DNA of 64,000 nucleotides from Ignavibacteriota bacterium (GCA_025358305.1 JANYJZ010000003.1:1-64000), one strand, 5' to 3'; shown: positions 1 to 64,000, numbered from the stretch's first letter. The notes: a model not told the origin generated them from the letters alone. Translations and numbers: made by a program.

Positions 1-2
1 CC

Positions 3-1046
3 TTTAGTTATCAAGCGGGATATACGTCAAGAGAAACATTGCAACTCGGTATGGGATACTGGCTGAAATTCCCATCCGACACTTCCATTGTGATGGCCGG
101 ATCGGTCGACAGCACCGATACGATAATGGTCACTGCAAATTGGAACATGATAGGCGCTATATCATCATCGGTCCCAATATCGTCAATTATATCTGTGCCG
201 CCCTTGATCGTGACATCGGGGACGTTCTATGGGTACTCAAGTAATACGGGGTATTATTCAGAAGACACGCTTCAGCCTGGCAAAGCGTATTGGGTAAAGG
301 TGAGTTCGGCTGGGAAGCTTATTGTCACTTCCGGAGGACTGACGAAATCGGCAACATCAATAGCGATGACGGGTGCCAAAGGGAGTCCGCCGGACGTGCC
401 CCCGTTCTTGAGCCAGGCCAACGTCATTACGGTAACTGATGCGATCGGACGCAGCAAAGCTCTCTCATACGGAACTGCAGGGCAGGTAGCGGACATGGAT
501 CAATTTGAACTCCCCCCCTCACCTCCAGCCGGCATCTTTGATGTTCGCTACGGTTCAAATCGCTGGTATGAATTCTCGCAAATGGGCGAGCCAAAAGAAA
601 TACCGGTTATAATCACCGGTGCAAGATTTCCTTTGTCAATTTCGTGGAAAGGTCATGCATCGGCCACACTCATTGTTGATGGCATAAAGTATTCGTTGGT
701 ACATGCGAACGAAGTACGCATCGCGAATCCCGCATCGCGAATCATTCTACACCTTTCTCGGACAACCCCATTAAGCATGGCCACGGATTTTTCCCTTTCA
801 CAAAACTATCCCAATCCATTCAATCCAGTAACGGTTATTCGGTATTCCCTGCCGGTAAGCCGTCACGTTTCGCTGAAGATATATAATGTCCTTGGTCAGT
901 TAGTTTCGGTGCTCGTTGATGAGCTTCAAGATGTGGGATCCAAGACCGTAGAATGGAACGCGGGCAACATGCCAAGTGGGATTTACTACTATCAGCTGAC
1001 CTCGGGTCCTTTCACTCAGGCCAAGAAACTGATGTTGCTAAAATGA
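3..1046 (+). CDS. T9SS type A sorting-domain protein, C-terminal part (cut by window edge)
   Basis: The frame is open to the first base, so only the C-terminal ~347 residues are present. Two related segments open it, the second containing the pattern WNMIGA...GYY...PGKAYWVKV, which recurs in the two neighbouring secreted proteins. About 100 unassigned residues follow. The last ~85 residues are a typical T9SS type A sorting domain: [17 protein letters not shown], then SLKIYNVLGQLV, and a Lys-rich end (AKKLMLLK). In the family this domain directs export across the outer membrane and is usually removed. The protein is therefore probably secreted or surface-bound; its substrate or partner is unknown. 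Base composition is visibly more AT-rich than the rest of the window. The TGA stop directly abuts the 5' end of a group II intron. Confidence 0.85.
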   Translation, partial: FSYQAGYTSRETLQLGMGYWLKFPSDTSIVMAGSVDSTDTIMVTANWNMIGAISSSVPISSIISVPPLIVTSGTFYGYSSNTGYYSEDTLQPGKAYWVKVSSAGKLIVTSGGLTKSATSIAMTGAKGSPPDVPPFLSQANVITVTDAIGRSKALSYGTAGQVADMDQFELPPSPPAGIFDVRYGSNRWYEFSQMGEPKEIPVIITGARFPLSISWKGHASATLIVDGIKYSLVHANEVRIANPASRIILHLSRTTPLSMATDFSLSQNYPNPFNPVTVIRYSLPVSRHVSLKIYNVLGQLVSVLVDELQDVGSKTVEWNAGNMPSGIYYYQLTSGPFTQAKKLMLLK

Positions 1047-1738
1047 GTGCCAAGTTAAGCTGATCCTGATCTTGTTGGGTGCGGAGTGAAGGTGCTCCAC
1101 TCCAAGTCCCAACCGTGACGAACTCTGACGTCACGATAGCGAGGAGTCGGTGTGGGGCTGGCAACGGCCCCATACTAAGCGACTCGACAACGTAACCTGA
1201 AAGGGTGCAACGCAAACAGCCAGGTCGTAACGTAAGTGAACGCAATGGTAGCCTCGTAAATATCAGACATGAGATGAGCGAGCCCCTATTCTATGGGCGA
1301 AGCTAATACTCGGCAGGGAGCAGACAGGGAAAACAACCTGCTGGAGCATCTCCGGGGTGTGAGCGACGACATGGATGGAAAGAGCAGGAACGGAACTTGG
1401 GAAGCCTCCCTTGGCCGAGAACCGAGAGGTTTAGGAGAAGAGCCCTCTTCATAATGGAACAAAAGAGAGGGAAGTCAGGTGGAGGTGGCGGATGAGGCCT
1501 TAGTACCGATGAAGTCGTGGAAACACGACGGAGGGAAGGGCTTTTGGTGAAGGTCAAGCTTTCAGCGAAAAGAAGGGGCGTGTATTGCGCAAGCTAACAA
1601 GCACAGAATGGCTTCGGGACTTTCAAAGAAAGCTGCATGAGAAGGCGAAAGCCGAGCCGGGGTTCCGGTTCTACGTACTATACGACAAGATGAGTCGTAT
1701 GGAAGTGTTGGAGGAGGCCTATCGCTCAGTGGCTTGGA
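1047..1738 (+). mobile_element. Group II intron, 5' fragment only
   Basis: The segment starts with GTGCC (group II 5' consensus GUGYG) immediately after the TGA of the upstream gene. About 36 nt in comes a GGAG/CTCC stem with a TGAAGGTG loop, resembling the early domain I hairpin of bacterial introns. The body is rich in paired, non-coding-looking sequence, for example GGGGC...GCCCC near 1176-1193. It leads into the N-terminus of an intron-encoded reverse transcriptase at 1585. The rest of the RT, maturase and domains V-VI are absent; the sequence switches to a secreted-protein gene somewhere in 1729-1748. Either a deletion or a chimeric assembly join could explain this. It is the only stretch over 300 nt without an intact gene. 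Confidence 0.78.
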
Positions 1739-1797
1739 TCGTCACGAGTCGAACTAGCAATGAACACCAGGTGGAATCTTATTTCGTTGCCGCTTAA
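1585..1797 (+). pseudogene. Group II intron reverse transcriptase/maturase, N-terminal stub
   Basis: The frame opens at TTG after AGAAGGGG, a plausible ribosome site. Residues ~9-48 match the N-terminus of group II intron RTs (LtrA-like): [17 protein letters not shown], then [17 protein letters not shown]. In the family this is followed by a GAPGVDG-type motif and the YADD polymerase domain. Here the match stops after AYRSV (about position 1729), and the remaining ~22 codons read out of frame through the next secreted-protein gene until TAA. A 70-residue product would have no catalytic domain, so this is a remnant that would depend on an intact copy elsewhere for mobility. Confidence 0.75.
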
Positions 1798-2572
1798 CGT
1801 GAGCAACGATTCCGCGGCCGTTCTCTTCCCGCAGGCAATAAGCAGTGCATTTGCATATACCGCCGGCACAGGGTATCAAGCACAATCGTCGTTACGCAGG
1901 GGAGAAGGATACTGGCTCAAGTATGGGGCACAATCTTCTCTCATGATCTCAGGGGATGGTATGCCGACCGACAGCATTCCGGTCGGAGATGGGTGGAATC
2001 TGGTGGGTGCATTGAGCACGCCCATCATTACCTCCATGATTCACTCCGCTCCGCCAGGTATGATCACATCTCAGTTCTTCAGTTACAAGGGAAGCTATGT
2101 TGCGTCCGATACGATCGAACCAGGGAAGGGCTATTGGGTGAAGGTCAACGGGAACGGAACGCTCATTCTGTCCTCTGCGGGGAACGCGAACGTGTCGGCC
2201 GCATCGAGGATCAGGATCGTTGCAAGCAGTGAGCTCCCGCCGTCCCCTCCGGACGGTGATGCCTCGCTCCCCGCGACTCAGGTCCCGCACCAGTTTGCCT
2301 TGGATCAGAATTATCCAAACCCATTCAATCCATCGACGCTGATCCATTATCAGCTGCCCGTTGCGAGCCACGTCACGATGAAGATCTATAACATCTTAGG
2401 TCAGGAAGTGAGAACTCTTGTGAACGACGTCCAGAATGCCGGATATTTGTCGGTGACGTTTGACGCGAGCGGACTTCCAAGCGGGATGTATTTTTACCGA
2501 TTGCAGGCGATCGCGACGTCGGAGGCGACCGCCGCATTCAGTGATGTGAAGAAGTTATTGTTGATCAAGTAA
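1760..2572 (+). CDS. T9SS type A sorting-domain protein, 5'-truncated by the intron junction
   Basis: The similarity to the neighbouring secreted proteins starts at or just before this ATG (in-frame codons back to about 1739 read S-S-R-V-E-L-A). The true N-terminus, including any signal peptide, is missing. Residues ~4-45 carry TRWNLISLP...FAYTAG...GEGYWLKY and residues ~70-130 a second unit, GWNLVG...FFSYKGSY...PGKGYWVKV. After a Pro-rich linker comes a complete T9SS sorting domain with [26 protein letters not shown] and SGMYFYRL, ending in DVKKLLLIK. Without a signal peptide the product could not reach T9SS, so this copy is probably non-functional unless the junction is an assembly artefact. 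Confidence 0.75.
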
Positions 2573-2737
2573 CTGATACCGGCCGCAGCCCATGAACAAT
2601 TCGCTCGCGCCGACCAGCTCTATTTGCGGCATTTCAGCCGTCCGGCGCGAAAGCGATCAAAATGGCGACAAGTGTGTCTCTTTCCACAACGGGGTGGCGC
2701 ACATTTTGCACATACCATTGTTTGGAGGATTTCATCG

Positions 2738-5700
2738 ATGAGAACTCTTGGTCAGATAGTGCGCATCAGCGCTGTCGTGTTGACGATCGCTCAGCCTCTC
2801 CGCGCGCAGGTGACGAGCTGGCAATGGCTCAACCCGTTGCCGCAAGGGAACTCCCTCTCCAAGGTCCAGATGCTGGACGCAAGTAACATCGTCGCCGTAG
2901 GACTGGGCGGTGCGGTCATCCGCAGTACCGACGGAGGCGCCGACTGGCTTGTCGCCGACAATGTCAATGGGGTAAAGGCCTTCGAGAATCTCTCCTTCAC
3001 CGATGCCAATACCGGAACGGTCGTAGGGACCGACGGCAGTATTCTCCGGACGACCGACGGCGGCATTACATGGACGAGCCAACTCAGCGGGACGAACGAG
3101 ATTCTTCATGGGGTTTCCTTCCCCAATGCGACGACAGGAACGGCGGTCGGGTTCAACGGCACGATCCTCCACACGACGAATGGCGGCACAACCTGGTCAC
3201 CGCAGAGCAGCGGTACCGGCGCATGGCTCACAGCGGTTTCCTTTACGGATGCCAACACGGGGACGGTCGTGGCGCGCGGCGGCACGATCCTTCGCACGAC
3301 GAACGGGGGCGGCACGTGGACTCCGCAGGTCAGCGGAACGGGTCAGCATCTGCTCGATGTCTTCTTCATCAATGCGAACACGGGTACGACGGTCGGTTCC
3401 AACGGCACAATACTCCATACGACGGATGGGGGTGCAACGTGGGTTCCTCAAACAAGCGGTACGGGGAGCTGGCTCTGGGGAGTGACGATGAGTGACGCGA
3501 ATACCGCAGTGGCAACCGGAGATGATGGGACGATCCTGCGAACGACCGATGGCGGCGCTTCGTGGGTGCCACAGACCAGCGGATCGGCGCAGTTTCTCCT
3601 TGGGGTTTCATATACGGATGCCAATACGGGCACGGTGGTCGGCGGCGGCGGCACGATCTTTCGTACGACGAACGGCGGCGCGGCATGGAGCAGCCAGACC
3701 AGCGGGCCGACAAATTGGCTCTTCGACATATCGTTCGCCAGCGCCGATATAGGGACAGCGGTCGGAGAACGGGGGACCATCCTTCGATCCACGACCGGAG
3801 GGGCCACGTGGATCAGCCAGGCAAGCGGTATCCTTGATGACCTGCTCGGCGTTTCATTTCTTGATGTGAACACGGGTACCGCTGTGGGGGCCGGCGGCGC
3901 GATCGTGCGGACGACCAACGGGGGAACGACGTGGACGCCGCAAACGAGCGGCACCTCGAACGACCTTCTCGGTGTCTCGTTCACTGATGCGAACACAGGA
4001 ACGACCGTGGGGACCGGCGGCACCATCCTCCGCACCACCGACGCCGGAACGACGTGGAACTCACAGACAAGCGGAACATTGAACGATCTTGTGAAGGTCT
4101 CCTTCACCGACGCGAGCACGGGAACGGTCGTAGGGATCGGCGGCACGATTCTCCGGACAACTGACGGTGGCGCAACGTGGGCGTCTCAGACGAGCGGTAC
4201 ATTCAATGATCTGTATGCCGTCTCTTTCACGAGCACCAGTACGGGAACTGCAGTCGGCCTTGCCGGAACGGTCCTCCGGACGACCGACAGCGGCACGACC
4301 TGGACAAGCCAAACGAGCGGAGTATCCGAGGATCTGTACGGCGTCACATTCGCGAGTTTCAACACCGGCGTTGCCGTGGGATTTTCGGGGTCGACCGCAG
4401 CGATCATCCGGACGACCAATGGCGGGGCAACCTGGACAAAATGGACGATCCCGACGGGCAACCCTCTTTCGGGCATCTCGCTGACGCCAACAAATGCCAC
4501 CGGCTTTCGTTCGATCGCGGTCGGCTTCGGAGGCACGATCATCTGCAGCGCATTTTCCCCGCTGAATTTGAAGACCTGGACCGGAACGGTGGATTCCTCC
4601 TGGAATGTGGCCGGCAACTGGTCGCCTGCGGGCGTCCCTACGCCGGGGGACAGCGTCGTCATCCCATCGGTCGCCACTCCCCCTGTTGTCATCGCAACGC
4701 AACAGCAGATTACCGTCGCCTCCCTCAACATCGTGTCAGGGGCGAAACTGACGATCACCGACGCCCTCCGGAGATTCGTCGTGAAAAGCGATGTACGGAT
4801 TGACGGCACCCTGGAGGTCCGTCCTCCGGCGACAACGAGCATCGTCGTTGGAGGCAATTGGATCATCGGCGGCGGGCCCGCACTGCGCAAATCAATGTTG
4901 GTGTCCGATGACGGGTTCCTTCCGGCGAAGTCGACCGTCTACTTCAAGGGCGAGGGTACGTTCGAAAAGAACTTCTATAATCTCGTGCTCGATACGGCGT
5001 CGGCGATGTCTACCTCGGGAAATGTGAACGTGGCGAATCAATGCGCGGTCCTCCAGACCGTCGTCCTTCGCCCCGTGGACACGCTTTCCCTCTCAAGTGC
5101 CGATCCGCAGGCGTTGACGGGGAAAGGAGTGGTTTCCGACGGAACGGTGAAGCGCGCCATCCTGCCCGCTTCAACAGATCGGTATCGATTCGATAGCGAC
5201 AGCACGTATCTACGCTTCAACGGCGCCGGCACCTATCCGTCGGTCGTCTCGGTCACGTCGTTTCCTGGCGCGCAGGCCTCATCCTCTCCGTCGGGATGGA
5301 CTGCCGTTCCAAGTCATATTGATTCGTCGTCGAATACCATTGTTGCGGATTCCATCGCACATTTGACAAAATGGGCGATCGGCATTCCCCACCTGACCTC
5401 CCTCGGAGGGCCGATGCCAAGCATAGAACGATTCTATGAGATAACTCAGATCGGAGGCAGCGATTGGCAGGCGCGGCTCTCAATGCACTACGACCAGTCC
5501 GAGGTGCCAGCAGGTCTTGATGAAGATTCGCTGGTCATTCTCACGAACGATCTGGCCTACGGCATCGTCGATCTCGTTTCTCAAAAGAGTGGCGGATGGG
5601 AGCTGGTGTCGGTGCCCGTGATCGTGGGTGACTATCGGAAATCATCGGTCTATCCGACGGCGGTCTCACCCGCGTTTTCGTATGTCGGTTCATACCAGCT

Positions 5701-6367
5701 TCGCGATACCTTGAAGAACGGAACGGGATACTGGGTCCGACTCCCGGGGTCAAGCACGATTCACTCCGTCGGAAATCTCTTGTATCGGGATACCATCGCC
5801 GTGCAGTCAGGTTGGAACATCATCGGATCTGTCAGCGTTCCCATCCCGGTGAGTTCCATCACTTCGATTCCTCCCGGTCTCGTGACGACGCAGTTCTTCG
5901 GATACGAAGGAGCATACCAAAATGCGGATACGATCCGACCGGGCGATGCGTATTGGGTGAAGGTCTCCGCATCGGGACGCATCATCCTGTCCCTGCCGGT
6001 TCTTGGCGAATCCGTCAGCAGGATTACCATACGGCCGACCATAGAGACGCCGCCGCCGCCGCCGCCGCCTGACGGCGCCGGATCCTCTCTTGACCAAACA
6101 CCGAATGCATTCGCGCTTGACCAAAACTATCCCAATCCGTTCAATCCGTCGACGACGATACGCTATCAATTGCCGGTCGCGAGCCAAGTCTCGTTAAAGG
6201 TCTACAACGCGCTCGGGCAGGTCGTCGGCGTGCTGGTGGACGAAGTTCAGGACGCAGGCTACAAGTCGGTGGAGTGGAACACGAGAAGCGTCGCGAGCGG
6301 TGTGTATCTCTGCCGCCTCGTTGCAGGAGGATTCGTGGAAACGAGGAAGTTAGTTCTGCTGAGATAA
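2738..6367 (+). CDS. Secreted YCF48-type beta-propeller protein with T9SS type A sorting domain
   Basis: The start is ATG 2738, preceded by GGAGG at nine bases and followed by a signal peptide (MRTLGQIVRISAVVLTIAQP, cleavage near RAQ). This gives 1209 residues; longer upstream frames lack a signal. Residues ~35-610 hold about 13 repeats of ~41 residues, each with a T-T-(D/N)-G-G-x-x-W motif, typical of YCF48/BNR-like propellers. Next come a WTGTVDSSWNVAGNW segment like other cell-surface modules, a beta-rich region, and the paired GWELVSVPV / GWNIIGSV...GDAYWVKV module shared with both upstream genes. A poly-Pro linker encoded by CCG repeats precedes the sorting domain ([19 protein letters not shown]...RKLVLLR). 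It is probably a large surface or released protein; ligand unknown. Confidence 0.9.
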   Translation: MRTLGQIVRISAVVLTIAQPLRAQVTSWQWLNPLPQGNSLSKVQMLDASNIVAVGLGGAVIRSTDGGADWLVADNVNGVKAFENLSFTDANTGTVVGTDGSILRTTDGGITWTSQLSGTNEILHGVSFPNATTGTAVGFNGTILHTTNGGTTWSPQSSGTGAWLTAVSFTDANTGTVVARGGTILRTTNGGGTWTPQVSGTGQHLLDVFFINANTGTTVGSNGTILHTTDGGATWVPQTSGTGSWLWGVTMSDANTAVATGDDGTILRTTDGGASWVPQTSGSAQFLLGVSYTDANTGTVVGGGGTIFRTTNGGAAWSSQTSGPTNWLFDISFASADIGTAVGERGTILRSTTGGATWISQASGILDDLLGVSFLDVNTGTAVGAGGAIVRTTNGGTTWTPQTSGTSNDLLGVSFTDANTGTTVGTGGTILRTTDAGTTWNSQTSGTLNDLVKVSFTDASTGTVVGIGGTILRTTDGGATWASQTSGTFNDLYAVSFTSTSTGTAVGLAGTVLRTTDSGTTWTSQTSGVSEDLYGVTFASFNTGVAVGFSGSTAAIIRTTNGGATWTKWTIPTGNPLSGISLTPTNATGFRSIAVGFGGTIICSAFSPLNLKTWTGTVDSSWNVAGNWSPAGVPTPGDSVVIPSVATPPVVIATQQQITVASLNIVSGAKLTITDALRRFVVKSDVRIDGTLEVRPPATTSIVVGGNWIIGGGPALRKSMLVSDDGFLPAKSTVYFKGEGTFEKNFYNLVLDTASAMSTSGNVNVANQCAVLQTVVLRPVDTLSLSSADPQALTGKGVVSDGTVKRAILPASTDRYRFDSDSTYLRFNGAGTYPSVVSVTSFPGAQASSSPSGWTAVPSHIDSSSNTIVADSIAHLTKWAIGIPHLTSLGGPMPSIERFYEITQIGGSDWQARLSMHYDQSEVPAGLDEDSLVILTNDLAYGIVDLVSQKSGGWELVSVPVIVGDYRKSSVYPTAVSPAFSYVGSYQLRDTLKNGTGYWVRLPGSSTIHSVGNLLYRDTIAVQSGWNIIGSVSVPIPVSSITSIPPGLVTTQFFGYEGAYQNADTIRPGDAYWVKVSASGRIILSLPVLGESVSRITIRPTIETPPPPPPPDGAGSSLDQTPNAFALDQNYPNPFNPSTTIRYQLPVASQVSLKVYNALGQVVGVLVDEVQDAGYKSVEWNTRSVASGVYLCRLVAGGFVETRKLVLLR
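2850..4560 (+). repeat. Degenerate 123-bp tandem repeats encoding propeller blades
   Basis: About 13 imperfect units of roughly 123 bp (41 codons) lie head to tail inside the propeller gene, plus a decayed last unit. Each encodes a strand pattern ending in GGTILRTT(D/N)GGxxW. Units near 3000-3450 and 3900-4300 are the most alike, which suggests unit duplication within the gene. Confidence 0.8.
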
Positions 6368-6371
6368 TACT

Positions 6372-7187
6372 CTATGGTTTCTGCACCGCTGCTTCCAGGA
6401 ATCTCCTGAGCGCGCCACACATCATCGCTGGTTGCTCAAGCGGCAGCGCATGTCCACATTCGGCCAATATCTCTGTCGTCGAACGGCTGATCATCTTTCC
6501 ATACGCCGCGGCGTATCGCGCCGGAATCACCCGGTCCTCTCTTCCCCACAGAATGAGCGTGGGCACGCGGATCTCTGAAAGCCGTTCACGGAAGCCTTCC
6601 GCCGGCACCGCGCCGTTGATCACACACTCGAACCAATTCCGCCTTCTCTCAGGATCCCTCACCATCTGAAGATATTCCATCACGATCTCCGGCGGCTGGT
6701 TCGCAGGATCGACGTAGAGCCTGCCGTTGAGGCGCCGGAGCATCTTCTCGTTTCGCAAGAAGATATTCGTCGCGACCATCTTGACGACACGAGAGAGCCA
6801 TTTCCATCGTAGGATCCGGTATCGGGTCATCAGCCCGGCGGGGCAGATCAGGACGAGGGCTGTCACGCTTGCGGGGTTCATCGCCGCGAGCGTCGCGGCG
6901 ATCTGCCCCCCGTACGATGTTCCCATCAGAGCCGCATCCTGCAGCCCGAGATGTTCGATCACTCCCTTGACAAGGAGTGCGTGATCCCGGACGGACAGGG
7001 AGGTCGTTGAAGGCGCGGACGAACCGAACCCGGGAAGGTGGACGTTCAAGAGATCGTACGACGCGGAGAGCGGCCCCCACACCTTGTTCCAAACGGATGT
7101 CGTACCGAGTCCGTGTATGAGAACGATCGGGCGGCCTGTTCCTTCGCGCTTGACGAAGAGATTGTGACCGCGAACAGGAATGATCAT
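6372..7187 (-). CDS. Alpha/beta-hydrolase fold protein
   Basis: This is a single-domain alpha/beta hydrolase of 271 residues. It has the oxyanion-hole HGLG near residue 25, the nucleophile elbow GTSYGG with Ser91, an acid Asp218 in the GREDRVIP context and a His246 in ECGHALPLEQP. All triad residues are therefore present. The layout resembles carboxyl-ester or meta-cleavage-product hydrolases, but the substrate cannot be read from sequence. No signal peptide is seen, so it should be cytoplasmic. It is the last gene of a minus-strand operon, six bases after trmH, and its stop is only a few bases from the convergent propeller gene, with no terminator between them. Confidence 0.85.
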   Translation of the reverse strand: MIIPVRGHNLFVKREGTGRPIVLIHGLGTTSVWNKVWGPLSASYDLLNVHLPGFGSSAPSTTSLSVRDHALLVKGVIEHLGLQDAALMGTSYGGQIAATLAAMNPASVTALVLICPAGLMTRYRILRWKWLSRVVKMVATNIFLRNEKMLRRLNGRLYVDPANQPPEIVMEYLQMVRDPERRRNWFECVINGAVPAEGFRERLSEIRVPTLILWGREDRVIPARYAAAYGKMISRSTTEILAECGHALPLEQPAMMCGALRRFLEAAVQKP

Positions 7188-7193
7188 TGCCGC

Positions 7194-7775
7194 CTACCGA
7201 CGCTTGATCCAGGCTTCTGCCATCGCAGTGAGCGCTTCGGGAGAAAGGGCTGATCCGGGGTCCTTCGGAGCGCCAAGACGCTGCCGAAACGTCTCGTAGA
7301 GCGTGACGGCGCAGGCCACCGAGACGTTGAGGCTTTGGATCATCCCGGTCATCGGAATGAGAAAGTTCCCGTCGGCGAGCTTCGCCGCCTCGTCCGATAC
7401 TCCGGCGTGCTCGTTCCCAAAAACGAGGGCGATCTTCTTGGTAAGATCGAGATCATAGAGGGCGGTCGACGAAGACCCCATGTGCGTCGCGTAGATCAAA
7501 AACCCTTCTTCGTGCAGCCTGCCGTAGCACTCTTTAATAGAGGGGAACTTCCTGCGCTGGACCCATTTCGTCGCGCTCGCGGAGCTTTTCTTCCCCAGCT
7601 TGGGGAACTTCTCCGTTACGTAGACGAGCTGCACCTCCATGACGCCGACCGCGTCGGCGGACCGGAGCATGGCGCTCACGTTGTGCGGGTCGTGGATGTT
7701 CTCCATGACGATCGTGAGGTTCGGCTGGCGGTGATTGAGAACAGAGAGGATCTTTTCTTTTCGGCGTTCGGTCAT
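7194..7775 (-). CDS. trmH: tRNA (guanosine(18)-2'-O)-methyltransferase, SpoU/TrmH family
   Basis: It would methylate the 2'-OH of G18 in the tRNA D-loop using SAM. The three SPOUT motifs are clear: motif 1 ENIHDPHNVSAMLRSADAVG (residues ~25-45), motif 2 LVFGNEHAGVS and motif 3 IPMTGMIQSLNVSVA. The N-terminal HRQPNLTIVMENIH and overall spacing match E. coli TrmH closely, and the length of 193 is close to the short TrmH forms. It sits between an EamA permease (10-base gap) and a hydrolase (6-base gap) on the minus strand, so it is probably co-transcribed. Confidence 0.93.
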   Translation of the reverse strand: MTERRKEKILSVLNHRQPNLTIVMENIHDPHNVSAMLRSADAVGVMEVQLVYVTEKFPKLGKKSSASATKWVQRRKFPSIKECYGRLHEEGFLIYATHMGSSSTALYDLDLTKKIALVFGNEHAGVSDEAAKLADGNFLIPMTGMIQSLNVSVACAVTLYETFRQRLGAPKDPGSALSPEALTAMAEAWIKRR

Positions 7776-7785
7776 TTTCGATAGT

Positions 7786-8694
7786 TCAATTGGAAAGAGC
7801 CTCCGGTTTCAAGACCTGCGAAGCGTCCTGTTTCAATTGAAGCAGCGCGATCGCCGCGATGACGAGCGCCGCTCCGACGAGTTGGATCGGGGAAAGGGCT
7901 TCCTGGAGGATGAAGTAGGCGGACGTGATGGCGACGATCGGTTCGAACGTCGCCGTAATGATCCCCCGGGATGCGGTGAGATAGCGCATGCCGGAGAAGT
8001 AGAGCGAGTGGGGTATCAATATTGAGATCATCGCGAAGAGGAAAAATGTCCCCCACGTGGACGAGGAATAATGCGCCGTGATGAGGTTCCAGGGGGGATT
8101 GACGAAGAGCCAGAAAACGGTGGCGGAGAGAAATGCGTAGATAAGCGCGGTCCAGACCTTGTAATCTTTGAGAATATGTCGGAGCCAAATGTTCGTAAAA
8201 CCCCAGCAGCATGCCGATGCGAATCCCGACATGAGCCCGATGTTGCTGATCTGGAGGATCGAGAGGTCCTTTCCCGCGATCGCGAGGAAGCATCCGGCTA
8301 ACGACACGACGCCTGCCGCGATCTTGAGGAAGGTCAGTTCCTCTTCGCGCGTGACGGCGGCATAGAGGAGGACGAACACCGGTGCGAGGTACTGCAGGAG
8401 AATGGCGGTCGCGACGTTCGTCTCGCGGATGGTAAAATAGTAGAAGAAATTCGACCCGGCGATGCCGACAAGGCCGAGGAGGACGAACCGGTAGAGGTCC
8501 TTGATCCGAATCCTCAGAAGATCCCGCCGGAAGATCAGAAAGTAGAGCAACAGAAGAACGCAGGAGATGGTGATGCGGGTCTGGACCAGAACGAGCATCT
8601 CCACCTGCTGCGTGAAGAGGAGCTTCGCGACGGTCGCCGAAACACCCCAGAAGAGGGTGGCGCCGAGAATGGAAAGGTAGCCGCGTGCCGACAT
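7786..8694 (-). CDS. EamA/DMT-family transporter
   Basis: This 302-residue protein has about ten hydrophobic segments arranged as two EamA halves, as in the drug/metabolite transporter superfamily. The N-terminal half starts YLSILGATLFWGVSATVAK and the second half begins near GLMSGFASACCWGFTNIWLR; both show the usual G-x-x-x-(F/W)-G pattern. It should be an inner-membrane permease or exporter of small metabolites; the substrate is not predictable. Its ATG overlaps the upstream gene's TGA by one base, indicating translational coupling. Confidence 0.88.
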   Translation of the reverse strand: MSARGYLSILGATLFWGVSATVAKLLFTQQVEMLVLVQTRITISCVLLLLYFLIFRRDLLRIRIKDLYRFVLLGLVGIAGSNFFYYFTIRETNVATAILLQYLAPVFVLLYAAVTREEELTFLKIAAGVVSLAGCFLAIAGKDLSILQISNIGLMSGFASACCWGFTNIWLRHILKDYKVWTALIYAFLSATVFWLFVNPPWNLITAHYSSSTWGTFFLFAMISILIPHSLYFSGMRYLTASRGIITATFEPIVAITSAYFILQEALSPIQLVGAALVIAAIALLQLKQDASQVLKPEALSN

Positions 8695-9254
8695 CAGGGT
8701 TCCGGGGACGGCGCGTCCTGCGGGGGAATCGACCCTTCCTCTGCTTTGCGGCGGCAGTACGCCGACATTTCGTCGTTGCCGACAAGTTCGTAGAGATGAC
8801 CGAGACGCTGGTAGAGCATGGTTGGGAGGACCACTTTCTGGACCCCTTCCTTTAAAAAATTGATCAAAACGGAGGCCGGCGGAATGTTGAGGTCCGGCTC
8901 GAAGCAGTCCGCGGCGTCGAGGTACGGCTCCGGCTGTCCCGGGTTCACATGGGCGGCCTTGCGGTAGTACACAAGCGTGAGCTCGTAATTATCCTTCATC
9001 GACGTCGTGGCCTCGAACACGCTCGCGAGCCACATGTAGACGTCGTACGCAATATGCGAAAATTCTTGGGAAAGTTTCTCGCCGAACAGCCTGAGCTCGT
9101 CGGGCGTCAGCGAATGATTCCAGAAGAGGAGACGGTAGAGCTCGATGTCGTCGATGCGCTGCCGGAGCGCATGTTCGAAGGCCTCAAAGATCTCGTTAAA
9201 GTCCGTCGACGACTCAAAGCGCTTACGTATGTCGTGAATCGTAAGTCCAGACAT
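8694..9254 (-). CDS. Helical (TPR-like) protein of unknown function
   Basis: The start is ATG 9254, with GGGAGGG just upstream and the promoter at 9382-9410 about 120 bases away; it gives 186 residues beginning MSGLTIHDIRKRFESS. Longer in-frame starts lie too near the promoter. It is predicted nearly all helical, with segments such as LTLVYYRKAAHVNPGQPEPYLDAADCF and MLYQRLGHLYELVGNDE that resemble TPR units without clean consensus. There is no signal peptide or membrane segment. It is the first gene of the operon with the EamA permease, trmH and hydrolase. I do not recognise a family. Confidence 0.72.
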   Translation of the reverse strand: MSGLTIHDIRKRFESSTDFNEIFEAFEHALRQRIDDIELYRLLFWNHSLTPDELRLFGEKLSQEFSHIAYDVYMWLASVFEATTSMKDNYELTLVYYRKAAHVNPGQPEPYLDAADCFEPDLNIPPASVLINFLKEGVQKVVLPTMLYQRLGHLYELVGNDEMSAYCRRKAEEGSIPPQDAPSPEP

Positions 9255-9381
9255 GCATCCCTCCCGGGACGTGAGTAACCGAACATGTTCATGCATAGTG
9301 CCGGCACTGCGAGCCCCCCCCAGCCGGAGATGGTCGATCCGAGCGAGACGTTGAAGACGATGAGAATGCCCCTGCAGCGTC

Positions 9382-9410
9382 AAAATAGCAAAGGTGATGC
9401 ATAAAATCAA
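9382..9410 (-). promoter_or_regulatory. Sigma70-like promoter for the 9254-6372 operon
   Basis: On the minus strand: -35 TTGATT (9410-9405), 17-base spacer, -10 TATTTT (9387-9382). Transcription would start near 9375, leaving a ~120-nt leader. Confidence 0.7.
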
Positions 9411-9428
9411 TAGGGAGGGGAACAATAG

Positions 9429-9457
9429 TTGACACTCGCAGGGAATTTCCATATTAT
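9429..9457 (+). promoter_or_regulatory. Sigma70-like promoter of the YIP1-family gene
   Basis: TTGACA, 17-base spacer, TATTAT. This is a near-consensus site divergent from the 9382-9410 promoter; the start would be near 9464, 18 bases before the ATG. Confidence 0.82.
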
Positions 9458-9481
9458 GGTGCCAAAATAAGGAGGTCCACC

Positions 9482-10237
9482 ATGGAACAGACGTCAGTCC
9501 CAACACAGCCCACCGTTGAAGTATCCTCATTCATGTCCCGCGCCGCGAATGCGTTCATGTCGCCCGGAGAACTCTACACAGAGATTGCGGCGACACCGGT
9601 CCAGTCGACGAGTTGGGTGATACCGTATATCATCGCGATGATCGTCGGCATCCTCATGACGGTTGCCATCTTCTCCAACGATTCGTTGAAGGAACAGGCG
9701 CTCCGGCCGCAGCAGGAAGAGATGCAAAAGCAGGTAGAATCAGGGAAGATGACCCAGCAGCAGGCCGATCAGGCATCGGCCGTCATGTCGGGAAAGACCG
9801 TCATGGTGTTCGGCATCGCCGGGGTCGTGGTCATCGTCAGCGCGGCGATGTTCCTCATACCGCTCGTCCTCATGGTGGTCGGTAAGCTCGCCTTCAAGTG
9901 TTCGGCATCCTACCAGAAATTCCTGGAAATGTACGGCATTGCCACGCTTATCGCCGCCCTGGGAGCGATCATATCGCTGCTCATGATGTACTCCATGGAT
10001 TCCATGTACGCGCAACCGGGCGGGGCGTTCTTCCTGAGGGATTCCTTCGACCGGCATAACTTCGTCCACGGCGTGCTCGCCTCAATGAACATCTTCACCA
10101 TCTGGCAGACAGCGGTGGTGGGCATCGGTCTTTCGAAGCTTGCGGGAAAGTCGACGGGAAGCGGCATGGCGGTCACGTTCGGCCTGTGGCTGGCCTGGGT
10201 TCTTGTCGCCTCCTCCATGGGCTGGGGCGGTCGGTAA
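9482..10237 (+). CDS. YIP1-family integral membrane protein
   Basis: It has 251 residues and begins after a strong AAGGAGG ribosome site. The first ~45 residues are polar and include FMSRAANAFMSPGELYTEIA, the segment that usually precedes the first helix in bacterial YIP1 proteins. Five hydrophobic segments follow (about 46-66, 105-135, 150-170, 190-210, 225-247), with a polar Gln-rich loop (EEMQKQVESGKMTQQQ) between the first two. YIP1-domain proteins act in membrane traffic in eukaryotes; the bacterial role is not established. It has its own promoter and terminator, so it appears monocistronic. Confidence 0.82.
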   Translation: MEQTSVPTQPTVEVSSFMSRAANAFMSPGELYTEIAATPVQSTSWVIPYIIAMIVGILMTVAIFSNDSLKEQALRPQQEEMQKQVESGKMTQQQADQASAVMSGKTVMVFGIAGVVVIVSAAMFLIPLVLMVVGKLAFKCSASYQKFLEMYGIATLIAALGAIISLLMMYSMDSMYAQPGGAFFLRDSFDRHNFVHGVLASMNIFTIWQTAVVGIGLSKLAGKSTGSGMAVTFGLWLAWVLVASSMGWGGR

Positions 10238-10247
10238 AAAATTTCAC

Positions 10248-10274
10248 GCAGGGCTGAGTGAACCTCAGCCCTGC
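10248..10274. terminator. Bidirectional intrinsic terminator
   Basis: A perfect 11-bp stem (GCAGGGCTGAG / CTCAGCCCTGC) with a 5-base loop lies between the convergent YIP1 and M14 genes. A run of six A (10236-10241) upstream gives the U-tract for the minus strand, and TTTA follows on the plus strand. The M14 stop codon is inside the hairpin. Confidence 0.85.
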
Positions 10275-11410
10275 TTTACATACGATTCCCACGCGAACGC
10301 ATTCCCCAGCGAACAGGCGGCTGCGGGCACCAGCGCCCCCCGTCCGTCGATCTCCTTCAATCCAAGGAACGGCGTAAGATCGCCGAGGTCCGCGAGCCGG
10401 GCCGTCGGTTCCGAGTGCGTGTCGACCTGATAAGTGACCCCCAGATCCGCCGTCGTCGTCTTCCCTTCCCCGTGATCGACCCGGATATTCCTGATGATGA
10501 TGTCGTACGCCCTCTTGCCGTTAAAGGGGAGCTGTTCATACGCTGACGGATCGGTGGAGCCGTAGGTTCCCGCAGCGACCGCCTCGCAGCAGTGGAGGAT
10601 GCCCAGGGCATTGAGCTTCCGGATCGAATCCTTCTCCGGGTCGTTCATCGCGTGGCCCGATTCCACCAGCACGGTGCTCGTTCCCCAGAGCTGCATGTTA
10701 TCCCCGAATGCACGTGGTTCGAAACTGTCGTCGTATCGGGCGACCCGCTCTGGTATGCGGTCCCGAAGCATCGCCGCGAAGAGCGATGCAAGGCGCTTTG
10801 CGCGCATCCGGACGTCGTTATCCGATTTCGCGGCGTCGAAGGCGGGCGCGAGGAGCGCCACAGCCGTGAGCTCCTTCGTCGGGGCGACGGTGCTTAGTTC
10901 CTGGTCGTGGAGGTTGAACCCGAACTCCGGCTTCAGTTTGGCCTGCAGTCCTTTGAGAAGCCGCGCTTCCGGCGTCACGAGCGCAAGAGCGTCGCGGTTC
11001 ATGTCGATCCCCTGCGCGGTGCGCCGCTGGAACCGTTCGGCCCCGTCGGGATTGAGCATCGGCACGAAATAAAGCGACACGGACCGGAGGAGCGACTCGA
11101 CCTCGGGCCGCGCGCGGTGGCGCAGGCCGAAGCTCAGCATGTCGACGATCGCCATTGTCGCGGTCGATTCGTCGCCGTGCATCTGCGACCAGAGGAGGAT
11201 GCGTGTCTTGCCGGAGCCCATCCGGACGAGCGAGATCGGCCGTCCTTCGAACGATGTCCCTGCTTTTTCTATGGTGAGAAGTCCGCTCGAGCCTACGGCA
11301 AGCACGTGAAGAAGGGCATGGAGCGCGGCCGGCGTGAAGCGCCGGCTCTGAAACACCGGTGCCCTGTATTCGCCGTAGGTCGTTTCGGCGAGCTGGAGGA
11401 TCGTGCTCAT
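10265..11410 (-). CDS. M14-family zinc carboxypeptidase-like protein
   Basis: The 381-residue protein carries the M14 zinc site: His78 and Glu81 in MHGDES, then NPDG (120-123) and NRD (138-140) for substrate carboxylate binding, His168 in NLHDQE as third ligand, and Glu250 in LVESG as the likely catalytic acid. The full set suggests an active metallopeptidase or amidase. The C-terminal ~120 residues are a beta-rich extension not typical of the short members. No signal peptide is evident, so it may act on peptides in the cytoplasm. It reads toward the YIP1 gene and ends inside the shared terminator. Confidence 0.86.
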   Translation of the reverse strand: MSTILQLAETTYGEYRAPVFQSRRFTPAALHALLHVLAVGSSGLLTIEKAGTSFEGRPISLVRMGSGKTRILLWSQMHGDESTATMAIVDMLSFGLRHRARPEVESLLRSVSLYFVPMLNPDGAERFQRRTAQGIDMNRDALALVTPEARLLKGLQAKLKPEFGFNLHDQELSTVAPTKELTAVALLAPAFDAAKSDNDVRMRAKRLASLFAAMLRDRIPERVARYDDSFEPRAFGDNMQLWGTSTVLVESGHAMNDPEKDSIRKLNALGILHCCEAVAAGTYGSTDPSAYEQLPFNGKRAYDIIIRNIRVDHGEGKTTTADLGVTYQVDTHSEPTARLADLGDLTPFLGLKEIDGRGALVPAAACSLGNAFAWESYVKQG

Positions 11411-11493
11411 GCAATTCCCTTGTAATGTCGCGCGGCCATTCGGGGAATAATATACGAAAAAACCAGTTCTCTCTCGCGCAGTGGGCGGTTCTG

Positions 11494-11522
11494 TTGCTTC
11501 CCTCTAGGGTTCTTTGTATATT
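11494..11522 (+). promoter_or_regulatory. Sigma70-like promoter of lon
   Basis: TTGCTT, 17-base spacer, TATATT. Start near 11529 gives a ~65-nt leader. No HrcA (CIRCE) inverted repeat was seen beside it. Confidence 0.65.
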
Positions 11523-11593
11523 TTTCAGCAGTATATCGTCTACGCCGCACCGTTTCCCCGATTACTGCATTCCTCAGCCACTACGAAGCCCGT

Positions 11594-14005
11594 ATGAAAC
11601 ACAAACTCTCTCATTCCGGGAAAGAACAGGCCGTTCCCCCGGACGACACGATCCCCGCGGTTCTTCCCGTCCTTCCCTTGCGGGACGTCGTCATGTTCCC
11701 CACGACCCAGTACCCCGTGATGGTGGGGAGGGTCTCATCCTTGCGCGCCGCCACCTACGCGATGGACCGTCACCGCATGGTCTTCCTCTGTGCGCAGAAG
11801 AGCTCTCTCACCGAAGAACCGGGAAAAGAGGATGTCTACTGGGAGGGGACCGTCGGACGGATCTCGCAGATCCAGAAGCTCCCGAACGGGCTCATGAAGA
11901 TCCTCGTCGAAGGGATCGCCCAGGGGACGGTGACGTCGTTCCTCCCGAACGCCGAGTTCCTCGAGGCCGAGGTCTCTGTCCTCGACGTGCCGGTGGAACA
12001 CACGCACGAACTCGACGCGCTCCTCCACCGCGTCACGACACTATTCACGGAGTACGCGGAGCTCAACGGCAACCTCCCGGAGGACGCGCTTGTGGGCTAC
12101 GAACGCCTCACCGAGGTGAAGCCGCGCATCTATTACGTCGCCTCCCAGATCGTCCAGAGCGTCGAGGTGAAGCAGAACATTCTCCGCCAGCAGACGCTGA
12201 AAGAGCAGCTCTACGAACTTGCGCGCATCCTCGCGTCCGAGCTCGAGGTCATGAAGATCGAAAAGGACATCGACCTCAAGGTCCACGAAGGGATCCACCG
12301 CGCGCAGAAGAAGTTCCTCCTCCAGGAACAGATCCGGGTCCTTCAGGATGAACTCGGCTCGGACGAGGTCGTACCGCCGGAGCTCGCGAAACTGAAGCAG
12401 CAGATCGACGACGCGAAGCTGCCCCCCGAGGTGATGGAGAAGGCGATGGAGGAGTTCTCGAAACTCCGGAAGACCCCTCCCCAGTCCCCCGAGTTCGGCG
12501 TGAGCAGGAACTACCTCGACTGGATGGTCGCCGTTCCCTGGGACAAACGCACGGAGGACAACCTCAACATCGACCATGTGAAGCGCATCCTCGACGAAGA
12601 CCATTTCGGGCTCGAGAAGCCGAAGGACAGGATCCTGGAGCACATCGCCGTGCTCAACCTCGTGAAAGAGATCCGAGGTCAGATCCTCTGCTTCGTCGGC
12701 CCTCCGGGGGTGGGAAAAACCTCCCTCGGCAAGTCGATCGCGCGCGCCCTCGGGCGGAAGTTCGTCCGTATCTCCTTGGGCGGCGTCCGGGATGAGGCGG
12801 AGATCCACGGCCACCGCCGCACGTACATCGGCTCGATGCCGGGGAAGGTCATCCAATCGATGCGCCGGGCCGGCGTCGTGAACCCAGTCATCCTCATGGA
12901 CGAAGTCGACAAGATGGCGATGGACTTCCGGGGCGACCCGGCGTCGGCGCTCCTCGAGGTCCTCGATCCCGAACAGAATTCATCGTTCAACGATCATTAC
13001 CTTGACGTGGACTACGACCTCTCCCGCGTCATGTTCATCACGACGGCGAACGTGCGGTACAACATACCGCTCCCCTTGCAGGACCGGATGGAGATGATCG
13101 AGCTTCCGGGCTACCTCGAATACGACAAGGTAGAGATCGCCAAGCGGCACATCATCCCGAAGCAGATCAAAGAGCACGGGCTCACGGACGAGATGATTTC
13201 CTTCGAAACGAAGGCCTTGCAGAAGATCATCCAGCAGTACACGCGCGAGGCGGGCGTGAGGAACCTCGAGCGTGAGATCGCTTCGGTCTGCCGCAAGGTG
13301 GCGAAGGACATCGTTTTCAGCCGGCAGAAGAACGGCAAGAAGCAGAAGCACGCGTCGGTCGCCGTCGACGAGAAAAGAGTAGAAGCGTACCTCGGCGTTC
13401 CGAAGTTCCGCGAGAAGCGCGCGGACCGGAGAGACCGCGTCGGCTCGGTCATCGGTCTCGCCTGGACGAGCGTCGGCGGCGACATCCTCAACGTCGACGT
13501 CACGATCATGGACGGCGCGGAGAAACTCACGCTCACCGGACAGCTCGGCGACGTCATGAAGGAGTCCGCCCAAGCCGCGCTGAGCTACATTCGGTCGAAC
13601 GCCAAGCGTCTGAAAGTGCCGCCAGCGTTCTACAGCAAGAAGGAGATCCACATCCATCTCCCGGAAGGCGCGATCCCGAAGGACGGCCCGTCGGCGGGTG
13701 TCACGATGGCGATGGCGATGATATCGGCGGCGTCTGGCCGGCCCGCGCACAATGACGTCGCCATGACCGGCGAGATCACCTTGCGCGGGAACATCCTCCC
13801 CATCGGCGGCCTCAACGAGAAGCTCCTCGCGGCCCAGCGCAACGGCATCAGGACGGTCCTCATCCCGAAGGAGAACGAGAAGGACCTTGCCGAGATCCAG
13901 GCGAAGGTGATGGAGGGGCTCACCATCGTCCCCGTCGCAACAATCATGGACGCCCTGCCGTATGTCTTTGGGCCGGAACGCGGGTCAAAATCCTCCCGGC
14001 GCTGA
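11594..14005 (+). CDS. lon: ATP-dependent protease La
   Basis: Lon degrades misfolded and regulatory proteins as a cytoplasmic hexamer. The 803-residue length is usual for bacterial LonA. Domains in order are the N-terminal substrate domain (about 20-210, LPVLPLRDVVMFP), the coiled middle, the AAA+ module with Walker A GPPGVGKT (369-376) and Walker B VILMDE (432-437), and the protease domain with catalytic Ser700 in KDGPSAG and Lys743 in NEKLLAA. A basic insertion (RQKNGKKQKH, about 577-586) precedes the protease domain. It has its own promoter, and the S9 peptidase gene begins only 43 bases downstream. Confidence 0.97.
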   Translation: MKHKLSHSGKEQAVPPDDTIPAVLPVLPLRDVVMFPTTQYPVMVGRVSSLRAATYAMDRHRMVFLCAQKSSLTEEPGKEDVYWEGTVGRISQIQKLPNGLMKILVEGIAQGTVTSFLPNAEFLEAEVSVLDVPVEHTHELDALLHRVTTLFTEYAELNGNLPEDALVGYERLTEVKPRIYYVASQIVQSVEVKQNILRQQTLKEQLYELARILASELEVMKIEKDIDLKVHEGIHRAQKKFLLQEQIRVLQDELGSDEVVPPELAKLKQQIDDAKLPPEVMEKAMEEFSKLRKTPPQSPEFGVSRNYLDWMVAVPWDKRTEDNLNIDHVKRILDEDHFGLEKPKDRILEHIAVLNLVKEIRGQILCFVGPPGVGKTSLGKSIARALGRKFVRISLGGVRDEAEIHGHRRTYIGSMPGKVIQSMRRAGVVNPVILMDEVDKMAMDFRGDPASALLEVLDPEQNSSFNDHYLDVDYDLSRVMFITTANVRYNIPLPLQDRMEMIELPGYLEYDKVEIAKRHIIPKQIKEHGLTDEMISFETKALQKIIQQYTREAGVRNLEREIASVCRKVAKDIVFSRQKNGKKQKHASVAVDEKRVEAYLGVPKFREKRADRRDRVGSVIGLAWTSVGGDILNVDVTIMDGAEKLTLTGQLGDVMKESAQAALSYIRSNAKRLKVPPAFYSKKEIHIHLPEGAIPKDGPSAGVTMAMAMISAASGRPAHNDVAMTGEITLRGNILPIGGLNEKLLAAQRNGIRTVLIPKENEKDLAEIQAKVMEGLTIVPVATIMDALPYVFGPERGSKSSRR

Positions 14006-14048
14006 CAATTCACGCGGATTTGCACACTATCACATTGAAGCCAACTCT

Positions 14049-16205
14049 ATGAGATCGTTCCACTCCTCGCGCGCGGCCTTTGCCGTGCTCCTCTTCGCCG
14101 CCTTCGGCCTGAGCTCAACTGCCCGACAGTCCGGCGTCCTCTCCATGGAGAGGATTTTCCAGAAGCCGTACATTGCCGGCGCCCGGCCATCGGGTCCGAT
14201 GATCTCGCCTGACGGCAAGATGATCCTCTTCCACTGGGACAGTACGGCGCGGGGACACTCGCGGCTCTGGGCCACCGACTTTGCGGCGAGCGACCGGCAT
14301 CTGATTGCCGACACGCTCATCGGCGAGATCGCCTGGTCCCCCGACGGCCGGAAGGTCGCCTGCACGAGGAAAGGCGACCTCTTCTTCGCCGATTCCACGC
14401 TGACGACGTTCGAACAGATTACGAAGACCGACACCTGGGAAGGGGGCCTCACCTGGTCCCCGGACGGATCGAAGCTCGCGTACTCCGCGGGCGACAACGT
14501 CCTCATGGTGACCCCGGGGAAGCCGGGGTACGCGGACCTGCTCCACCCGTCGTCCAAGGAGTGGTCGGTCAACCTCGTCGACTTCTTTCCCAACGGCAAG
14601 AGGGTGCTCTTCACGGAATCGAATCGCGAGGGGCTGCCGGAATTCATCACGCCGCGGTTCACCGGCAAGGAGGTCACGACGTCATCGTTCAAGGGCGGCG
14701 TCTCCCGCGTGAAGGTCGGCATCGCGCCGGTCGACACGGGGAAGACCATCTGGATCACCCTTCCCGGCGACGACCGGTACTATCTCGGGGCCTCCGCCGT
14801 CTCGCCGAACGGGAAACAGGTCCTTCTCGAGCGCTTCAGCGCGAACCGGAAAGGGCGCGAGATCTTCGTGGCAGACACCGACAGCGGCAAGGCGCAGCGG
14901 ATCTACGACGAGACCGATAAGGCATGGATCGAAGGAGGGTTGGTGACCACACGGTGGACCCCCGACGGCAGCGCGATCCTTACTACGAGCGAGAAGAGCG
15001 GCTGGAACCACGTCTACAGCATGACCCCCGCGGGACGCAACCTCCATCAGATCACCGAAGGGGAGTGGGAGGTCGGCTGGTACGACGTCCTCCCGTCGGG
15101 GAACGAGATCGTCTTCATCGCGAACAAAGAAGAACACGCACAGTGGCAGCTCTACACGGCCGACATGAAGACGAAGAAGACCGTCCGGCTTTCCAAAAAG
15201 GAGGGAACGTACGAGAACGCCGTCATGTCGAAGGACGGGTCGTTCGTCGTCGCGACGTATTCGGACTTCGGCAAGCCGGGCGAACTCGTCCGGATCTCCA
15301 CGGCCTCCACCAAGGCGCCCGCCGACGGGACGACGAACGGCATCTTCACGGCGATGGACCGCGAGCGGCAGCTCACGAACACCATCCCTGCGGAATTCTC
15401 CGCGATCCCCTGGGTGAAGCCGGAGATCGTGCACTTTCAAAGCAGGGACAAGCGGTCGATCCCGGCGATGATCTACAAGCCCGCCGACTTCGACTCGACG
15501 AAGAAGTACCCGGTCGTCGTTTTCGTCCACGGCGCCGGATACCTCCAGAACGTCTACCGCGGCTGGAGCTACTACTACCGGGAGTACATGTTCCACCACC
15601 GCCTGACCCAACGCGGGTACGTCGTCTTCGAGGTGGAATACCGCGGGAGCGCCGGCCTCGGACGTAATTTCCGGACGGATGTCTACATGCATCTCGGGGG
15701 CAAGGATCTCGACGACGAGCTCGATGGTCTTGAATATCTGAAAAGATTGGGGTATATTGATGCTGGCCGCGTCGGGATCTACGGCGGAAGCTACGGCGGG
15801 TTCATGGCGCTCATGGGGCTCTTCCGTTCCGACGCCTACGCGTGCGGAGCGGCCTTGAGGGCCGTGACGAGCTGGGAGAACTACTACCGCCATAACATGT
15901 GGTACACCGAAGCCCGGCTCGGCAAACCGGAGGACCACCCGGAAGAATACAAGATCAGCTCGCCCATCACCTATGCCGACAGTCTCAAAAAACCGCTCCT
16001 CATCCTCCACGGCATGGTCGACGACAACGTGTTCTTCCAGGACGCCGCACAGCTCATCGCGAAGCTCCAGAAATCAGGGAAGCCCTTTGAGCTCATGGTC
16101 TATCCCGACGAATCGCACTCATTCAATGCGCCGGAGAGCTGGTACGACGAGTACTCACGCATCGAAGAATTCTTTGACCGGCATCTGAAGAAGGATCAAC
16201 GGTAA
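14049..16205 (+). CDS. Secreted S9-family prolyl oligopeptidase
   Basis: The start at ATG 14049 gives 718 residues with an N-terminal signal-like segment (FAVLLFAAFGLSSTA); the upstream in-frame extension overlaps the end of lon and is not needed. Residues ~45-420 form a PD40/WD40-like propeller with repeated WSPDG motifs (96-100, 136-140, 303-307 variant). The C-terminal alpha/beta-hydrolase domain carries Ser581 in GGSYGG, Asp658/659 in HGMVDDN and His690 in DESHSF, the S9 triad order. This matches the acylaminoacyl-peptidase/DPP-IV group acting on oligopeptides in the periplasm or outside. Confidence 0.93.
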   Translation: MRSFHSSRAAFAVLLFAAFGLSSTARQSGVLSMERIFQKPYIAGARPSGPMISPDGKMILFHWDSTARGHSRLWATDFAASDRHLIADTLIGEIAWSPDGRKVACTRKGDLFFADSTLTTFEQITKTDTWEGGLTWSPDGSKLAYSAGDNVLMVTPGKPGYADLLHPSSKEWSVNLVDFFPNGKRVLFTESNREGLPEFITPRFTGKEVTTSSFKGGVSRVKVGIAPVDTGKTIWITLPGDDRYYLGASAVSPNGKQVLLERFSANRKGREIFVADTDSGKAQRIYDETDKAWIEGGLVTTRWTPDGSAILTTSEKSGWNHVYSMTPAGRNLHQITEGEWEVGWYDVLPSGNEIVFIANKEEHAQWQLYTADMKTKKTVRLSKKEGTYENAVMSKDGSFVVATYSDFGKPGELVRISTASTKAPADGTTNGIFTAMDRERQLTNTIPAEFSAIPWVKPEIVHFQSRDKRSIPAMIYKPADFDSTKKYPVVVFVHGAGYLQNVYRGWSYYYREYMFHHRLTQRGYVVFEVEYRGSAGLGRNFRTDVYMHLGGKDLDDELDGLEYLKRLGYIDAGRVGIYGGSYGGFMALMGLFRSDAYACGAALRAVTSWENYYRHNMWYTEARLGKPEDHPEEYKISSPITYADSLKKPLLILHGMVDDNVFFQDAAQLIAKLQKSGKPFELMVYPDESHSFNAPESWYDEYSRIEEFFDRHLKKDQR

Positions 16206-16261
16206 TCGCCAAGAAGAAGACCATAGGATCAGAAGAGCCCCAGGAGACGGCCGCCTATCAG

Positions 16262-18001
16262 GTGACCGCCCGGAAGTGGCGGCCGCAGCTGTTCGAGGAC
16301 ATCGTCGGGCAATCGCACGTCACGACGACCTTGCGGAACGCGATCGCGACGAACCGGCTCTCCCACGCCTACATCTTCAGCGGCCCACGAGGCGTCGGCA
16401 AGACGACGACCGCGAGGATCCTCGCCAAGGCCATCAACTGCCTCCATCCGAAGGAGAACAATCCCGACAACACCTGCGAACTCTGCCGGGAGATCTCTGA
16501 GGGACGCAGCGTCAACGTCTTCGAGATCGACGGCGCGTCCAACAGGGGTGTCGACGAGATCCGCAACCTGCGCGAGTCCGTCCGCTACGCACCGGCGAAG
16601 GGCGCGTACAAGGTCTACATCATCGATGAAGTCCACATGCTCACGAAGGAGGCGTTCAACGCCCTCCTGAAGACGCTCGAGGAGCCGCCGGCGTACATCG
16701 TCTTCATCTTCGCAACGACGGAGATGCACAAGGTGCCGCTCACGATCCTCTCCCGGTGCCAGCGGTTCGATTTTCGGAGGATCGCGATCGAGGAGATCCA
16801 GTCCTCGCTCCGGCACATTGCGGACGAAGAGCGCATCACGATCGAAGATGAGGCGCTTCTCCTCATCGCGAAGCGGGGGGACGGTTCCCTCAGGGATGCG
16901 CAAAGCCTCTTCGACCAGGTCGTCTCGTTCTGCGGCACGTCGATCACGGCTGCCCAGATCATCGGCATGTTCAACCTTGTCGACAGCGAGTTCTATTTCC
17001 GCGTCACCGACGCGATAGCCGCGAAGGACACGAAGCAGGGGTTCCAGATCGTCGAGGAGATCGTCAGCCGCGGATTCGACATTCGGGAGTTCCTCAACGG
17101 CCTCATCGAACACCTCCGAAACATGCTCGTTGTCCGGTCGATGCGGTCCGCAAAGCTCGTGGAGGCCTCCGACGCCACGAGGAAACGTTATGAGAGCGCG
17201 TCGGCCGCGTTCCAGGATGCCGACCTCCTTCGGCTGATGAAGATCGGGAGCGACGCCGAAGCCGCCGTCCGGTGGAGCGCGCAGCCGCGGTTCAAGCTCG
17301 AGCTCACCATGCTCCAGATGATCAAGATGGATTCGAGCATCCAGATCAACGACCTCCTCGAACAGATCAGCGAGCTAAAAAAAAAGCTGAACGGCAACCT
17401 CCGCATTGAACTCGCGGACGCGGACGATGAGCCCCTTCCGGTCCCCGTCGTCCGGGGGAACGTGAAGGCGACGCAGCCGACATTGCGTCCTGACCAGATC
17501 GTTCACCCAAGCCCGCCCGACATCATTCCACCGAAGCCCGCCGTGCGAAAGGTCGAGGCCGCCGTAGTGACGCCCCCGCCGGAGCCCGTCGTACACATTT
17601 CGTCGGAAGACGCGTTCAGCAAATGGACCCAGTTCGTCGATCAGGCGCGCATGCAGAAGATCTCCGTCGGCACCATGCTCAGCGAATCGCACCTCGTCGA
17701 CGTCCGGGAGAACAGCCTCAGGATCGGGTGCCCGGATGATTTCCACGTAAACACGCTCCAGCGCCACCGGCAGTTCCTCTCCGACCTCGCCCAGCAGATC
17801 TACGGCGCGAAACTGCGCCTTGAAACGATCCTCGCGGACGCACCCCCCGCACGGACCAAGCCGATATCCGTCCCCGGCCCTGCGGCGGCACCCGCCACCG
17901 CGTGCGAGTCCGCGGCAGACGAACAGGGAATGAGCGATCTCCATGCGCATCCCGTCGTCCAAGCGCTCATCCGGGATTTCGGCGCACAGGAAGTCCTCTG
18001 A
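16262..18001 (+). CDS. dnaX: DNA polymerase III subunits gamma and tau
   Basis: This is the clamp-loader ATPase. From GTG 16262 it has 579 residues: Walker A GPRGVGKT (41-48), Walker B VYIIDEVHML (118-127), sensor region and lid to ~365, then a Pro-rich linker and tau C-terminal domain. The zinc module retains Cys60, Cys72 and Cys75, but the fourth usual cysteine position appears to be Asp69. The start is uncertain. Homologues begin a few residues before YQVLARKWRP; here the frame upstream of GTG reads ...TAAYQ-V-TARKWRP with no ATG, GTG or TTG back to the stop at 16175. An ATC at 16205, nine bases after AAGGA, is possible. An A9 run at codons 372-375 allows slippage to a short gamma form. 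Confidence 0.93.
   Translation: MTARKWRPQLFEDIVGQSHVTTTLRNAIATNRLSHAYIFSGPRGVGKTTTARILAKAINCLHPKENNPDNTCELCREISEGRSVNVFEIDGASNRGVDEIRNLRESVRYAPAKGAYKVYIIDEVHMLTKEAFNALLKTLEEPPAYIVFIFATTEMHKVPLTILSRCQRFDFRRIAIEEIQSSLRHIADEERITIEDEALLLIAKRGDGSLRDAQSLFDQVVSFCGTSITAAQIIGMFNLVDSEFYFRVTDAIAAKDTKQGFQIVEEIVSRGFDIREFLNGLIEHLRNMLVVRSMRSAKLVEASDATRKRYESASAAFQDADLLRLMKIGSDAEAAVRWSAQPRFKLELTMLQMIKMDSSIQINDLLEQISELKKKLNGNLRIELADADDEPLPVPVVRGNVKATQPTLRPDQIVHPSPPDIIPPKPAVRKVEAAVVTPPPEPVVHISSEDAFSKWTQFVDQARMQKISVGTMLSESHLVDVRENSLRIGCPDDFHVNTLQRHRQFLSDLAQQIYGAKLRLETILADAPPARTKPISVPGPAAAPATACESAADEQGMSDLHAHPVVQALIRDFGAQEVL
17377..17386 (+). promoter_or_regulatory. dnaX: A9 slippage / -1 frameshift site in dnaX
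   Basis: The run AAAAAAAAAG sits in frame as CTA AAA AAA AAG, so it contains the -1 heptamer A AAA AAG used by E. coli dnaX and the A9 run associated with transcriptional slippage in Thermus dnaX. A -1 shift (or one extra A) adds A-E-R-Q-P-P-H and stops at TGA 17407-17409. Loss of one A gives AGC TGA and stops at once. Both end just after the clamp-loader domains, as expected for gamma (about 382 or 375 residues). Confidence 0.75.
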
Positions 18002-18115
18002 TCTCCCATCCAAGTGAAAGGATCATTATTCTCCATCATTGATACAGAAGACAAGCGCGTCACCGGTCACTTGATTTTGTGTTCTGTTTTCTAAATATTG
18101 ATGAAGGTAATGATC

Positions 18116-19156
18116 ATGCACACCACACACCGGCTCTTTTACCCCATTCTCGCAGCCTTTCTGGCAGCAGTGCCGCTCTTGCCATCGTCGGGCATGGCCG
18201 CCTCGCGCGCAAAGTACGGGGGCGAGTTCCTTGCGATCGGCGTCGGAGGGCGCGCGCTCGGTCTCGGCGGCGCCTACGCAGCGCTCGCGAGCGACGTGAC
18301 GGCGGGATACTGGAACCCGGCGGGCCTTTCGCGGATGAGTTATCCGCAGATCACCTTCATGCACGATGAACGCTTCGGCGGGCTCGTGAACTACGATTAC
18401 TCCGCCGCCGCGATGCCCCTGGGCGCGTCGCAAACCCTCGGGTTCAGCGTCATCCGGCTCGGCGTCGACGACATCGCCAACACGACGGCGGCGTGGACCG
18501 ACCTGAACAACAACGGCCTCATCGAGAGCAACGAGCTCGACAACAGCAAGATCACGTATTTCAACGTCGCCGACTGGGCGTTCCTCCTCTCGTACGCGAA
18601 GAAGGCCACGAACGAATTCTCCTACGGCGTCAATCTCAAGGTCATCCGCCGCGAGAACGGCGAAGCCTCCGCGACGGGGATCGGGTTCGACGTCGGGGCG
18701 CAGTACCGCGTGACGGAACACCTCATGCTTGGCGCGAACGCCCAGGACATCACGACGACGCTCGTCGCCTGGAGCAACGGAACGAACGAGCTCATCACGC
18801 CGACGCTCAAGCTCGGCGGAGCCTATGCGATCGACGCTCTCGGCGGACGGTTCTCGCCGGCGTTCGATGTCGACATGCGCTTCGAACACCGCGCGGCGGC
18901 TGCGAACGCGCACCTCGGCGCTGTGAGCTTCGATTTCCATAGCGGCCTCGAGTACGAGTTCCAAGACCTCATCGCGCTCCGGACGGGCTACAGCGATATC
19001 GGGTCGCTCAATATCGGGACCGGCATCCACCTGCCGAAGTTCGACATCGATTACACGTTCGCCAAGTTCAACGGTACCGACCAGCTCGACAACACGCACC
19101 GGATCTCCCTCACCTTCACCCTCCAGGCCGAACAGTTCCTTCGTGGCGCAGAATAG
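18116..19156 (+). CDS. PorV/PorQ-family outer-membrane beta-barrel protein
   Basis: I chose ATG 18116 because GAAGG lies nine bases before it; earlier in-frame TTG/ATG codons at 18098-18110 are poorly spaced. The 346-residue product has a signal peptide (LFYPILAAFLAAVPLLPS), then the family hallmark FLAIGVGGRALGLGGAYAALASDVTAGYWNPAGL, split here as residues ~38-70. Alternating beta strands continue to the end. PorV-type proteins shuttle T9SS cargo to the sorting machinery, and related members are general FadL-like barrels; which role applies here is not proven. An EF-hand-like loop (Asp129 to Glu140, DLNNNGLIESNE) is inserted in a loop. It overlaps the next lipoprotein gene by 14 bases. A TTGATT at 18071 with a weak -10 may be its promoter. 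Confidence 0.82.
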   Translation: MHTTHRLFYPILAAFLAAVPLLPSSGMAASRAKYGGEFLAIGVGGRALGLGGAYAALASDVTAGYWNPAGLSRMSYPQITFMHDERFGGLVNYDYSAAAMPLGASQTLGFSVIRLGVDDIANTTAAWTDLNNNGLIESNELDNSKITYFNVADWAFLLSYAKKATNEFSYGVNLKVIRRENGEASATGIGFDVGAQYRVTEHLMLGANAQDITTTLVAWSNGTNELITPTLKLGGAYAIDALGGRFSPAFDVDMRFEHRAAAANAHLGAVSFDFHSGLEYEFQDLIALRTGYSDIGSLNIGTGIHLPKFDIDYTFAKFNGTDQLDNTHRISLTFTLQAEQFLRGAE

Positions 19157-19724
19157 ACTGAAGATCCTCGCGGTGCCGGCGCTCGTGATGAGCGCGGCGC
19201 TCATCGCTTTTTCGTGCGCGTCCCGGCCTCCCGCGGCGAGCACGTATCCGCTTCTTGCAACGTCCGTCCAGACCGCCGACGGCGCGATCACTGGGCGCAT
19301 CCCGATGGGATGGAACTCCGCGTTTTCCGATTCGCTTCCGTTGGGCGTCGATGCATGGCTCGTGAGCGACGACCGTGCTGCGTTCATAGCGCTCCGGGAG
19401 ATCAATCTCGACAGGCCGACGGGTCAGCGCGTGCGTCAGGAGGGGCTCGAACTCCTCGCGCGGCTGAGCATCGCGTTTCGGTCCGACAGCGCGCATGCGG
19501 CAGCCTCGGTCCCCGTCCGAGAGTCCGTCCTGAACGATCTTAAGGTTTGCTCGTACGAACTCTCCGTCGGCGGTGAATGGAAGAGCGTCATCGTGATGAC
19601 GCTGAAGGGGAGGTTCTATGAATGCGAGGCGAATGTCGCGGGAGGTACGGCGGGGGTAACGGCCCGCGTTGCGGAGGCGCAGAAGGCGTTCTGTTCTTCC
19701 CTTGCTACTTCGTCTCGAGAGTGA
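19143..19724 (+). CDS. Putative lipoprotein of unknown function
   Basis: It starts at GTG 19143 inside the end of the barrel gene, so the two are probably coupled. The N-terminus is a signal with Cys25 in IAFSCAS, a loose lipobox. The mature ~168 residues contain GRIPMGWNSAFSD and ALREINLDRP, a pattern seen in small envelope proteins that resemble PsbP-like or photosystem-type folds, but I do not recognise a family. Three further cysteines (near 136, 160, 185) could pair. Its 3' end overlaps the convergent cyclase gene by 20 bases. Confidence 0.7.
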   Translation: MAQNRLKILAVPALVMSAALIAFSCASRPPAASTYPLLATSVQTADGAITGRIPMGWNSAFSDSLPLGVDAWLVSDDRAAFIALREINLDRPTGQRVRQEGLELLARLSIAFRSDSAHAAASVPVRESVLNDLKVCSYELSVGGEWKSVIVMTLKGRFYECEANVAGGTAGVTARVAEAQKAFCSSLATSSRE

Positions 19725-21912
19725 AGACGCCGTCCCAGTCCGCCGGAGGCGGCGAGGCGATGTACCGGAGCGAGCGCTGAATGTAGAGCTTCGACGGGTA
19801 GTCAGACGGGACGCGCTGGAGCGCCTTCTCGAACTCGCTGATCGCGGCCGTGAAGTTCCGTTTCCGGTAGAGGAGGAGCCCGGCGGTGAAGAATTCCGTC
19901 ATGTCGAGCGTTGAGCGCGGGATCGTTTCCTCCCCCAGGATGTCCATGAGTTCGTAGACCCGGATCGGTTCCGTCTTTCCCACCACGCGCAATAGGTCCA
20001 ATTCCCTCCCGAAGACGCTTCCGGCGACCCTCTTATAGAGGCTTTCGCTCACAAGGATTCCGGTCTTATACAGTTTGTTCGCGCTCTCGAGCCGGGCGCC
20101 GAGGTTCACGCTGTCGCCGATGACGGTGTAGTCGAAGCGTCCCATGCCCCCCATGTTGCCGACGATCATCTCCCCCGTGTTGAGGCCGATCCGAACATTG
20201 AGCATGGGCTTGCCTTCGCGCTGCCACCGATCGCGCAGGACCTGAAGGATCTTCTGCATCTCGACCGCCGCACAGCAGGCGCGCAGAGCGTGGTCATCCT
20301 GCGCGATCGGCGCGCCCCAGAACGCGACGATCGCGTCTCCCTCGTACTTGTCGAGCGTCCCGGCATGCGTGAAGATGATCGTCGTCATGACGCTGAGGTA
20401 CTCGTTGAGGATCGAGACGAGCTCCTCCGGAGGCATCTGCTCGGAGATCGACGTGAAGCTCTCGATGTCGCTGAAGAAGACGGTGAGCTCCTTCCGCTCC
20501 CCGCCGAGGCGGAGCTTCTCGGGGTTCGCGATGAGTTCGTCGACGACCGACGGATTCACGTACTGGGTGAACATGCTCTTGATGAGAAGCCGCTGCTTCC
20601 GTTCGGTCACGTAATTGTAGATCGTGCTCCCCACGTAGCATCCCGCGACGGTGAGGAACGGGCTCATCATGTCCGTGAGGTAGTTGAGCTCAGTAAAGAG
20701 CTTGATGGAGACCCAGTAGAGGATCACCATTTCGGCGATGATGACGGCGAGTCCGAGGAACTCCATTTGTGCGCTGTAGCGCGTCCGAATCGACTTGATC
20801 CCGGCGGTGAGGGCAAAGGTGAACATGCTGAGGCCCAAGGCGACGAGCGCGGTCAGCCACGTCGGCTCATGGAGGATGAAGTCCTTGTTGAGGATGTTCT
20901 GGATGATGTTCGCGTGGATCTCGACGCCGTACATCTCGTTATCGCCTTCCCGGCGCCCCTGCGCGAACGAGACAGGAAAGAGGTCCTTTTCCTCCGGCAT
21001 GACCGAGCCGACGATGACGATCTTTCCCCGAAACGTGCCGTCGGTGAGGTAGCCCGTGTCGGGATCGTCGAACGTATTGACGTCCTCGCCGGGGTGCTCG
21101 AGCTCGTCCACGGTCTTGAAATCCTTGTCGTCGAGGACGTCGGCAACGTTGATCCGCCGGAACATCCCGGAGGGTCCGTAGTAGTTGATGAGGAACGTCG
21201 TCGAATCGTACCGCGGGATCTCCCTCCCGACATAGTGGAAGTATTCGCCCGAGATCTCGGCCGTGTAGGAGGGCTTCTGCCCGTAGTAGACGTTGAGGAG
21301 CGCCGTGGAGAACGTCGGGATACGCCGCTGTCGCTGCGATTCGTAGCCGAAGGGCATGTAGCGCCGGAGGACGCCGTCGGCGTCGGCGGGGACGTTTACC
21401 AGTCCGATGAGCGACGTGGAGTCGGCGATGATGTTCCCGAAATTCTCGAACCCCTTCCGCAATGAGTAGTACTGCGCGTCCGGCTCGAGCTTCCCGGCGA
21501 GGACGACGTTGCCCGCCTCTCGGATCGCATCGCGGAGGTCCTGTTCCTCGGCGTGCGCGCCCGTGTCGCTCGCACTAAAGATGACGTCGAGGCCGATCGC
21601 CTTGGCGCCGGCGCGGTGGAGGTTCCGCACGAGCCGCGCATAGTACGATTTCGGCCAGGGCCATTTCGCGGGGAGCGCGTTGTACGAGTCCTGCGAGATG
21701 CCGACGATGATGACGGCGGAGGAGTCCAACAGCAAACTGCGGGAGCCCCGCTTCTCGAACCGGAGGTCGATGAGCGAGAGCTCTGCCCGGCGGAACGGGG
21801 GAAGATTGAGGATCATGTCCTGCGTGAGGACCAGGACCAGCACCGCCACCGCGAGGCTGATGCCGAAGTTGACGAGCAGCGACCAAACGGGTTTCGAGGG
21901 CTTCCGGATCAT
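19705..21912 (-). CDS. CHASE2-domain adenylate cyclase (class III)
   Basis: Residues ~12-31 form a membrane helix, followed by a large periplasmic CHASE2 sensor (about 40-350), three more helices (about 352-428) and a cytoplasmic class III cyclase domain (about 470-660). Metal ligands Asp482 (FSDIESF) and Asp526 (YEGDA), the base-recognition pair Lys522 and Asp594 and the transition-state Asn603 and Arg607 are all present, which favours ATP over GTP. A ~70-residue TPR-like tail follows. The family converts ATP to cAMP on an extracytoplasmic signal. It is the last gene of an operon with a FecR-domain protein and an outer-membrane barrel, which suggests the signal comes through the envelope. 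Confidence 0.93.
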   Translation of the reverse strand: MIRKPSKPVWSLLVNFGISLAVAVLVLVLTQDMILNLPPFRRAELSLIDLRFEKRGSRSLLLDSSAVIIVGISQDSYNALPAKWPWPKSYYARLVRNLHRAGAKAIGLDVIFSASDTGAHAEEQDLRDAIREAGNVVLAGKLEPDAQYYSLRKGFENFGNIIADSTSLIGLVNVPADADGVLRRYMPFGYESQRQRRIPTFSTALLNVYYGQKPSYTAEISGEYFHYVGREIPRYDSTTFLINYYGPSGMFRRINVADVLDDKDFKTVDELEHPGEDVNTFDDPDTGYLTDGTFRGKIVIVGSVMPEEKDLFPVSFAQGRREGDNEMYGVEIHANIIQNILNKDFILHEPTWLTALVALGLSMFTFALTAGIKSIRTRYSAQMEFLGLAVIIAEMVILYWVSIKLFTELNYLTDMMSPFLTVAGCYVGSTIYNYVTERKQRLLIKSMFTQYVNPSVVDELIANPEKLRLGGERKELTVFFSDIESFTSISEQMPPEELVSILNEYLSVMTTIIFTHAGTLDKYEGDAIVAFWGAPIAQDDHALRACCAAVEMQKILQVLRDRWQREGKPMLNVRIGLNTGEMIVGNMGGMGRFDYTVIGDSVNLGARLESANKLYKTGILVSESLYKRVAGSVFGRELDLLRVVGKTEPIRVYELMDILGEETIPRSTLDMTEFFTAGLLLYRKRNFTAAISEFEKALQRVPSDYPSKLYIQRSLRYIASPPPADWDGVFTLETK

Positions 21913-21918
21913 GGACGG

Positions 21919-24363
21919 TTACACATCCAGGCGGAGAATGAGGCTCCAGATGATGTCGTTGTTGGCGCCCTTGTTGAAATACAGGCTCATCTGGCCCTGC
22001 AGGCTCAGGTTCGGGCGGAAGAAGTACCGTGCGCTCGCGTCGGCAAGCGTCCGGGCGATGTCGCCGAAGGTCGGGCTAAGGGTCCCGGAGAGCTGCAGCC
22101 GCTCCTCCATGAGCCGGTAGAGCGCGTTCGCCGAAAGGGTCGTGTAGTGGAACGTGCTCTTCCTTGTCCCAAGCGCCGTGTCCGCGACGGAATACTCCGT
22201 GCTGTTCACCGACAGGTTGACGTTCGTCTCGAGCGGGATCGTGTAGCGGGCTGCGTCGCCGAGGGTGAACGAGATCGTCTTCGTGTCGAGGTTCGAGCGC
22301 GTCTGGTCGTCGCGGGTCGACGTGCTGAATCCGAGGGAGGCCAAGTGCTGCCCGCTGAGTATGAACCGTCGGTTGAGCTGGATGAGGAACCGGTTCGTCT
22401 GGTCGTCGACCGCGAACGCCGAATCTGACCTGATGGGGTTCTTGTTCTCCGCAAGGAGGTACCCCACGGTGACGCTCGGGAAATCGCTCTGGGAGAGATA
22501 CGAGACGCCGAAGTTGCCCGTCGTGCTCGTCGTCGTGGCCGGCTTGGTCTTCGCGGTATTGTCGTCGAAGCGCTCCAGGCCGGCGGTGAGGAGAAGGCGG
22601 TTGTTCACGAGCCGCTGGCGGTCGGTGACGGCGAACCCCTTGATGTCCGCGCGGTAGAACGACTGGCCGAACGACTGGAAGCTCTCGCCATGGCGGAAGT
22701 ACGTGAACCGCACGGTGTTGTCGAAATAGTTGATCTTCATCCCCGCATCGTATGCGAGCGTCGAGGTGTTCTTCAGCGAGAGGGGGACGAGGTATTGGTT
22801 GACGGTGATGTAGTTCGAGAGGTACTTCCGGAGGTCGAGGACATCCTTGGCGCTGATGTCGCTTGAATTTCCGCCGAAGATCGAATCGATCTGCGCTTCG
22901 GAGAGCGTCCCGCTGGTGATGTCCTTGTTGATGAAGCCGACGGCCGCCTGGCCTGTGAGTTCGACGTTGTGCCGGTCGAACGAGATGAGGAAATCGCTGC
23001 CGACGACCATGTTCTCCTGCGGCTGGATACCGTACCGGATCGACTCGATGTCATCCTTCGCCTTGAGATAGCTGAAGGAGATCCTGCTATCATCCTTGCC
23101 GAACGTCGGCCGAATGACGAAGAGATTGCGGTCGAACGTTCCGTACCGGACCTTTGCCCAGCGCTGGACCGCTGCGAGGGAATCGTAGAGCGTGAATGCA
23201 GCGCCGGGGTCCCGCTGCTGTTCGGCGACGAGGCTGTCCGACGGGAAGACGGAGAGGACGGTCGTCGCGATGTGGCGCGTGACCGATCCGCTCACGACGT
23301 CGAGCTGGACCGGCCCGAGCATGAGGGAGCCGTTGAACCCGCGAATGCGCTTGCCGCTCATGATGAACTCGGAGAGTTCCGGATACGTGTCGCCGTAGCC
23401 GAGCTTCAGCCAGGGCGATTCGCCCCCGATGAAGAACCGGTTCTGCGGCTGGCGGTCGGACTTCTCTTCGTTCGTGATATGAGCGCGGCCCGTGAAGGAG
23501 TACGGACCGGAGGAGGCTGACGCGGAGACCGTCGCGCGGTTATACGGCGTGACGGCGTCGTTCACGGTCTCGTTGCGTGTCTCCAGGATGGCGGAGCCGC
23601 GGTATTTCCAGGCGGCGTAGTCGGGCGCGCCTCTGAGGGCGGACTGTTCCGATGTCGCACGGACGATGAACGACCAGCCGCCGGTCGACACCCGGTTGCT
23701 GTCGCGGTCGTAGAGCTCGACGCGGACGGAGTGTTCGCCGGAAGAGACCTGGTCGGGATGAACGACGACGAGCTCGTCGTCGATGATGGCCCCGGACGTG
23801 AGGTTCGCGTCATCGAGGAATACCTTTGTCCGATGCCGGTCCACCGAAGAGTCGGCGTGGAGCAGGGAGAACGAAATGATGACATCCTCGGCGTTCAAAC
23901 GTTCGTGTGCCTCGGGGCTCAGGACGATGATGCTCGACGGCACCACCGGCTCGTCCCGAAGCTGGAACTGATTCGGATGGTTCTCCGGGTCAGCCGGGGG
24001 GTAGGTCTCCAGGAGGGCCCCGCTTGTCCCGTAGATCGCGACGAAATAATCGATGAGCGGCGGGGCAATGTCCGCCGCGGGAAGATCGACCGTCGCGGTG
24101 TTCCCGATGAGCGCGAGTTCCCTGCGGGCGTAGAGCCGCTGGCCGAACAGGCGGTAAGCGATCTCGATCTTCTCGATGCCCGCCGTGTTCGACAGGTCGA
24201 CGCTCACCCGCAGGGGGGCGCCGGCCTGATAGGGTTCGCTCCGGACCGTCGTGATCCGTTCGCTGATCTGGGCCGCAGCCGCGGCTCCAAAGAGGAACAG
24301 CGCGATGGCGAGAAGCCATGCGCGCTGTCCGAATCCGTTTGCCTGTCGTGCGAAAAATGTCAT
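21919..24363 (-). CDS. Large outer-membrane beta-barrel protein, unknown family
   Basis: The start is placed at ATG 24363, which gives a clean signal peptide (RAWLLAIALFLFGAAAAAQ) and 814 residues; a GTG at 24417 is the alternative. The first ~220 mature residues are Ig-like beta domains (RVSVDLSNTAGIEKIEI; SSIIVLSPEAHERL). From ~230 to the end, amphipathic strands alternate with polar loops in the manner of a porin, and the last strand WSLILRLDV fits a barrel terminus. It is six bases upstream of the cyclase gene and downstream of the FecR gene. No plug domain or TonB box was seen, so it is not a standard TonB receptor. Confidence 0.75.
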   Translation of the reverse strand: MTFFARQANGFGQRAWLLAIALFLFGAAAAAQISERITTVRSEPYQAGAPLRVSVDLSNTAGIEKIEIAYRLFGQRLYARRELALIGNTATVDLPAADIAPPLIDYFVAIYGTSGALLETYPPADPENHPNQFQLRDEPVVPSSIIVLSPEAHERLNAEDVIISFSLLHADSSVDRHRTKVFLDDANLTSGAIIDDELVVVHPDQVSSGEHSVRVELYDRDSNRVSTGGWSFIVRATSEQSALRGAPDYAAWKYRGSAILETRNETVNDAVTPYNRATVSASASSGPYSFTGRAHITNEEKSDRQPQNRFFIGGESPWLKLGYGDTYPELSEFIMSGKRIRGFNGSLMLGPVQLDVVSGSVTRHIATTVLSVFPSDSLVAEQQRDPGAAFTLYDSLAAVQRWAKVRYGTFDRNLFVIRPTFGKDDSRISFSYLKAKDDIESIRYGIQPQENMVVGSDFLISFDRHNVELTGQAAVGFINKDITSGTLSEAQIDSIFGGNSSDISAKDVLDLRKYLSNYITVNQYLVPLSLKNTSTLAYDAGMKINYFDNTVRFTYFRHGESFQSFGQSFYRADIKGFAVTDRQRLVNNRLLLTAGLERFDDNTAKTKPATTTSTTGNFGVSYLSQSDFPSVTVGYLLAENKNPIRSDSAFAVDDQTNRFLIQLNRRFILSGQHLASLGFSTSTRDDQTRSNLDTKTISFTLGDAARYTIPLETNVNLSVNSTEYSVADTALGTRKSTFHYTTLSANALYRLMEERLQLSGTLSPTFGDIARTLADASARYFFRPNLSLQGQMSLYFNKGANNDIIWSLILRLDV

Positions 24364-24434
24364 GGGTCCGTAACCAGTGTGTGTGGAGAACCGGCGAACC
24401 GAGACTGATCGCAGCACCAGTACCGACGCCGGGT

Positions 24435-25124
24435 CTATTTCTTGAACTTGAGCTTCAGTTCCTTCTTGCCGCCCTGCGGGTCGCGCAGTTCGAGCTTGAG
24501 TTCGTTGTCCGTCCCGCCCGCAGCCGCGCTCGAGGCGTCCGCGATCTCCGCGGGCGTCGCCTTGCGCGAGGAGATCGTGCCGTCCTCGTTCGAGATGCCG
24601 ATCTCGCCTTCCGCGACATCCACGTCCTTGCCGGACGCGTTGTTATGGAGGCTCACGAGCCCTTCGGTCACGATGAGCGTGTCGCTCCCCTGCCCGCCGG
24701 AGAACTTCCCCTTCGTGCCCCGAATGGACGCGACGGAGGTCGGCGTCGTGAGCCGAAACTGGTCGTTCTGCTGCTTCCTCACCTCGAAGCCGTAGGCGCC
24801 CTTCGAGAGGCCGACGTTCCGCAGGATGCCGGTGCCGGAGTTCTCCGTCACGAGCGTAAGCTCGGAGAGTTCGCGGACCCGAACGATGCTATTATCGATG
24901 AACTTCACGACCGCGAACGAGCGCTGGCCGGTCTTCACCCGGTCGCCGGAAACGAGCGACGCACCCTTGGCGGCCTTCGTCCACTCGGCTTCGCCGGACT
25001 GCTTTTTCACGTCCTGGATCGTCTTCGTTATGAGCGCCACGTTCGAACCGAACGCCGCCGCGGAGGCGACGAGGCACGCTGCGAGAAGGAGACTTGAGAT
25101 CCGATAGAGTATTGTCGTTTTCAT
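24435..25124 (-). CDS. FecR-domain envelope protein
   Basis: Three ATGs are possible (25139, 25130, 25124). The last has GAGGA at eight bases and starts the signal peptide MKTTILYRISSLLLAACLVASA. The 229-residue product holds a FecR fold at about 45-165: VSGDRVKTGQRSFAVVKFIDNSIVRV, then LTTPTSVASIRGTKGKF and EGLVSLHN. The C-terminal ~60 residues are polar, Ala- and Lys-rich (GGKKELKLKFKK). FecR in E. coli passes a receptor signal to a sigma factor; stand-alone secreted FecR domains like this often accompany CHASE2 cyclases. No sigma factor gene is nearby. Confidence 0.87.
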   Translation of the reverse strand: MKTTILYRISSLLLAACLVASAAAFGSNVALITKTIQDVKKQSGEAEWTKAAKGASLVSGDRVKTGQRSFAVVKFIDNSIVRVRELSELTLVTENSGTGILRNVGLSKGAYGFEVRKQQNDQFRLTTPTSVASIRGTKGKFSGGQGSDTLIVTEGLVSLHNNASGKDVDVAEGEIGISNEDGTISSRKATPAEIADASSAAAGGTDNELKLELRDPQGGKKELKLKFKK

Positions 25125-25150
25125 GGTCATTGTCCTCATTCAATCATTCG

Positions 25151-26242
25151 TTATTCGAGAGTCAGGTCGACGGAGTCGCTGATGTCGCGCAGCTGCAAGA
25201 GGAGATCCAAGAGCTGCGACTCCGTGAGTGGCGATTGATTGAGAGAAAATGTGCCGTCGAGCGACAGGTGTCCGTTCTTGATCGACTGGAACAGGGACGG
25301 GTACCGGCCGCCGAAGAGTTCTTCGAGCTGACGCAGGATGGCGTCCTCCGTGCTCGCTTCGCCTTCGCCGGGCGTCGAGGCGACGGTGAAGAGTCCGACG
25401 GTGCTGACAACGTCGTGCGCGGATCCGCCGCTCCCGATCGTGGAGGTCTTGACGCGCCACGCGTACGACTTCCCGCGTTCGAGCGGCCTGCCGCCCGCAT
25501 AGAGGAACGCGTTCTGCGCCTGGATCTCGGTTTCGAGCATCGGGGGCTGCTGCTGGATCGCATCCTCGCGTGACTGGCCCGGTCCGATCTCGGTCACCGT
25601 CAGCGTGACGGGATAATGATCGGTGTAGAACTCGAAGAAGGGGAACTCGCTCGTCACCTCGCCGTCGCGCGGCGACCGGAGCTCGATGCGTGACGGGTTC
25701 GTTAGGTCGAATTCGATCTGCTTCGTACCGACGACGGTGTCGCCGGTCGCGGTGCAGCCGGTCTCGTCGAGGAGAATGTTCAGGGTATAGATGCCGGCGG
25801 GGAACTTCCCCGTCGCCAGGGCGACATCCTGGACCTTGTCCTTCGCTTCCGAGGCGAAGTCGAGATGATCCATCTTGATCTCGGCGTTGTAGCCGAGGTT
25901 GAGGTTCGTAAACTGTTTTCCGGCGCCTGGCACGGGGAACTGCACCGTCTCGAAGTCGACCGCATCGCCGTTATAGGTGCCGTCGGAGAGGCTGACGTGG
26001 AGGATGCCGTGGAGCTTCGCCGTCGCGGGTGTCCCGGTGTTGGAGATGATGACGGTGAACAGGAGGTTCCTGCTCTCGAAATGCTCAAAATCGATGTCGG
26101 AGAGAGAAAGGTTCTGAATAGGTGCGTATGACACATTCAGGCCTAATTGGCACGGTTGAGCACTAGCGCTGGGAGCGGAGACGAACGTCCCGATCGCGAG
26201 GACGATCAGGACAGGGATGAGGTGGACGATCTTTGACTGCAT
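25151..26242 (-). CDS. Secreted protein of unknown function, first gene of the FecR-CHASE2 operon
   Basis: It begins after GAGGGAG with a signal peptide (HLIPVLIVLAIGTFVSAPSASAQ). The mature part has a beta-rich N-terminal domain (about 30-165) and a fibronectin/Ig-like domain (about 180-290) containing SPRDGEVTSEFPFFEFYTD and GKSYAWRVKT. This resembles domains that report on polymer or surface binding. The C-terminal ~70 residues are helical with LRQLEELFGGRYPSLFQSIKNG. I do not recognise the whole architecture. It is followed after 26 bases by the FecR gene and has a strong promoter. Confidence 0.75.
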   Translation of the reverse strand: MQSKIVHLIPVLIVLAIGTFVSAPSASAQPCQLGLNVSYAPIQNLSLSDIDFEHFESRNLLFTVIISNTGTPATAKLHGILHVSLSDGTYNGDAVDFETVQFPVPGAGKQFTNLNLGYNAEIKMDHLDFASEAKDKVQDVALATGKFPAGIYTLNILLDETGCTATGDTVVGTKQIEFDLTNPSRIELRSPRDGEVTSEFPFFEFYTDHYPVTLTVTEIGPGQSREDAIQQQPPMLETEIQAQNAFLYAGGRPLERGKSYAWRVKTSTIGSGGSAHDVVSTVGLFTVASTPGEGEASTEDAILRQLEELFGGRYPSLFQSIKNGHLSLDGTFSLNQSPLTESQLLDLLLQLRDISDSVDLTLE

Positions 26243-26280
26243 GTATTTCTCCCTCTAATAAACTGCGCAAAAGGCAAAAA

Positions 26281-26309
26281 AGTATAACGAATTTCAGCGA
26301 TTAAATCAA
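26281..26309 (-). promoter_or_regulatory. Sigma70-like promoter of the FecR-barrel-CHASE2 operon
   Basis: On the minus strand: TTGATT (26309-26304), 17-base spacer, TATACT (26286-26281). Start near 26274; the ATG is at 26242. Confidence 0.82.
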
Positions 26310-26314
26310 CCACT

Positions 26315-26329
26315 GAAAGTTCTACTTTC
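26315..26329. promoter_or_regulatory. Small inverted repeat next to the -35 (possible operator)
   Basis: GAAAGT-TCT-ACTTTC, with perfect 6-base arms, lies five bases upstream of the -35 of the FecR-CHASE2 operon. Position suits an activator or repressor site. No other copy was noticed in the window. Confidence 0.35.
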
Positions 26330-26375
26330 GCGGGAGAATTCCTACGGGGTGTGTGGGTGAAATCACGCTTTACGT

Positions 26376-27692
26376 TCAAAAACGCGTGAAATCGTTATAG
26401 ATGACAAAGGCCATAAAGGCCACGAGAAGGACGAATCCGGCCTGTTGGATGGCGATTTTGACGCGGAAGGGGATCTCGCGACGGGCGGCCTTCTCAATGA
26501 GCACCATCATGATGTGGCCCCCGTCAAGCGCCGGGATGGGGAGGATGTTCATGATCGCGAGCGTGATGCTCAACTGCGCCATGAACCAGAGGAAGACCTG
26601 GAGGCCGAGTCTCGCGCTTTCGGTGGCGAACTGCGCGATGGCCACAGGCCCGCCGAACGAATCTTTCACAGACGTCTTGCCCGCAAAGAGGTTGGCGATC
26701 GTCAGGTAGAAGAGGCGAACGGCCTTGCCGACCTCCTTTACGCCTTCGACGAGAGCCTGGAAGATGCCGTAGCTGACGTGCTTCATCGGGCCGACGTACA
26801 CGCTGCCCATGCTGATGCCGATGCGGCCCTCCTTCGTGACGGTCGTCGATCCGGAGAGCGTCTCCGCCCCGCGCTTCCACGCGAGCGTCAGGGACCTGCC
26901 TGCGTGCCCCTTGATGTACGAGATCACCTGCTGGCTGCTCTTGATCGGGACCTGATCGATCGAAACGAGCGTGTCGGCGGACTTCAGGCCGAGTGACGCG
27001 GCGGGCATGCTCGATTCGACGCCCGTCACGATGGGAATGCTCTGTCCCGGGGTGATACCGAGAAGCCCAGCGGCGATGCCGGGCATGTCTTTCGCACTGA
27101 TGGAGACCGTCTTCTGTTCACCGGTCCGGTCGAGGGTGATCGTGATGTCGCTGCCGAGGTTTTCGATATACAGTTCGTTCTGGAGCTCCTCCCATTGCGT
27201 CACGGCGCTGCCGTTAACAGAGAGGATGCGGTCGCCGGCGACGAGTCCGGCCTTTTCCGCGGCGCTTCCTTCGGCGACGTAGCCGATCTGCGTCGTCGCC
27301 ATGACATCCTTGCCGCTGATAAAGTGAATGTTCCAGAAGATGACGACGGCGAGGATGAGGTTCATGATGACGCCCGCCGAAAGCACGATAAGACGCTGCC
27401 AGGCCGGTTTCGCGCGGAACTCCCAGGGTTCCGGATCATGGTTGGCGAACTCCGTGTCCATGCTCTCATCCACCATGCCGGCGATCTTGACGTAGCCGCC
27501 CAAGGGGAGCCAGGAGACGCAGTAATCCGTATCACCGATCTTCTTGCCGAACGCGCGTGGCGGGAACCCGATGGAGAACCGGTCCACCCGCATACCGCAG
27601 AGCTTCGCTGCGAGAAAATGCCCGAGCTCGTGTACGAAGACGAGGACGCCCAAGGTCACGCCGGTGTAAAAGATCATGTTAAGTGCTTGCAT
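26376..27692 (-). CDS. rseP: RIP metalloprotease RseP (site-2 protease)
   Basis: This inner-membrane zinc protease cleaves transmembrane substrates such as anti-sigma factors. The first helix holds HELGH (21-25); the C-terminal helix holds NILPIPALDGG with the third ligand Asp. Two PDZ domains lie between (about 125-205 with GLVAGDRILSVNG, and 215-300 with LKSADTLVSIDQVPI). The length of 438 is typical. Its ATG lies within the last codons of dxr (14-base overlap), the usual dxr-rseP pairing; ATG 27677, just after the dxr stop, is an alternative. Confidence 0.96.
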   Translation of the reverse strand: MQALNMIFYTGVTLGVLVFVHELGHFLAAKLCGMRVDRFSIGFPPRAFGKKIGDTDYCVSWLPLGGYVKIAGMVDESMDTEFANHDPEPWEFRAKPAWQRLIVLSAGVIMNLILAVVIFWNIHFISGKDVMATTQIGYVAEGSAAEKAGLVAGDRILSVNGSAVTQWEELQNELYIENLGSDITITLDRTGEQKTVSISAKDMPGIAAGLLGITPGQSIPIVTGVESSMPAASLGLKSADTLVSIDQVPIKSSQQVISYIKGHAGRSLTLAWKRGAETLSGSTTVTKEGRIGISMGSVYVGPMKHVSYGIFQALVEGVKEVGKAVRLFYLTIANLFAGKTSVKDSFGGPVAIAQFATESARLGLQVFLWFMAQLSITLAIMNILPIPALDGGHIMMVLIEKAARREIPFRVKIAIQQAGFVLLVAFMAFVIYNDFTRF

Positions 27693-28863
27693 ATGCTCTT
27701 TCTCGTATGAGGGCTCCCTGCGCGCGTACTTCTGCGCGGGTCTCCCTGTCGGTGTTGATGATGTCTTCGAGCGTCGTCAACGGGCGTGCCGCGTGCCGGT
27801 CGAGCGCACCCTGGATGAGCAGGGGGATCTGGTGAAATGCGATCGCGTTGTCCAGGAAAAGCCCGACGGCGACCTCGTTCGCCGCATTGAGCACCGCCGG
27901 GGCCGTCCCGCCGCTCCGCAGGGCGCGGTAGGCGAGCCCGAGGCATTCGAACTTGTCCTTGTCGGGCTCCAAGAACGTCATGCTTCCGAGCTTCGCAAAG
28001 TCGACACGCGTGTATGTGGAACGGGCGCGTTCGGGGTACGTGAGGGCGAACTGGATCGGCAGCTTCATGTCGGGAAGCCCGAGTTGGGCCTTCACCGAGC
28101 CGTCGATGAACTCGACCATCGAGTGGATGATCGACTGCGGATGAATGAGGACGTCGATCCGGTCCGCGGGGAGGCAGAAGAGCCAGTGCGCCTCGATGAT
28201 CTCGAGGCCCTTGTTCATCATCGTTGCGGAGTCGATCGTGATCTTCTTCCCCATCTTCCAGTTGGGATGACGGAGTGCCCGCTCAACGGTGACGTCGCGA
28301 AACTCGTTTTTCGGAAGGTGGAGGAACGGGCCGCCGGACGCCGTGAGGATGAGGCGTTCGACCTGATGCGTCTGTTCGCCTGCGAGGCATTGGAGGATCG
28401 CGCTGTGCTCGCTGTCGATCGGGATGATCCGGGCGTCATGTTCCCGGACGAGCCGCATGATAAGTTCGCCTGCGGCGACAAGTGTCTCTTTATTCGCCAG
28501 CGCGACGGTCTTACCGCGCTTGATCGCCTCTATCGTGGGGACGAGCCCCGCGAATCCGACGAGCGAACTGATGACGATGTCGACGTCCGGACGTGTGACG
28601 AGTTCCAGGAGCCCCTCTTCGCCCGTGAGGACTCGGACCGAGCCGTTTGAGGACTTCTGGAAGAGCGCCGCTGCGCTCTTGTCGAGGATCGCGACCGCCG
28701 CGGGGCTGAAGCGTTCCACCTGCCGGGCAAGAAGGTCGATGTTGGAATTGGTCGTCAGGTAGGCGGGCCGGAACTCGCCGGGAAAGTTCGCGATCACTTC
28801 CAGGCTGTTCTGTCCGATGGAGCCGGTCGAACCGAGTATGCAGATGTTCTTCATTTCAGGCAT
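27679..28863 (-). CDS. dxr: 1-deoxy-D-xylulose 5-phosphate reductoisomerase
   Basis: It converts DXP to MEP with NADPH, the committed step of the MEP isoprenoid pathway. From ATG 28863 it has 394 residues, normal for Dxr; ATG 28854 is the alternative start. The NADPH site GSTGSIG is at about 11-17, and the metal/substrate motifs are PIDSEHSAI, TASGGPF, HPNWKMG and NEVAVGLFL. It has its own promoter (28907-28935) downstream of dnaB and a hairpin in the leader. It is coupled to rseP, and the polyprenyl synthase at 42377 would use the product pathway. Confidence 0.97.
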   Translation of the reverse strand: MPEMKNICILGSTGSIGQNSLEVIANFPGEFRPAYLTTNSNIDLLARQVERFSPAAVAILDKSAAALFQKSSNGSVRVLTGEEGLLELVTRPDVDIVISSLVGFAGLVPTIEAIKRGKTVALANKETLVAAGELIMRLVREHDARIIPIDSEHSAILQCLAGEQTHQVERLILTASGGPFLHLPKNEFRDVTVERALRHPNWKMGKKITIDSATMMNKGLEIIEAHWLFCLPADRIDVLIHPQSIIHSMVEFIDGSVKAQLGLPDMKLPIQFALTYPERARSTYTRVDFAKLGSMTFLEPDKDKFECLGLAYRALRSGGTAPAVLNAANEVAVGLFLDNAIAFHQIPLLIQGALDRHAARPLTTLEDIINTDRETRAEVRAQGALIRERAYAST

Positions 28864-28873
28864 AAAAAGAGTA

Positions 28874-28894
28874 TGCCCCAGCACATGCGGGGCA
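28874..28894 (-). promoter_or_regulatory. GC-rich leader hairpin followed by U-rich stretch before dxr
   Basis: TGCCCC/GGGGCA arms with two further inner GC pairs form a stem between the dxr promoter and ATG. On the minus strand it is followed by ATACTCTTTTT running to the start codon, so it looks like an attenuator or a structure hiding the ribosome site (no SD is visible). Confidence 0.4.
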
Positions 28895-28906
28895 AACCGT
28901 ACTTTC

Positions 28907-28935
28907 AAGGTACAGAAAACCGTAACGGAAATCAA
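28907..28935 (-). promoter_or_regulatory. Sigma70-like promoter of dxr-rseP
   Basis: On the minus strand: TTGATT (28935-28930), 17-base spacer, TACCTT (28912-28907). Start near 28900. Confidence 0.65.
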
Positions 28936-28964
28936 CTTGCCGGGAAAGGTCCCAAGGGCGCTGG

Positions 28965-30419
28965 TTAGAAGGGTGTTTCGCTCTCGAGCGCCTGGGGAGG
29001 CGGCGGCAGGTAGGCTTCGAAGCCCATCGGGGCGAGGCGTTCGAACCCGGCGTATTCCTTCTTGAAGGCGAGCCGCACGATCCCGGTCGGGCCATTACGC
29101 TGCTTGCCGATGATGATCTCGGCGATGCCTTCCGAGGGGATCTGTCCCAGGTCGTCGTCGGTGATCGTCGCGATCTTGTACGTCTCGGGACGGTGAACGA
29201 ACATGACGACGTCGGCGTCCTGTTCAATAGCGCCACTTTCACGAAGATCGGCAAGCATGGGCTGTCGGTCGGTGCGCGATTCGACGGCACGGTTGAGCTG
29301 GGAGAGGGCGACGACCGGGACATTGAGCTCTTTCGCAAGTGCCTTCAAAGACCGCGAGATCGTAGAAATCTCTCGCTCGCGCGACTCGGCGTTCTTCGGG
29401 CCCTGAACGAGCTGGAGGTAGTCGACGATAACGAGTCCGATGTTGTGTTCGGCCTTGAGTCTGCGAGCCTTTGCGCGGAGCTCGAGGATGCTTAGGGAAG
29501 CAGAGTCGTCGATGAACACCTTCGCCTCCGAGAGGCGTCCGGCATTCCGGCTGAGCTTCGCCCATTCGCTGTTGTCGAGCTTCCCGGTGCGGAGCAGGTG
29601 TGCGTTGACCTTTGCCTCCGACGACAGAAGTCGGATGACGAGCTGCTGCTCGGACATTTCGAGGCTGAAGATCGCCACGGCGGTCTTCTTCTCCTTGTGG
29701 AGCGCCGCGTTCCGGGCGACGGAGAGGGCGAACGCCGTCTTGCCCTGGCTCGGCCGTCCGGCGACGATAATAAGATCAGAGTTCTGGAAGCCGCCTGTCA
29801 TCTCGTCGAGCTTCGGGAACCCCGTCGGCACCCCGGTGATCCCGCCGTGCTTGCCGTGGATCCCTTCGAGCATCTCGAACGTCTCGAACACCGCCTTTTT
29901 GATCGGCGTGAAGCTCTTCTTGAGGCGGCGGTCGGAGATCTGGAAGATCTTCGCCTCGGCCTCGTCGAGGAGGTCCATCGCGTCCTCGGTCTCGCTGTAG
30001 GCGCGGGTGGCGACCTCGCTCGATGCCGTGATGAGGCTCCGCATGAGCGCCTTTTCGAGGACGATGCGGGCGTGGTACTCGATGTTCGCCGAAGAGCTCA
30101 CGCCCATGGTCAGGTCGGTAATCGTCACGGGGTCTTCTGCGGCCTGCATCGTGCCTTGGCGGCGGAGCTCCTCCACGACGGTGACCGCGTCGATCGGATC
30201 GCCCTTCTCGAAGAGGGAGAGCATCGCGCGGAAGATCTTGGAATGCGTGGGGTTGTAGAAGCTCGTGGCGTCCAGGACCTCCAGGGCCTTTGGCGCGGCC
30301 TCCTTGTCGATGAGCATCGCGCCAAGGACGGCGCGTTCGACGTCGACCGCCTGCGGTGGTATGCGGCTGCTCCCCGGGGGAAGGGTGCGTTCTTCAAAAG
30401 TATGTTCTGTTCTCGCCAT
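28965..30419 (-). CDS. dnaB: Replicative DNA helicase
   Basis: This hexameric 5'-3' helicase of the replisome is 484 residues long. The N-terminal domain (about 20-125, PPQAVDVERAVLGAMLID) contacts primase; the RecA-like domain carries Walker A GRPSQGKT (221-228), FSLEMS, and the Walker B aspartate in VIVDYLQLV. No intein or insertion is present. It lies 13 bases downstream of the uracil-DNA glycosylase gene and appears to be the last gene of the yicC-to-dnaB block before dxr resumes with its own promoter. Confidence 0.97.
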   Translation of the reverse strand: MARTEHTFEERTLPPGSSRIPPQAVDVERAVLGAMLIDKEAAPKALEVLDATSFYNPTHSKIFRAMLSLFEKGDPIDAVTVVEELRRQGTMQAAEDPVTITDLTMGVSSSANIEYHARIVLEKALMRSLITASSEVATRAYSETEDAMDLLDEAEAKIFQISDRRLKKSFTPIKKAVFETFEMLEGIHGKHGGITGVPTGFPKLDEMTGGFQNSDLIIVAGRPSQGKTAFALSVARNAALHKEKKTAVAIFSLEMSEQQLVIRLLSSEAKVNAHLLRTGKLDNSEWAKLSRNAGRLSEAKVFIDDSASLSILELRAKARRLKAEHNIGLVIVDYLQLVQGPKNAESREREISTISRSLKALAKELNVPVVALSQLNRAVESRTDRQPMLADLRESGAIEQDADVVMFVHRPETYKIATITDDDLGQIPSEGIAEIIIGKQRNGPTGIVRLAFKKEYAGFERLAPMGFEAYLPPPPQALESETPF

Positions 30420-30432
30420 GGCTCGTCGCCTC

Positions 30433-31134
30433 CTACGCTTTCGCTTCGTCGAATAATTTCTTGAACATCTTCATATCCTCCCACACGGGGCGCTTCCACT
30501 CTGGGTTCCGCAGGAGCGCCGCGGGGTGGTACGTCACGATGAGCTTCGTGCCGCGGTAGTCGTGGACCTTCGCTCGCATGACGCTCAGGCTGTCGGTCGT
30601 CTGGAGAAGCCACTGCGCAGCCGTTCTGCCGAGGCAGATGATGAACTCGGGCTTGATGAGATCGAGCTGCTTCATGAGGTACGGCGTGCAGGAGGCGGAT
30701 TCCTCGGGCAACGGCGCGCGGTTGTTCGGCGGCCGACACTTCAGGATGTTGCAGATGTAGACCTCTTCCCGCTTCAGCCCGACCGCCTCGATGATCTTGT
30801 TCAGAAGCTGTCCGGCCCTGCCGACGAACGGTTCGCCCTGCGCGTCCTCATCCGCTCCCGGCGCCTCGCCGATGAAGACGACCCGCGATGTCGGGTTCCC
30901 CACGCCGAAGACGAACTTCGTGCGGGTCTCGCCGAGGGGGCATTTCATGCATGTGCAGATCTCCTCATTGAGGGCAGCGAGAGTTCCAGCACCCATCCAG
31001 GACTCGGCCTTGGCCGGCCGGGCGGCCGGGGCGTCGGCTTTCCCGCGGTAGAGGGAATCTCCGAAGAGTTCTTCCTGCTGGCGGAGATACCGTTCCGCCT
31101 TGGAGAGGATGTCGTTGACGTCGTTCTTCTGCAC
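30433..31134 (-). CDS. Type 4 (Fe-S) uracil-DNA glycosylase
   Basis: It removes uracil from DNA in base-excision repair. The 4Fe-4S ligands Cys62, Cys65, Cys133 and Cys149 are in the family positions. Active-site motifs GEAPGADED (89-97) and YHPAALLR near the C-terminus are intact, and CRPPNNR follows the third cysteine. At 233 residues it has a ~50-residue polar N-terminal extension relative to the shortest members. It lies downstream of coaBC with a 51-base gap and just upstream of dnaB. Confidence 0.94.
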
Positions 31135-31185
31135 GTGGACTTCCGGAGTGTGGAGCGTGGCGGCCGTCTGTTGCGGCCGGGACAG

Positions 31186-32400
31186 CTAGAGCAAGCGTGC
31201 GACGCGGTTCAGGATCTCATGGGCGACATCGTATTTCGTCATCTTCTTCAATCGGTCGATCTTTCCCGTTCGGGAGAGGATCGTCACGATGTTCGTGTCG
31301 GTGTTGAACCCCGCGCCTTCCTTTGACGCATCGTTCAGGACGAGGAGGTCGGGGTGTTTCGCTTTCAATTTCTTCTTGGCGTGGAAGAGGGCGCGTTCCG
31401 TTTCCAACGCGAACCCCACGATCACGGCATCGCTCTTTTCTCGCGTAAGTTCCCCGAGGATGTCCTTCGTCTTGCGAAGCGGGAGGTCGAGCGTCGACTC
31501 TTTCATCGCTTCTTTCTTGAATTTGGTCTTCGCCGGGGACGCAGGCGTGAAATCCGCGACCGCCGCGGACATGACGATGACATTCGCTTTTGCCCGGCGC
31601 TTCATGACGGCGCGGTACATCTCTTCGGCCGATTCGACGTCGACGCGTTCGACATTGCGCGGGGTCTGGAGGGCAACGGGTCCGGCAATGAGCGTCACGG
31701 CGGCGCCGCGCTGGGCCGCCGCGCGGGCGATCGCGAACCCCATCTTCCCGGACGAGCGGTTGCCGATGTACCGCACGGGGTCGATCGCTTCGAATGTCGG
31801 GCCGGCGGTGATGAGGACGCGCTTTCCCGTAAGATCGCGTCGGCTTTTCTCAAGTTCCGCGTCGACCGCTTCTAAGAGTCGATAAACCTCCGGCAAGCGA
31901 CCGGGGCCGATGAGGCCGCTGGCAAGTTCGCCTTGGTCGGGCGGAAGAACGGTGTAGCCGAGTTCCCGGAGGAGCGAGACGTTCTGCTGCGTCGCAGTGT
32001 GGTTCCACATGTCCGCGTCCATCGCGGGAGCGATGAGGACGTTGCGCGTGAAGGCGAGCGCGAGCGTGCTGACCGCATCATCGGAGTACCCGTGGGCGAG
32101 CTTTGCGAGGACGTTCGCGGTCGCGGGGGCGATGAGAAGCAGGTCCGCCCACGCGGCCGTGTGGATGTGCCAGGTCCCGCCCTTCATGACGTTCCCGGTC
32201 ATCTTCGGAATGGTGCCGACGACGACGTCGTTCCCGGAGAGTGTCGCAAGTGTCAGAGGAGTGACGAAGGAGGCGGCCGATTCCGTCATAACGACGCGAA
32301 TTTCGGCACCGGCCTTCACGCACTCCCGGACCAGAAGCGGCAGCTTGTAGGCAGCGATGCCGCCCGTGATGCCGAGCAGGATATGTTTCTTACGCAGCAT
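31186..32400 (-). CDS. coaBC: Bifunctional phosphopantothenoylcysteine decarboxylase / phosphopantothenate-cysteine ligase
   Basis: It carries out two successive steps of coenzyme A synthesis. The N-terminal flavoprotein domain (CoaC, residues 1-~180) begins KHILLGITGGIAAYKLP and holds PAMDADMWNH; the C-terminal CoaB domain (about 188-404) holds LITAGPTFEAIDPVRYIGNRSSGKMG. The length of 404 is normal. It follows rpoZ on the minus strand, a linkage common in many phyla. Confidence 0.96.
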   Translation of the reverse strand: MLRKKHILLGITGGIAAYKLPLLVRECVKAGAEIRVVMTESAASFVTPLTLATLSGNDVVVGTIPKMTGNVMKGGTWHIHTAAWADLLLIAPATANVLAKLAHGYSDDAVSTLALAFTRNVLIAPAMDADMWNHTATQQNVSLLRELGYTVLPPDQGELASGLIGPGRLPEVYRLLEAVDAELEKSRRDLTGKRVLITAGPTFEAIDPVRYIGNRSSGKMGFAIARAAAQRGAAVTLIAGPVALQTPRNVERVDVESAEEMYRAVMKRRAKANVIVMSAAVADFTPASPAKTKFKKEAMKESTLDLPLRKTKDILGELTREKSDAVIVGFALETERALFHAKKKLKAKHPDLLVLNDASKEGAGFNTDTNIVTILSRTGKIDRLKKMTKYDVAHEILNRVARLL

Positions 32401-32424
32401 GGCGCGGACGAAAGACGTTGGAGC

Positions 32425-32748
32425 TTAGATCGCGGCGGGCGCCGGATCTTCTTCCTTGTAGCGGTACGTGATCGTGTCCGTCATCAGTTCGTTGATGGCC
32501 GTCTCGGTCGGCTTCGCGCGCTGCTTGAACTCCTTCGCCACGAGGATCTGGTCGGGGTTCGTCTGCGGCTGCTCGGTCTCCTCTTCGGGCTCGAAGATCC
32601 GGGACTGGAGCATCTCGATCCGCTGGTTGAACTCGATCTTCATCTCCTCGTTGATCTGACGCGAGCGCTTCAGGAGGATGACGATCGCTTCGTAGACGTT
32701 CTCCGCTTTACCGGTCAGCGCTTCGATATCAATGGGTTTAATGGGCAT
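32425..32748 (-). CDS. rpoZ: RNA polymerase omega subunit (RpoZ/Rpb6 family)
   Basis: The 107-residue protein starts after AAGGAA. It begins MPIKPIDIEALTGKAENVYEAIVILLKRSRQI, the helix that clamps the beta' subunit, and ends with TETAINELMTDTITYRYKEE, as in FCB-group omega proteins. Bacteroidota members are divergent from E. coli RpoZ, so gene order (gmk-rpoZ-coaBC) is important support. Confidence 0.88.
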   Translation of the reverse strand: MPIKPIDIEALTGKAENVYEAIVILLKRSRQINEEMKIEFNQRIEMLQSRIFEPEEETEQPQTNPDQILVAKEFKQRAKPTETAINELMTDTITYRYKEEDPAPAAI

Positions 32749-32779
32749 GGTGCGTTCCTTGTGTTATGATGCTCGTTCG

Positions 32780-33352
32780 TTAACGTGATGAATGTACGGC
32801 CTTGACGACGATCGCGTCGACCGCATCGACGGAGTTCCGCAGATCGTCGTTGACCACCGAAAAATCGAATTCCGGCGACTTGCTGAGTTCCATCGGGACG
32901 CGCTCAAGGCGCTTCGCGATGGTCTCCGGCGTCTCCGTGTTCCTGTCCTTCAGCCGCTGCGTGAGGACCTCGATGTTCGGCGGCTTGATGAAAATAAGCA
33001 CTGTGTCGTCGGGATAGAGCCGCTTGATGGAGAGGGCGCCGTTGACATCGATGTCGAACATCATCGACCGGCCCTTCCCGAGCGCCGCGTCGATCTCGCT
33101 CTTGAGCGTCCCGTAGTAATTCCCGTAGATCTGTTCCCACTCCGCGAGCTCTTTTCGCTCGATCCGGCCCCGGAAGTCGTCCGGCGTGAGGAAGAAGTAA
33201 TCCTTCGCGTCCACTTCGTGCTCCCGCTTCGTCCGCGTCGTCGCCGAGATCGAGAAGAGCATCTCCGGATGGCGGCGAAGGATCTCCCGGGCGATGGTCG
33301 TTTTTCCGCAGCCGCTCGGTGCGGATATGACAATGAGTTTCGGTCGTGGCAT
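32780..33352 (-). CDS. gmk: Guanylate kinase
   Basis: It phosphorylates GMP to GDP. From ATG 33352 it has 190 residues, normal for the family; a longer frame reaches back through yicC but adds no homologous sequence. The P-loop APSGCGKT is at 11-18, followed by SISATTRTKREHEVDAKDYFF (GMP-binding), MMFDIDVNGA, and the lid DRNTETPETIAKRL. It lies between yicC and rpoZ. Confidence 0.96.
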   Translation of the reverse strand: MPRPKLIVISAPSGCGKTTIAREILRRHPEMLFSISATTRTKREHEVDAKDYFFLTPDDFRGRIERKELAEWEQIYGNYYGTLKSEIDAALGKGRSMMFDIDVNGALSIKRLYPDDTVLIFIKPPNIEVLTQRLKDRNTETPETIAKRLERVPMELSKSPEFDFSVVNDDLRNSVDAVDAIVVKAVHSSR

Positions 33353-33411
33353 ACGTTGGTTCGGCACTGGTTCGCTTGAGGCGCGGCCGCGCGGGACCGC
33401 GGGAGGAGACG

Positions 33412-34293
33412 TTACTCGACGTTCTGCAGCTGCTCCCGGATCTTTTCGAGCTCCTCTTTGACGGCAACGACGAGATGGGCGATCTCCGCGTTGTTCGCCT
33501 TTGCGCCGATGGTGTTCGCTTCGCGGTTCATTTCCTGGACGAGAAAATTCAGCTTGCGCCCGGCCCCTTCCTCGTTTTCGAGGGCCTGGAGAAAGAACTT
33601 GTTGTGGCTCCGGAACCGGACGGACTCTTCGGTGAGGTCGAGCCTGTCGGCGAACAACGCGAGCTCCATCTCGAGGCGGTTGTTGTCGATGAGCCGCTGG
33701 TCCTCCATGAGCTCCTTCAAGCGCGTGACGAGCCGCTCGCGCTCTTGCGGGAGGCGGTCCTTCGCCATCGTTTCGATCTCGGTAAGCATGCGGTTGATCA
33801 TCTCGAGCCGCGCGACGAGGTCCTTCTTGAGCTCCCCGCCTTCGCGTTTCCGCATGATGACCACTTCGTCCAAGGCGGCGGAGAGGGCCTTCTGCGCGAG
33901 TGCCCACTCTTCCTCGTCGTTCTTCTCCGTGACGTCCATTTCGAGCACCTCGGGGAACTTCAGGAGCTGGTCGAGCGTCACTTCGTGCTGGATCTTGACG
34001 GAATTCTTCAGATTCGTGAGCAGTGTATAATACGCCTTCGCCGCCGGGGCATTGATCTTCATGGGGAGCTCACTGCCGTTCTCCTGGGAGACGGTGATGA
34101 CCACGTTGACCTTGCCGCGGGAGAACTTCGACCGGACGAGCTCCTTGACGTCGTTCTCGCGCAAAGAGAGCGTGCGGGGCAGCCGGGAGGTGACCTCAAG
34201 GTAGCGGTTATTGATGGTCCGGACCTCAGCGACGGCGGTCGTCTTGTTCTCGGCCGCTTCGGCGTGCCCGTACCCCGTCATGCTTGAAATCAT
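33412..34293 (-). CDS. yicC: YicC-family endoribonuclease
   Basis: Members of this family (E. coli YicC) are RNases linked to sRNA decay and stationary-phase survival. The 293-residue protein has the N-terminal MISSMTGYG motif and the C-terminal VQEMNREANTIGAKANNAEI signature. The middle is a long charged coiled region (about 140-230). It is the first gene of the yicC-gmk-rpoZ-coaBC block and has a clear promoter 35 bases upstream. Confidence 0.93.
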   Translation of the reverse strand: MISSMTGYGHAEAAENKTTAVAEVRTINNRYLEVTSRLPRTLSLRENDVKELVRSKFSRGKVNVVITVSQENGSELPMKINAPAAKAYYTLLTNLKNSVKIQHEVTLDQLLKFPEVLEMDVTEKNDEEEWALAQKALSAALDEVVIMRKREGGELKKDLVARLEMINRMLTEIETMAKDRLPQERERLVTRLKELMEDQRLIDNNRLEMELALFADRLDLTEESVRFRSHNKFFLQALENEEGAGRKLNFLVQEMNREANTIGAKANNAEIAHLVVAVKEELEKIREQLQNVE

Positions 34294-34328
34294 CGTATTT
34301 CGCTCATTTTGAAATAAAATTCACTCTT

Positions 34329-34357
34329 AAAGTACAAAATAATCGTGCGCTGGTCAA
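34329..34357 (-). promoter_or_regulatory. Sigma70-like promoter of yicC block
   Basis: On the minus strand: TTGACC (34357-34352), 17-base spacer, TACTTT (34334-34329). Confidence 0.72.
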
Positions 34358-34421
34358 GGGAAACCTTTTGACAAGTTTTGCACACATTCGTGCACATTTG
34401 CGTTTCCCCATGGTGGCCGGA

Positions 34422-34450
34422 TTGTTCTTCCTTCGTCGAATCGTTATCTT
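34422..34450 (+). promoter_or_regulatory. Candidate promoter giving a leaderless rqcH mRNA
   Basis: TTGTTC, 17-base spacer, TATCTT ending at 34450. The rqcH ATG is at 34459, so initiation 6-8 bases after the -10 would leave 0-2 nt of leader. No SD precedes that ATG. Confidence 0.5.
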
Positions 34451-34458
34451 CCTAGCCA

Positions 34459-36120
34459 ATGGTCACCCACTATGTCACCCTGAAGGCGCTCCAGCTGGAA
34501 TTCCACCGCCTCCTCGCCGGCCGTACGGTCGCCGAGACGTACAGTCAGGAGAAGAACGAGCTCGTCCTCACCTTTGCAGAGCCTGCCGGGGAGCCGGGGG
34601 CGTCGGTCGTCATCTCGATCGACCCGCAGCTCAACTTCATCGTCCTTCGGGACCACGCGGCGCGGGCCCGCCGCAATTCGGTCGATCTCTTCGCGCCGGT
34701 CACTGGCGCGAGCTTGAGGGAAGTGTCCATGGACCCGTCTGACCGGACGATGTCGTGGCACTTCGACGGGGATCTCACGCTCTGTGTCCAGCTCTACAAC
34801 ACGATCCGGAGCAATGTCCTCCTGGTCGACGTCAGCCGGCGCATCCTCGGCGCGTTCAAAGGGGGGAAGGAACTCGAGGGCGAGACGCTCGCGTCCAGCG
34901 TCCGCGGAACGCGCGCCGCGTCGGCCACGCCGGACGAGCTTGCACATCTCTTGCGGAGCGAACCGGAGCGCACGTTCGTCCAAGCGTTGAAGCGGGAACT
35001 GCCGCAGCTCGGAACGCTCTTCGCACGCGAGATCCTCTTCCGCGCGGGTGCGGCGGGAGGGGAACTCCTGGGCGATTGTTCCGACGAACTCGTTCTTGCG
35101 GTCGCGCACAAGTACAGGGATCTGATCGCATCGCTCTCGCATCCCGAGCCCGCGCTCTATCTCCGCGGCACTGAACCGGTCGCGTTCTCTCCGGTCCGGC
35201 TCCGGTCGCTCGAGAGCGACGAGACCGTGGCCTATCCCGACACGAATGCCGGAGTGCGCGACGTCCTCAAGCGGAACTACCGGTCGGAAGGAAGCTCCGG
35301 CGTGAAGAAAGAACTCCTCGGCAAGCTCCGGGCCGACCTTGAGCGCGCAGAGAAGCGCCGCGACGCCGTGGCAACGCAGATCCGGGAGTCAAAGCGCGCG
35401 GAAGAGTACGAACGGGCTGGGAAGCTCCTCCTCTCCTCGCTCCACGAAGTGACAAAAGGCATGCGGGAGATCGTCCTGAAAGATTTCGACGGGGTCGCCG
35501 ACATTCCCATCGCGCTCGACGCGACCCTTTCGCCCAGTGCGAACGCCGAGCGGTACTTCACGAAGGCAAAGAAGGCGAAGGTTGCGCGCGCGGAAGCGGT
35601 CGAACGTTTTCCCGAACTCGAACAGCGGGCCGCCGCGCTCAAAGCGCTCGCGGACGACCTGGAACAACGACAGACCATGGCAGAAAGCACGGCATTCATG
35701 GAAGAACACGAAGACGAACTGCGCTCGATGAAACTCATCGCGCCCGCGAAGGGGAAAGAGCTCCCGCCGTTCCGGGTCTTTCCGCTCGACGGGGGATTCG
35801 AGGTGTGGGTGGGAAAAAGCAGCGCCAACAACGACCTTCTCACCATGAAGTACGCGAAGCCTCACGACCTCTGGTTCCACGTCCGGGGGGCAAGCGGTTC
35901 CCATACGGTGCTGAAGATGCACGGGAGCGAACCGCCTCCCCGGGCGGTCATCCAGCAGGCGGCGAGCATCGCCGCGTACTACAGCAAGATGCGCAACGCA
36001 GGGAGCGTGCCGGTCGCGTACTGCGAGCGGAAGCACGTCCGGAAGCCGAAGGGAGCGGCCGCCGGGGCGGTCGTCATGGAACGGGAGAAGACGATCCTCG
36101 TGAAGCCCGGTCTGCCTTGA
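34459..36120 (+). CDS. rqcH: NFACT-family ribosome quality control protein (Rqc2 homologue)
   Basis: RqcH binds stalled 50S subunits and recruits tRNA-Ala to add alanine tails. Length 553 fits the family. The NFACT-N domain starts YVTLKALQLEFHRLLAGRTV and includes LYNTIRSNVLLVD; a coiled-coil (about 280-430) with KLRADLERAEKRRD follows. The NFACT-R RNA-binding domain has HDLWFHVRGASGSHTVLK and a basic tail CERKHVRKPKGAAAGAV. The gene has its own promoter, divergent from yicC. Confidence 0.93.
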   Translation: MVTHYVTLKALQLEFHRLLAGRTVAETYSQEKNELVLTFAEPAGEPGASVVISIDPQLNFIVLRDHAARARRNSVDLFAPVTGASLREVSMDPSDRTMSWHFDGDLTLCVQLYNTIRSNVLLVDVSRRILGAFKGGKELEGETLASSVRGTRAASATPDELAHLLRSEPERTFVQALKRELPQLGTLFAREILFRAGAAGGELLGDCSDELVLAVAHKYRDLIASLSHPEPALYLRGTEPVAFSPVRLRSLESDETVAYPDTNAGVRDVLKRNYRSEGSSGVKKELLGKLRADLERAEKRRDAVATQIRESKRAEEYERAGKLLLSSLHEVTKGMREIVLKDFDGVADIPIALDATLSPSANAERYFTKAKKAKVARAEAVERFPELEQRAAALKALADDLEQRQTMAESTAFMEEHEDELRSMKLIAPAKGKELPPFRVFPLDGGFEVWVGKSSANNDLLTMKYAKPHDLWFHVRGASGSHTVLKMHGSEPPPRAVIQQAASIAAYYSKMRNAGSVPVAYCERKHVRKPKGAAAGAVVMEREKTILVKPGLP

Positions 36121-36145
36121 ATCAGAACCGAATTCTTCGTATACT
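36117..36145 (+). promoter_or_regulatory. Sigma70-like promoter of the small barrel gene
   Basis: TTGAAT overlaps the rqcH stop codon; a 17-base spacer leads to TATACT. Start near 36152, leader ~80 nt. Confidence 0.68.
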
Positions 36146-36230
36146 TCACGCCGTCACCCCGCTGACACTCTTCGTTCGATCGAAACATTCGCTGACATAT
36201 GAATTGTCCACATTTTCCCGAGGAATATAT

Positions 36231-36923
36231 ATGAAACGGACCATCTTCATCGCCCTCCTTGTCATCTCATCCGCCCTAGCGCTCCGCGCCCAGTCCGACT
36301 CGGTCAAGACGCCCGCGTCACTCTCGGAAGGAATATCCGAACCCGCGCAGCGAGAGATCTTCGTTTTGGGCGGGAAGATCGTGCCCTACCTTCCGGGAGA
36401 GACCTCGAAGTACTGGAAGAGCGGCTGGAACGGCGGAGTGGGGTACGGACTTTCGTTCGCACCGGGCGCGATCGGCTACGCCGCGCTCGCCGTCGTCGTG
36501 GAATACAACAGTTGCGCGTTCGACCCGTCGGGATACCGCGCGGCGATGACCGCGCTCTACCCCGGCTCGGCCGCCGCAATTCAGAACGGTTCCATCATCG
36601 CACGGGGTCCCATGACGGCAATGACGGCGATGCTCGAGTTCAAAGGTGCGTTCTCTCCGACGAAGCATTCCATCGCCCCGTATTTTCTCATCGGCTTGGG
36701 GTACATGCACTTCGCCTCCGACAGCATCGTCATCGCCGGGAACTCCTCCTTCACGGTCCCCGAGAACTCGCAGTCCGGCGCCACCTGGTCGTTCGGCCTC
36801 GGTATCGAAGTGCCGTTCACGAGCTCATTCGCCATGTTCGTGCAGGGGAAGTCGGTGCTCGCGGACCTCGAGAGAACGAGGCAGTATTTTCCGGTCAGCG
36901 GCGGGTTTCGGATCACGATGTGA
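36231..36923 (+). CDS. Small outer-membrane beta-barrel protein
   Basis: ATG 36231, after CGAGGA, opens a signal peptide (RTIFIALLVISSALALRAQ). The 230-residue product has Gly- and aromatic-rich alternating strands (GWNGGVGYGLSFAPG; PYFLIGLGYMHFAS; WSFGLGIEVPF) and ends SGGFRITM, compatible with an 8-10 strand OmpA/OmpW-like barrel. Longer frames reaching into rqcH have no signal. Specific role unknown. Its TGA overlaps the GTG start of the ArsC/Spx-family gene by four bases. Confidence 0.78.
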   Translation: MKRTIFIALLVISSALALRAQSDSVKTPASLSEGISEPAQREIFVLGGKIVPYLPGETSKYWKSGWNGGVGYGLSFAPGAIGYAALAVVVEYNSCAFDPSGYRAAMTALYPGSAAAIQNGSIIARGPMTAMTAMLEFKGAFSPTKHSIAPYFLIGLGYMHFASDSIVIAGNSSFTVPENSQSGATWSFGLGIEVPFTSSFAMFVQGKSVLADLERTRQYFPVSGGFRITM

Positions 36924-37276
36924 AGGTAACGATCTACCAGAAGCCGGCCTGTTCCACCTGCCGCGAGGTCTACGCCGCGCTCCTCAAGGCGGGCGTCGAT
37001 GTCCGCGCAGTGAACTACTACACGGAACCGCTCCCGGCGAAGAAGATCAAGTCGCTCCTCAAGAAGATGGACTGCACGGCGGGTGAGATCCTCCGAAAAA
37101 GGGAGAGTGCGTATACGGAGCTTGGGCTTGCGGAGAAGGAACTCTCCGACGACGAACTCATCGCGCTCATGGTCCGGCACCCCGACCTCCTCCAGCGTCC
37201 GATCGTCGAGGCGGGGGACCGCGCGATCCTCGCCAGGCCCGCCAGCCGCATCATCGCATTCCTCTCGGGTATATGA
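36920..37276 (+). CDS. ArsC/Spx-family thioredoxin-fold protein
   Basis: It starts at GTG 36920, giving 118 residues. The N-terminus VTIYQKPACSTCREVYAALL carries a C-x-x-C pair (Cys11, Cys14), and the C-terminal HPDLLQRPIVEAG is the conserved ArsC-family segment that positions the partner Arg-Pro. Glutaredoxin-linked arsenate reductases usually have one cysteine here, while Spx and some reductases have C-x-x-C; arsenate reduction is thus possible but not assured. There is no ars operon nearby. It is translationally coupled to both neighbours by 4-base overlaps. Confidence 0.85.
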   Translation: MKVTIYQKPACSTCREVYAALLKAGVDVRAVNYYTEPLPAKKIKSLLKKMDCTAGEILRKRESAYTELGLAEKELSDDELIALMVRHPDLLQRPIVEAGDRAILARPASRIIAFLSGI

Positions 37277-37776
37277 TCCTCTTTCTCCTGCGCCACGGCG
37301 ACGCACAGAGTCAGCCCGCCGATGACGCCTCGCGCCCCCTTTCGCCGCTCGGCAGGCAGCAGGCGGCCGTGGCCGGCCGCACGCTCGCCAGGCTCAATAG
37401 CATTCCTGCCCTCGTCCTCGCCAGCCCGCTCCTTCGGGCCCGGCAGACTGCCGAGATCGTCATGAACGAACTCCACATCGCCGGACTCGAAACCACGGAA
37501 TATCTTTCTCCGACGACCGACCCGCGGCAGCTCCTTGAGGAACTCAACGGACGCGCGCCCGTGTCCGCGCTCCTCGTGGGGCACCTGCCGAGCCTCCAGA
37601 CTGCGGCATCGCTGATCGTGAGCGGGACCCGCGACGCGGGTCTGCGCGTGGCGACGGGGACGCTCCTCGGCGTCGAGACGCCGGAACGCGTATCCTACGG
37701 CAGCGGCGTCCTGCAGTGGCTCTTTTCCTACGAACAGATGAAAGCGATGCTTCGGGAGGGACCCCCGCAGGGGTAG
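37273..37776 (+). CDS. sixA: SixA-type histidine phosphatase
   Basis: A phosphohistidine phosphatase of the phosphoglycerate mutase superfamily, 167 residues. The catalytic RHG is at 7-9 (His8 nucleophile), with ASPLLRARQTAE binding phosphate and LVGHLPSL the second histidine. In E. coli SixA removes phosphate from PTS phosphocarriers; HPr and enzyme I are encoded at 43371-45419 here, so the same link is plausible. ATG overlaps the upstream stop by four bases. Confidence 0.88.
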   Translation: MILFLLRHGDAQSQPADDASRPLSPLGRQQAAVAGRTLARLNSIPALVLASPLLRARQTAEIVMNELHIAGLETTEYLSPTTDPRQLLEELNGRAPVSALLVGHLPSLQTAASLIVSGTRDAGLRVATGTLLGVETPERVSYGSGVLQWLFSYEQMKAMLREGPPQG

Positions 37777-37780
37777 AGCG

Positions 37781-38617
37781 CTATTGCGGGGTGGAGAATC
37801 GGGCAAGGTTCTTCGCGCCGAACTTGAGCTCCTTCAGCGCGGTGTTGAGAAGCTTCATGATCTGGGACTTGTCGTCGAGGATCGGCTGCGTGATGGCGTC
37901 CGGCGGCTTGTTGATCGGATGGTACTGGACGCTTGTGAGCGTGTGAGGGACGCTGTCGGGGATCGCGCCCTCGGACCCGCGAAAGGCCCAGACGTCGTCG
38001 AAGGCGCCGTTGAACGCCGTGCTTCGGATGACGATCTGATGGTCCACGAAGTCCCGCTCAGGATCCATGTCGATGTGGATGACCGCGTCGAGCATCCCGT
38101 CGTAGTTGTCGTCCGCCCAGTGATTGAAGACGAGCCTGCAGTGCGAGATGTAGTAGTTCAGCTGCGCGGAGAGGAGCGGCTGGCCCCGGTATGGAAAGTC
38201 CGCTGGAAACTCGCTGTCCTTGTACGGCGCAGCGCCCCCCACGAGCGTCATATAGTCGATCTTCCCGTCATGATTCCTGTCGAACACGTATCCCCATGTC
38301 GATGTCTTCCCCATGTCGGGGATCATCTCGTGGAAGTCCACCGAGAGGGAAATGTCCGTGTTCAAGTTCTTGATCGGCGCGAGCGTGACGGCGGCGAAGA
38401 GGATGCTCTTGTCCTCCTTATACCCCACAAACGTGACATACCGGTTCATGACCTTCTTTTGTCCCAGGATCCTCAACTCGTTGACCATCGGCGGGGTCTG
38501 GCTGACGGAATCCGCATACCGGTAGAAATCCACGATGTTCTGCTGTCCGAACAACGCCGCCGGCAGGAGCATGAGCCCGGCGGCGACGACCGCGATAGTG
38601 TTCCTCATCGTTCTCAT
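37781..38617 (-). CDS. Secreted protein with two calcium-loop motifs, unknown function
   Basis: It starts at ATG 38617, sharing ATGA with the end of the M2 peptidase gene. A signal peptide (NTIAVVAAGLMLLPAALFG) precedes 253 mature residues. Two DxNxDGxxD loops (about 113-121, DRNHDGKID, and 169-177, DDNYDGMLD) look like dockerin or EF-hand calcium sites placed in a beta-rich protein. I do not recognise the family. As third gene behind two M2 peptidases it may act with them outside the cytoplasm. It converges on sixA with a 4-base gap. Confidence 0.75.
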   Translation of the reverse strand: MRTMRNTIAVVAAGLMLLPAALFGQQNIVDFYRYADSVSQTPPMVNELRILGQKKVMNRYVTFVGYKEDKSILFAAVTLAPIKNLNTDISLSVDFHEMIPDMGKTSTWGYVFDRNHDGKIDYMTLVGGAAPYKDSEFPADFPYRGQPLLSAQLNYYISHCRLVFNHWADDNYDGMLDAVIHIDMDPERDFVDHQIVIRSTAFNGAFDDVWAFRGSEGAIPDSVPHTLTSVQYHPINKPPDAITQPILDDKSQIMKLLNTALKELKFGAKNLARFSTPQ

Positions 38618-40404
38618 TCCCAGCTCGTATCGTTGCCGGCGTTCTCCTTTTGGAGATACTCCATGACCGGGGCGAAGTATTCGAGCATCGCCTTCGAGGA
38701 GATCTCTTCGCCGGTCTTCTCCTTGATGACCTGGCGCCAGTCCCGGGTCGAGCCGAGCTTCAGGAGGTCCCAGAGCCACGCGCCCACCTGCTTGTTCCCG
38801 TAGTAGTTGCAGTCGTGCGGGTCCTGGTGAAGGATGTTCTTCGCGATGTAGGTGTGGAGCTGGTACTTGATGAGGAACGCAAGCGTGTAATTGTAGTACT
38901 GGGCCGGGTTGTCATTGATGTGCGTCTTCGTCGCCGCGTCGCAGTACTCCTCGCTCCGGGGCGAGGGGGGATCGATGCCCTGGTACTTCGCGACATACTC
39001 CCACCACCGCGCATTGTACTGGTCGGGGGAGAGGTTGTGGTCGTAGAAATCATGCTCCCAGTGGCTCATCGTTCCCGCGGACCAGGGAATAAAGACGACG
39101 GCGTTGTCGAGCGCCTCGTTGAGGAGCCATGCGGTCTTGTCGATCTTCGCGTCCTTCGGCAGGACGCCGATCTCTTTGAGGTAGGGAACTTGGCGCGCCG
39201 CGATCGCGATGAGGTCGCCGATCGCCTCGTGGAACGCGCGGTTCGCGCCTTGCCGCAGGGTCACGGGGACGTCGGGGTTCGAGTAGGCCATGTAATAATA
39301 GATGTGGCCGAGTTCGTGGTGCGTCGTGGCGAACCAGTCAAAATCAGGCCGGACGCTCATGAGGGAACGGACATCCTTGTCGAGGTTGATGTGCCACGCG
39401 GAGGCGTGCGTGTTCTTGATCCGCGGCGATCCCGGCGGCAGCTCGTAGAGATCCGACTTCTCCCAGAAGGTCTGCGGGAGCGGCGGCATCCCGAGCGACA
39501 CGTAGAACCGTTCGGCCTGCTGGACGATCCATTCGGGCTTCCGGTCCTTGAAGTACTGGTCGAGGTCGACCCCCTCGACGATCCCGGGCCAGGCTTGGGA
39601 CCATCGGTTGCTGATCCAGTGGGCGGGGATGCGCTTTGGGATGGGCTGGTGGTAGCGCTCGGCGAGCTTCTTCTTCGTCCAGTAGTGGAGCTGCTGGTAG
39701 AGCGGCTTCATCTGGGCGATGGCCGAGTCGAGCATGTTCATCATCTGGGGCTGGGTCATGCCGTAGCTCGCGACCTCGAGATCGAAGAACGAGTGATAGC
39801 CCATCTCGGTCGCCATGCGGTTCCTCAAGCCCTGGAGCTTGACGAGTCCAGGCTTCAGGACGGCGCCGGTCTGCTTCGAGACCTCCCACGCGTGCTTGCG
39901 CTGGGCGAGGTCGACCGATGTGGAGAGCACCTCCTCGAGCTTGTTCGGCGTCGTCATGCTGACGCAGCTGTCGCCGAGCTTCTGGTCGCAGAACCGGAAG
40001 CCGTCCAAGGCGGCGCTCTGGTTCGCCTCGGCGGTGACGCGCTCCGCGACGACGTCCGGGATGGTCCCGGGGTAGTGCGCGGCGGAGAGGAGGACCTCGT
40101 TGAGCTGCCGGACGGTGAGCGCATCGAGCCCCGCCTTGCGCTTCAGGAGGCCGCGCGCGGTGTTGATGATATACGGGTCACCCTCGAACGCGGCCAGGGC
40201 CTTGTCCGCGCCGATCCGCTCGCCGGTGTGTGTCGGCGTGACGTCGGTGCTCGCCTTCCATTGCGCCTCCGAGGAGACGGTGTTGAGCCGCTGGTAGAGC
40301 GTGTTGTACATCGTGAGGAAGTCCTTCGCTTCCTTCTTGCGGGACTGTTGTTGCGCGGAAAGCGTGAGCGGTAAAAGGAGGAGGAAGCAGACGATGGTCT
40401 TCAT
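38614..40404 (-). CDS. M2-family peptidyl-dipeptidase (ACE-like)
   Basis: Angiotensin-converting-enzyme-like metallopeptidases release C-terminal dipeptides. From ATG 40404 it has a signal peptide (KTIVCFLLLLPLTLSA) and 596 residues, the size of a single ACE domain. The zinc site is HHELGH (His363, His367) with Glu364 as base and Glu393 in HEAIGD as third ligand. Substrate-side motifs such as WAHQRKHAW-like and YCDAATKTH are recognisable. It is probably periplasmic. A second, divergent member lies 23 bases upstream. Confidence 0.93.
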   Translation of the reverse strand: MKTIVCFLLLLPLTLSAQQQSRKKEAKDFLTMYNTLYQRLNTVSSEAQWKASTDVTPTHTGERIGADKALAAFEGDPYIINTARGLLKRKAGLDALTVRQLNEVLLSAAHYPGTIPDVVAERVTAEANQSAALDGFRFCDQKLGDSCVSMTTPNKLEEVLSTSVDLAQRKHAWEVSKQTGAVLKPGLVKLQGLRNRMATEMGYHSFFDLEVASYGMTQPQMMNMLDSAIAQMKPLYQQLHYWTKKKLAERYHQPIPKRIPAHWISNRWSQAWPGIVEGVDLDQYFKDRKPEWIVQQAERFYVSLGMPPLPQTFWEKSDLYELPPGSPRIKNTHASAWHINLDKDVRSLMSVRPDFDWFATTHHELGHIYYYMAYSNPDVPVTLRQGANRAFHEAIGDLIAIAARQVPYLKEIGVLPKDAKIDKTAWLLNEALDNAVVFIPWSAGTMSHWEHDFYDHNLSPDQYNARWWEYVAKYQGIDPPSPRSEEYCDAATKTHINDNPAQYYNYTLAFLIKYQLHTYIAKNILHQDPHDCNYYGNKQVGAWLWDLLKLGSTRDWRQVIKEKTGEEISSKAMLEYFAPVMEYLQKENAGNDTSWE

Positions 40405-40427
40405 GATCGGTCCTTGGAAAGTATGCG

Positions 40428-42098
40428 TTATTCCTCTTTGGTGAGGTTCCTGCTCTGTTCGATGCCGAGTTTCCGCAAGTAGGGCCCCGTCTCGAGGGAT
40501 TTGCCGGTGGCATTGCGGATGCGCTCGGTCCATTCGGTCAATTCGCCGGTCTCGTAGAGGTGGGATGAGATCCAAGCCGCCATCTCGGGGTGGCGGATCT
40601 TGTCTTCGCCGAACTTGCTCGTCAAGGCTTCCTGAAGCTGGGTGGCGATCATGCCGGCGAGGATGTAGTTCTGGTAGTAGCAGGGGTACGACGTGTACCA
40701 GATGGAGGCCGCGTATTGATGATGCTCGGTGGAGTCGACGTCGACGAGCAGGTACTTCTTGAACATCTCCCGTTCCACCTTCGCGAGGTCCTGTTCCGGG
40801 TCCTTGTACATCTCATACTCGATGAAGAAGTCCTTTAGAAGACGACGGAGCCGGAAGAGCGCCGGGATGCCGCGCCCCTCGATGTACCGTTCGATCTCCT
40901 TCGGCTTGGCCTTCGTGAACGTCGTGAGCCACAAGGAGTCGTCGGTGAACTCGCCGTGCATATCGGCGACGCCCTCCTCGTAGCCGGCGCACTGGGCGCC
41001 GGGGATCCATTCGTAGCCCCGGAGGATCGGGAAGTCCACGTGCGTGTGGACCGCCCTGAGCGAATGGCCGTACTCATGGAAGGCGACGGCATAGAAGCCC
41101 TTGCCCTTCGTCGGGTTCACGAGGAACCGCGAGTCTGTCGGGATCGTGATGGCGAGGCTCAAGCCGCCGTACGGGATGTCCTTCACGACCTCCTTGATCG
41201 GGAGGGAGTCGACCGCGAACCCGATCTCCTTCTGGAACCGGTGGATGACGGAGAAGACGGAGTCCTCCGGGAAATACTTGTTCGGGAGCGACACGGCCTC
41301 GCGCAGAGCGTAGTCGAAGTCCCAGGCGCCGACCTTCTTGACGTGGATCTTCTTCGCGGAGGCGGCGATGAACTCGCGGAACGGCTCGTCGGTCTGGTCG
41401 GCGAGCGCGCCGAGCGTCTTCAGGAGCCACTCCTCGTTGATCGAGTGGAGGTAGAGCGAGAGGGAGTAATAGTTCGGGAACCCGAACTGCACGGCGCGCG
41501 CGTTGCGAAGCTTCACGAGCCGGTGGAGGTCCGCGGCGGTCTTCGCCGAGAGCTGGCCTGTGACGGACCAGAGCGCGTGCCGTTCGGGCTGCTTCTTCTC
41601 CGCGCGGATCTGCGTGCTCACCTCGGCGCGTGTGATCGGGGCGTTCTTGAACGTGAACGGAAAGTTCGTGATCGACTGCTGGAGAGAGTTCTCGAGCGTC
41701 GCGATCTCGGGATCGGCGTAGACCGCCCCGCCGATGAAGCACCGGTACCAGAGTTCGAGGCGCCGGGAGAGCTGCTTGTCGGCCAAGGAGCTGGAACGAC
41801 GACGCCACTCGGTGATGATCGACCGCGCGGTCGTGTCGAGGAAGATCTTCGCGAACCCGGCCTTCGCGGCATCAAGGTCGTACGGCGCCTCCTTCGAGTA
41901 GCTGTTCCAATTCGCGACGCCCATCACCTTGCAGGCCGCTTCGTAGCGCACTTCGAGCGTATCGAGATAGAGGACGAGCTCGTCCTTGGAGTTGATGGTG
42001 CGAGGCGGTTGTACGGTCGGTGCGGGTTGTTTCATACAGGATCCAATGAGAAGCGCCCCCAGGAGGGCGAGTCCGAGCAAAAGACGACGGGGTTCCAT
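40428..42098 (-). CDS. M2-like metallopeptidase lipoprotein
   Basis: The 556-residue protein starts with a lipoprotein signal whose lipobox LLIGSC places Cys21 as the acyl site. The zinc motif is HEYGH (341-345), with GYEEGVADMHGE (about 372-383) supplying the third ligand. Its overall helical pattern and partner gene place it near M2/ACE, although M3-like families share HExxH spacing. It is clearly different from the downstream M2 peptidase, so the pair is not a recent duplication. It is the first gene of a three-gene minus-strand operon with promoter 42144-42171. Confidence 0.84.
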   Translation of the reverse strand: MEPRRLLLGLALLGALLIGSCMKQPAPTVQPPRTINSKDELVLYLDTLEVRYEAACKVMGVANWNSYSKEAPYDLDAAKAGFAKIFLDTTARSIITEWRRRSSSLADKQLSRRLELWYRCFIGGAVYADPEIATLENSLQQSITNFPFTFKNAPITRAEVSTQIRAEKKQPERHALWSVTGQLSAKTAADLHRLVKLRNARAVQFGFPNYYSLSLYLHSINEEWLLKTLGALADQTDEPFREFIAASAKKIHVKKVGAWDFDYALREAVSLPNKYFPEDSVFSVIHRFQKEIGFAVDSLPIKEVVKDIPYGGLSLAITIPTDSRFLVNPTKGKGFYAVAFHEYGHSLRAVHTHVDFPILRGYEWIPGAQCAGYEEGVADMHGEFTDDSLWLTTFTKAKPKEIERYIEGRGIPALFRLRRLLKDFFIEYEMYKDPEQDLAKVEREMFKKYLLVDVDSTEHHQYAASIWYTSYPCYYQNYILAGMIATQLQEALTSKFGEDKIRHPEMAAWISSHLYETGELTEWTERIRNATGKSLETGPYLRKLGIEQSRNLTKEE

Positions 42099-42143
42099 CG
42101 TTACCGTGCGGCAGATGTGGCGGTGGCGAGCATAATCGAAGAC

Positions 42144-42171
42144 AAGATACGGAAAAATTGCATGAAATCAA
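42144..42171 (-). promoter_or_regulatory. Sigma70-like promoter of the M2 peptidase operon
   Basis: On the minus strand: TTGATT (42171-42166), 16-base spacer, TATCTT (42149-42144). Start near 42137. Confidence 0.66.
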
Positions 42172-42283
42172 GCCTGCGTGCCTCCGGCGCAATTGCGCCG
42201 CTCTTTCGACCCCAGAGCAGCGCGTCTTCGAGCGCGAACCGAGAACGCCCTCATGCCGGAATCCCTGATTGAGGCCCCGTTCC

Positions 42284-42312
42284 TTGATTCTCACACCCTT
42301 GTTTCTTATTAT
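42284..42312 (+). promoter_or_regulatory. Sigma70-like promoter of the polyprenyl synthase-PTS operon
   Basis: TTGATT, 17-base spacer, TATTAT. Start near 42319, which rules out in-frame start codons before that point. Confidence 0.78.
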
Positions 42313-42376
42313 AGTTGAAACGAGCCGTCTCAATCTCACGCCTGCAGCATTGCCTCATTCGAAAAGCGCCAATTCC

Positions 42377-43363
42377 TTGAATAATCATCAGTTCCAACAG
42401 CGCTACCGAACGCATACAAGGCGCGTTGAAGCGGTGCTCTCAGGCCTGATACCCCGGCGGACGCCCGCGACCGTGTACGAACCGATGCGCTATGTCATCG
42501 CAGCGGGCGGCAAGCGCTTGCGGGCCGCGCTCGCGCTCCTTGCGTGCGAGGCCGTCGGCGGGAAGCCGCGCCAGGCCCTCCCGGCCGCCGCGGCGATCGA
42601 GCTGCTCCACAACTTTACGCTCGTCCATGACGACGTCATGGACCATGCGAACATGCGCCGGGGCCGGCCCACGGTGCACACGCGGTGGGACGAGAACACG
42701 GCGATCCTCGCCGGCGATGAGATGACCGCCTACGCCTATCACGCGCTCCTCGGGAGCGCCCCGGACGCGTTGCCGGAGCTCTTGCGGGTCTTCACCGGCG
42801 CATTCATCGACGTCTGCGAGGGGCAGGGCCTCGACAAAGAGTTTGAATCACGGATGTCCGTCACCCTGCCGGAGTACCTCGGGATGATCCGGAAGAAGAC
42901 CGCCTGCGTCATCGGCGCCGCTGCGGAGTTGGGCGCCATTGCCGGGAACGGCGAGCGCAGGGAACGCTCGGCGCTCCGGAAATTCGGAGAGCAACTCGGC
43001 CTCGCATTCCAGATCCAGGACGATCTCCTCGATATCGCAGGAACCGTCAAGGAGCTCGGCAAGCCGATCGGCGGCGACATCGTGGAACGGAAGAAGACGT
43101 TCTTATTTCTCAGCGCGCTTGAGCGCGGATCGGCGGCCGACCGGGCGCTCCTGCGCTCCGCGGTGCCGGCGGGCCGCCGGCGGGCCGCGCATATTCGCCG
43201 CGTGAAGGCACTGTACGAACGTCGGGGCGTCCTCGATGCCTCGGCCCGGGAGATCCTCCGCAGGACGGACCGGGCCCGCCGGGCGCTTGCCCCGCTCTCG
43301 CCGTCGCCGGCAAAGTTGATGCTCCTGCATCTCGCCGATCAGCTCCAAGTACGAACCCGCTGA
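42377..43363 (+). CDS. Polyprenyl (geranylgeranyl/octaprenyl-type) diphosphate synthase
   Basis: It builds linear isoprenyl diphosphates from IPP and allylic primers. Aspartate-rich motifs are LVHDDVMD (first) and QDDLLD (second), with GGKRLRAAL for diphosphate binding. The start is uncertain: no ATG lies before YEPMRY, and the promoter at 42284 excludes earlier TTGs, so TTG 42377 (328 residues, N-terminus LNNHQFQQRYRTHTRRVE) fits family length best. Chain length cannot be fixed by eye. HPr follows after seven bases. Confidence 0.88.
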   Translation: MNNHQFQQRYRTHTRRVEAVLSGLIPRRTPATVYEPMRYVIAAGGKRLRAALALLACEAVGGKPRQALPAAAAIELLHNFTLVHDDVMDHANMRRGRPTVHTRWDENTAILAGDEMTAYAYHALLGSAPDALPELLRVFTGAFIDVCEGQGLDKEFESRMSVTLPEYLGMIRKKTACVIGAAAELGAIAGNGERRERSALRKFGEQLGLAFQIQDDLLDIAGTVKELGKPIGGDIVERKKTFLFLSALERGSAADRALLRSAVPAGRRRAAHIRRVKALYERRGVLDASAREILRRTDRARRALAPLSPSPAKLMLLHLADQLQVRTR

Positions 43364-43370
43364 CCGGCAG

Positions 43371-43634
43371 ATGACCGAACGACATGTGACTGTCCGAAAC
43401 CGGAGCGGGATCCATACCCGCCCAGCCGCCGTCATCGTGAAGACCGCGGCGCGCTTCAAGGCCGACTTCACCATCATCAAAGACGACATGGAGATCAACG
43501 GAAAGAGCATCATCGGCGTGATGACACTCGCGGCGGAACAAGGCTCGACCATGATCCTCCGGTTCGAAGGCGTGGACGAGGAAGAAGCCGCCGAGGCGCT
43601 CGTCGGACTCTTCGAACGCGGATTCGACGAATAG
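43371..43634 (+). CDS. ptsH: PTS phosphocarrier protein HPr
   Basis: At 87 residues it has the active His15 in GIHTRPAA and the regulatory Ser46 in NGKSIIGVM, so it could be a target for HPr kinase, which is not in this window. It passes phosphate from enzyme I to EIIA components. No EII gene is present nearby, which suggests a regulatory rather than sugar-uptake role. Enzyme I follows three bases later. Confidence 0.95.
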   Translation: MTERHVTVRNRSGIHTRPAAVIVKTAARFKADFTIIKDDMEINGKSIIGVMTLAAEQGSTMILRFEGVDEEEAAEALVGLFERGFDE

Positions 43635-43637
43635 ACC

Positions 43638-45419
43638 ATGACGACGTCCCCCACATCGGAGAAGAAGGAACTCGTCCTGAAGGGCGTTGCCGCGTCGCCG
43701 GGCATCGCCATCGGGACGGCGTATCTCTTCGTGAAGGAGACGCCCCGGGCGGACGAGCGCGCGCTCGCGTCCGACGAGGAGGTCGCCGTCGAGGACGAAC
43801 GTCTGGACCGCGCCGTGCTGAAGTCGGTGAAGGAGCTGACGAAGATCCTCGCGTTCGCGCAGCAGAAGGTGGGCGACGCGAAGGCGCGCATCCTGGAGGC
43901 GCAGATCATGGTCCTCGAGGACCCGGTGCTCCTCACCTCCATGCACAAGCGCATCAAAAAGGAACGGAAGAACGCCGAGTACATCGTGAGCGAGGAGATC
44001 GGCAAGTATGCCCGGCTCATGCTCGCCGCGCACGACGAATACATGCATGAACGCGCGCACGACGTCGAGGACCTCAGAAACAGGATCGTTCGGAATCTCC
44101 AGCAAGAGAAGCTCACCTCCAAGTTCGACGGTTCGATGATCGTCATCGCCCATACGCTCACGCCCGCCGATACGATGGTCCTGAGCCGGAACCACGTCCT
44201 CGGTTACGCCACGGACATGGGCGGCGTCACCTCCCACGCGGCGCTCTTCTCGCGCTCGTTGAAGATCCCCGCGATCGTCGGCCTCGGCGACGCCACGCGC
44301 TCGCTCGCCAACGGGGACCAGCTCATCATCGACGGCTACGGCGGCACGCTCATCGTCCATCCGACGACGGAACGGCTTGCCGAATTTGAGGCGAAGCGCC
44401 AGCGCTTCCTTGCGTTCGAGGCAAACCTCTCCCAGCTCCGGGACCTCCCGGCGGAGACCGCCGACGGCCACAGGATCGAACTCTCGGCGAACATTGAACT
44501 CTCCGAGGAGCTCGAGTACGTGGTCGTCCAGGGATCTCAGGGCGTCGGGCTCTACCGCACGGAGAGCCTCCTCATCGGACGCGATGATTTTCCGTCGGAG
44601 GACGAGCAGTACGAGGAATACAAGCGCGTCGTCGACCGGATCTACCCCCACCGCGTCATCATGCGGACGTTCGACGTCGGGGGCGACAAGCTTGCGCCCG
44701 AAACCGCCGAGGAGGCGAACCCGTTCCTCGGGTGGCGCGGGATCCGCGTCTCCCTCGACCGGCCCGATCTCTTCCTGAGCCAGCTCCGGGCGATGCTCCG
44801 GGCGAGCTCGCGGAAGAACCTCGCGATCATGTTTCCCATGGTGAGTTCCCTCCCGGAACTGAAGAAGGCGAAGGCGTTCCTCCGGCAGGCGAAGGCCGAA
44901 CTCAAGGCGAAGAAGATCAAGTTCGACGACCACCTCGAGGTCGGCGTCATGATCGAGGTGCCCGCAGCGGCCCTGAACGCCGGCGCCCTCGCCGCGGAGG
45001 TCGACTTCCTGAGCATCGGCTCCAACGACCTCATCCAGTACCTTATGGCCGTCGACCGGGGGAACAGCCTCGTCGCGCGGCTCTACGATGAATTCGACCC
45101 GGCTGTCCTCGCGACGATCAAGCATGTCATCAACGCCGGTCAGAAGCAGAAGGCCTGGGTGGGCATCTGCGGCGAGATGGGCGGGCACCCCTTGGCGGCG
45201 CCGCTCCTCCTCGGCATGGGTATCGACGAACTGAGCGTCGTACCCGTCGTCCTCCCGGAGATCAAGAAGATCGTGCGAACCTTGCGGTTCTCCGACATGC
45301 AGAAGGTCGCCCGAGACGTCCTGACGCTTTCCACTGGAGACGAAGTGCGCGCCTATCTTCGGAAGGTCATCAAGAAAGCCTGTCCCGACATCCCTCTCGA
45401 CGACACTGTCCGCGGATGA
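43638..45419 (+). CDS. ptsI: PTS enzyme I (PEP-protein phosphotransferase)
   Basis: It transfers phosphate from PEP to HPr. The 593 residues show the phosphohistidine His200 in GGVTSHAALFSRS, the PEP-binding GLYRTESLLIG and RTFDVGGDK, and the catalytic ICGEMGGHP Cys near residue 515. The N-terminal ~20 residues are a slight extension. It is downstream of ptsH in the same operon and, with sixA at 37273, makes a possible phosphate control loop. Confidence 0.96.
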   Translation: MTTSPTSEKKELVLKGVAASPGIAIGTAYLFVKETPRADERALASDEEVAVEDERLDRAVLKSVKELTKILAFAQQKVGDAKARILEAQIMVLEDPVLLTSMHKRIKKERKNAEYIVSEEIGKYARLMLAAHDEYMHERAHDVEDLRNRIVRNLQQEKLTSKFDGSMIVIAHTLTPADTMVLSRNHVLGYATDMGGVTSHAALFSRSLKIPAIVGLGDATRSLANGDQLIIDGYGGTLIVHPTTERLAEFEAKRQRFLAFEANLSQLRDLPAETADGHRIELSANIELSEELEYVVVQGSQGVGLYRTESLLIGRDDFPSEDEQYEEYKRVVDRIYPHRVIMRTFDVGGDKLAPETAEEANPFLGWRGIRVSLDRPDLFLSQLRAMLRASSRKNLAIMFPMVSSLPELKKAKAFLRQAKAELKAKKIKFDDHLEVGVMIEVPAAALNAGALAAEVDFLSIGSNDLIQYLMAVDRGNSLVARLYDEFDPAVLATIKHVINAGQKQKAWVGICGEMGGHPLAAPLLLGMGIDELSVVPVVLPEIKKIVRTLRFSDMQKVARDVLTLSTGDEVRAYLRKVIKKACPDIPLDDTVRG

Positions 45420-45468
45420 CCGGGACGGCTTCACGTCATCACCGTCGCAATCACAACTACCACTCCCT

Positions 45469-46518
45469 ATGAAAGAATCCAGCATAGCGCTCTACGACAG
45501 ATCCAACATGCGGAAGCTCCTCGTGGAGTTCCCAGCCCAGATCGAACTTGCCGTGCGCATCGGCCGAGGTGCGAAGATGCCTTTCAAGGCGAAGAACATC
45601 GACGCCATCGTCCTGTCGGGCCTCGGCGGATCCGCGATCGGCGGCGACATCCTCCGGTCATACCTTGCGGATGACCTCAAGGTCCCGTTCATCGTCAACC
45701 GTCACTACGCGCTCCCGGAGTTCGTCGGCGCGCGGACGCTCGTGGTGATCGCAAGCTACTCCGGCGGGACGGAAGAGACCATCGCCTCGCACCATGACGC
45801 GATGCGCCGCAAGGCGAAGGTCCTCTGCATCAGCTCGAATGGCGAGATCGCGCGGCTCGCCGCCGTCCACCGACAGCCGCTCATCACGATCCCCGGCGGG
45901 CTGCCGCCGCGCACCGCCCTCGGGTATTCCCTGTTCCCGATGCTCGTCGCCCTCTCGTCGATGGGGTTCATCCCCTCGAAGGAGAAGGAAATCCGTGAGA
46001 CCGTTCGCCTTCTCCGGAAGCTCTCCAGAACCTACGGCACACTTTCGAATACGAAGAACCCCGCGCTTGAGCTCGCGAAGCAGCTCTACAACAAGCTTCC
46101 CATTGTCTACTCCTCCGCCGATCGCTTCGACGTCGTCAACACGCGCTGGCGCGGCCAGCTGGCGGAGAACAGCAAGATGCTCGCCTTCGGCCACGTGCTG
46201 CCCGAGATGAACCACAACGAGCTCGTCGGCTGGAAGGCGCTCAAGCGGCAGATGGAGGAGATGGCCGTCGTGTTCCTACGGGACAACGGCGACCACGACC
46301 GCGTCAAGATCCGGATGGAGATCACCAAGAGCATCGTCGGGGAATACGCCTCGAAGGTCCTCGATGTCGAGAGCCAAGGCTCGTCGCTCCTCGCGCGGAT
46401 GTTCTCCCTGATCTATCTCGGCGACTGGGTGAGTTTCTATCTCGCCATCATGAACGGCATTGATCCGACCCCGGTGCGCGTCATCGATTACCTGAAGCGA
46501 GAGCTGAGCAAGGTGTAA
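45469..46518 (+). CDS. Bifunctional phosphoglucose/phosphomannose isomerase
   Basis: This family interconverts glucose-6-P or mannose-6-P with fructose-6-P. The 349 residues contain two SIS folds: LSGLGGSAIGGD (about 49-60) and IASYSGGTEETI (about 93-104), with the catalytic ENSK...NHNELVGW segment near 230-255. It is smaller than classical PGI and matches the archaeal/bacterial bifunctional type. It sits after ptsI in the same direction with no clear promoter, and a long hairpin follows its stop. Confidence 0.92.
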   Translation: MKESSIALYDRSNMRKLLVEFPAQIELAVRIGRGAKMPFKAKNIDAIVLSGLGGSAIGGDILRSYLADDLKVPFIVNRHYALPEFVGARTLVVIASYSGGTEETIASHHDAMRRKAKVLCISSNGEIARLAAVHRQPLITIPGGLPPRTALGYSLFPMLVALSSMGFIPSKEKEIRETVRLLRKLSRTYGTLSNTKNPALELAKQLYNKLPIVYSSADRFDVVNTRWRGQLAENSKMLAFGHVLPEMNHNELVGWKALKRQMEEMAVVFLRDNGDHDRVKIRMEITKSIVGEYASKVLDVESQGSSLLARMFSLIYLGDWVSFYLAIMNGIDPTPVRVIDYLKRELSKV

Positions 46519-46527
46519 CCGCATATC

Positions 46528-46568
46528 CGGTCCGGCCGCGCGCGCCTCAGACGCGTGCGGCTGGACCG
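46528..46568 (+). terminator. Very long GC-rich hairpin after the PGI/PMI gene
   Basis: A 17-bp stem (528-544 with 552-568, two G-U pairs, no bulge) closes a 7-base loop ten bases after the TAA. There is no U-tract, so it may be an atypical terminator or a 3'-end RNA stabiliser. Confidence 0.55.
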
Positions 46569-46628
46569 TGGAGCAGTACCGCAGCATCCTTCCCGGAACC
46601 GCAGAGAGAGAGTATACCGTGCACTGAT

Positions 46629-48668
46629 ATGCCGAGAATCCTTCTCCGATATAGCCTGCTCGTCCTTTTCCTGGCGACCTCCGCCTCCGCCCAGTTCTTC
46701 TACTTCGGGCGGAACAAGGTCCAGTACACCGACTTCGACTGGCAGGTCCTCAAGACCGAACATTTCGACATCTACTATGACCGCCCGATGGACGACCTCG
46801 CTCGGCGTGGGGCATTCTTCGCGGAAGAGAGCTACAAGGTCCTCGAGCAGCGTTTCAACCACAACGTAGGAGCGCGCGTCCCGCTCATCTTCTACTCCTC
46901 GCACCTCTATTTCCAGCAGACGAACGTCACGCCCGGGTTCCTCCCGGAAGGCGTCGGCGGGTTCACCGAGTTTCTCAAGGGCCGCGTGGTCATACCGTAC
47001 GACGGTTCGATGGCGGACTTCAAGCACGTCATCCGGCACGAGCTCGTACACGTCTTCATGTTCAGCAAGGTGAACCGCGTGCTCGTCGATCACCGGATCG
47101 CCGCGGACCACATGCCGCCTCTCTGGTTCACGGAAGGGCTTGCGGAGTACTGGTCGACCGAGTGGGACAACCAGGCGGAGATGGTCCTCCGGGACGCCAC
47201 CGTGAGCAACTACCTCGTCCCCTTGGACGACATGGACCGCATCTACGGTTCGTTCCTCATGTACAAGGAGGGGCAGCAGATCCTCGACTTCGCGGGGAAG
47301 CAATACGGCGAGGAGACCGTCCTGAGGCTCATCGACAACTTCTGGAAGTCGACGAGCTTCGAGGAGGTCTTCCGACTGACGACCGGGAGGGACTACAAGG
47401 CGTTCGACGCGGAGTGGACGTATGCGATGAAGAAGCGGTACTACCCGCTCCTCGCTACCGCCGACGAACCCAGCGGAAGCTCCGACGAGCTCGTCAACAG
47501 GGGCTTCAACGTGAAGCCGGTCTACTTCGCCGCAAAGGGGACGCGGCAGGTCTATTTCATCGGGAACCATTCGGGCTATACGAGCGTCATGCGGGCGAAC
47601 CTCGACCGGCCGAAGGAACCGCCGGCCGTCGTCATCGAGGGCGAGAAGACCGACGAATTCGAGACCTTCCACCTGTTCCAGAGCAAGCTCGACATCTCCC
47701 GCGACGGGATCCTCGCATTCGTCACGAAGAGCGGAGAGAACGACGCGCTCCATCTCTACGACGTCTTCGGCGATACGCTCGTCCGGACATACCACTTCAA
47801 GGACCTCGTTGTTCTCGGCTCGCCCACCTGGTCGCCGGACGGGGGGGACATCGCGTTCAGCGCCGTCGACCGGAAAGGGGACAACGATCTCTACCGGTGG
47901 AACCGGCGGACGGAAACGCTCACGCGCCTCACGGAGGATCTCTACGACGACCGGGACCCCGCCTGGTCCCCCGACGGCGCGTCGATCGTCTTCAGCTCCG
48001 ACCGCACGTCGTTCGGCGCGAAGGGCAAATACAATCTCTTTACCTACACCCTCGCTTCGCGGCAGATCGACTACCTCACCTACAGCGAGGAGAGCTGCTA
48101 TTCGCCCTCCTGGTCACCGGACGGGAAAGCGCTCCTGTTCACCTCGGACCGCGGCGGCGCGCGGAACATCTGGATGATGAAGTTCGACTCCCTGCGCGCC
48201 ACGAAAGAGATGCGCAGGCTGACGGCCTTCACGACGGCCGCATTCGATCCCGCGTGGGCCGAGACGACCGCGGTCTTCTCGGCGTTCGAGGAGTTCAGCT
48301 TCCGTCTCCGCACGATCGGGAACGTCTACGCGATGTACGATTCGTCGCATGAACGCCGCCCCCTCGACTTCGCCGTGACGGCGCGCCCCTGGACGGCGTC
48401 CTCGCTCGCCGGAGAGTCCGAGTCGAAGCCGCTGCGGTACGAAGGGGAGTACAGCCTCGACGTCGCGCAGAGCCAGATCTCCACCGATCCCGTCTTCGGG
48501 ACGAACGGCGGGGCGTTCCTCGCCCTGAGCGACCTCCTCGGCAACCACCAGTACTATTTCCTCCTCTATAACACGGCACAGTCGTCGAGCGAACTTCTCT
48601 CGAGCTTCAACCTCGCGATCTCGAGCATTTCGCTCCAGCAGCGATCCAACTTCGCGTACGGGATCTAA
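46629..48668 (+). CDS. Peptidase MA-like metallopeptidase with TolB-type propeller (N-terminal part of a gene split by an in-frame TAA)
   Basis: A signal peptide (RYSLLVLFLATSASA) is followed by a gluzincin-type domain with HELVH (His137, His141; base Glu138) and WFTEGLAEYW, giving Glu169 as probable third zinc ligand. From ~300 to 570 there is a PD40/TolB propeller with WSPDG repeats (TWSPDGGDI, AWSPDGASI, SWSPDGKAL). The protein then enters the start of a surface-antigen barrel and stops at TAA 48666-48668 after FAYGI. The same frame continues without further stop to 49466, reading RFSGRRYDLTDPDLF. The intact protein would have 945 residues and end in an outer-membrane barrel. Confidence 0.85.
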   Translation: MPRILLRYSLLVLFLATSASAQFFYFGRNKVQYTDFDWQVLKTEHFDIYYDRPMDDLARRGAFFAEESYKVLEQRFNHNVGARVPLIFYSSHLYFQQTNVTPGFLPEGVGGFTEFLKGRVVIPYDGSMADFKHVIRHELVHVFMFSKVNRVLVDHRIAADHMPPLWFTEGLAEYWSTEWDNQAEMVLRDATVSNYLVPLDDMDRIYGSFLMYKEGQQILDFAGKQYGEETVLRLIDNFWKSTSFEEVFRLTTGRDYKAFDAEWTYAMKKRYYPLLATADEPSGSSDELVNRGFNVKPVYFAAKGTRQVYFIGNHSGYTSVMRANLDRPKEPPAVVIEGEKTDEFETFHLFQSKLDISRDGILAFVTKSGENDALHLYDVFGDTLVRTYHFKDLVVLGSPTWSPDGGDIAFSAVDRKGDNDLYRWNRRTETLTRLTEDLYDDRDPAWSPDGASIVFSSDRTSFGAKGKYNLFTYTLASRQIDYLTYSEESCYSPSWSPDGKALLFTSDRGGARNIWMMKFDSLRATKEMRRLTAFTTAAFDPAWAETTAVFSAFEEFSFRLRTIGNVYAMYDSSHERRPLDFAVTARPWTASSLAGESESKPLRYEGEYSLDVAQSQISTDPVFGTNGGAFLALSDLLGNHQYYFLLYNTAQSSSELLSSFNLAISSISLQQRSNFAYGI

Positions 48669-49466
48669 CGGTTCAGCGGCAGGCGGTACGACCTCACCGA
48701 TCCCGACCTGTTCTTCTTTGAACGCGTCTTCGGCGGGTACTTCACGCTGAGCTACCCGCTCTCGAAGTTCAAACGGATCGCCGTCCTGACGAGCGTGAGC
48801 AACTCCGAGAAGGACCCCGACGAGTCGGTCTACTTCGACCTCAACGCTGCGAACATCGACCGCTCGCGCCGCGCGCTCTTCGTCTCGAACTCGATCTCCT
48901 TCACGCACGACAATTCGCTTTGGGGCCCGAGCGGCCCACTCGACGGGAGCAGGTTCAACATCACCCTCGGGTACACGACCGACGTGCAGTACTCCAACGC
49001 GAGCTACTACTCCGTCATCGCCGACTACCGGCAGTACTTCCGCCTCTCGGAGCAGTCCGCCTATGCCGTGCGGCTATGGCTTTTCTACAACGACGGGAAG
49101 GAGGCTCGCCGGTTCTTCATGGGTGGGAGCTGGGACCTGCGGGGGTACCCCCGGTGGTCGCTCCGCGGCAGAAAACTCTGGCTCATGAGCCAGGAACTGC
49201 GGTTCCCGTTCCTCGACGCGCTCGCAATGCGCTTCCCGTTCGGCGGGCTCACGTTCGTCGGCATCCGCGGCGCAGCGTTCGTCGATCTCGGCGGCGTCTG
49301 GGACGACGTCTATACGCAGACCCGCGGCAGCACAGGCCTGGGGCTCCGGCTGAACCTCCTGGGTGCGCTCGTCCTGCGCTACGACGTCGGCAAGAGGATC
49401 GAGGACAACCTGAGCCATTTTCAGCAGGGCGTGTTCCAGCAGTTCTTCTTCGGATGGGACTTCTGA
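48669..49466 (+). pseudogene. BamA/surface-antigen-type barrel, C-terminal part separated by the in-frame TAA
   Basis: This is in frame with the upstream gene. It reads RFSGRRYDLTDPDLFFFE, then FTLSYPLSKFKRIAVLTSVS, and ends in barrel strands with GSWDLRGYPRWSLRG (the RGY motif of the Omp85/surface-antigen family), FPFLDALAMRFPFGG and a C-terminal FFFGWDF with terminal Phe. A GTG at 48795 could restart translation, but it would lose the first strands and has no signal peptide, so a separate working protein is unlikely. A single base change of TAA to a Tyr codon would restore the gene. Confidence 0.78.
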
Positions 49467-50620
49467 TGCGCCGTCTGCCCATCATCCTTATTCTCGCGCT
49501 CATCGGATCCTACTCCGGGTGCACCCCGTTCCATCTCCAGGTGCCGGTCCGGACGGTCGAAGGGGACTGGAAGATGTACGGCGGGAACCCCGGCAGGACG
49601 AACGTCGCCCCGCAGGCCCTCGTGCCTCCGCTCTCCCTCCGGTGGCAGTACGACGCGTCGGCGGGGTTCAGCGCCTATTCCGCCTCGGTGGCCGAGAGTC
49701 TCGTGTTCGTTGGGAACCTCCGAGGCGAAGTGCACGCGGTGCACCTGCGCACGGGAGAGGGCGCCGGGGTACGGAGCTTCGGATCCTCGGTCATCGGAAC
49801 GCCAATCGTGGCGAAGCAGACGCTCTACGTCGCGCTCTCCCGTGAAGAGCAGAGCCTCGTCGCCTATGATCTTGATAACGCCATTGTCCGGTGGCAAAAG
49901 CCGTTCGGCGACATCGAGTCCGCACCGCTCCTCATGGAGGGGCGGCTCTACGTCGCGGCCCTCGACGGAAAGATCAGCTGCATCGACGCCGCGGACGGGA
50001 AGGCGCTCTGGACATTTTCGGTGCCGGCCTCCCGCAGGTCGTCGGCCGTCCGGTCATCCCCCGCGAGCGACGGCGACGTCCTCGTGTTCGGTTGCGACAA
50101 CGGCACGCTCTACGCGGTCGCGGTCAAGGACGGGACGCTGCGGTGGAGCGCGAAGGCCGGGGCGAGCATCGCCGGTTCTCCTGCGGTCTCCTCCGGTCTC
50201 GTCTTCGTCGGGTCGCTCGACGGGACATTCTACGCGTTCGATGCGGCAAGCGGGACGATGAAGTGGAGCCGCCCTCTCGGGTCGCCGATCTACGCGTCGC
50301 CTGCAGTGGACGCCGGACGCGTCTTCATCGGCACGAGCGGAGGAGTGTTCGCCGCGCTCGGGGCCGGTACGGGAGAGATCGTCTGGCAGGGGAGGCTCGG
50401 AAGCGTCATCAACGCCGCGCCGCTCGTTTCCGGATCGGTCGTCTACGTCGCGAGTCTTGACAAGACGCTCCACGCGTTCTCCGCGTCGGCCGGCGAGCGT
50501 CTTTGGCAGTACACCACGAAGGGGAGGATCAAAACGATGCCGGTGATCGCCCGGGGGTTTCTTATCCTCCTGACGGAGGACCGGTCGGTCCTCGGGTTCT
50601 CGGAAGGGGGAGAGAAATGA
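49466..50620 (+). CDS. PQQ-like beta-propeller lipoprotein
   Basis: It starts at ATG 49466, overlapping the barrel's TGA by one base. The N-terminus RRLPIILILALIGSYSGC is a lipoprotein-type signal with Cys19. The remaining 365 residues are 7-8 PQQ-type blades, each with a pattern like YAFDAASGTMKWS or TLHAFSASAGERLW. BamB has this fold and helps BamA; linkage to a BamA-like barrel gene makes a BamB-like role attractive but unproven. Longer frames upstream lie within the barrel gene and were discarded. Confidence 0.86.
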   Translation: MRRLPIILILALIGSYSGCTPFHLQVPVRTVEGDWKMYGGNPGRTNVAPQALVPPLSLRWQYDASAGFSAYSASVAESLVFVGNLRGEVHAVHLRTGEGAGVRSFGSSVIGTPIVAKQTLYVALSREEQSLVAYDLDNAIVRWQKPFGDIESAPLLMEGRLYVAALDGKISCIDAADGKALWTFSVPASRRSSAVRSSPASDGDVLVFGCDNGTLYAVAVKDGTLRWSAKAGASIAGSPAVSSGLVFVGSLDGTFYAFDAASGTMKWSRPLGSPIYASPAVDAGRVFIGTSGGVFAALGAGTGEIVWQGRLGSVINAAPLVSGSVVYVASLDKTLHAFSASAGERLWQYTTKGRIKTMPVIARGFLILLTEDRSVLGFSEGGEK

Positions 50621-51360
50621 ACCTCCGCCTTCGGACGCTCCTCGCCATGACCGTGATCCTCCTTCTTCCTGCCCTCTCTGCGGGTCAGACGGGTGCGTTC
50701 CTCACCGTTCACTCGGCGCCGCCGGGTCTTGCGGTCTACCGCGACACCACACTCGTCGGGCGGACGCCGGTCGATTCCGTCCCGGTGCCGTCCGGCACGA
50801 TGGTCCTGCGGGTCTTGTCGGCGCGGGAGCGCTCCTGGGAAGGTCCGGCCCTCATCGAGACGCTCACCGTGCGGCCCGCCGAGCATGTCGTGCGCGACGT
50901 GGCTCCGCTGCGGATCGGCAGGATCACATCGGAACCGGACGGGGCGCAGGTCTCGCTCGGCGACTCGCTGATCGGATCGACCCCGCTTCTCGTTCCCCTC
51001 CGCGCCCAAGGGAGCCTAGTGACGGTCGCACGCGACGGATACGAATCGGCGTCGCTTCCCTTCACCGGGGACATGCATGTCGTCCTCGCCGCGCGAGCGG
51101 GGACGACGGCACAGTACCTCGCCGGGGAGCACTCCGCCCACCTCACCCCGGTCATCCTTTCCACCGGCGTGAGCGTGCTTGCGGGGGCGACGGCAGCCTA
51201 CTGCAAGATCAAGGCGGATGCGCGGTATGCCGATTATCGGACCAACGGCAAGGCCTCGGACCTCGATGCGGTGCATCGTCTCGATCTTCTTTCCGGGATA
51301 TCGCTGGCGGTGAGTGAATTGAGCCTTTTTCTCCTGACGTACCAGCTGCTTTCGCGTTAA
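50617..51360 (+). CDS. PEGA-domain envelope protein
   Basis: ATG 50617 shares ATGA with the preceding gene. A signal peptide (TLLAMTVILLLPALSAG) leads to two PEGA domains: AFLTVHSAPPGLAVYRDTTLVGRTPVDSVPV (about 26-56) and GRITSEPDGAQVSLGDSLIGSTPLLVPL (about 100-130). PEGA domains are found in surface-layer or wall-associated proteins. The C-terminus holds one or two hydrophobic segments (VILSTGVSVLAGATAAY; LSGISLAVSELSLFLLTY), so it is probably anchored in the inner membrane facing the periplasm. Confidence 0.8.
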   Translation: MNLRLRTLLAMTVILLLPALSAGQTGAFLTVHSAPPGLAVYRDTTLVGRTPVDSVPVPSGTMVLRVLSARERSWEGPALIETLTVRPAEHVVRDVAPLRIGRITSEPDGAQVSLGDSLIGSTPLLVPLRAQGSLVTVARDGYESASLPFTGDMHVVLAARAGTTAQYLAGEHSAHLTPVILSTGVSVLAGATAAYCKIKADARYADYRTNGKASDLDAVHRLDLLSGISLAVSELSLFLLTYQLLSR

Positions 51361-51385
51361 GGAGGCCGGAAATCGGCGTAATTAC

Positions 51386-51414
51386 TTGACTTTCAATCGG
51401 TTCAACGCTATATT
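51386..51414 (+). promoter_or_regulatory. Sigma70-like promoter of the CRP/FNR-family gene
   Basis: TTGACT, 17-base spacer, TATATT. Start near 51421, about 58 nt before the chosen ATG. Confidence 0.78.
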
Positions 51415-51478
51415 TACAGTCACAGACGACTGTGGAGGACTAAATAATTTCTCACATGAAAATCGACCCAATTTTCCT

Positions 51479-52204
51479 ATGACCCTTCCTAGCGCACCGC
51501 ACCAGCCTCTCACTTCTGATCTCGGGGAAGCGATGGAGTTCATCCGCAACGTCCCCATATTCAACGACATCGAGACGAACGAGCTCACGAAGATCGTCCG
51601 TGTCGGCGTCCGGAAGAAGTACAAGAAGGGGAGCATCATCCTTCTCGAGGAGGAAACGGGTGCCGCGCTGTTCGTGATCATCTCCGGGAAGGTGAAGATC
51701 GTCCGGACCGACGACGACGGCCGCGAGGTCATCCTCTCGATCCTCGGGGAAAACGACTTTTTCGGCGAGATGTCGATCCTCGACGGTCTCTCCCGTTCGG
51801 CGAGCGTCGTGGCGATCACGAAGACGGAGCTCTTCATGATCCACCGCAGGGACTTCCTGAAGCTCATGCAGGACGTTCCCTCCGTCGCGATCTCGCTCCT
51901 GAAGGAACTCACCATGCGCCTCCGCAAGGCGGACTCGCAGATCAAGAGCCTGTCTCTCAAGGATGCGGCCGGGCGCGTTGCAAACGTCGTTCTGCAGCTT
52001 GCGGACGACATCGGCACGATCCGCAAGGGGCGCGTCGAGATCGACGAGCTGCCGCTCCAGCAGGATCTCGCCAACATGGCGGGCACGTCCCGCGAAACCA
52101 TCTCCCGCGTGGTCCACATGTTCATCAAGAAGGGCCATCTCGAACTCCAGGGGAGCAAACTCATCATCAACGACTACGAGAAGTTCAAGAGCCTCTTTGT
52201 CTAG
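51479..52204 (+). CDS. CRP/FNR-family transcription regulator
   Basis: From ATG 51479 it has 241 residues; ATG 51533 (MEFIRNVPIFNDIE) is nearly as good and has a GGGGAAG before it. The cyclic-nucleotide-binding fold spans about 20-135, with the phosphate-binding cassette FGEMSILDGLSRSASV retaining Glu97, Arg106 and Ser107. A dimer helix and a winged helix-turn-helix follow, with LQQDLANMAGTSRETISRVV as recognition region. There is no FNR-type cysteine cluster, so cAMP or a similar ligand is more likely than oxygen sensing. An adenylate cyclase is encoded at 19705. Confidence 0.92.
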   Translation: MTLPSAPHQPLTSDLGEAMEFIRNVPIFNDIETNELTKIVRVGVRKKYKKGSIILLEEETGAALFVIISGKVKIVRTDDDGREVILSILGENDFFGEMSILDGLSRSASVVAITKTELFMIHRRDFLKLMQDVPSVAISLLKELTMRLRKADSQIKSLSLKDAAGRVANVVLQLADDIGTIRKGRVEIDELPLQQDLANMAGTSRETISRVVHMFIKKGHLELQGSKLIINDYEKFKSLFV

Positions 52205-52232
52205 GGAGGGGTATTGAGCTGGGAAGAATTGT

Positions 52233-53060
52233 GTGGAAGGCAAAGCGGATCTTCATACTCATACCACGTTTTCTGACGGGAGTCTTTCCCCCTACGAGCT
52301 TATAAAGAAAGCGAAGAGCGTGGGGATCGACGTCATCAGCATTACCGATCACGACAGTGTCAGCGGGATCGACGAAGCGGTGGCCATCGGCAAGGAATTC
52401 GACGTCGAGATCGTCGCGGGGATGGAGCTGAGCGCCTCGTACAAGAATACCGAGATCCACATTCTCGGGTACTTCATGGACTACCACAACAAGGCCCTCC
52501 AGGAGGCCTTGGCCGTCTTCCGCGAGAAGCGCATGCGCCGCGCCGAACGCATCGTCGACAAACTCAACCGCATGAACATCCCTCTCACGATCGAATCCGT
52601 CTTGGCAAGCGCGACCGGCGACTCGATCGGCAGACCCCACATTGCCACTGCGCTGGTGAACGAGGGTCACGCGCAGTCGTATTACCAGGCCTTCAACAAG
52701 TACATCGGCGACGGACGCCCGGCCTTCGAAAAGAAGCCGGAGTGCTCGCCGGAAGAGACGGTAAAGCTCATCGCCGACTCGGGCGGGCTCTCGTTCCTCG
52801 CCCATCCCGGCCGCACGGTGAGCGAAGAACTCTTGTTCCATCTCATCAGCGCCGGCCTCGACGGCATCGAGGTCGTCCATCCGAGCCACACGCCGGAGCA
52901 CATCCAATACTACCGCGGCATCGTCAACGAATACTGCCTGCTCGAAAGCGGCGGTTCTGATTTTCATGGGGGCATGAAAAACGACGAGCATCTCTTCGGA
53001 CGCGTCGGCATCCCGGTCTCGACCGTGGATGTCATGCGCCGCAGGCTCTTCTCCAATTAG
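52233..53060 (+). CDS. PHP-domain phosphoesterase (RnmAM/YciV-like)
   Basis: It starts at GTG 52233 after GGGAAG and has 275 residues. PHP metal motifs are in order: [11 protein letters not shown] (5-15), ITDHDSVSG (37-45), Glu66 in GMELS, SFLAHPG, and GGSDFHGG. This set and length match bacterial nucleoside 3',5'-bisphosphate phosphatase / 5'-3' exonuclease RnmAM proteins, acting in the cytoplasm on pAp or short RNA. The spacing to the CRP gene is 28 bases. Confidence 0.88.
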
Positions 53061-53098
53061 CGAGGTCTCTGTCCGTCCGTTCGTTCAGTAACGCACTC

Positions 53099-53575
53099 AT
53101 GGCGAATATCATCGAAGGAAATCTGGCCGCGGCACCATACCGTTTCGGCATTGTCGTCAGCCGCTTCAACGAATTCATCACGCGCCGCCTCCTTGAGGCG
53201 GCGCTCAACTGCCTGCGCCGCCACGGCGCGGCGGAATCCGCCATCGACGTCGTGTACTGCCCCGGCGCATTCGAGATCGCGGGCGTGGCCCAGGAACTCG
53301 CCGCCACGGACGCGTATGACGCGATCATCTGCTTCGGCTGCATCATCCGCGGCGAGACGCCGCATTTCGATCACGTCGCCAGTGCGGCCTCAAGCGGCAT
53401 CGCCCGCGTCGCGCTCGAGACGAAGACCCCGGTCGTGTTCGGCGTCCTGACGACGGAGAACCTCGAACAGGCGATCGACCGCGCGGGTGCGAAAGGCGGC
53501 AACAAAGGTTGGGAAGCGGCCATGACCGCGATCGAGATGGCCGATCTCCGGAAACAGCTCTCCAGTACGTCGTAA
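53099..53575 (+). CDS. ribH: 6,7-dimethyl-8-ribityllumazine synthase
   Basis: This is the penultimate enzyme of riboflavin synthesis. Its 158 residues include [49 protein letters not shown] and [19 protein letters not shown], with the catalytic His in HFDHV. No FMN riboswitch-like leader or other rib gene is adjacent. Confidence 0.96.
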
Positions 53576-53607
53576 CGTCAATCGTCATTTTCCGAGTGAG
53601 GTAGAGC

Positions 53608-55857
53608 GTGGTGCGTGCGTTCCTGCTGTGGTTGGCGGTGATGGTGGCGGTGTTCCAGGGTCACGCGGGTGTGGGTGAATGGAAGACGTTTACCGCGAAG
53701 CGTGAGGTCCGGGACGTCGTCCGGTCCGGCGACATGCTCTGGTCGGCCACGAGCGGCGGGTTGTTCGGCTACAACCTCTCGACGGGTACGTACGCGGAGT
53801 TCACGACCTCTGAAGGGCTCAAGACCATCGATCTCACCGCCGTCACGGTCGACGCCGAAGGATCCCTCTGGATCGGGGCCGCAAACGGCGTCCTCCACAA
53901 GTATTCCCCCGCAAGCGGCGAGTGGCGGTACGTCATGGATATCGCCATCCTCGGCAACCCTCAAAAGCGCATCAACGCTCTGCGCACTGCAGGCGACACC
54001 CTGTTCATTCTTTCCGACGTCGGATTGTCGCTCTACTCCATCTCCCGCGAGGAGTTCGGCGGCACCTTCGAACGGTTCGGCACCGACCCGAAACTCCTCA
54101 CCGGCGGCGTCACGGCGATGTCGGTCTTCGAGGGATCGATGTGGGTGGGGACGCGCGCCGGGCTGGCATCGACCCCGGTCACCAACTCGAACCCCGCCTC
54201 GCCGGATTCCTGGACGGTCTATACGACCGCGGACGCGTTGCCGCTTGCGAGCGTTACCGGCCTTGCCGCGCAGAGCGGGAGCCTCTATATCTCCTCCAAC
54301 ACGGGCATCGCCGTGGAATCCGGAGGGGCCTTCACGACGCTCGCGCAAGCGGGCGGCCTGTTTGTCGTGGACCTCTTCGCCGATTCGTCTTCCCTCACAT
54401 TCGCCACGCCGACGCAGCTCCTCTGGCTGCCGCTCCCGGTCCAGTCGGGCGACGGCGCAGCGGTCGTCTACGACCAGTTCCCCTCGTCGATCACGTGCAT
54501 GCGGGACCCGGGAACGCTTGGCACCCAAAAATCAGGCGTCGAACTCTTTACATCCGGAAGCTGGCGTTCGGTTGCGCCCCCCGGCCCGCCATCGAACAGG
54601 TTCATCAGCATCGCCGTGGACGCGCGCGGGTCCGTCTGGTCCGGCACGGGCTCCGCCAACGGCGAAGGTGCCATGAGCTATGACGGCACGCAGTGGAGGT
54701 CGTACACCGTGCAGCTCTATCCCGAGCTGGGGAGGAACGAGATCCAGAAGGTGAGCATCGGGGCGAACAATTCGAAGTGGCTCGGCAACTGGGGGAGCGG
54801 CGTCGCGCTCATCGACGACGCGGGAAATGTCCGCAGAGTGTTCAACACGACGAACGGGGTTCCCCCGTCCGTGCCGAACGACGTGAACTACGCGGTTGTC
54901 GGCGGAGTCGCGACCGACCGCAACGGCGTCGCGTGGATCTGCAACCGCACCGCGCCCGACAGCACTGCGGTGGTGCGCTTCCGTCCCGATTCGACGCTCG
55001 ACCATTCCCTCAAGCTGAAGATGCGCGACCCCGACATCGCCTTCACCGACGTCGTCATCGATTTCAACAATACGAAGTGGTTCGCGAACTTCTCACGGTT
55101 CGAAAACGCGAACCCGACGGGGCTGCTCTATTATAACGAGGGATTGCCCGTCTCCGGCTCCTCCGGCGGCTGGGGAAGGCTCACGACGGTCGACGGGCTG
55201 ACCACGAACGCCGTCTGGTCCCTCGCGGTGGACCGCCAGGGGGAGGTGTGGGTCGGTTCCGACCAGGGCGTCTCGATCCTCTTTGACCCGCTCTATCCGA
55301 AGCAGCGCATGGCTGCCTACCACCCCTTGCGCGACCAGGTCATCCAGGCGATCGCCGTCGACGCGCTCAACGACAAGTGGATCGCGACGAAGCAGGGCGT
55401 CTTCCTGCTCTCGCCCGATGGGACGTCGATCCTCGATCACTTCACCGTCGAATCCACCGACGGCAAGCTCCTCGATAACGACGTCGCGTCGATCGCGATC
55501 AACCACGAGACCGGCATGGTGTATTGCGGCACGGAGAAGGGGCTCTCCGCGCTGACGACCGCGGCGGTGAACCCCGTGCGGGATTTCGACAAACTCGCGC
55601 TTGCGCCGAACCCGTTCCTCCTCCCGTCGCAGACGCTCCTGACGATCGACGGACTCGTGGAGAACTCCACGGTGAAGGTGCTCACCATCGACGGGTCGCT
55701 CGTGAGGGAGATCAAATCGCCCGGCGGACGCGTCGGGTTCTGGGACGGCCGTGACGCGAAGGGCAATCTCGCGTCGACGGGCGTCTATCTCATCGTCGCC
55801 TTCTCGGAGGACGGCTCGAAGGTCGTCACGGGAAAGCTCGCCGTCGTGCGGAGGTAG
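53608..55857 (+). CDS. PorZ-like double beta-propeller protein of the T9SS attachment complex
   Basis: It starts at GTG 53608 with a signal peptide (RAFLLWLAVMVAVFQGHAG) and has 749 residues. The N-terminus GEWKTFTAKREVRDVVRSGDMLWSATSGGLFGYN matches the start of PorZ-type proteins, and about ten two-component-regulator-propeller blades follow (LWIGAANGVL, VWVGSDQGVSIL, KWIATKQGVFLL), forming two propellers. The C-terminal ~85 residues are a FlgD/T9SS-like domain (KLALAPNPFLLPSQTL...STGVYLIV) rather than the NYPNPFNP type. In Porphyromonas PorZ joins PorU, PorQ and PorV at the cell surface; here assignment rests on architecture and length. Confidence 0.82.
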   Translation: MVRAFLLWLAVMVAVFQGHAGVGEWKTFTAKREVRDVVRSGDMLWSATSGGLFGYNLSTGTYAEFTTSEGLKTIDLTAVTVDAEGSLWIGAANGVLHKYSPASGEWRYVMDIAILGNPQKRINALRTAGDTLFILSDVGLSLYSISREEFGGTFERFGTDPKLLTGGVTAMSVFEGSMWVGTRAGLASTPVTNSNPASPDSWTVYTTADALPLASVTGLAAQSGSLYISSNTGIAVESGGAFTTLAQAGGLFVVDLFADSSSLTFATPTQLLWLPLPVQSGDGAAVVYDQFPSSITCMRDPGTLGTQKSGVELFTSGSWRSVAPPGPPSNRFISIAVDARGSVWSGTGSANGEGAMSYDGTQWRSYTVQLYPELGRNEIQKVSIGANNSKWLGNWGSGVALIDDAGNVRRVFNTTNGVPPSVPNDVNYAVVGGVATDRNGVAWICNRTAPDSTAVVRFRPDSTLDHSLKLKMRDPDIAFTDVVIDFNNTKWFANFSRFENANPTGLLYYNEGLPVSGSSGGWGRLTTVDGLTTNAVWSLAVDRQGEVWVGSDQGVSILFDPLYPKQRMAAYHPLRDQVIQAIAVDALNDKWIATKQGVFLLSPDGTSILDHFTVESTDGKLLDNDVASIAINHETGMVYCGTEKGLSALTTAAVNPVRDFDKLALAPNPFLLPSQTLLTIDGLVENSTVKVLTIDGSLVREIKSPGGRVGFWDGRDAKGNLASTGVYLIVAFSEDGSKVVTGKLAVVRR

Positions 55858-55885
55858 CGCGTTTCTGCCCGGGCGGCCCGGACAT

Positions 55886-55917
55886 TTGTGTACAACGGGG
55901 GAGAATTCATAATTCTC
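55886..55917 (+). promoter_or_regulatory. Weak promoter with a palindrome over the -10 (possible operator)
   Basis: TTGTGT (55886), 16-base spacer, CATAAT (55908). The perfect dyad GAGAATT-CAT-AATTCTC (55901-55917) is centred on the -10, a position suiting repression or self-control of the PUR-domain gene. It lacks a U-tract, so it is not a good terminator for the upstream gene. Confidence 0.4.
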
Positions 55918-55949
55918 AGATGTTTCACCAACACCAGGAAGCATTGCCC

Positions 55950-56225
55950 ATGGAACATGTTGATACGATCAATGAGAACGTCTTCTCGAAACGCGTCCGT
56001 GCGGGAAAGCGAACGTACTTCTTCGACGTGAAAGCGACCAAATCCGTCAAGGACTACTACATCATCATCACCGAAAGCAGGCGCATGAGCGAAGAGAAGT
56101 ATGAAAAGCACAAGCTGTTCCTCTACAAGGAGGATTTCGGAAAGTTCGCCGAGGCGCTCACGGAGACCGTGGGCCACGTCGAGCGGGAACTCCTCACGAC
56201 CCTCGAAAAGCCGGTTGAGGCATAG
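55950..56225 (+). CDS. PUR-domain nucleic-acid-binding protein (DUF3276)
   Basis: ATG 55950 is chosen because AGGAAG lies eight bases before it; an earlier ATG at 55920 has no such site. The 91-residue product is a single PUR repeat: NENVFSKRVRAGKRTYFFDVKAT, then DYYIIITESRR and KHKLFLYKEDFGKFAEAL. The fold binds single-stranded DNA or RNA as a dimer, and the family is typical of Bacteroidota and spirochaetes. In Borrelia the homologue BpuR controls its own expression. Function in this lineage is unknown. Confidence 0.87.
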   Translation: MEHVDTINENVFSKRVRAGKRTYFFDVKATKSVKDYYIIITESRRMSEEKYEKHKLFLYKEDFGKFAEALTETVGHVERELLTTLEKPVEA

Positions 56226-56273
56226 GAGCCCGCATCCGGCGCTCTCGCCGGACGCATGTGACCGGAGGTCCCC

Positions 56274-56942
56274 GTGACCGGTGCGCTTCCCGTCACTGCC
56301 GTCATCGTTCATTACAAGACGCCCGACCTCCTGTGCAGAGCGGTATCGTCCCTGCGAGTGTTCTATCCGGAGCTTCCGCTCCTCCTCATCGACAACGGTT
56401 CGGACGACGAGAGCCGTTCGGTGATCGCCCAACTCACCGGTGGCGGCCGGCCGGCCGACCGCGTGATCTTCAATGCCGCCAATCTCCATCACGGCCCGGG
56501 CATGGACCAGGCCGCACGGGAGGCGGCCACACCGTACATCCTCTATCTTGACTCCGACTGCGAGGTTCTTCGCGGAGGCTTCGTTGAAGAGATGCTCGCG
56601 CGGCTCGAGGAGAGCCCCGGGAACTACGCCGCCGGCGAGCGCGTCTTCATGGACCGACGCGGCTTCGACGTCCCCATGTCGACCCCCGACGCCCTAGCGT
56701 ACATCCGCCCTGTCTGCATGCTTCTCCGGCGCGAACTCTACCACACGCTCCCGAAATTCCAGCTCCACGGGACCCCGTGCCTCGACAATATGGCGGAAGC
56801 CGCCCGGCGCGGGTACGGGCTCATCTCCTACCCTGCGTTCACGTACGTCTCGCACGCGGGCCGCGGTACCGCGGGGCGCCACGGCTACGGCCTCGGGCTC
56901 CGGGGGAAGCTCAACCACATCCTCCATAAAATCGGACTCTAA
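56274..56942 (+). CDS. GT2-family glycosyltransferase
   Basis: It starts at GTG 56274 after GGAGG and has 222 residues. The GT-A fold is shown by TAVIVHYKTPDLLCRAV (N-terminal nucleotide-binding strand), LLIDNGSDDES, and the metal site LYLDSDCEV. It is short; after ~165 comes an acceptor segment (GTPCLDNMAEAARRGYGL) with no membrane helix, so it is probably peripheral. Sugar and acceptor cannot be assigned. It is not in a visible polysaccharide cluster. Confidence 0.86.
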   Translation: MTGALPVTAVIVHYKTPDLLCRAVSSLRVFYPELPLLLIDNGSDDESRSVIAQLTGGGRPADRVIFNAANLHHGPGMDQAAREAATPYILYLDSDCEVLRGGFVEEMLARLEESPGNYAAGERVFMDRRGFDVPMSTPDALAYIRPVCMLLRRELYHTLPKFQLHGTPCLDNMAEAARRGYGLISYPAFTYVSHAGRGTAGRHGYGLGLRGKLNHILHKIGL

Positions 56943-56973
56943 CCTCCTGCAGGAGGCGGCTCGGGCGTCACCC

Positions 56974-57002
56974 TTGACTCTCGGACGATATTTTTCTATA
57001 TT
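56974..57002 (+). promoter_or_regulatory. Sigma70-like promoter of the yceD-rpmF-plsX-fab cluster
   Basis: TTGACT, 17-base spacer, TATATT, the same hexamers as the CRP-gene promoter. Start near 57009, leader ~55 nt. A 14-bp palindrome (CCTCCTGCAGGAGG, 56943-56956) lies before it, right after the glycosyltransferase stop. No FapR-like operator was recognised. Confidence 0.8.
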
Positions 57003-57063
57003 AAATCCGCATTTCTGCGGAAAAAGCCCTTTTCTTTGAGAAATTAGCCGGTTTTTTGAACTT

Positions 57064-57588
57064 ATGAATGCGAAAAAGCGTCCAGACGGGATAAAAATTC
57101 GGATTTCAGGACTGTCGAACGGGTTGCACGACTATCACTTTTCCGCTGAGCCGTCAGAAATAGGGCTCGAACCGAATTTTGCAACGCCTGTCGAGATCGA
57201 CGTCGTCCTCGACAAATCGACGCGGCAGGTCTACCTGAAAGCGTCGCTGTCGACATCGGGGAAGTTCATTTGCGACCGCTGCACCGACGAGTTTGAACTC
57301 GCGCTCGCAACGAAATACAACGTCTTCTATCTCTACGACGAAGGATCGGCCGGGAGTATCCCCCCGGAAGAGGTGCAGGTCATCACGCCGGACACCGTCC
57401 ACCTCGAGCTGTCCGAGGACGTCCGGCAGTTCGTCTTGCTCTCGGTCCCGCTGAAGCTCCTCTGCCGTGAAGAGTGCAAAGGCCTCTGCCCGCGTTGCGG
57501 CGCCAATTGGAACACGGCCCACTGCAACTGCAAGCAGGATGCGAGCGATTCGCCCTGGCAAAGTCTTGAAAAATTATTGAAAAACTGA
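57064..57588 (+). CDS. yceD: YceD/DUF177 family protein
   Basis: This 174-residue protein is linked to 23S rRNA/large-subunit assembly in other bacteria and almost always precedes rpmF. It has a CDRCTDEF motif near 74-81, the ECKGLCPRCGANWN zinc-ribbon-like end, and HCNC, so four to six cysteines may bind zinc. It is the first gene of the lipid cluster and directly upstream of rpmF, with a good promoter. Confidence 0.9.
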   Translation: MNAKKRPDGIKIRISGLSNGLHDYHFSAEPSEIGLEPNFATPVEIDVVLDKSTRQVYLKASLSTSGKFICDRCTDEFELALATKYNVFYLYDEGSAGSIPPEEVQVITPDTVHLELSEDVRQFVLLSVPLKLLCREECKGLCPRCGANWNTAHCNCKQDASDSPWQSLEKLLKN

Positions 57589-57609
57589 TCACACAAAGGA
57601 ACACGATTC

Positions 57610-57792
57610 ATGCCTAATCCAAAACGCCGAAATTCCAAATCCCGTGGTCGGAAGCGCCGGACCCACTACAAAGCGGCTGCGCCCTCGATCGCCGAATGTC
57701 CGAACTGTCACGAGCAGAAACTCCTGCACCGTGCATGCCCGAACTGCGGCTACTACCACGGACGCTCCATCATCATCCCCAAAGAGTCGTAA
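57610..57792 (+). CDS. rpmF: 50S ribosomal protein L32
   Basis: It has 60 residues, begins MPNPKRRNSKSRGRKRRTHYK and holds a zinc ribbon CPNC...CPNC (Cys30, Cys33, Cys43, Cys46), so it is the zinc-binding (C+) form. Position between yceD and plsX is conserved across bacteria. Confidence 0.97.
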   Translation: MPNPKRRNSKSRGRKRRTHYKAAAPSIAECPNCHEQKLLHRACPNCGYYHGRSIIIPKES

Positions 57793-57849
57793 GCACGCCG
57801 TTCGGCATACCCGCCTTCAGAAGTCGGCCCGCTGGATCATGTCGTTGAC

Positions 57850-58881
57850 GTGACACACAGTACCCTTTTGGACACCGAACACCGGAACATACGTATTGCC
57901 GTCGACGCCATGGGCGGAGACTTCGCCCCGACCAATGTTGTGGCCGGCGCGCTTGAGGCACTGCGTGAAACGGACAACCGCTTTGAGGTGGTGTTCGTTG
58001 GTCCCGAAGAGTTGCTGCGCCGGGAACTCCCATCGACGTCGTCCGGGGACGCCTACAGCATCGTCCACGCTTCCCAGACCATCGACATGCACGACGGCGC
58101 CACCGCCGCACTCAAGCAGAAGAAAGACTCCTCCATTGCCGTCGGCATCACCCTCCACCGCGAGGGGAAGGCCGATGCGTTCGTCAGCGCCGGCAACACC
58201 GGCGCGGTCATGTCCGCGTCAACCCTCATTCTCGGCAGGATCGAAGGCGTGAGCCGACCGACCATCGGGGCGTTCTTTCCCACGGTAGAGGGCGCCTGCC
58301 TCATCGTCGACGCGGGAGCGAACGTCGACTGCCGCCCCCGCCACCTCTACGAGTTCGGCATGATGGGGAGCATCTACGTTCAGGAGATGTTCGGCATCGA
58401 CCGCCCTGCGGTCGGGCTGCTGAATATCGGCGAAGAGGATTCCAAGGGGAACGACGCGGCGAAAGAGGCCTTCGCGCTCCTCAAGGCGAGCAAGTTGAAT
58501 TTTATCGGGAACATCGAAGGGCGCGACATCCTTCCGGGAAAGGCGAACGTCGTCGTCTGCGACGGGTTCGTCGGGAACGTCATCCTGAAGTTCGGCGAGA
58601 GTGTCCCCTCGTTCCTGAAGACCCGGCTCAAGGCGCACACGGGCGGGGGGATCCTGACGAAGCTCGCGGCGCTCATGATGCGGAAGACCTTGCGCTCCGC
58701 GCTGAAAAGTCTGGATTATGAAGAACACGGAGGCGTCCCGGTACTCGGCGTCAACGGGGTATCCATTATCGGGCACGGCAAGTCAACGCCCAAGGCATTC
58801 AAGAATATGATCCTCAAAGCGGAAGAGATGGCAAAGAAGAATATCAACCGTCGCATCCAGGAAGCGCTGGCCGTCCAATGA
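57850..58881 (+). CDS. plsX: Phosphate acyltransferase PlsX
   Basis: It makes acyl-phosphate from acyl-ACP, the first step toward phosphatidic acid. GTG 57850 gives 343 residues with the N-terminal IRIAVDAMGGDFAPTNVV, SAGNTGAVMSAS and DGFVGNVILKFGE signatures. The ~13-residue leader before IRIAVDAMGG is slightly longer than usual. Its TGA overlaps fabH's ATG by four bases. Confidence 0.96.
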   Translation: MTHSTLLDTEHRNIRIAVDAMGGDFAPTNVVAGALEALRETDNRFEVVFVGPEELLRRELPSTSSGDAYSIVHASQTIDMHDGATAALKQKKDSSIAVGITLHREGKADAFVSAGNTGAVMSASTLILGRIEGVSRPTIGAFFPTVEGACLIVDAGANVDCRPRHLYEFGMMGSIYVQEMFGIDRPAVGLLNIGEEDSKGNDAAKEAFALLKASKLNFIGNIEGRDILPGKANVVVCDGFVGNVILKFGESVPSFLKTRLKAHTGGGILTKLAALMMRKTLRSALKSLDYEEHGGVPVLGVNGVSIIGHGKSTPKAFKNMILKAEEMAKKNINRRIQEALAVQ

Positions 58882-59900
58882 GCGCAGCCCGCGAACTGAA
58901 ACGCGCCGCGATCACCGCGGTCGGTCATTTTCTTCCTGAGAAGATCATGACGAACCTCGATCTCGAAAAGCTCGTGGACACGAGCGACGAATGGATCCGC
59001 TCGCGCACCGGCATTCGGGAACGGCGCGTGCTTGAGCACGGCGCCACCTCCGATCTCTGCACCGGCGCGGTGAAGATGCTCATGGAGAACCGCGGCATCG
59101 GACCCGAGGAGATCGAAGTGATCATCGTCGCGACGGTCACGCCCGACATGTTCTTCCCCTCGACGGCGTGCGTCGTTCAGGAGAAGCTCGGTGCGAAACA
59201 TGCGTGGGGCTTCGACGTCTCGGCGGCGTGCTCGGGGTTCCTCTATTCACTCGTCCTCGGCGCGCAGCTCATTGAAACGGGCGCCTACAAGAAGGTGGTC
59301 GTCGTCGGTGCGGACAAGATGTCGTCCATCCTCGACTATACCGACCGCAATACCTGCATCCTGTTCGGCGACGGGGGGGCAGCGGTGCTCCTCGAACCGA
59401 CCGACGACCCATCGCTCGGCGTCATCGATCACCGCCTCTATAGCGACGGCTCGGGCGGCCAGTTCCTCTACATGAAGGGGGGAGGAAGCCTCCAGCCCCC
59501 GACGCACGAGTCGATCGACAGGGGCGAGCACAAGCTCATCCAGGACGGCAAGGCGGTCTTCAAGGTCGCCGTTTACGGCATGGCGGAGGTCTCGGCCGAG
59601 ATCATGGAGCGCAACCACCTCACCGGCGCGGACGTCGACTATCTCGTGCCGCACCAGGCGAACCTGCGGATCATCGACGCCTGCCGCGAACGGATGGGAC
59701 TCGATCCCGCGAAGGTCATGATCAACATTGAAAAGTACGGCAACACCACCGCCGCGACGATCCCCTTGTGTCTTTCCGAGTGGTGGCACGCCGGCAAGCT
59801 CGACCGAGGCAACACGCTTGTCCTCTCGAGCTTCGGCGCGGGATATACCTGGGGCGCGATCTTGTTGAAGTGGTCGATTCCACGTAAAGTGACAGCGTAG
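58878..59900 (+). CDS. fabH: 3-oxoacyl-ACP synthase III (KAS III)
   Basis: It starts fatty-acid synthesis by condensing acetyl-CoA with malonyl-ACP. The 340 residues hold the catalytic triad Cys118 (SAACSGF), His259 (VPHQAN) and Asn289 (YGNTT). The N-terminus has about nine extra residues before AITAVGHFLP. It is coupled to plsX and followed by a lipoprotein gene that is not usual in this cluster. Confidence 0.96.
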   Translation: MSAARELKRAAITAVGHFLPEKIMTNLDLEKLVDTSDEWIRSRTGIRERRVLEHGATSDLCTGAVKMLMENRGIGPEEIEVIIVATVTPDMFFPSTACVVQEKLGAKHAWGFDVSAACSGFLYSLVLGAQLIETGAYKKVVVVGADKMSSILDYTDRNTCILFGDGGAAVLLEPTDDPSLGVIDHRLYSDGSGGQFLYMKGGGSLQPPTHESIDRGEHKLIQDGKAVFKVAVYGMAEVSAEIMERNHLTGADVDYLVPHQANLRIIDACRERMGLDPAKVMINIEKYGNTTAATIPLCLSEWWHAGKLDRGNTLVLSSFGAGYTWGAILLKWSIPRKVTA

Positions 59901-59932
59901 GTCCTGCATTGATCGCAGGGAAAGGAGGGCAT

Positions 59933-60673
59933 ATGAAACACCGCATGCTCCTGTTGGTCGTGTTCACCATCGTGGGGATCTCGTGCGATCCTCTCAACCC
60001 GATCGGGTTCACGGTGAATGAGGATTACTTCCCGCTCTCTGCGGGCGATATGTGGGAATATAGCTCCCACGTGGTCGGCGAGGGTGTCGATACGACACTC
60101 CCGATGACGGTCCTGCTCGGCAGCCCCTTCACGTTCGACGGCGTCTCGTGGTACGGCGCGAACGATTTCTGCGTGGCAAAAACGACATCGTCGGCGCTGC
60201 CCCTCTTTTGCGCATCATGGGCCGTCAGCAAGAACCAGGTCCTCTTCACGGTGAATGGCCCGGGACCCGTGCGGCTTGAGCACCAGGTGCTTCTCGATTT
60301 TCCCCTCTGGTTTGGAAAATCGTGGCTCACCAAGCCGTCGGTGGACACGAGCTACGTCGTGGCAGGCGGCGACTTCATCGTGATGAAGAGCCTGAGCCGC
60401 CGAACATACTGGGGACGCTCGACCGTTCTGGCTACGGCCGGATTGTTTCTCTCGTGCCTCGAGGTGACCGATACAACGTACGATAGGTACGAGTATCATC
60501 CTTCCGCCGGCGGTCCGGGGACCGTGTACACATCGTCGACGCGGACCACGGAATGGTACGCAAAGGATGTCGGCCTGGTAAAACAGATTCTTGAATGGTA
60601 CCCGACTCCCGGTTTGACTCCAGGGAGAACAGAAACTCGTCTCTTGACGAAGTACAGCTTGAAAGGTTTATGA
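59933..60673 (+). CDS. Putative lipoprotein inserted in the fab cluster
   Basis: ATG 59933 follows a strong AAAGGAGGG. The signal RMLLLVVFTIVGISC gives Cys18 as possible lipid site. The 229 mature residues are beta-rich, starting DPLNPIGFTVNEDYFPLSAGDMWEYSS, a pattern seen in secreted proteins of related bacteria, with no catalytic motif recognised. Its TGA overlaps the ATG of fabD by four bases, so it is expressed with the fatty-acid genes. Why an envelope lipoprotein sits here is unclear. Confidence 0.72.
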   Translation: MKHRMLLLVVFTIVGISCDPLNPIGFTVNEDYFPLSAGDMWEYSSHVVGEGVDTTLPMTVLLGSPFTFDGVSWYGANDFCVAKTTSSALPLFCASWAVSKNQVLFTVNGPGPVRLEHQVLLDFPLWFGKSWLTKPSVDTSYVVAGGDFIVMKSLSRRTYWGRSTVLATAGLFLSCLEVTDTTYDRYEYHPSAGGPGTVYTSSTRTTEWYAKDVGLVKQILEWYPTPGLTPGRTETRLLTKYSLKGL

Positions 60674-61590
60674 GCACACGAGCGTGGATATTTCCCGGAC
60701 AGGGTTCGCAGTACGTCGGCATGGGCATGGACCTGTGCGAACGTAGCGCCATCGCTCGCGAGATCTTCGACCGAGCTGACGCGCTCCTCGGCATCCCCCT
60801 GAGCCGGATCTGTTTCGAAGGTCCCGGCGACGAACTGAAGCAGACGCGCAACACCCAGCCGGCGATCTTCCTCCACAGCATGGCCGCGGCGGCCCTCGCT
60901 GACCGGGGCGACGTCGCCATGACCGCAGGCCACTCGCTCGGAGAGTATTCCGCTCTCGTGTACGCCGGCGCGATGACGTTCGAGGACGGGCTCCGCCTCG
61001 TCCGATTGCGCGGCGAATCGATGCAGCGCGCCGGCGAGGAACAGAAGGGCACCATGGCGGCCGTCGTGGGACTCGCGCCTGCCGTCCTCGAGGCGCTTTG
61101 CGTAGAGGCGAGCGCCGCGGGCGTCGTCCAGTGCGCGAACTTCAATTCGCCGGGACAAATCGTCATCAGCGGGTCCGTCGAAGGCGTCCATAAAGCGATG
61201 GAGCTTGCCAAGGCAAAAGGCGCCAAACTCGTGAAGGAACTCGTGGTCAGCGGGGCGTTCCATTCCCCCCTCATGCAAAGCGCTCGGGAAGGGCTTCAGA
61301 AAGCCCTTTCTGCGACCCAAATACGTGACGCGCACATCCCCGTCTATGCCAATGTGACGGCAAAGCCTGTGCAAAAGGCGGAGGAAATTCGTACATTACT
61401 CGCGGCGCAGCTCACGAGCGCTGTACGATGGGAAGAATCAGTCGCTGCCATGGCGGCGGCTGGAGCGTCGACGTTCGTGGAAATTGGGCCTGGAAAGGTC
61501 CTCCAGGGACTCGTCAAGCGCATCGCTGTCACGGCCGAGGTCCTCGGCGCTGACACGATGAGGGACATTGAACAATTAACCTCAGCATAG
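60670..61590 (+). CDS. fabD: Malonyl CoA-ACP transacylase
   Basis: It loads malonyl groups on ACP. From ATG 60670 it has 306 residues with FPGQGSQYVGMG (8-19), the nucleophile Ser89 in GHSLGEY and His198 in GAFHSPLM. The Arg in VRLRGESMQ binds the malonyl carboxylate. The gap to fabG is three bases. Confidence 0.96.
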   Translation: MSTRAWIFPGQGSQYVGMGMDLCERSAIAREIFDRADALLGIPLSRICFEGPGDELKQTRNTQPAIFLHSMAAAALADRGDVAMTAGHSLGEYSALVYAGAMTFEDGLRLVRLRGESMQRAGEEQKGTMAAVVGLAPAVLEALCVEASAAGVVQCANFNSPGQIVISGSVEGVHKAMELAKAKGAKLVKELVVSGAFHSPLMQSAREGLQKALSATQIRDAHIPVYANVTAKPVQKAEEIRTLLAAQLTSAVRWEESVAAMAAAGASTFVEIGPGKVLQGLVKRIAVTAEVLGADTMRDIEQLTSA

Positions 61591-61593
61591 TGG

Positions 61594-62340
61594 ATGGGTA
61601 TCCTGGATCAACAGATCGCTCTGGTCACCGGCGGCTCACGCGGCATCGGCCGCGCCATCGCCCTTGCCCTCGCGGATGCCGGCGCCCATGTCATGATCTC
61701 ATACCGGAGCGCTACGGCTGAAGCGAACAGCGTCGTCGCGGAGATCCAGAAGCGGGGGAGGAAGTCCGCCGCGTTTCAGTCGGACGCTGCGTCGTTCACG
61801 CAGTCCAAGGAGATCGTCGAGAAGATCGTCGCGGAATATGCGCGCCTCGACATCCTCGTGAACAACGCCGGCATCACGAAGGACGGCCTTCTCATGCGGA
61901 TGACCGAAGAGGACTGGGACGTCGTCCTCAACACGAATCTCAAGAGCGCGTTCAATTTTTCAAAGGCGGCCATACGGCCGATGATGAGCCAGCGTTCCGG
62001 CAAGATCGTCAACATCACCTCGATCGCCGGCGTGACCGGCAACGCGGGACAGGCAAATTACGCCGCCTCGAAAGCGGGCATGATCGGGTTCACAAAATCG
62101 CTCGCGAAGGAACTCGGGTCCCGGAACATTCAGGTGAATGCCGTCGCACCGGGGTTCGTGGAGACCGACATGACGGCGAAGCTCAACGACGAACAGCGCA
62201 AGAAGCTCGAGGAGAACATCCCTTTGAAGCGGACCGCGAAGCCCGAGGAGATCGCGGCGGTCGTGCGATTCTTTGCCTCACCCGACGCCAATTACATCAC
62301 GGGTCAGGTGCTTTGCGTCGACGGCGGTCTCGTGATGTAG
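61594..62340 (+). CDS. fabG: 3-oxoacyl-ACP reductase
   Basis: This NADPH-dependent SDR reduces beta-ketoacyl-ACP. It has 248 residues with the nucleotide site GGSRGIG (13-19), NNAG (90-93) and the catalytic Ser143, Tyr156, Lys160 (YAASK). It is in the standard order between fabD and acpP. Confidence 0.96.
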   Translation: MGILDQQIALVTGGSRGIGRAIALALADAGAHVMISYRSATAEANSVVAEIQKRGRKSAAFQSDAASFTQSKEIVEKIVAEYARLDILVNNAGITKDGLLMRMTEEDWDVVLNTNLKSAFNFSKAAIRPMMSQRSGKIVNITSIAGVTGNAGQANYAASKAGMIGFTKSLAKELGSRNIQVNAVAPGFVETDMTAKLNDEQRKKLEENIPLKRTAKPEEIAAVVRFFASPDANYITGQVLCVDGGLVM

Positions 62341-62406
62341 CAAACCGGCTGTGAAAAATCATTCGTTCCCGAAAAACAGTAATCACAAACAAAAGGAGTA
62401 CATGTT

Positions 62407-62643
62407 ATGGCAGATGTCGCAGAGAAGGTCAAGGAGATCATCATGAACAAGCTCGGCGTCGAAGCGGCGCAGATCACCCCCGAAGCGTCGTTCACGAACG
62501 ATCTTGGAGCCGACTCGCTCGATACCGTCGAGCTGGTGATGGAGTTCGAGAAGTCGTTCAATCTCCAGATCCCGGACGAAGATGCCGAAAAGATCGCGAC
62601 GGTGGGAGACGCCGTAAAGTACATCTCAGCAAAAGCAAAGTAA
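62407..62643 (+). CDS. acpP: Acyl carrier protein
   Basis: It has 78 residues, is strongly acidic, and carries the phosphopantetheine site Ser37 in [19 protein letters not shown] precedes the start. The 66-base gap from fabG is A-rich and might allow extra ribosome loading for this abundant protein. Confidence 0.97.
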
Positions 62644-62703
62644 CGTGTGTGTCGGAGTTGTATCGTGCAGATCGGTAATCGCAACGACTAGCGTGGAGAA
62701 GTG

Positions 62704-63972
62704 ATGACGAATGAAAATAACGGGCGACGCCGCGTCGTCGTGACCGGCCTTGGCGCCGTGACGCCGATCGGCATGGGAAAGAAGGAATTCTGGGAGAATT
62801 CCCTCGCCGGAAAGAGCGGAGCGGGAAGGATCAAGGGATTCGACGCTGAGCAGTACGACACCAAGATCGCGTGCGAGGTGAAGAACTTCAATCCTCTCGA
62901 CTTCATCGACAAGAAGTTGATGAATAGGATGGACCCGTTCACGCAGTTCGCCGTCGCATGCGCGGAAATGGCCGTGAAGGATTCGGGCCTCGACCTCGAG
63001 AAGGAAGACCGCGAACAGATCGGCGTCATCTTCGGCTCCGGCATCGGCGGTATGTGGACGTGGCATAAGCAGATGCACACCATCTACGAGACCGGCGGAC
63101 CGCACCGCATCAGTCCATTCTTCGTTCCCATGATGATCGCCGACATCGCCGCAGGCTACATCTCCATGCGCTTTCAGGTGAAGGGTCCGAACTACGCGAC
63201 GACATCCGCCTGCGCCACCTCATCGCACGCCGTTGCCGACGCATTCATGATCATCCAGCGCGGCGACGCCGACATCATGCTCACCGGCGGTTCCGAGGCC
63301 GCCATCTGTCCCATGGGGGTCGGCGGGTTCAATGCCATGAAGGCCCTTTCGACGCGGAACGACGAGCCGGAGAAGGCCAGCCGGCCGTTCGAACTCAACC
63401 GTGACGGGTTCGTCATGGGCGAGGGGGGCGGCATGCTCATCCTCGAGGAACTCACTCACGCCATGAACAGAGGTGCGCACATCTACGGCGAGATGGGCGG
63501 CATCGGCCTCACGGGCGACGCCTACCACATCACGCAGCCCGCGCCCGGCGGCGAAGGCGCGATCCGCTCGATGCGGCGCTGCCTCAAGGACGCCGGCGTG
63601 GCGCCTGAAAGAGTGGATTATATCAACGCGCACGGTACATCGACGTTGTTCAACGACAAGTCTGAGACCCAGGCGATCAAGACGGTGTTCGGGGATCACG
63701 CCCGCAAGCTCGTCGTAAGCTCAACCAAGTCCATGACCGGACACCTCCTCGGCGCCGCTGGCGCCGTCGAGGCGATCATCGCGGTCCTGGCCACGCAAGA
63801 GAACTGCGTCCCCCCGACGATCAATTATGACGTCCCGGACCCGGAATGCGACCTGAACTACGTGCCCAACAAGGCCATTGCAAAGACCGTCGACGTGGCG
63901 ATCAGCAACACGTTCGGATTCGGCGGCCACAATGCCTCATTGCTCTTCAAGAAGTTCAAAGAGAAGCCGTGA
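62704..63972 (+). CDS. fabF: 3-oxoacyl-ACP synthase II (KAS II)
   Basis: This elongation condensing enzyme has 422 residues from ATG 62704 (GGAG at five bases; GTG 62701 is too close). The triad is Cys170 (TSACATSS), His310 (NAHGTST) and His347 ([11 protein letters not shown]). It ends the visible fab cluster. Confidence 0.96.
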
Positions 63973-64000
63973 TGCGCGATGACGGGTGTCCTCCAACGGT
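63972..64000 (+). CDS. Possible start of the next gene (cut by window edge)
   Basis: ATG 63972 overlaps the fabF TGA by one base and opens MRDDGCPPT before the window ends. In many genomes rnc (ribonuclease III) follows fabF, but nine codons are too few to tell. Confidence 0.25.

Follow-up and report, generated by a model that had tools for sequence, protein, structure and literature searches.

A conserved four-gene cassette of Ignavibacteriota encodes a secreted FecR-domain protein, an outer-membrane barrel and a CHASE2 cyclase and may act as a trans-envelope receptor

How a bacterium could turn an event at its outer membrane into a cytoplasmic second messenger is the question raised by a locus of an Ignavibacteriota bacterium, in which the gene of a CHASE2 nucleotide cyclase is preceded by the genes of three extracytoplasmic proteins. 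In this study, we have explored this locus within a stretch of 64,000 nucleotides (JANYJZ010000003.1:1-64000, hereafter the window) and compared it with its relatives and with signalling systems described in other phyla. An earlier description made from the letters of the window (the sequence-only reading) had proposed a tightly packed, operon-like set of genes for a secreted Ig-like protein, a FecR protein, a barrel and a CHASE2 cyclase, and on this outline ORF calling, Pfam searches, hydropathy and structural models agree.

The four genes and their conservation

The cassette is encoded on the minus strand, from position 26242 down to 19705. Its first gene (25151-26242), which we call X, encodes a secreted protein of 363 residues, in which two Ig/FN3-like domains are accompanied by a small C-terminal one, as judged from the ORF, the family alignment, a model and its fold. 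The second (24435-25139) encodes a secreted FecR-domain protein of 234 residues (PF04773 at residues 66-162, Pfam E 4e-12), consistent with family alignment and hydropathy. The third (21919-24417), defined by its ORF, family alignment and an AlphaFold2 model, encodes an outer-membrane barrel with N-terminal Ig-like domains, which begins either at a GTG at 24417 or at an ATG at 24363. The fourth (19705-21912) encodes a CHASE2 class IIIb nucleotide cyclase of 735 residues (Pfam CHASE2 1e-53, Guanylate_cyc 1e-20), an assignment that also draws on invariant catalytic residues and solved adenylate cyclases. The gaps between them are of 11 bases (X/FecR), 17 bases (FecR/barrel, or 71 if the ATG start of the barrel is used) and 6 bases (barrel/cyclase).

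Using one search per protein in the 80 nearest genomes, we found the barrel in 70, the cyclase in 73 (E below 1e-40), the FecR protein in 67 and X, which diverges most among the four proteins and is recovered by a profile in further regions, in 48. The complete order X-FecR-barrel-cyclase is present in 55 of the 70 regions fetched, and two more are without X only. Scanning named genomes with the barrel alignment gave 68 loci, from records of Ignavibacteria, Melioribacter, Stygiobacter, Chlorobi-like or unclassified Bacteroidota and in part from the same assemblies as the 80 nearest genomes; the cyclase accompanies the barrel in 62 of the 68, nearly always within about 100 bases, and the loci without it are mostly contig ends; taken together, contig ends, genus g3 and Chlorobi-like genomes make up most of the exceptions. 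The check set by the sequence-only reading was whether the genes occur together in relatives, and they do: rather than lying apart, or the cyclase occurring mostly without FecR and barrel partners, the four genes are a conserved unit whose order recurs across several families and classes. From these comparisons, we consider their conserved linkage close to certain.

Some lineages depart from this pattern. In genus g3, the cyclase is on a different contig from X-FecR-barrel, an arrangement that constitutes a natural test of the need for linkage. In two loci of this genus (L070 and L071), X-FecR-barrel has been kept behind dxr-rseP and the cassette cyclase is found beside genes that, by eye, are MoxR/BatA-like. 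The barrel is also found without the cyclase of the cassette in f24, f39 and f51, in genomes which have other CHASE2 proteins and cyclases, and it may have an older, cyclase-independent role. A lone barrel beside a HIT-family-like gene, with no FecR protein, X or cassette cyclase, was seen in the regions that we read of these groups, Chlorobi-like and others (L134-L136, L138-L140, L149).

Upstream of the cassette, within the taxonomic order of the source organism, lies rseP (26376-27692, minus strand; RIP metalloprotease, TIGR00054, 2.5e-95). It is probably not a member of the cassette, as it stays with dxr within the taxonomic order and is not seen beside the cassette in most other lineages. 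Two plus-strand genes converge on the cassette from the other side, one for a PorV2-like type IX secretion protein (18098-19156) and one for a 193-residue protein without any family (19143-19724), which overlaps the cyclase stop by 20 bases; the place of both is kept through much of the order.

The extracytoplasmic proteins and comparable systems

X, the FecR protein and the barrel have one N-terminal hydrophobic segment each, and neither X nor the barrel matched a family in our Pfam search. The model of X (pLDDT 85) contains two beta-sandwich domains and a small C-terminal domain, and its best FN3-type matches have a middling Z of about 9. DUF928 was weakly matched by two of 21 X relatives (best E 4e-4), so that a kinship of X and DUF928 is a lead only. 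An X-like domain also forms the N-terminal part of a 1,066-residue protein whose other end looks, by eye, like a subtilisin-like protease (L145:11897-15097); the genome in question has a distant relative of the barrel. The FecR protein was considered as a lipoprotein on account of LAAC near residue 22, and this was rejected as the cysteine is not conserved among relatives. The FecR protein of families f4 and f6 can carry an Ig-like domain that matches positions 32-146 of the barrel profile (E down to 9e-16; for example G027:C277:6896-7264); the presence of one domain type in both the FecR protein and the N-terminus of the barrel is a sign, at the level of sequence, that the two may assemble jointly. 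The barrel protein itself has 814 residues from the ATG start and up to 832, and its model (AlphaFold2, pLDDT 81) displays a large closed beta-barrel after two small beta domains. Among solved structures, MtrB matches this model best (Z 17.5; 439 residues, 3.8 A); the TonB receptors and pilus ushers that Foldseek returned as well amount to a generic large-barrel signal.

The closest precedent, missed by the sequence-only reading, comes from Sinorhizobium meliloti, where the conversion of a plant signal into cAMP signalling, which activates Clr, depends on both NsrA, an outer-membrane protein, and CyaK, a CHASE2 cyclase (PMC7529298, PMC13001267, PMC5498481), and where the C-terminal half of NsrA has been reported as a barrel (PMC7529298). 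In the S. meliloti locus, which we fetched, the gene directly before cyaK encodes a protein of 1,190 residues with a FecR domain at 66-160 and TPRs. From its place and its size, we take this gene to be nsrA. The FecR part of NsrA matches the cassette FecR family (hhalign 95.6%, E 1.1e-8; hmmsearch 42 bits), the cassette cyclase finds CyaK at about 1e-63, and the barrel of NsrA has no sequence-profile relation to the cassette barrel family (hhalign probability 0.1%), though the two may be distantly related in fold. The two systems are alike in having an extracytoplasmic FecR domain, an outer-membrane barrel, a CHASE2 class III cyclase as the next gene and a cAMP-dependent Crp-family regulator downstream. 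They differ in that FecR, TPRs and barrel form one polypeptide in NsrA, whereas FecR and barrel are separate ORFs in the window and its relatives; moreover, the cassette FecR protein is without the TPR part and an additional protein, X, with its Ig/FN3-like domains, is encoded first. By analogy, the cassette would work like NsrA-CyaK, but we do not file it as a member of that system, the fused FecR-barrel and the barrel family not being shared.

Other arrangements share parts of this design. In Campylobacterota, the genes of CHASE2 adenylate cyclases lie in clusters that also encode an outer-membrane protein with a FecR domain, a phosphodiesterase and a TPR protein, and one pathway has been proposed for them (PMC9239204); the cassette differs from these clusters by having X and no phosphodiesterase. 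The BiofilmReg operon of Burkholderia encodes a LysM-FecR protein and a CHASE2 histidine kinase (PMC5192318), and thus likewise a secreted FecR-domain protein beside a CHASE2 receptor, but its output is a histidine kinase with a response regulator rather than a cyclase, and it has no barrel. In magnetotactic bacteria, the gene of the secreted protein MtxA precedes that of a CHASE2 cyclase; Ig-like domains are also discussed there, and the role in magnetotaxis is only proposed (PMC4439547). The cassette FecR family gives a weak profile match with MtxA (E 0.017), and no barrel has been reported in that operon, unlike in the cassette. We found no description of the four-gene form in open papers. 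Thus, the principle is already known from NsrA-CyaK and from Campylobacterota, and what is new here is the split FecR, the unrelated barrel, the extra protein X and the Crp-type operator.

The cyclase and a Crp-type site upstream of X

Hydropathy places the hydrophobic segments of the cyclase at 12-30 and 354-403, flanking the CHASE2 domain. The catalytic residues, all of which the sequence-only reading had said to be present, are indeed there and are invariant in 60 cassette cyclases: D482 and D526 for the metal, K522, T596, N603 and R607. The same reading had also named a Lys/Asp pair that favours ATP; of this the ATP-type Lys522 stands, while its partner is Thr596 and not Asp, the pair being Lys/Thr in all 60. 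The class IIIb pattern is characterized by a threonine where the mammalian enzyme has an aspartate, and the cassette cyclase conforms to it with two metal-binding Asp, the ATP-type Lys, the Thr at the Asp position, Asn and Arg, as does CyaB, a closely matching solved structure. Because K522 favours ATP, the enzyme is likely an adenylate cyclase. It is the sole PF00211 (class III cyclase) protein of the source genome and therefore probably governs all cAMP of that type. Another CHASE2-like protein of the genome, the only one besides the cyclase and about 895 residues long (L254:3966-6650 in G000:C5), is not a class III cyclase.

Beside paralogous CHASE2 cyclases of the same order (regions L236-L253), we found no members of the FecR, barrel and X families except for one weak FecR-profile hit. 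The large proteins encoded next to these cyclases have no profile relation to the barrel and are instead transglutaminase-like or WD40-caspase proteins. In several of these regions (L236-L239, L241, L249-L252), the neighbours form other secreted sets: in one, a CsgG/LpoB-like protein is joined by a transglutaminase-like TPR protein; in the other, a WD40-caspase (C14/CHAT) protein accompanies a DUF4384 protein. As far as gene neighbourhoods tell, CHASE2 cyclases seem to come with their own extracytoplasmic partners, the cassette being one such pairing, which suggests that CHASE2 could be a docking domain with exchangeable partners.

A further element, which the sequence-only reading did not notice, lies between rseP and X. 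In the alignment of this intergenic region across the family, GTGA-N6-NCAC is conspicuous, at 26367-26352 of the window; the motif was first spotted by eye in family f1. In the window, the Crp-type site is CGTGATTTCACCCACA (26352-26367, minus strand), which agrees with 8 of 10 consensus positions. With the CRP consensus TGTGA-N6-TCACA, the 150 bases upstream of X and a threshold of 8 of 10 positions, a site was found in 28 of 55 loci, with 3.5 expected by dinucleotide shuffling; these counts come from related, non-independent sequences and are not to be read as probabilities, the site being present in several families. For FecR, barrel, cyclase, rseP, dxr and PorV2 of these loci, the upstream regions yielded values at the level of chance. 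Enrichment is clear at the 6-base spacing only, and TGTGA ranks first among 1,024 half-sites. In another 36 upstream regions, previously unused, 11 matches have the 6-base spacing and no other spacing reaches more than 6; one site (L192) is perfect. In the f32 group the Crp-type site is weak, with 1 of 7 loci, and neither of the two f2 loci has it.

The window also encodes a candidate receptor for cAMP, a Crp-family regulator at 51533-52204 on the plus strand (cNMP_binding, 1.4e-26; HTH_Crp_2, 7e-13). Its recognition helix reads SRETISR, which resembles the R-E-T-x-x-R of E. coli, and its phosphate-binding cassette retains GE and RS; the Thr-Ser pair in the C-helix of E. coli CRP is not obviously conserved in an alignment made by eye. 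The source genome has four cNMP-binding proteins. A feedback of cAMP on the cassette via Crp appears likely from the conserved Crp-type operator, the one class III cyclase in the genome and the Crp-like regulator in the same window.

The same region was said by the sequence-only reading to hold a single strong promoter, a claim that we cannot uphold: the sole sigma-70-like candidate, TTGATT-17-TATACT (26281-26309, minus strand), matches 9 of 12 positions, and shuffles yield 1.5 such sites, so there is no excess over chance. One relative (L067) has identical hexamers with the same spacing at the equivalent place. An imperfect 27-base palindrome, TTTCAGTGGTTGATTTAATCGCTGAAA (26292-26318), overlaps the -35 region of this candidate; we rejected it as an operator, given its absence at that place in relatives. 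Overall, the sequence-only reading was right about the conserved unit, erred on the Lys/Asp pair and claimed a promoter strength that the sequence does not bear out, and it overlooked, besides the precedent and the Crp-type site, that in some lineages the barrel and the cyclase can be found apart.

A proposed signal path and its alternatives

Based on these results, we regard it as probable that the four genes form one trans-envelope receptor cassette that works like NsrA-CyaK, with Crp feedback. Together with X and the FecR protein, which would lie on its periplasmic side, the barrel would sense something at the outer membrane or the cell surface; the FecR domain would hand this state to the periplasmic CHASE2 domain, which would switch on the cytoplasmic cyclase to make cAMP from ATP. 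The cAMP could then act via the Crp-family regulator, which might also bind upstream of X and so feed back on the expression of the cassette itself. By analogy with S. meliloti, the cyclase is likely to receive its signal from the barrel, and the flow would be from the outside to cAMP, which is the natural reading of the output. In this scheme, we infer the protein contacts, the direction of the signal, the ligand, cAMP as the product, Crp binding and the sign of the feedback.

The main rival turns this order around: the cyclase would sense by CHASE2 alone or with other partners, and X, the FecR protein and the barrel would be cAMP/Crp-regulated surface machinery that is co-transcribed with its regulator. 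S. meliloti provides precedents for both roles, NsrA as a receptor and SMc02177 as a Clr target. The latter, a FecR protein encoded next to cyaD1, is needed for the phenotype and not for signal perception (PMC5498481), so a FecR protein near a CHASE2 cyclase can be an output rather than a relay. A Crp-type site upstream of X is what one would expect of an output operon, and the barrels of f24, f39 and f51, which do without the cassette cyclase, point to a use of their own. Against this, the fused FecR-barrel protein NsrA is required upstream of CyaK (PMC7529298), and the way in which these genes almost invariably adjoin one specific CHASE2 cyclase in several classes, when the paralogues pair with other secreted proteins, looks like partner specificity. 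We hold this explanation to be unlikely.

It could also be that slow rearrangement has simply left unrelated neighbours together. Within the order, the cassette is preceded by dxr-rseP and faces PorV2, and these and other genes remain beside it as ordinary conserved gene order would have it. However, elsewhere in the phylum, across other families and classes, the four genes are mostly together where dxr, rseP, PorV2 and dnaX have largely gone from the flanks, and in an unrelated phylum a FecR-barrel fusion adjoins a CHASE2 cyclase, which leaves this account very improbable. Classical Fec-like signalling would make the FecR protein the anti-Sigma factor of an unlinked ECF Sigma factor and the barrel a TonB-dependent receptor. 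The name of the domain and its occurrence together with an outer-membrane barrel, as in FecA-FecR-FecI, speak for it, but it is hardly credible, since the FecR protein is fully secreted, with an N-terminal signal peptide and no cytoplasmic anti-Sigma part by hydropathy, Pfam finds neither a plug nor a TonB receptor in the barrel, and, as the sequence-only reading had remarked, no Sigma factor is found in the cassette, nor is one among its conserved neighbours. The cassette would also differ from FecA-FecR-FecI in having cAMP as its output.

The receptor cassette that we favour can be extended to a broader proposal, which we find quite possible and stop short of calling probable: a phylum-wide, self-regulating cAMP receptor, in which a barrel family without described relatives would sense a cue outside the cell or at its surface, X and the FecR protein would relay it to CHASE2, and cAMP via Crp would control the operon itself. 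Here CHASE2 would be a general docking domain, because paralogous CHASE2 cyclases pair with other secreted sets.

In conclusion, the cassette names the likely partners with which CHASE2 would sense, and it is present in many genomes, including that of at least one cultivated relative, Stygiobacter electus (locus L208) being an example. If our reading is true, the NsrA-CyaK principle would not be a rhizobial oddity, as it would recur in Bacteroidota/Ignavibacteria with a different barrel.
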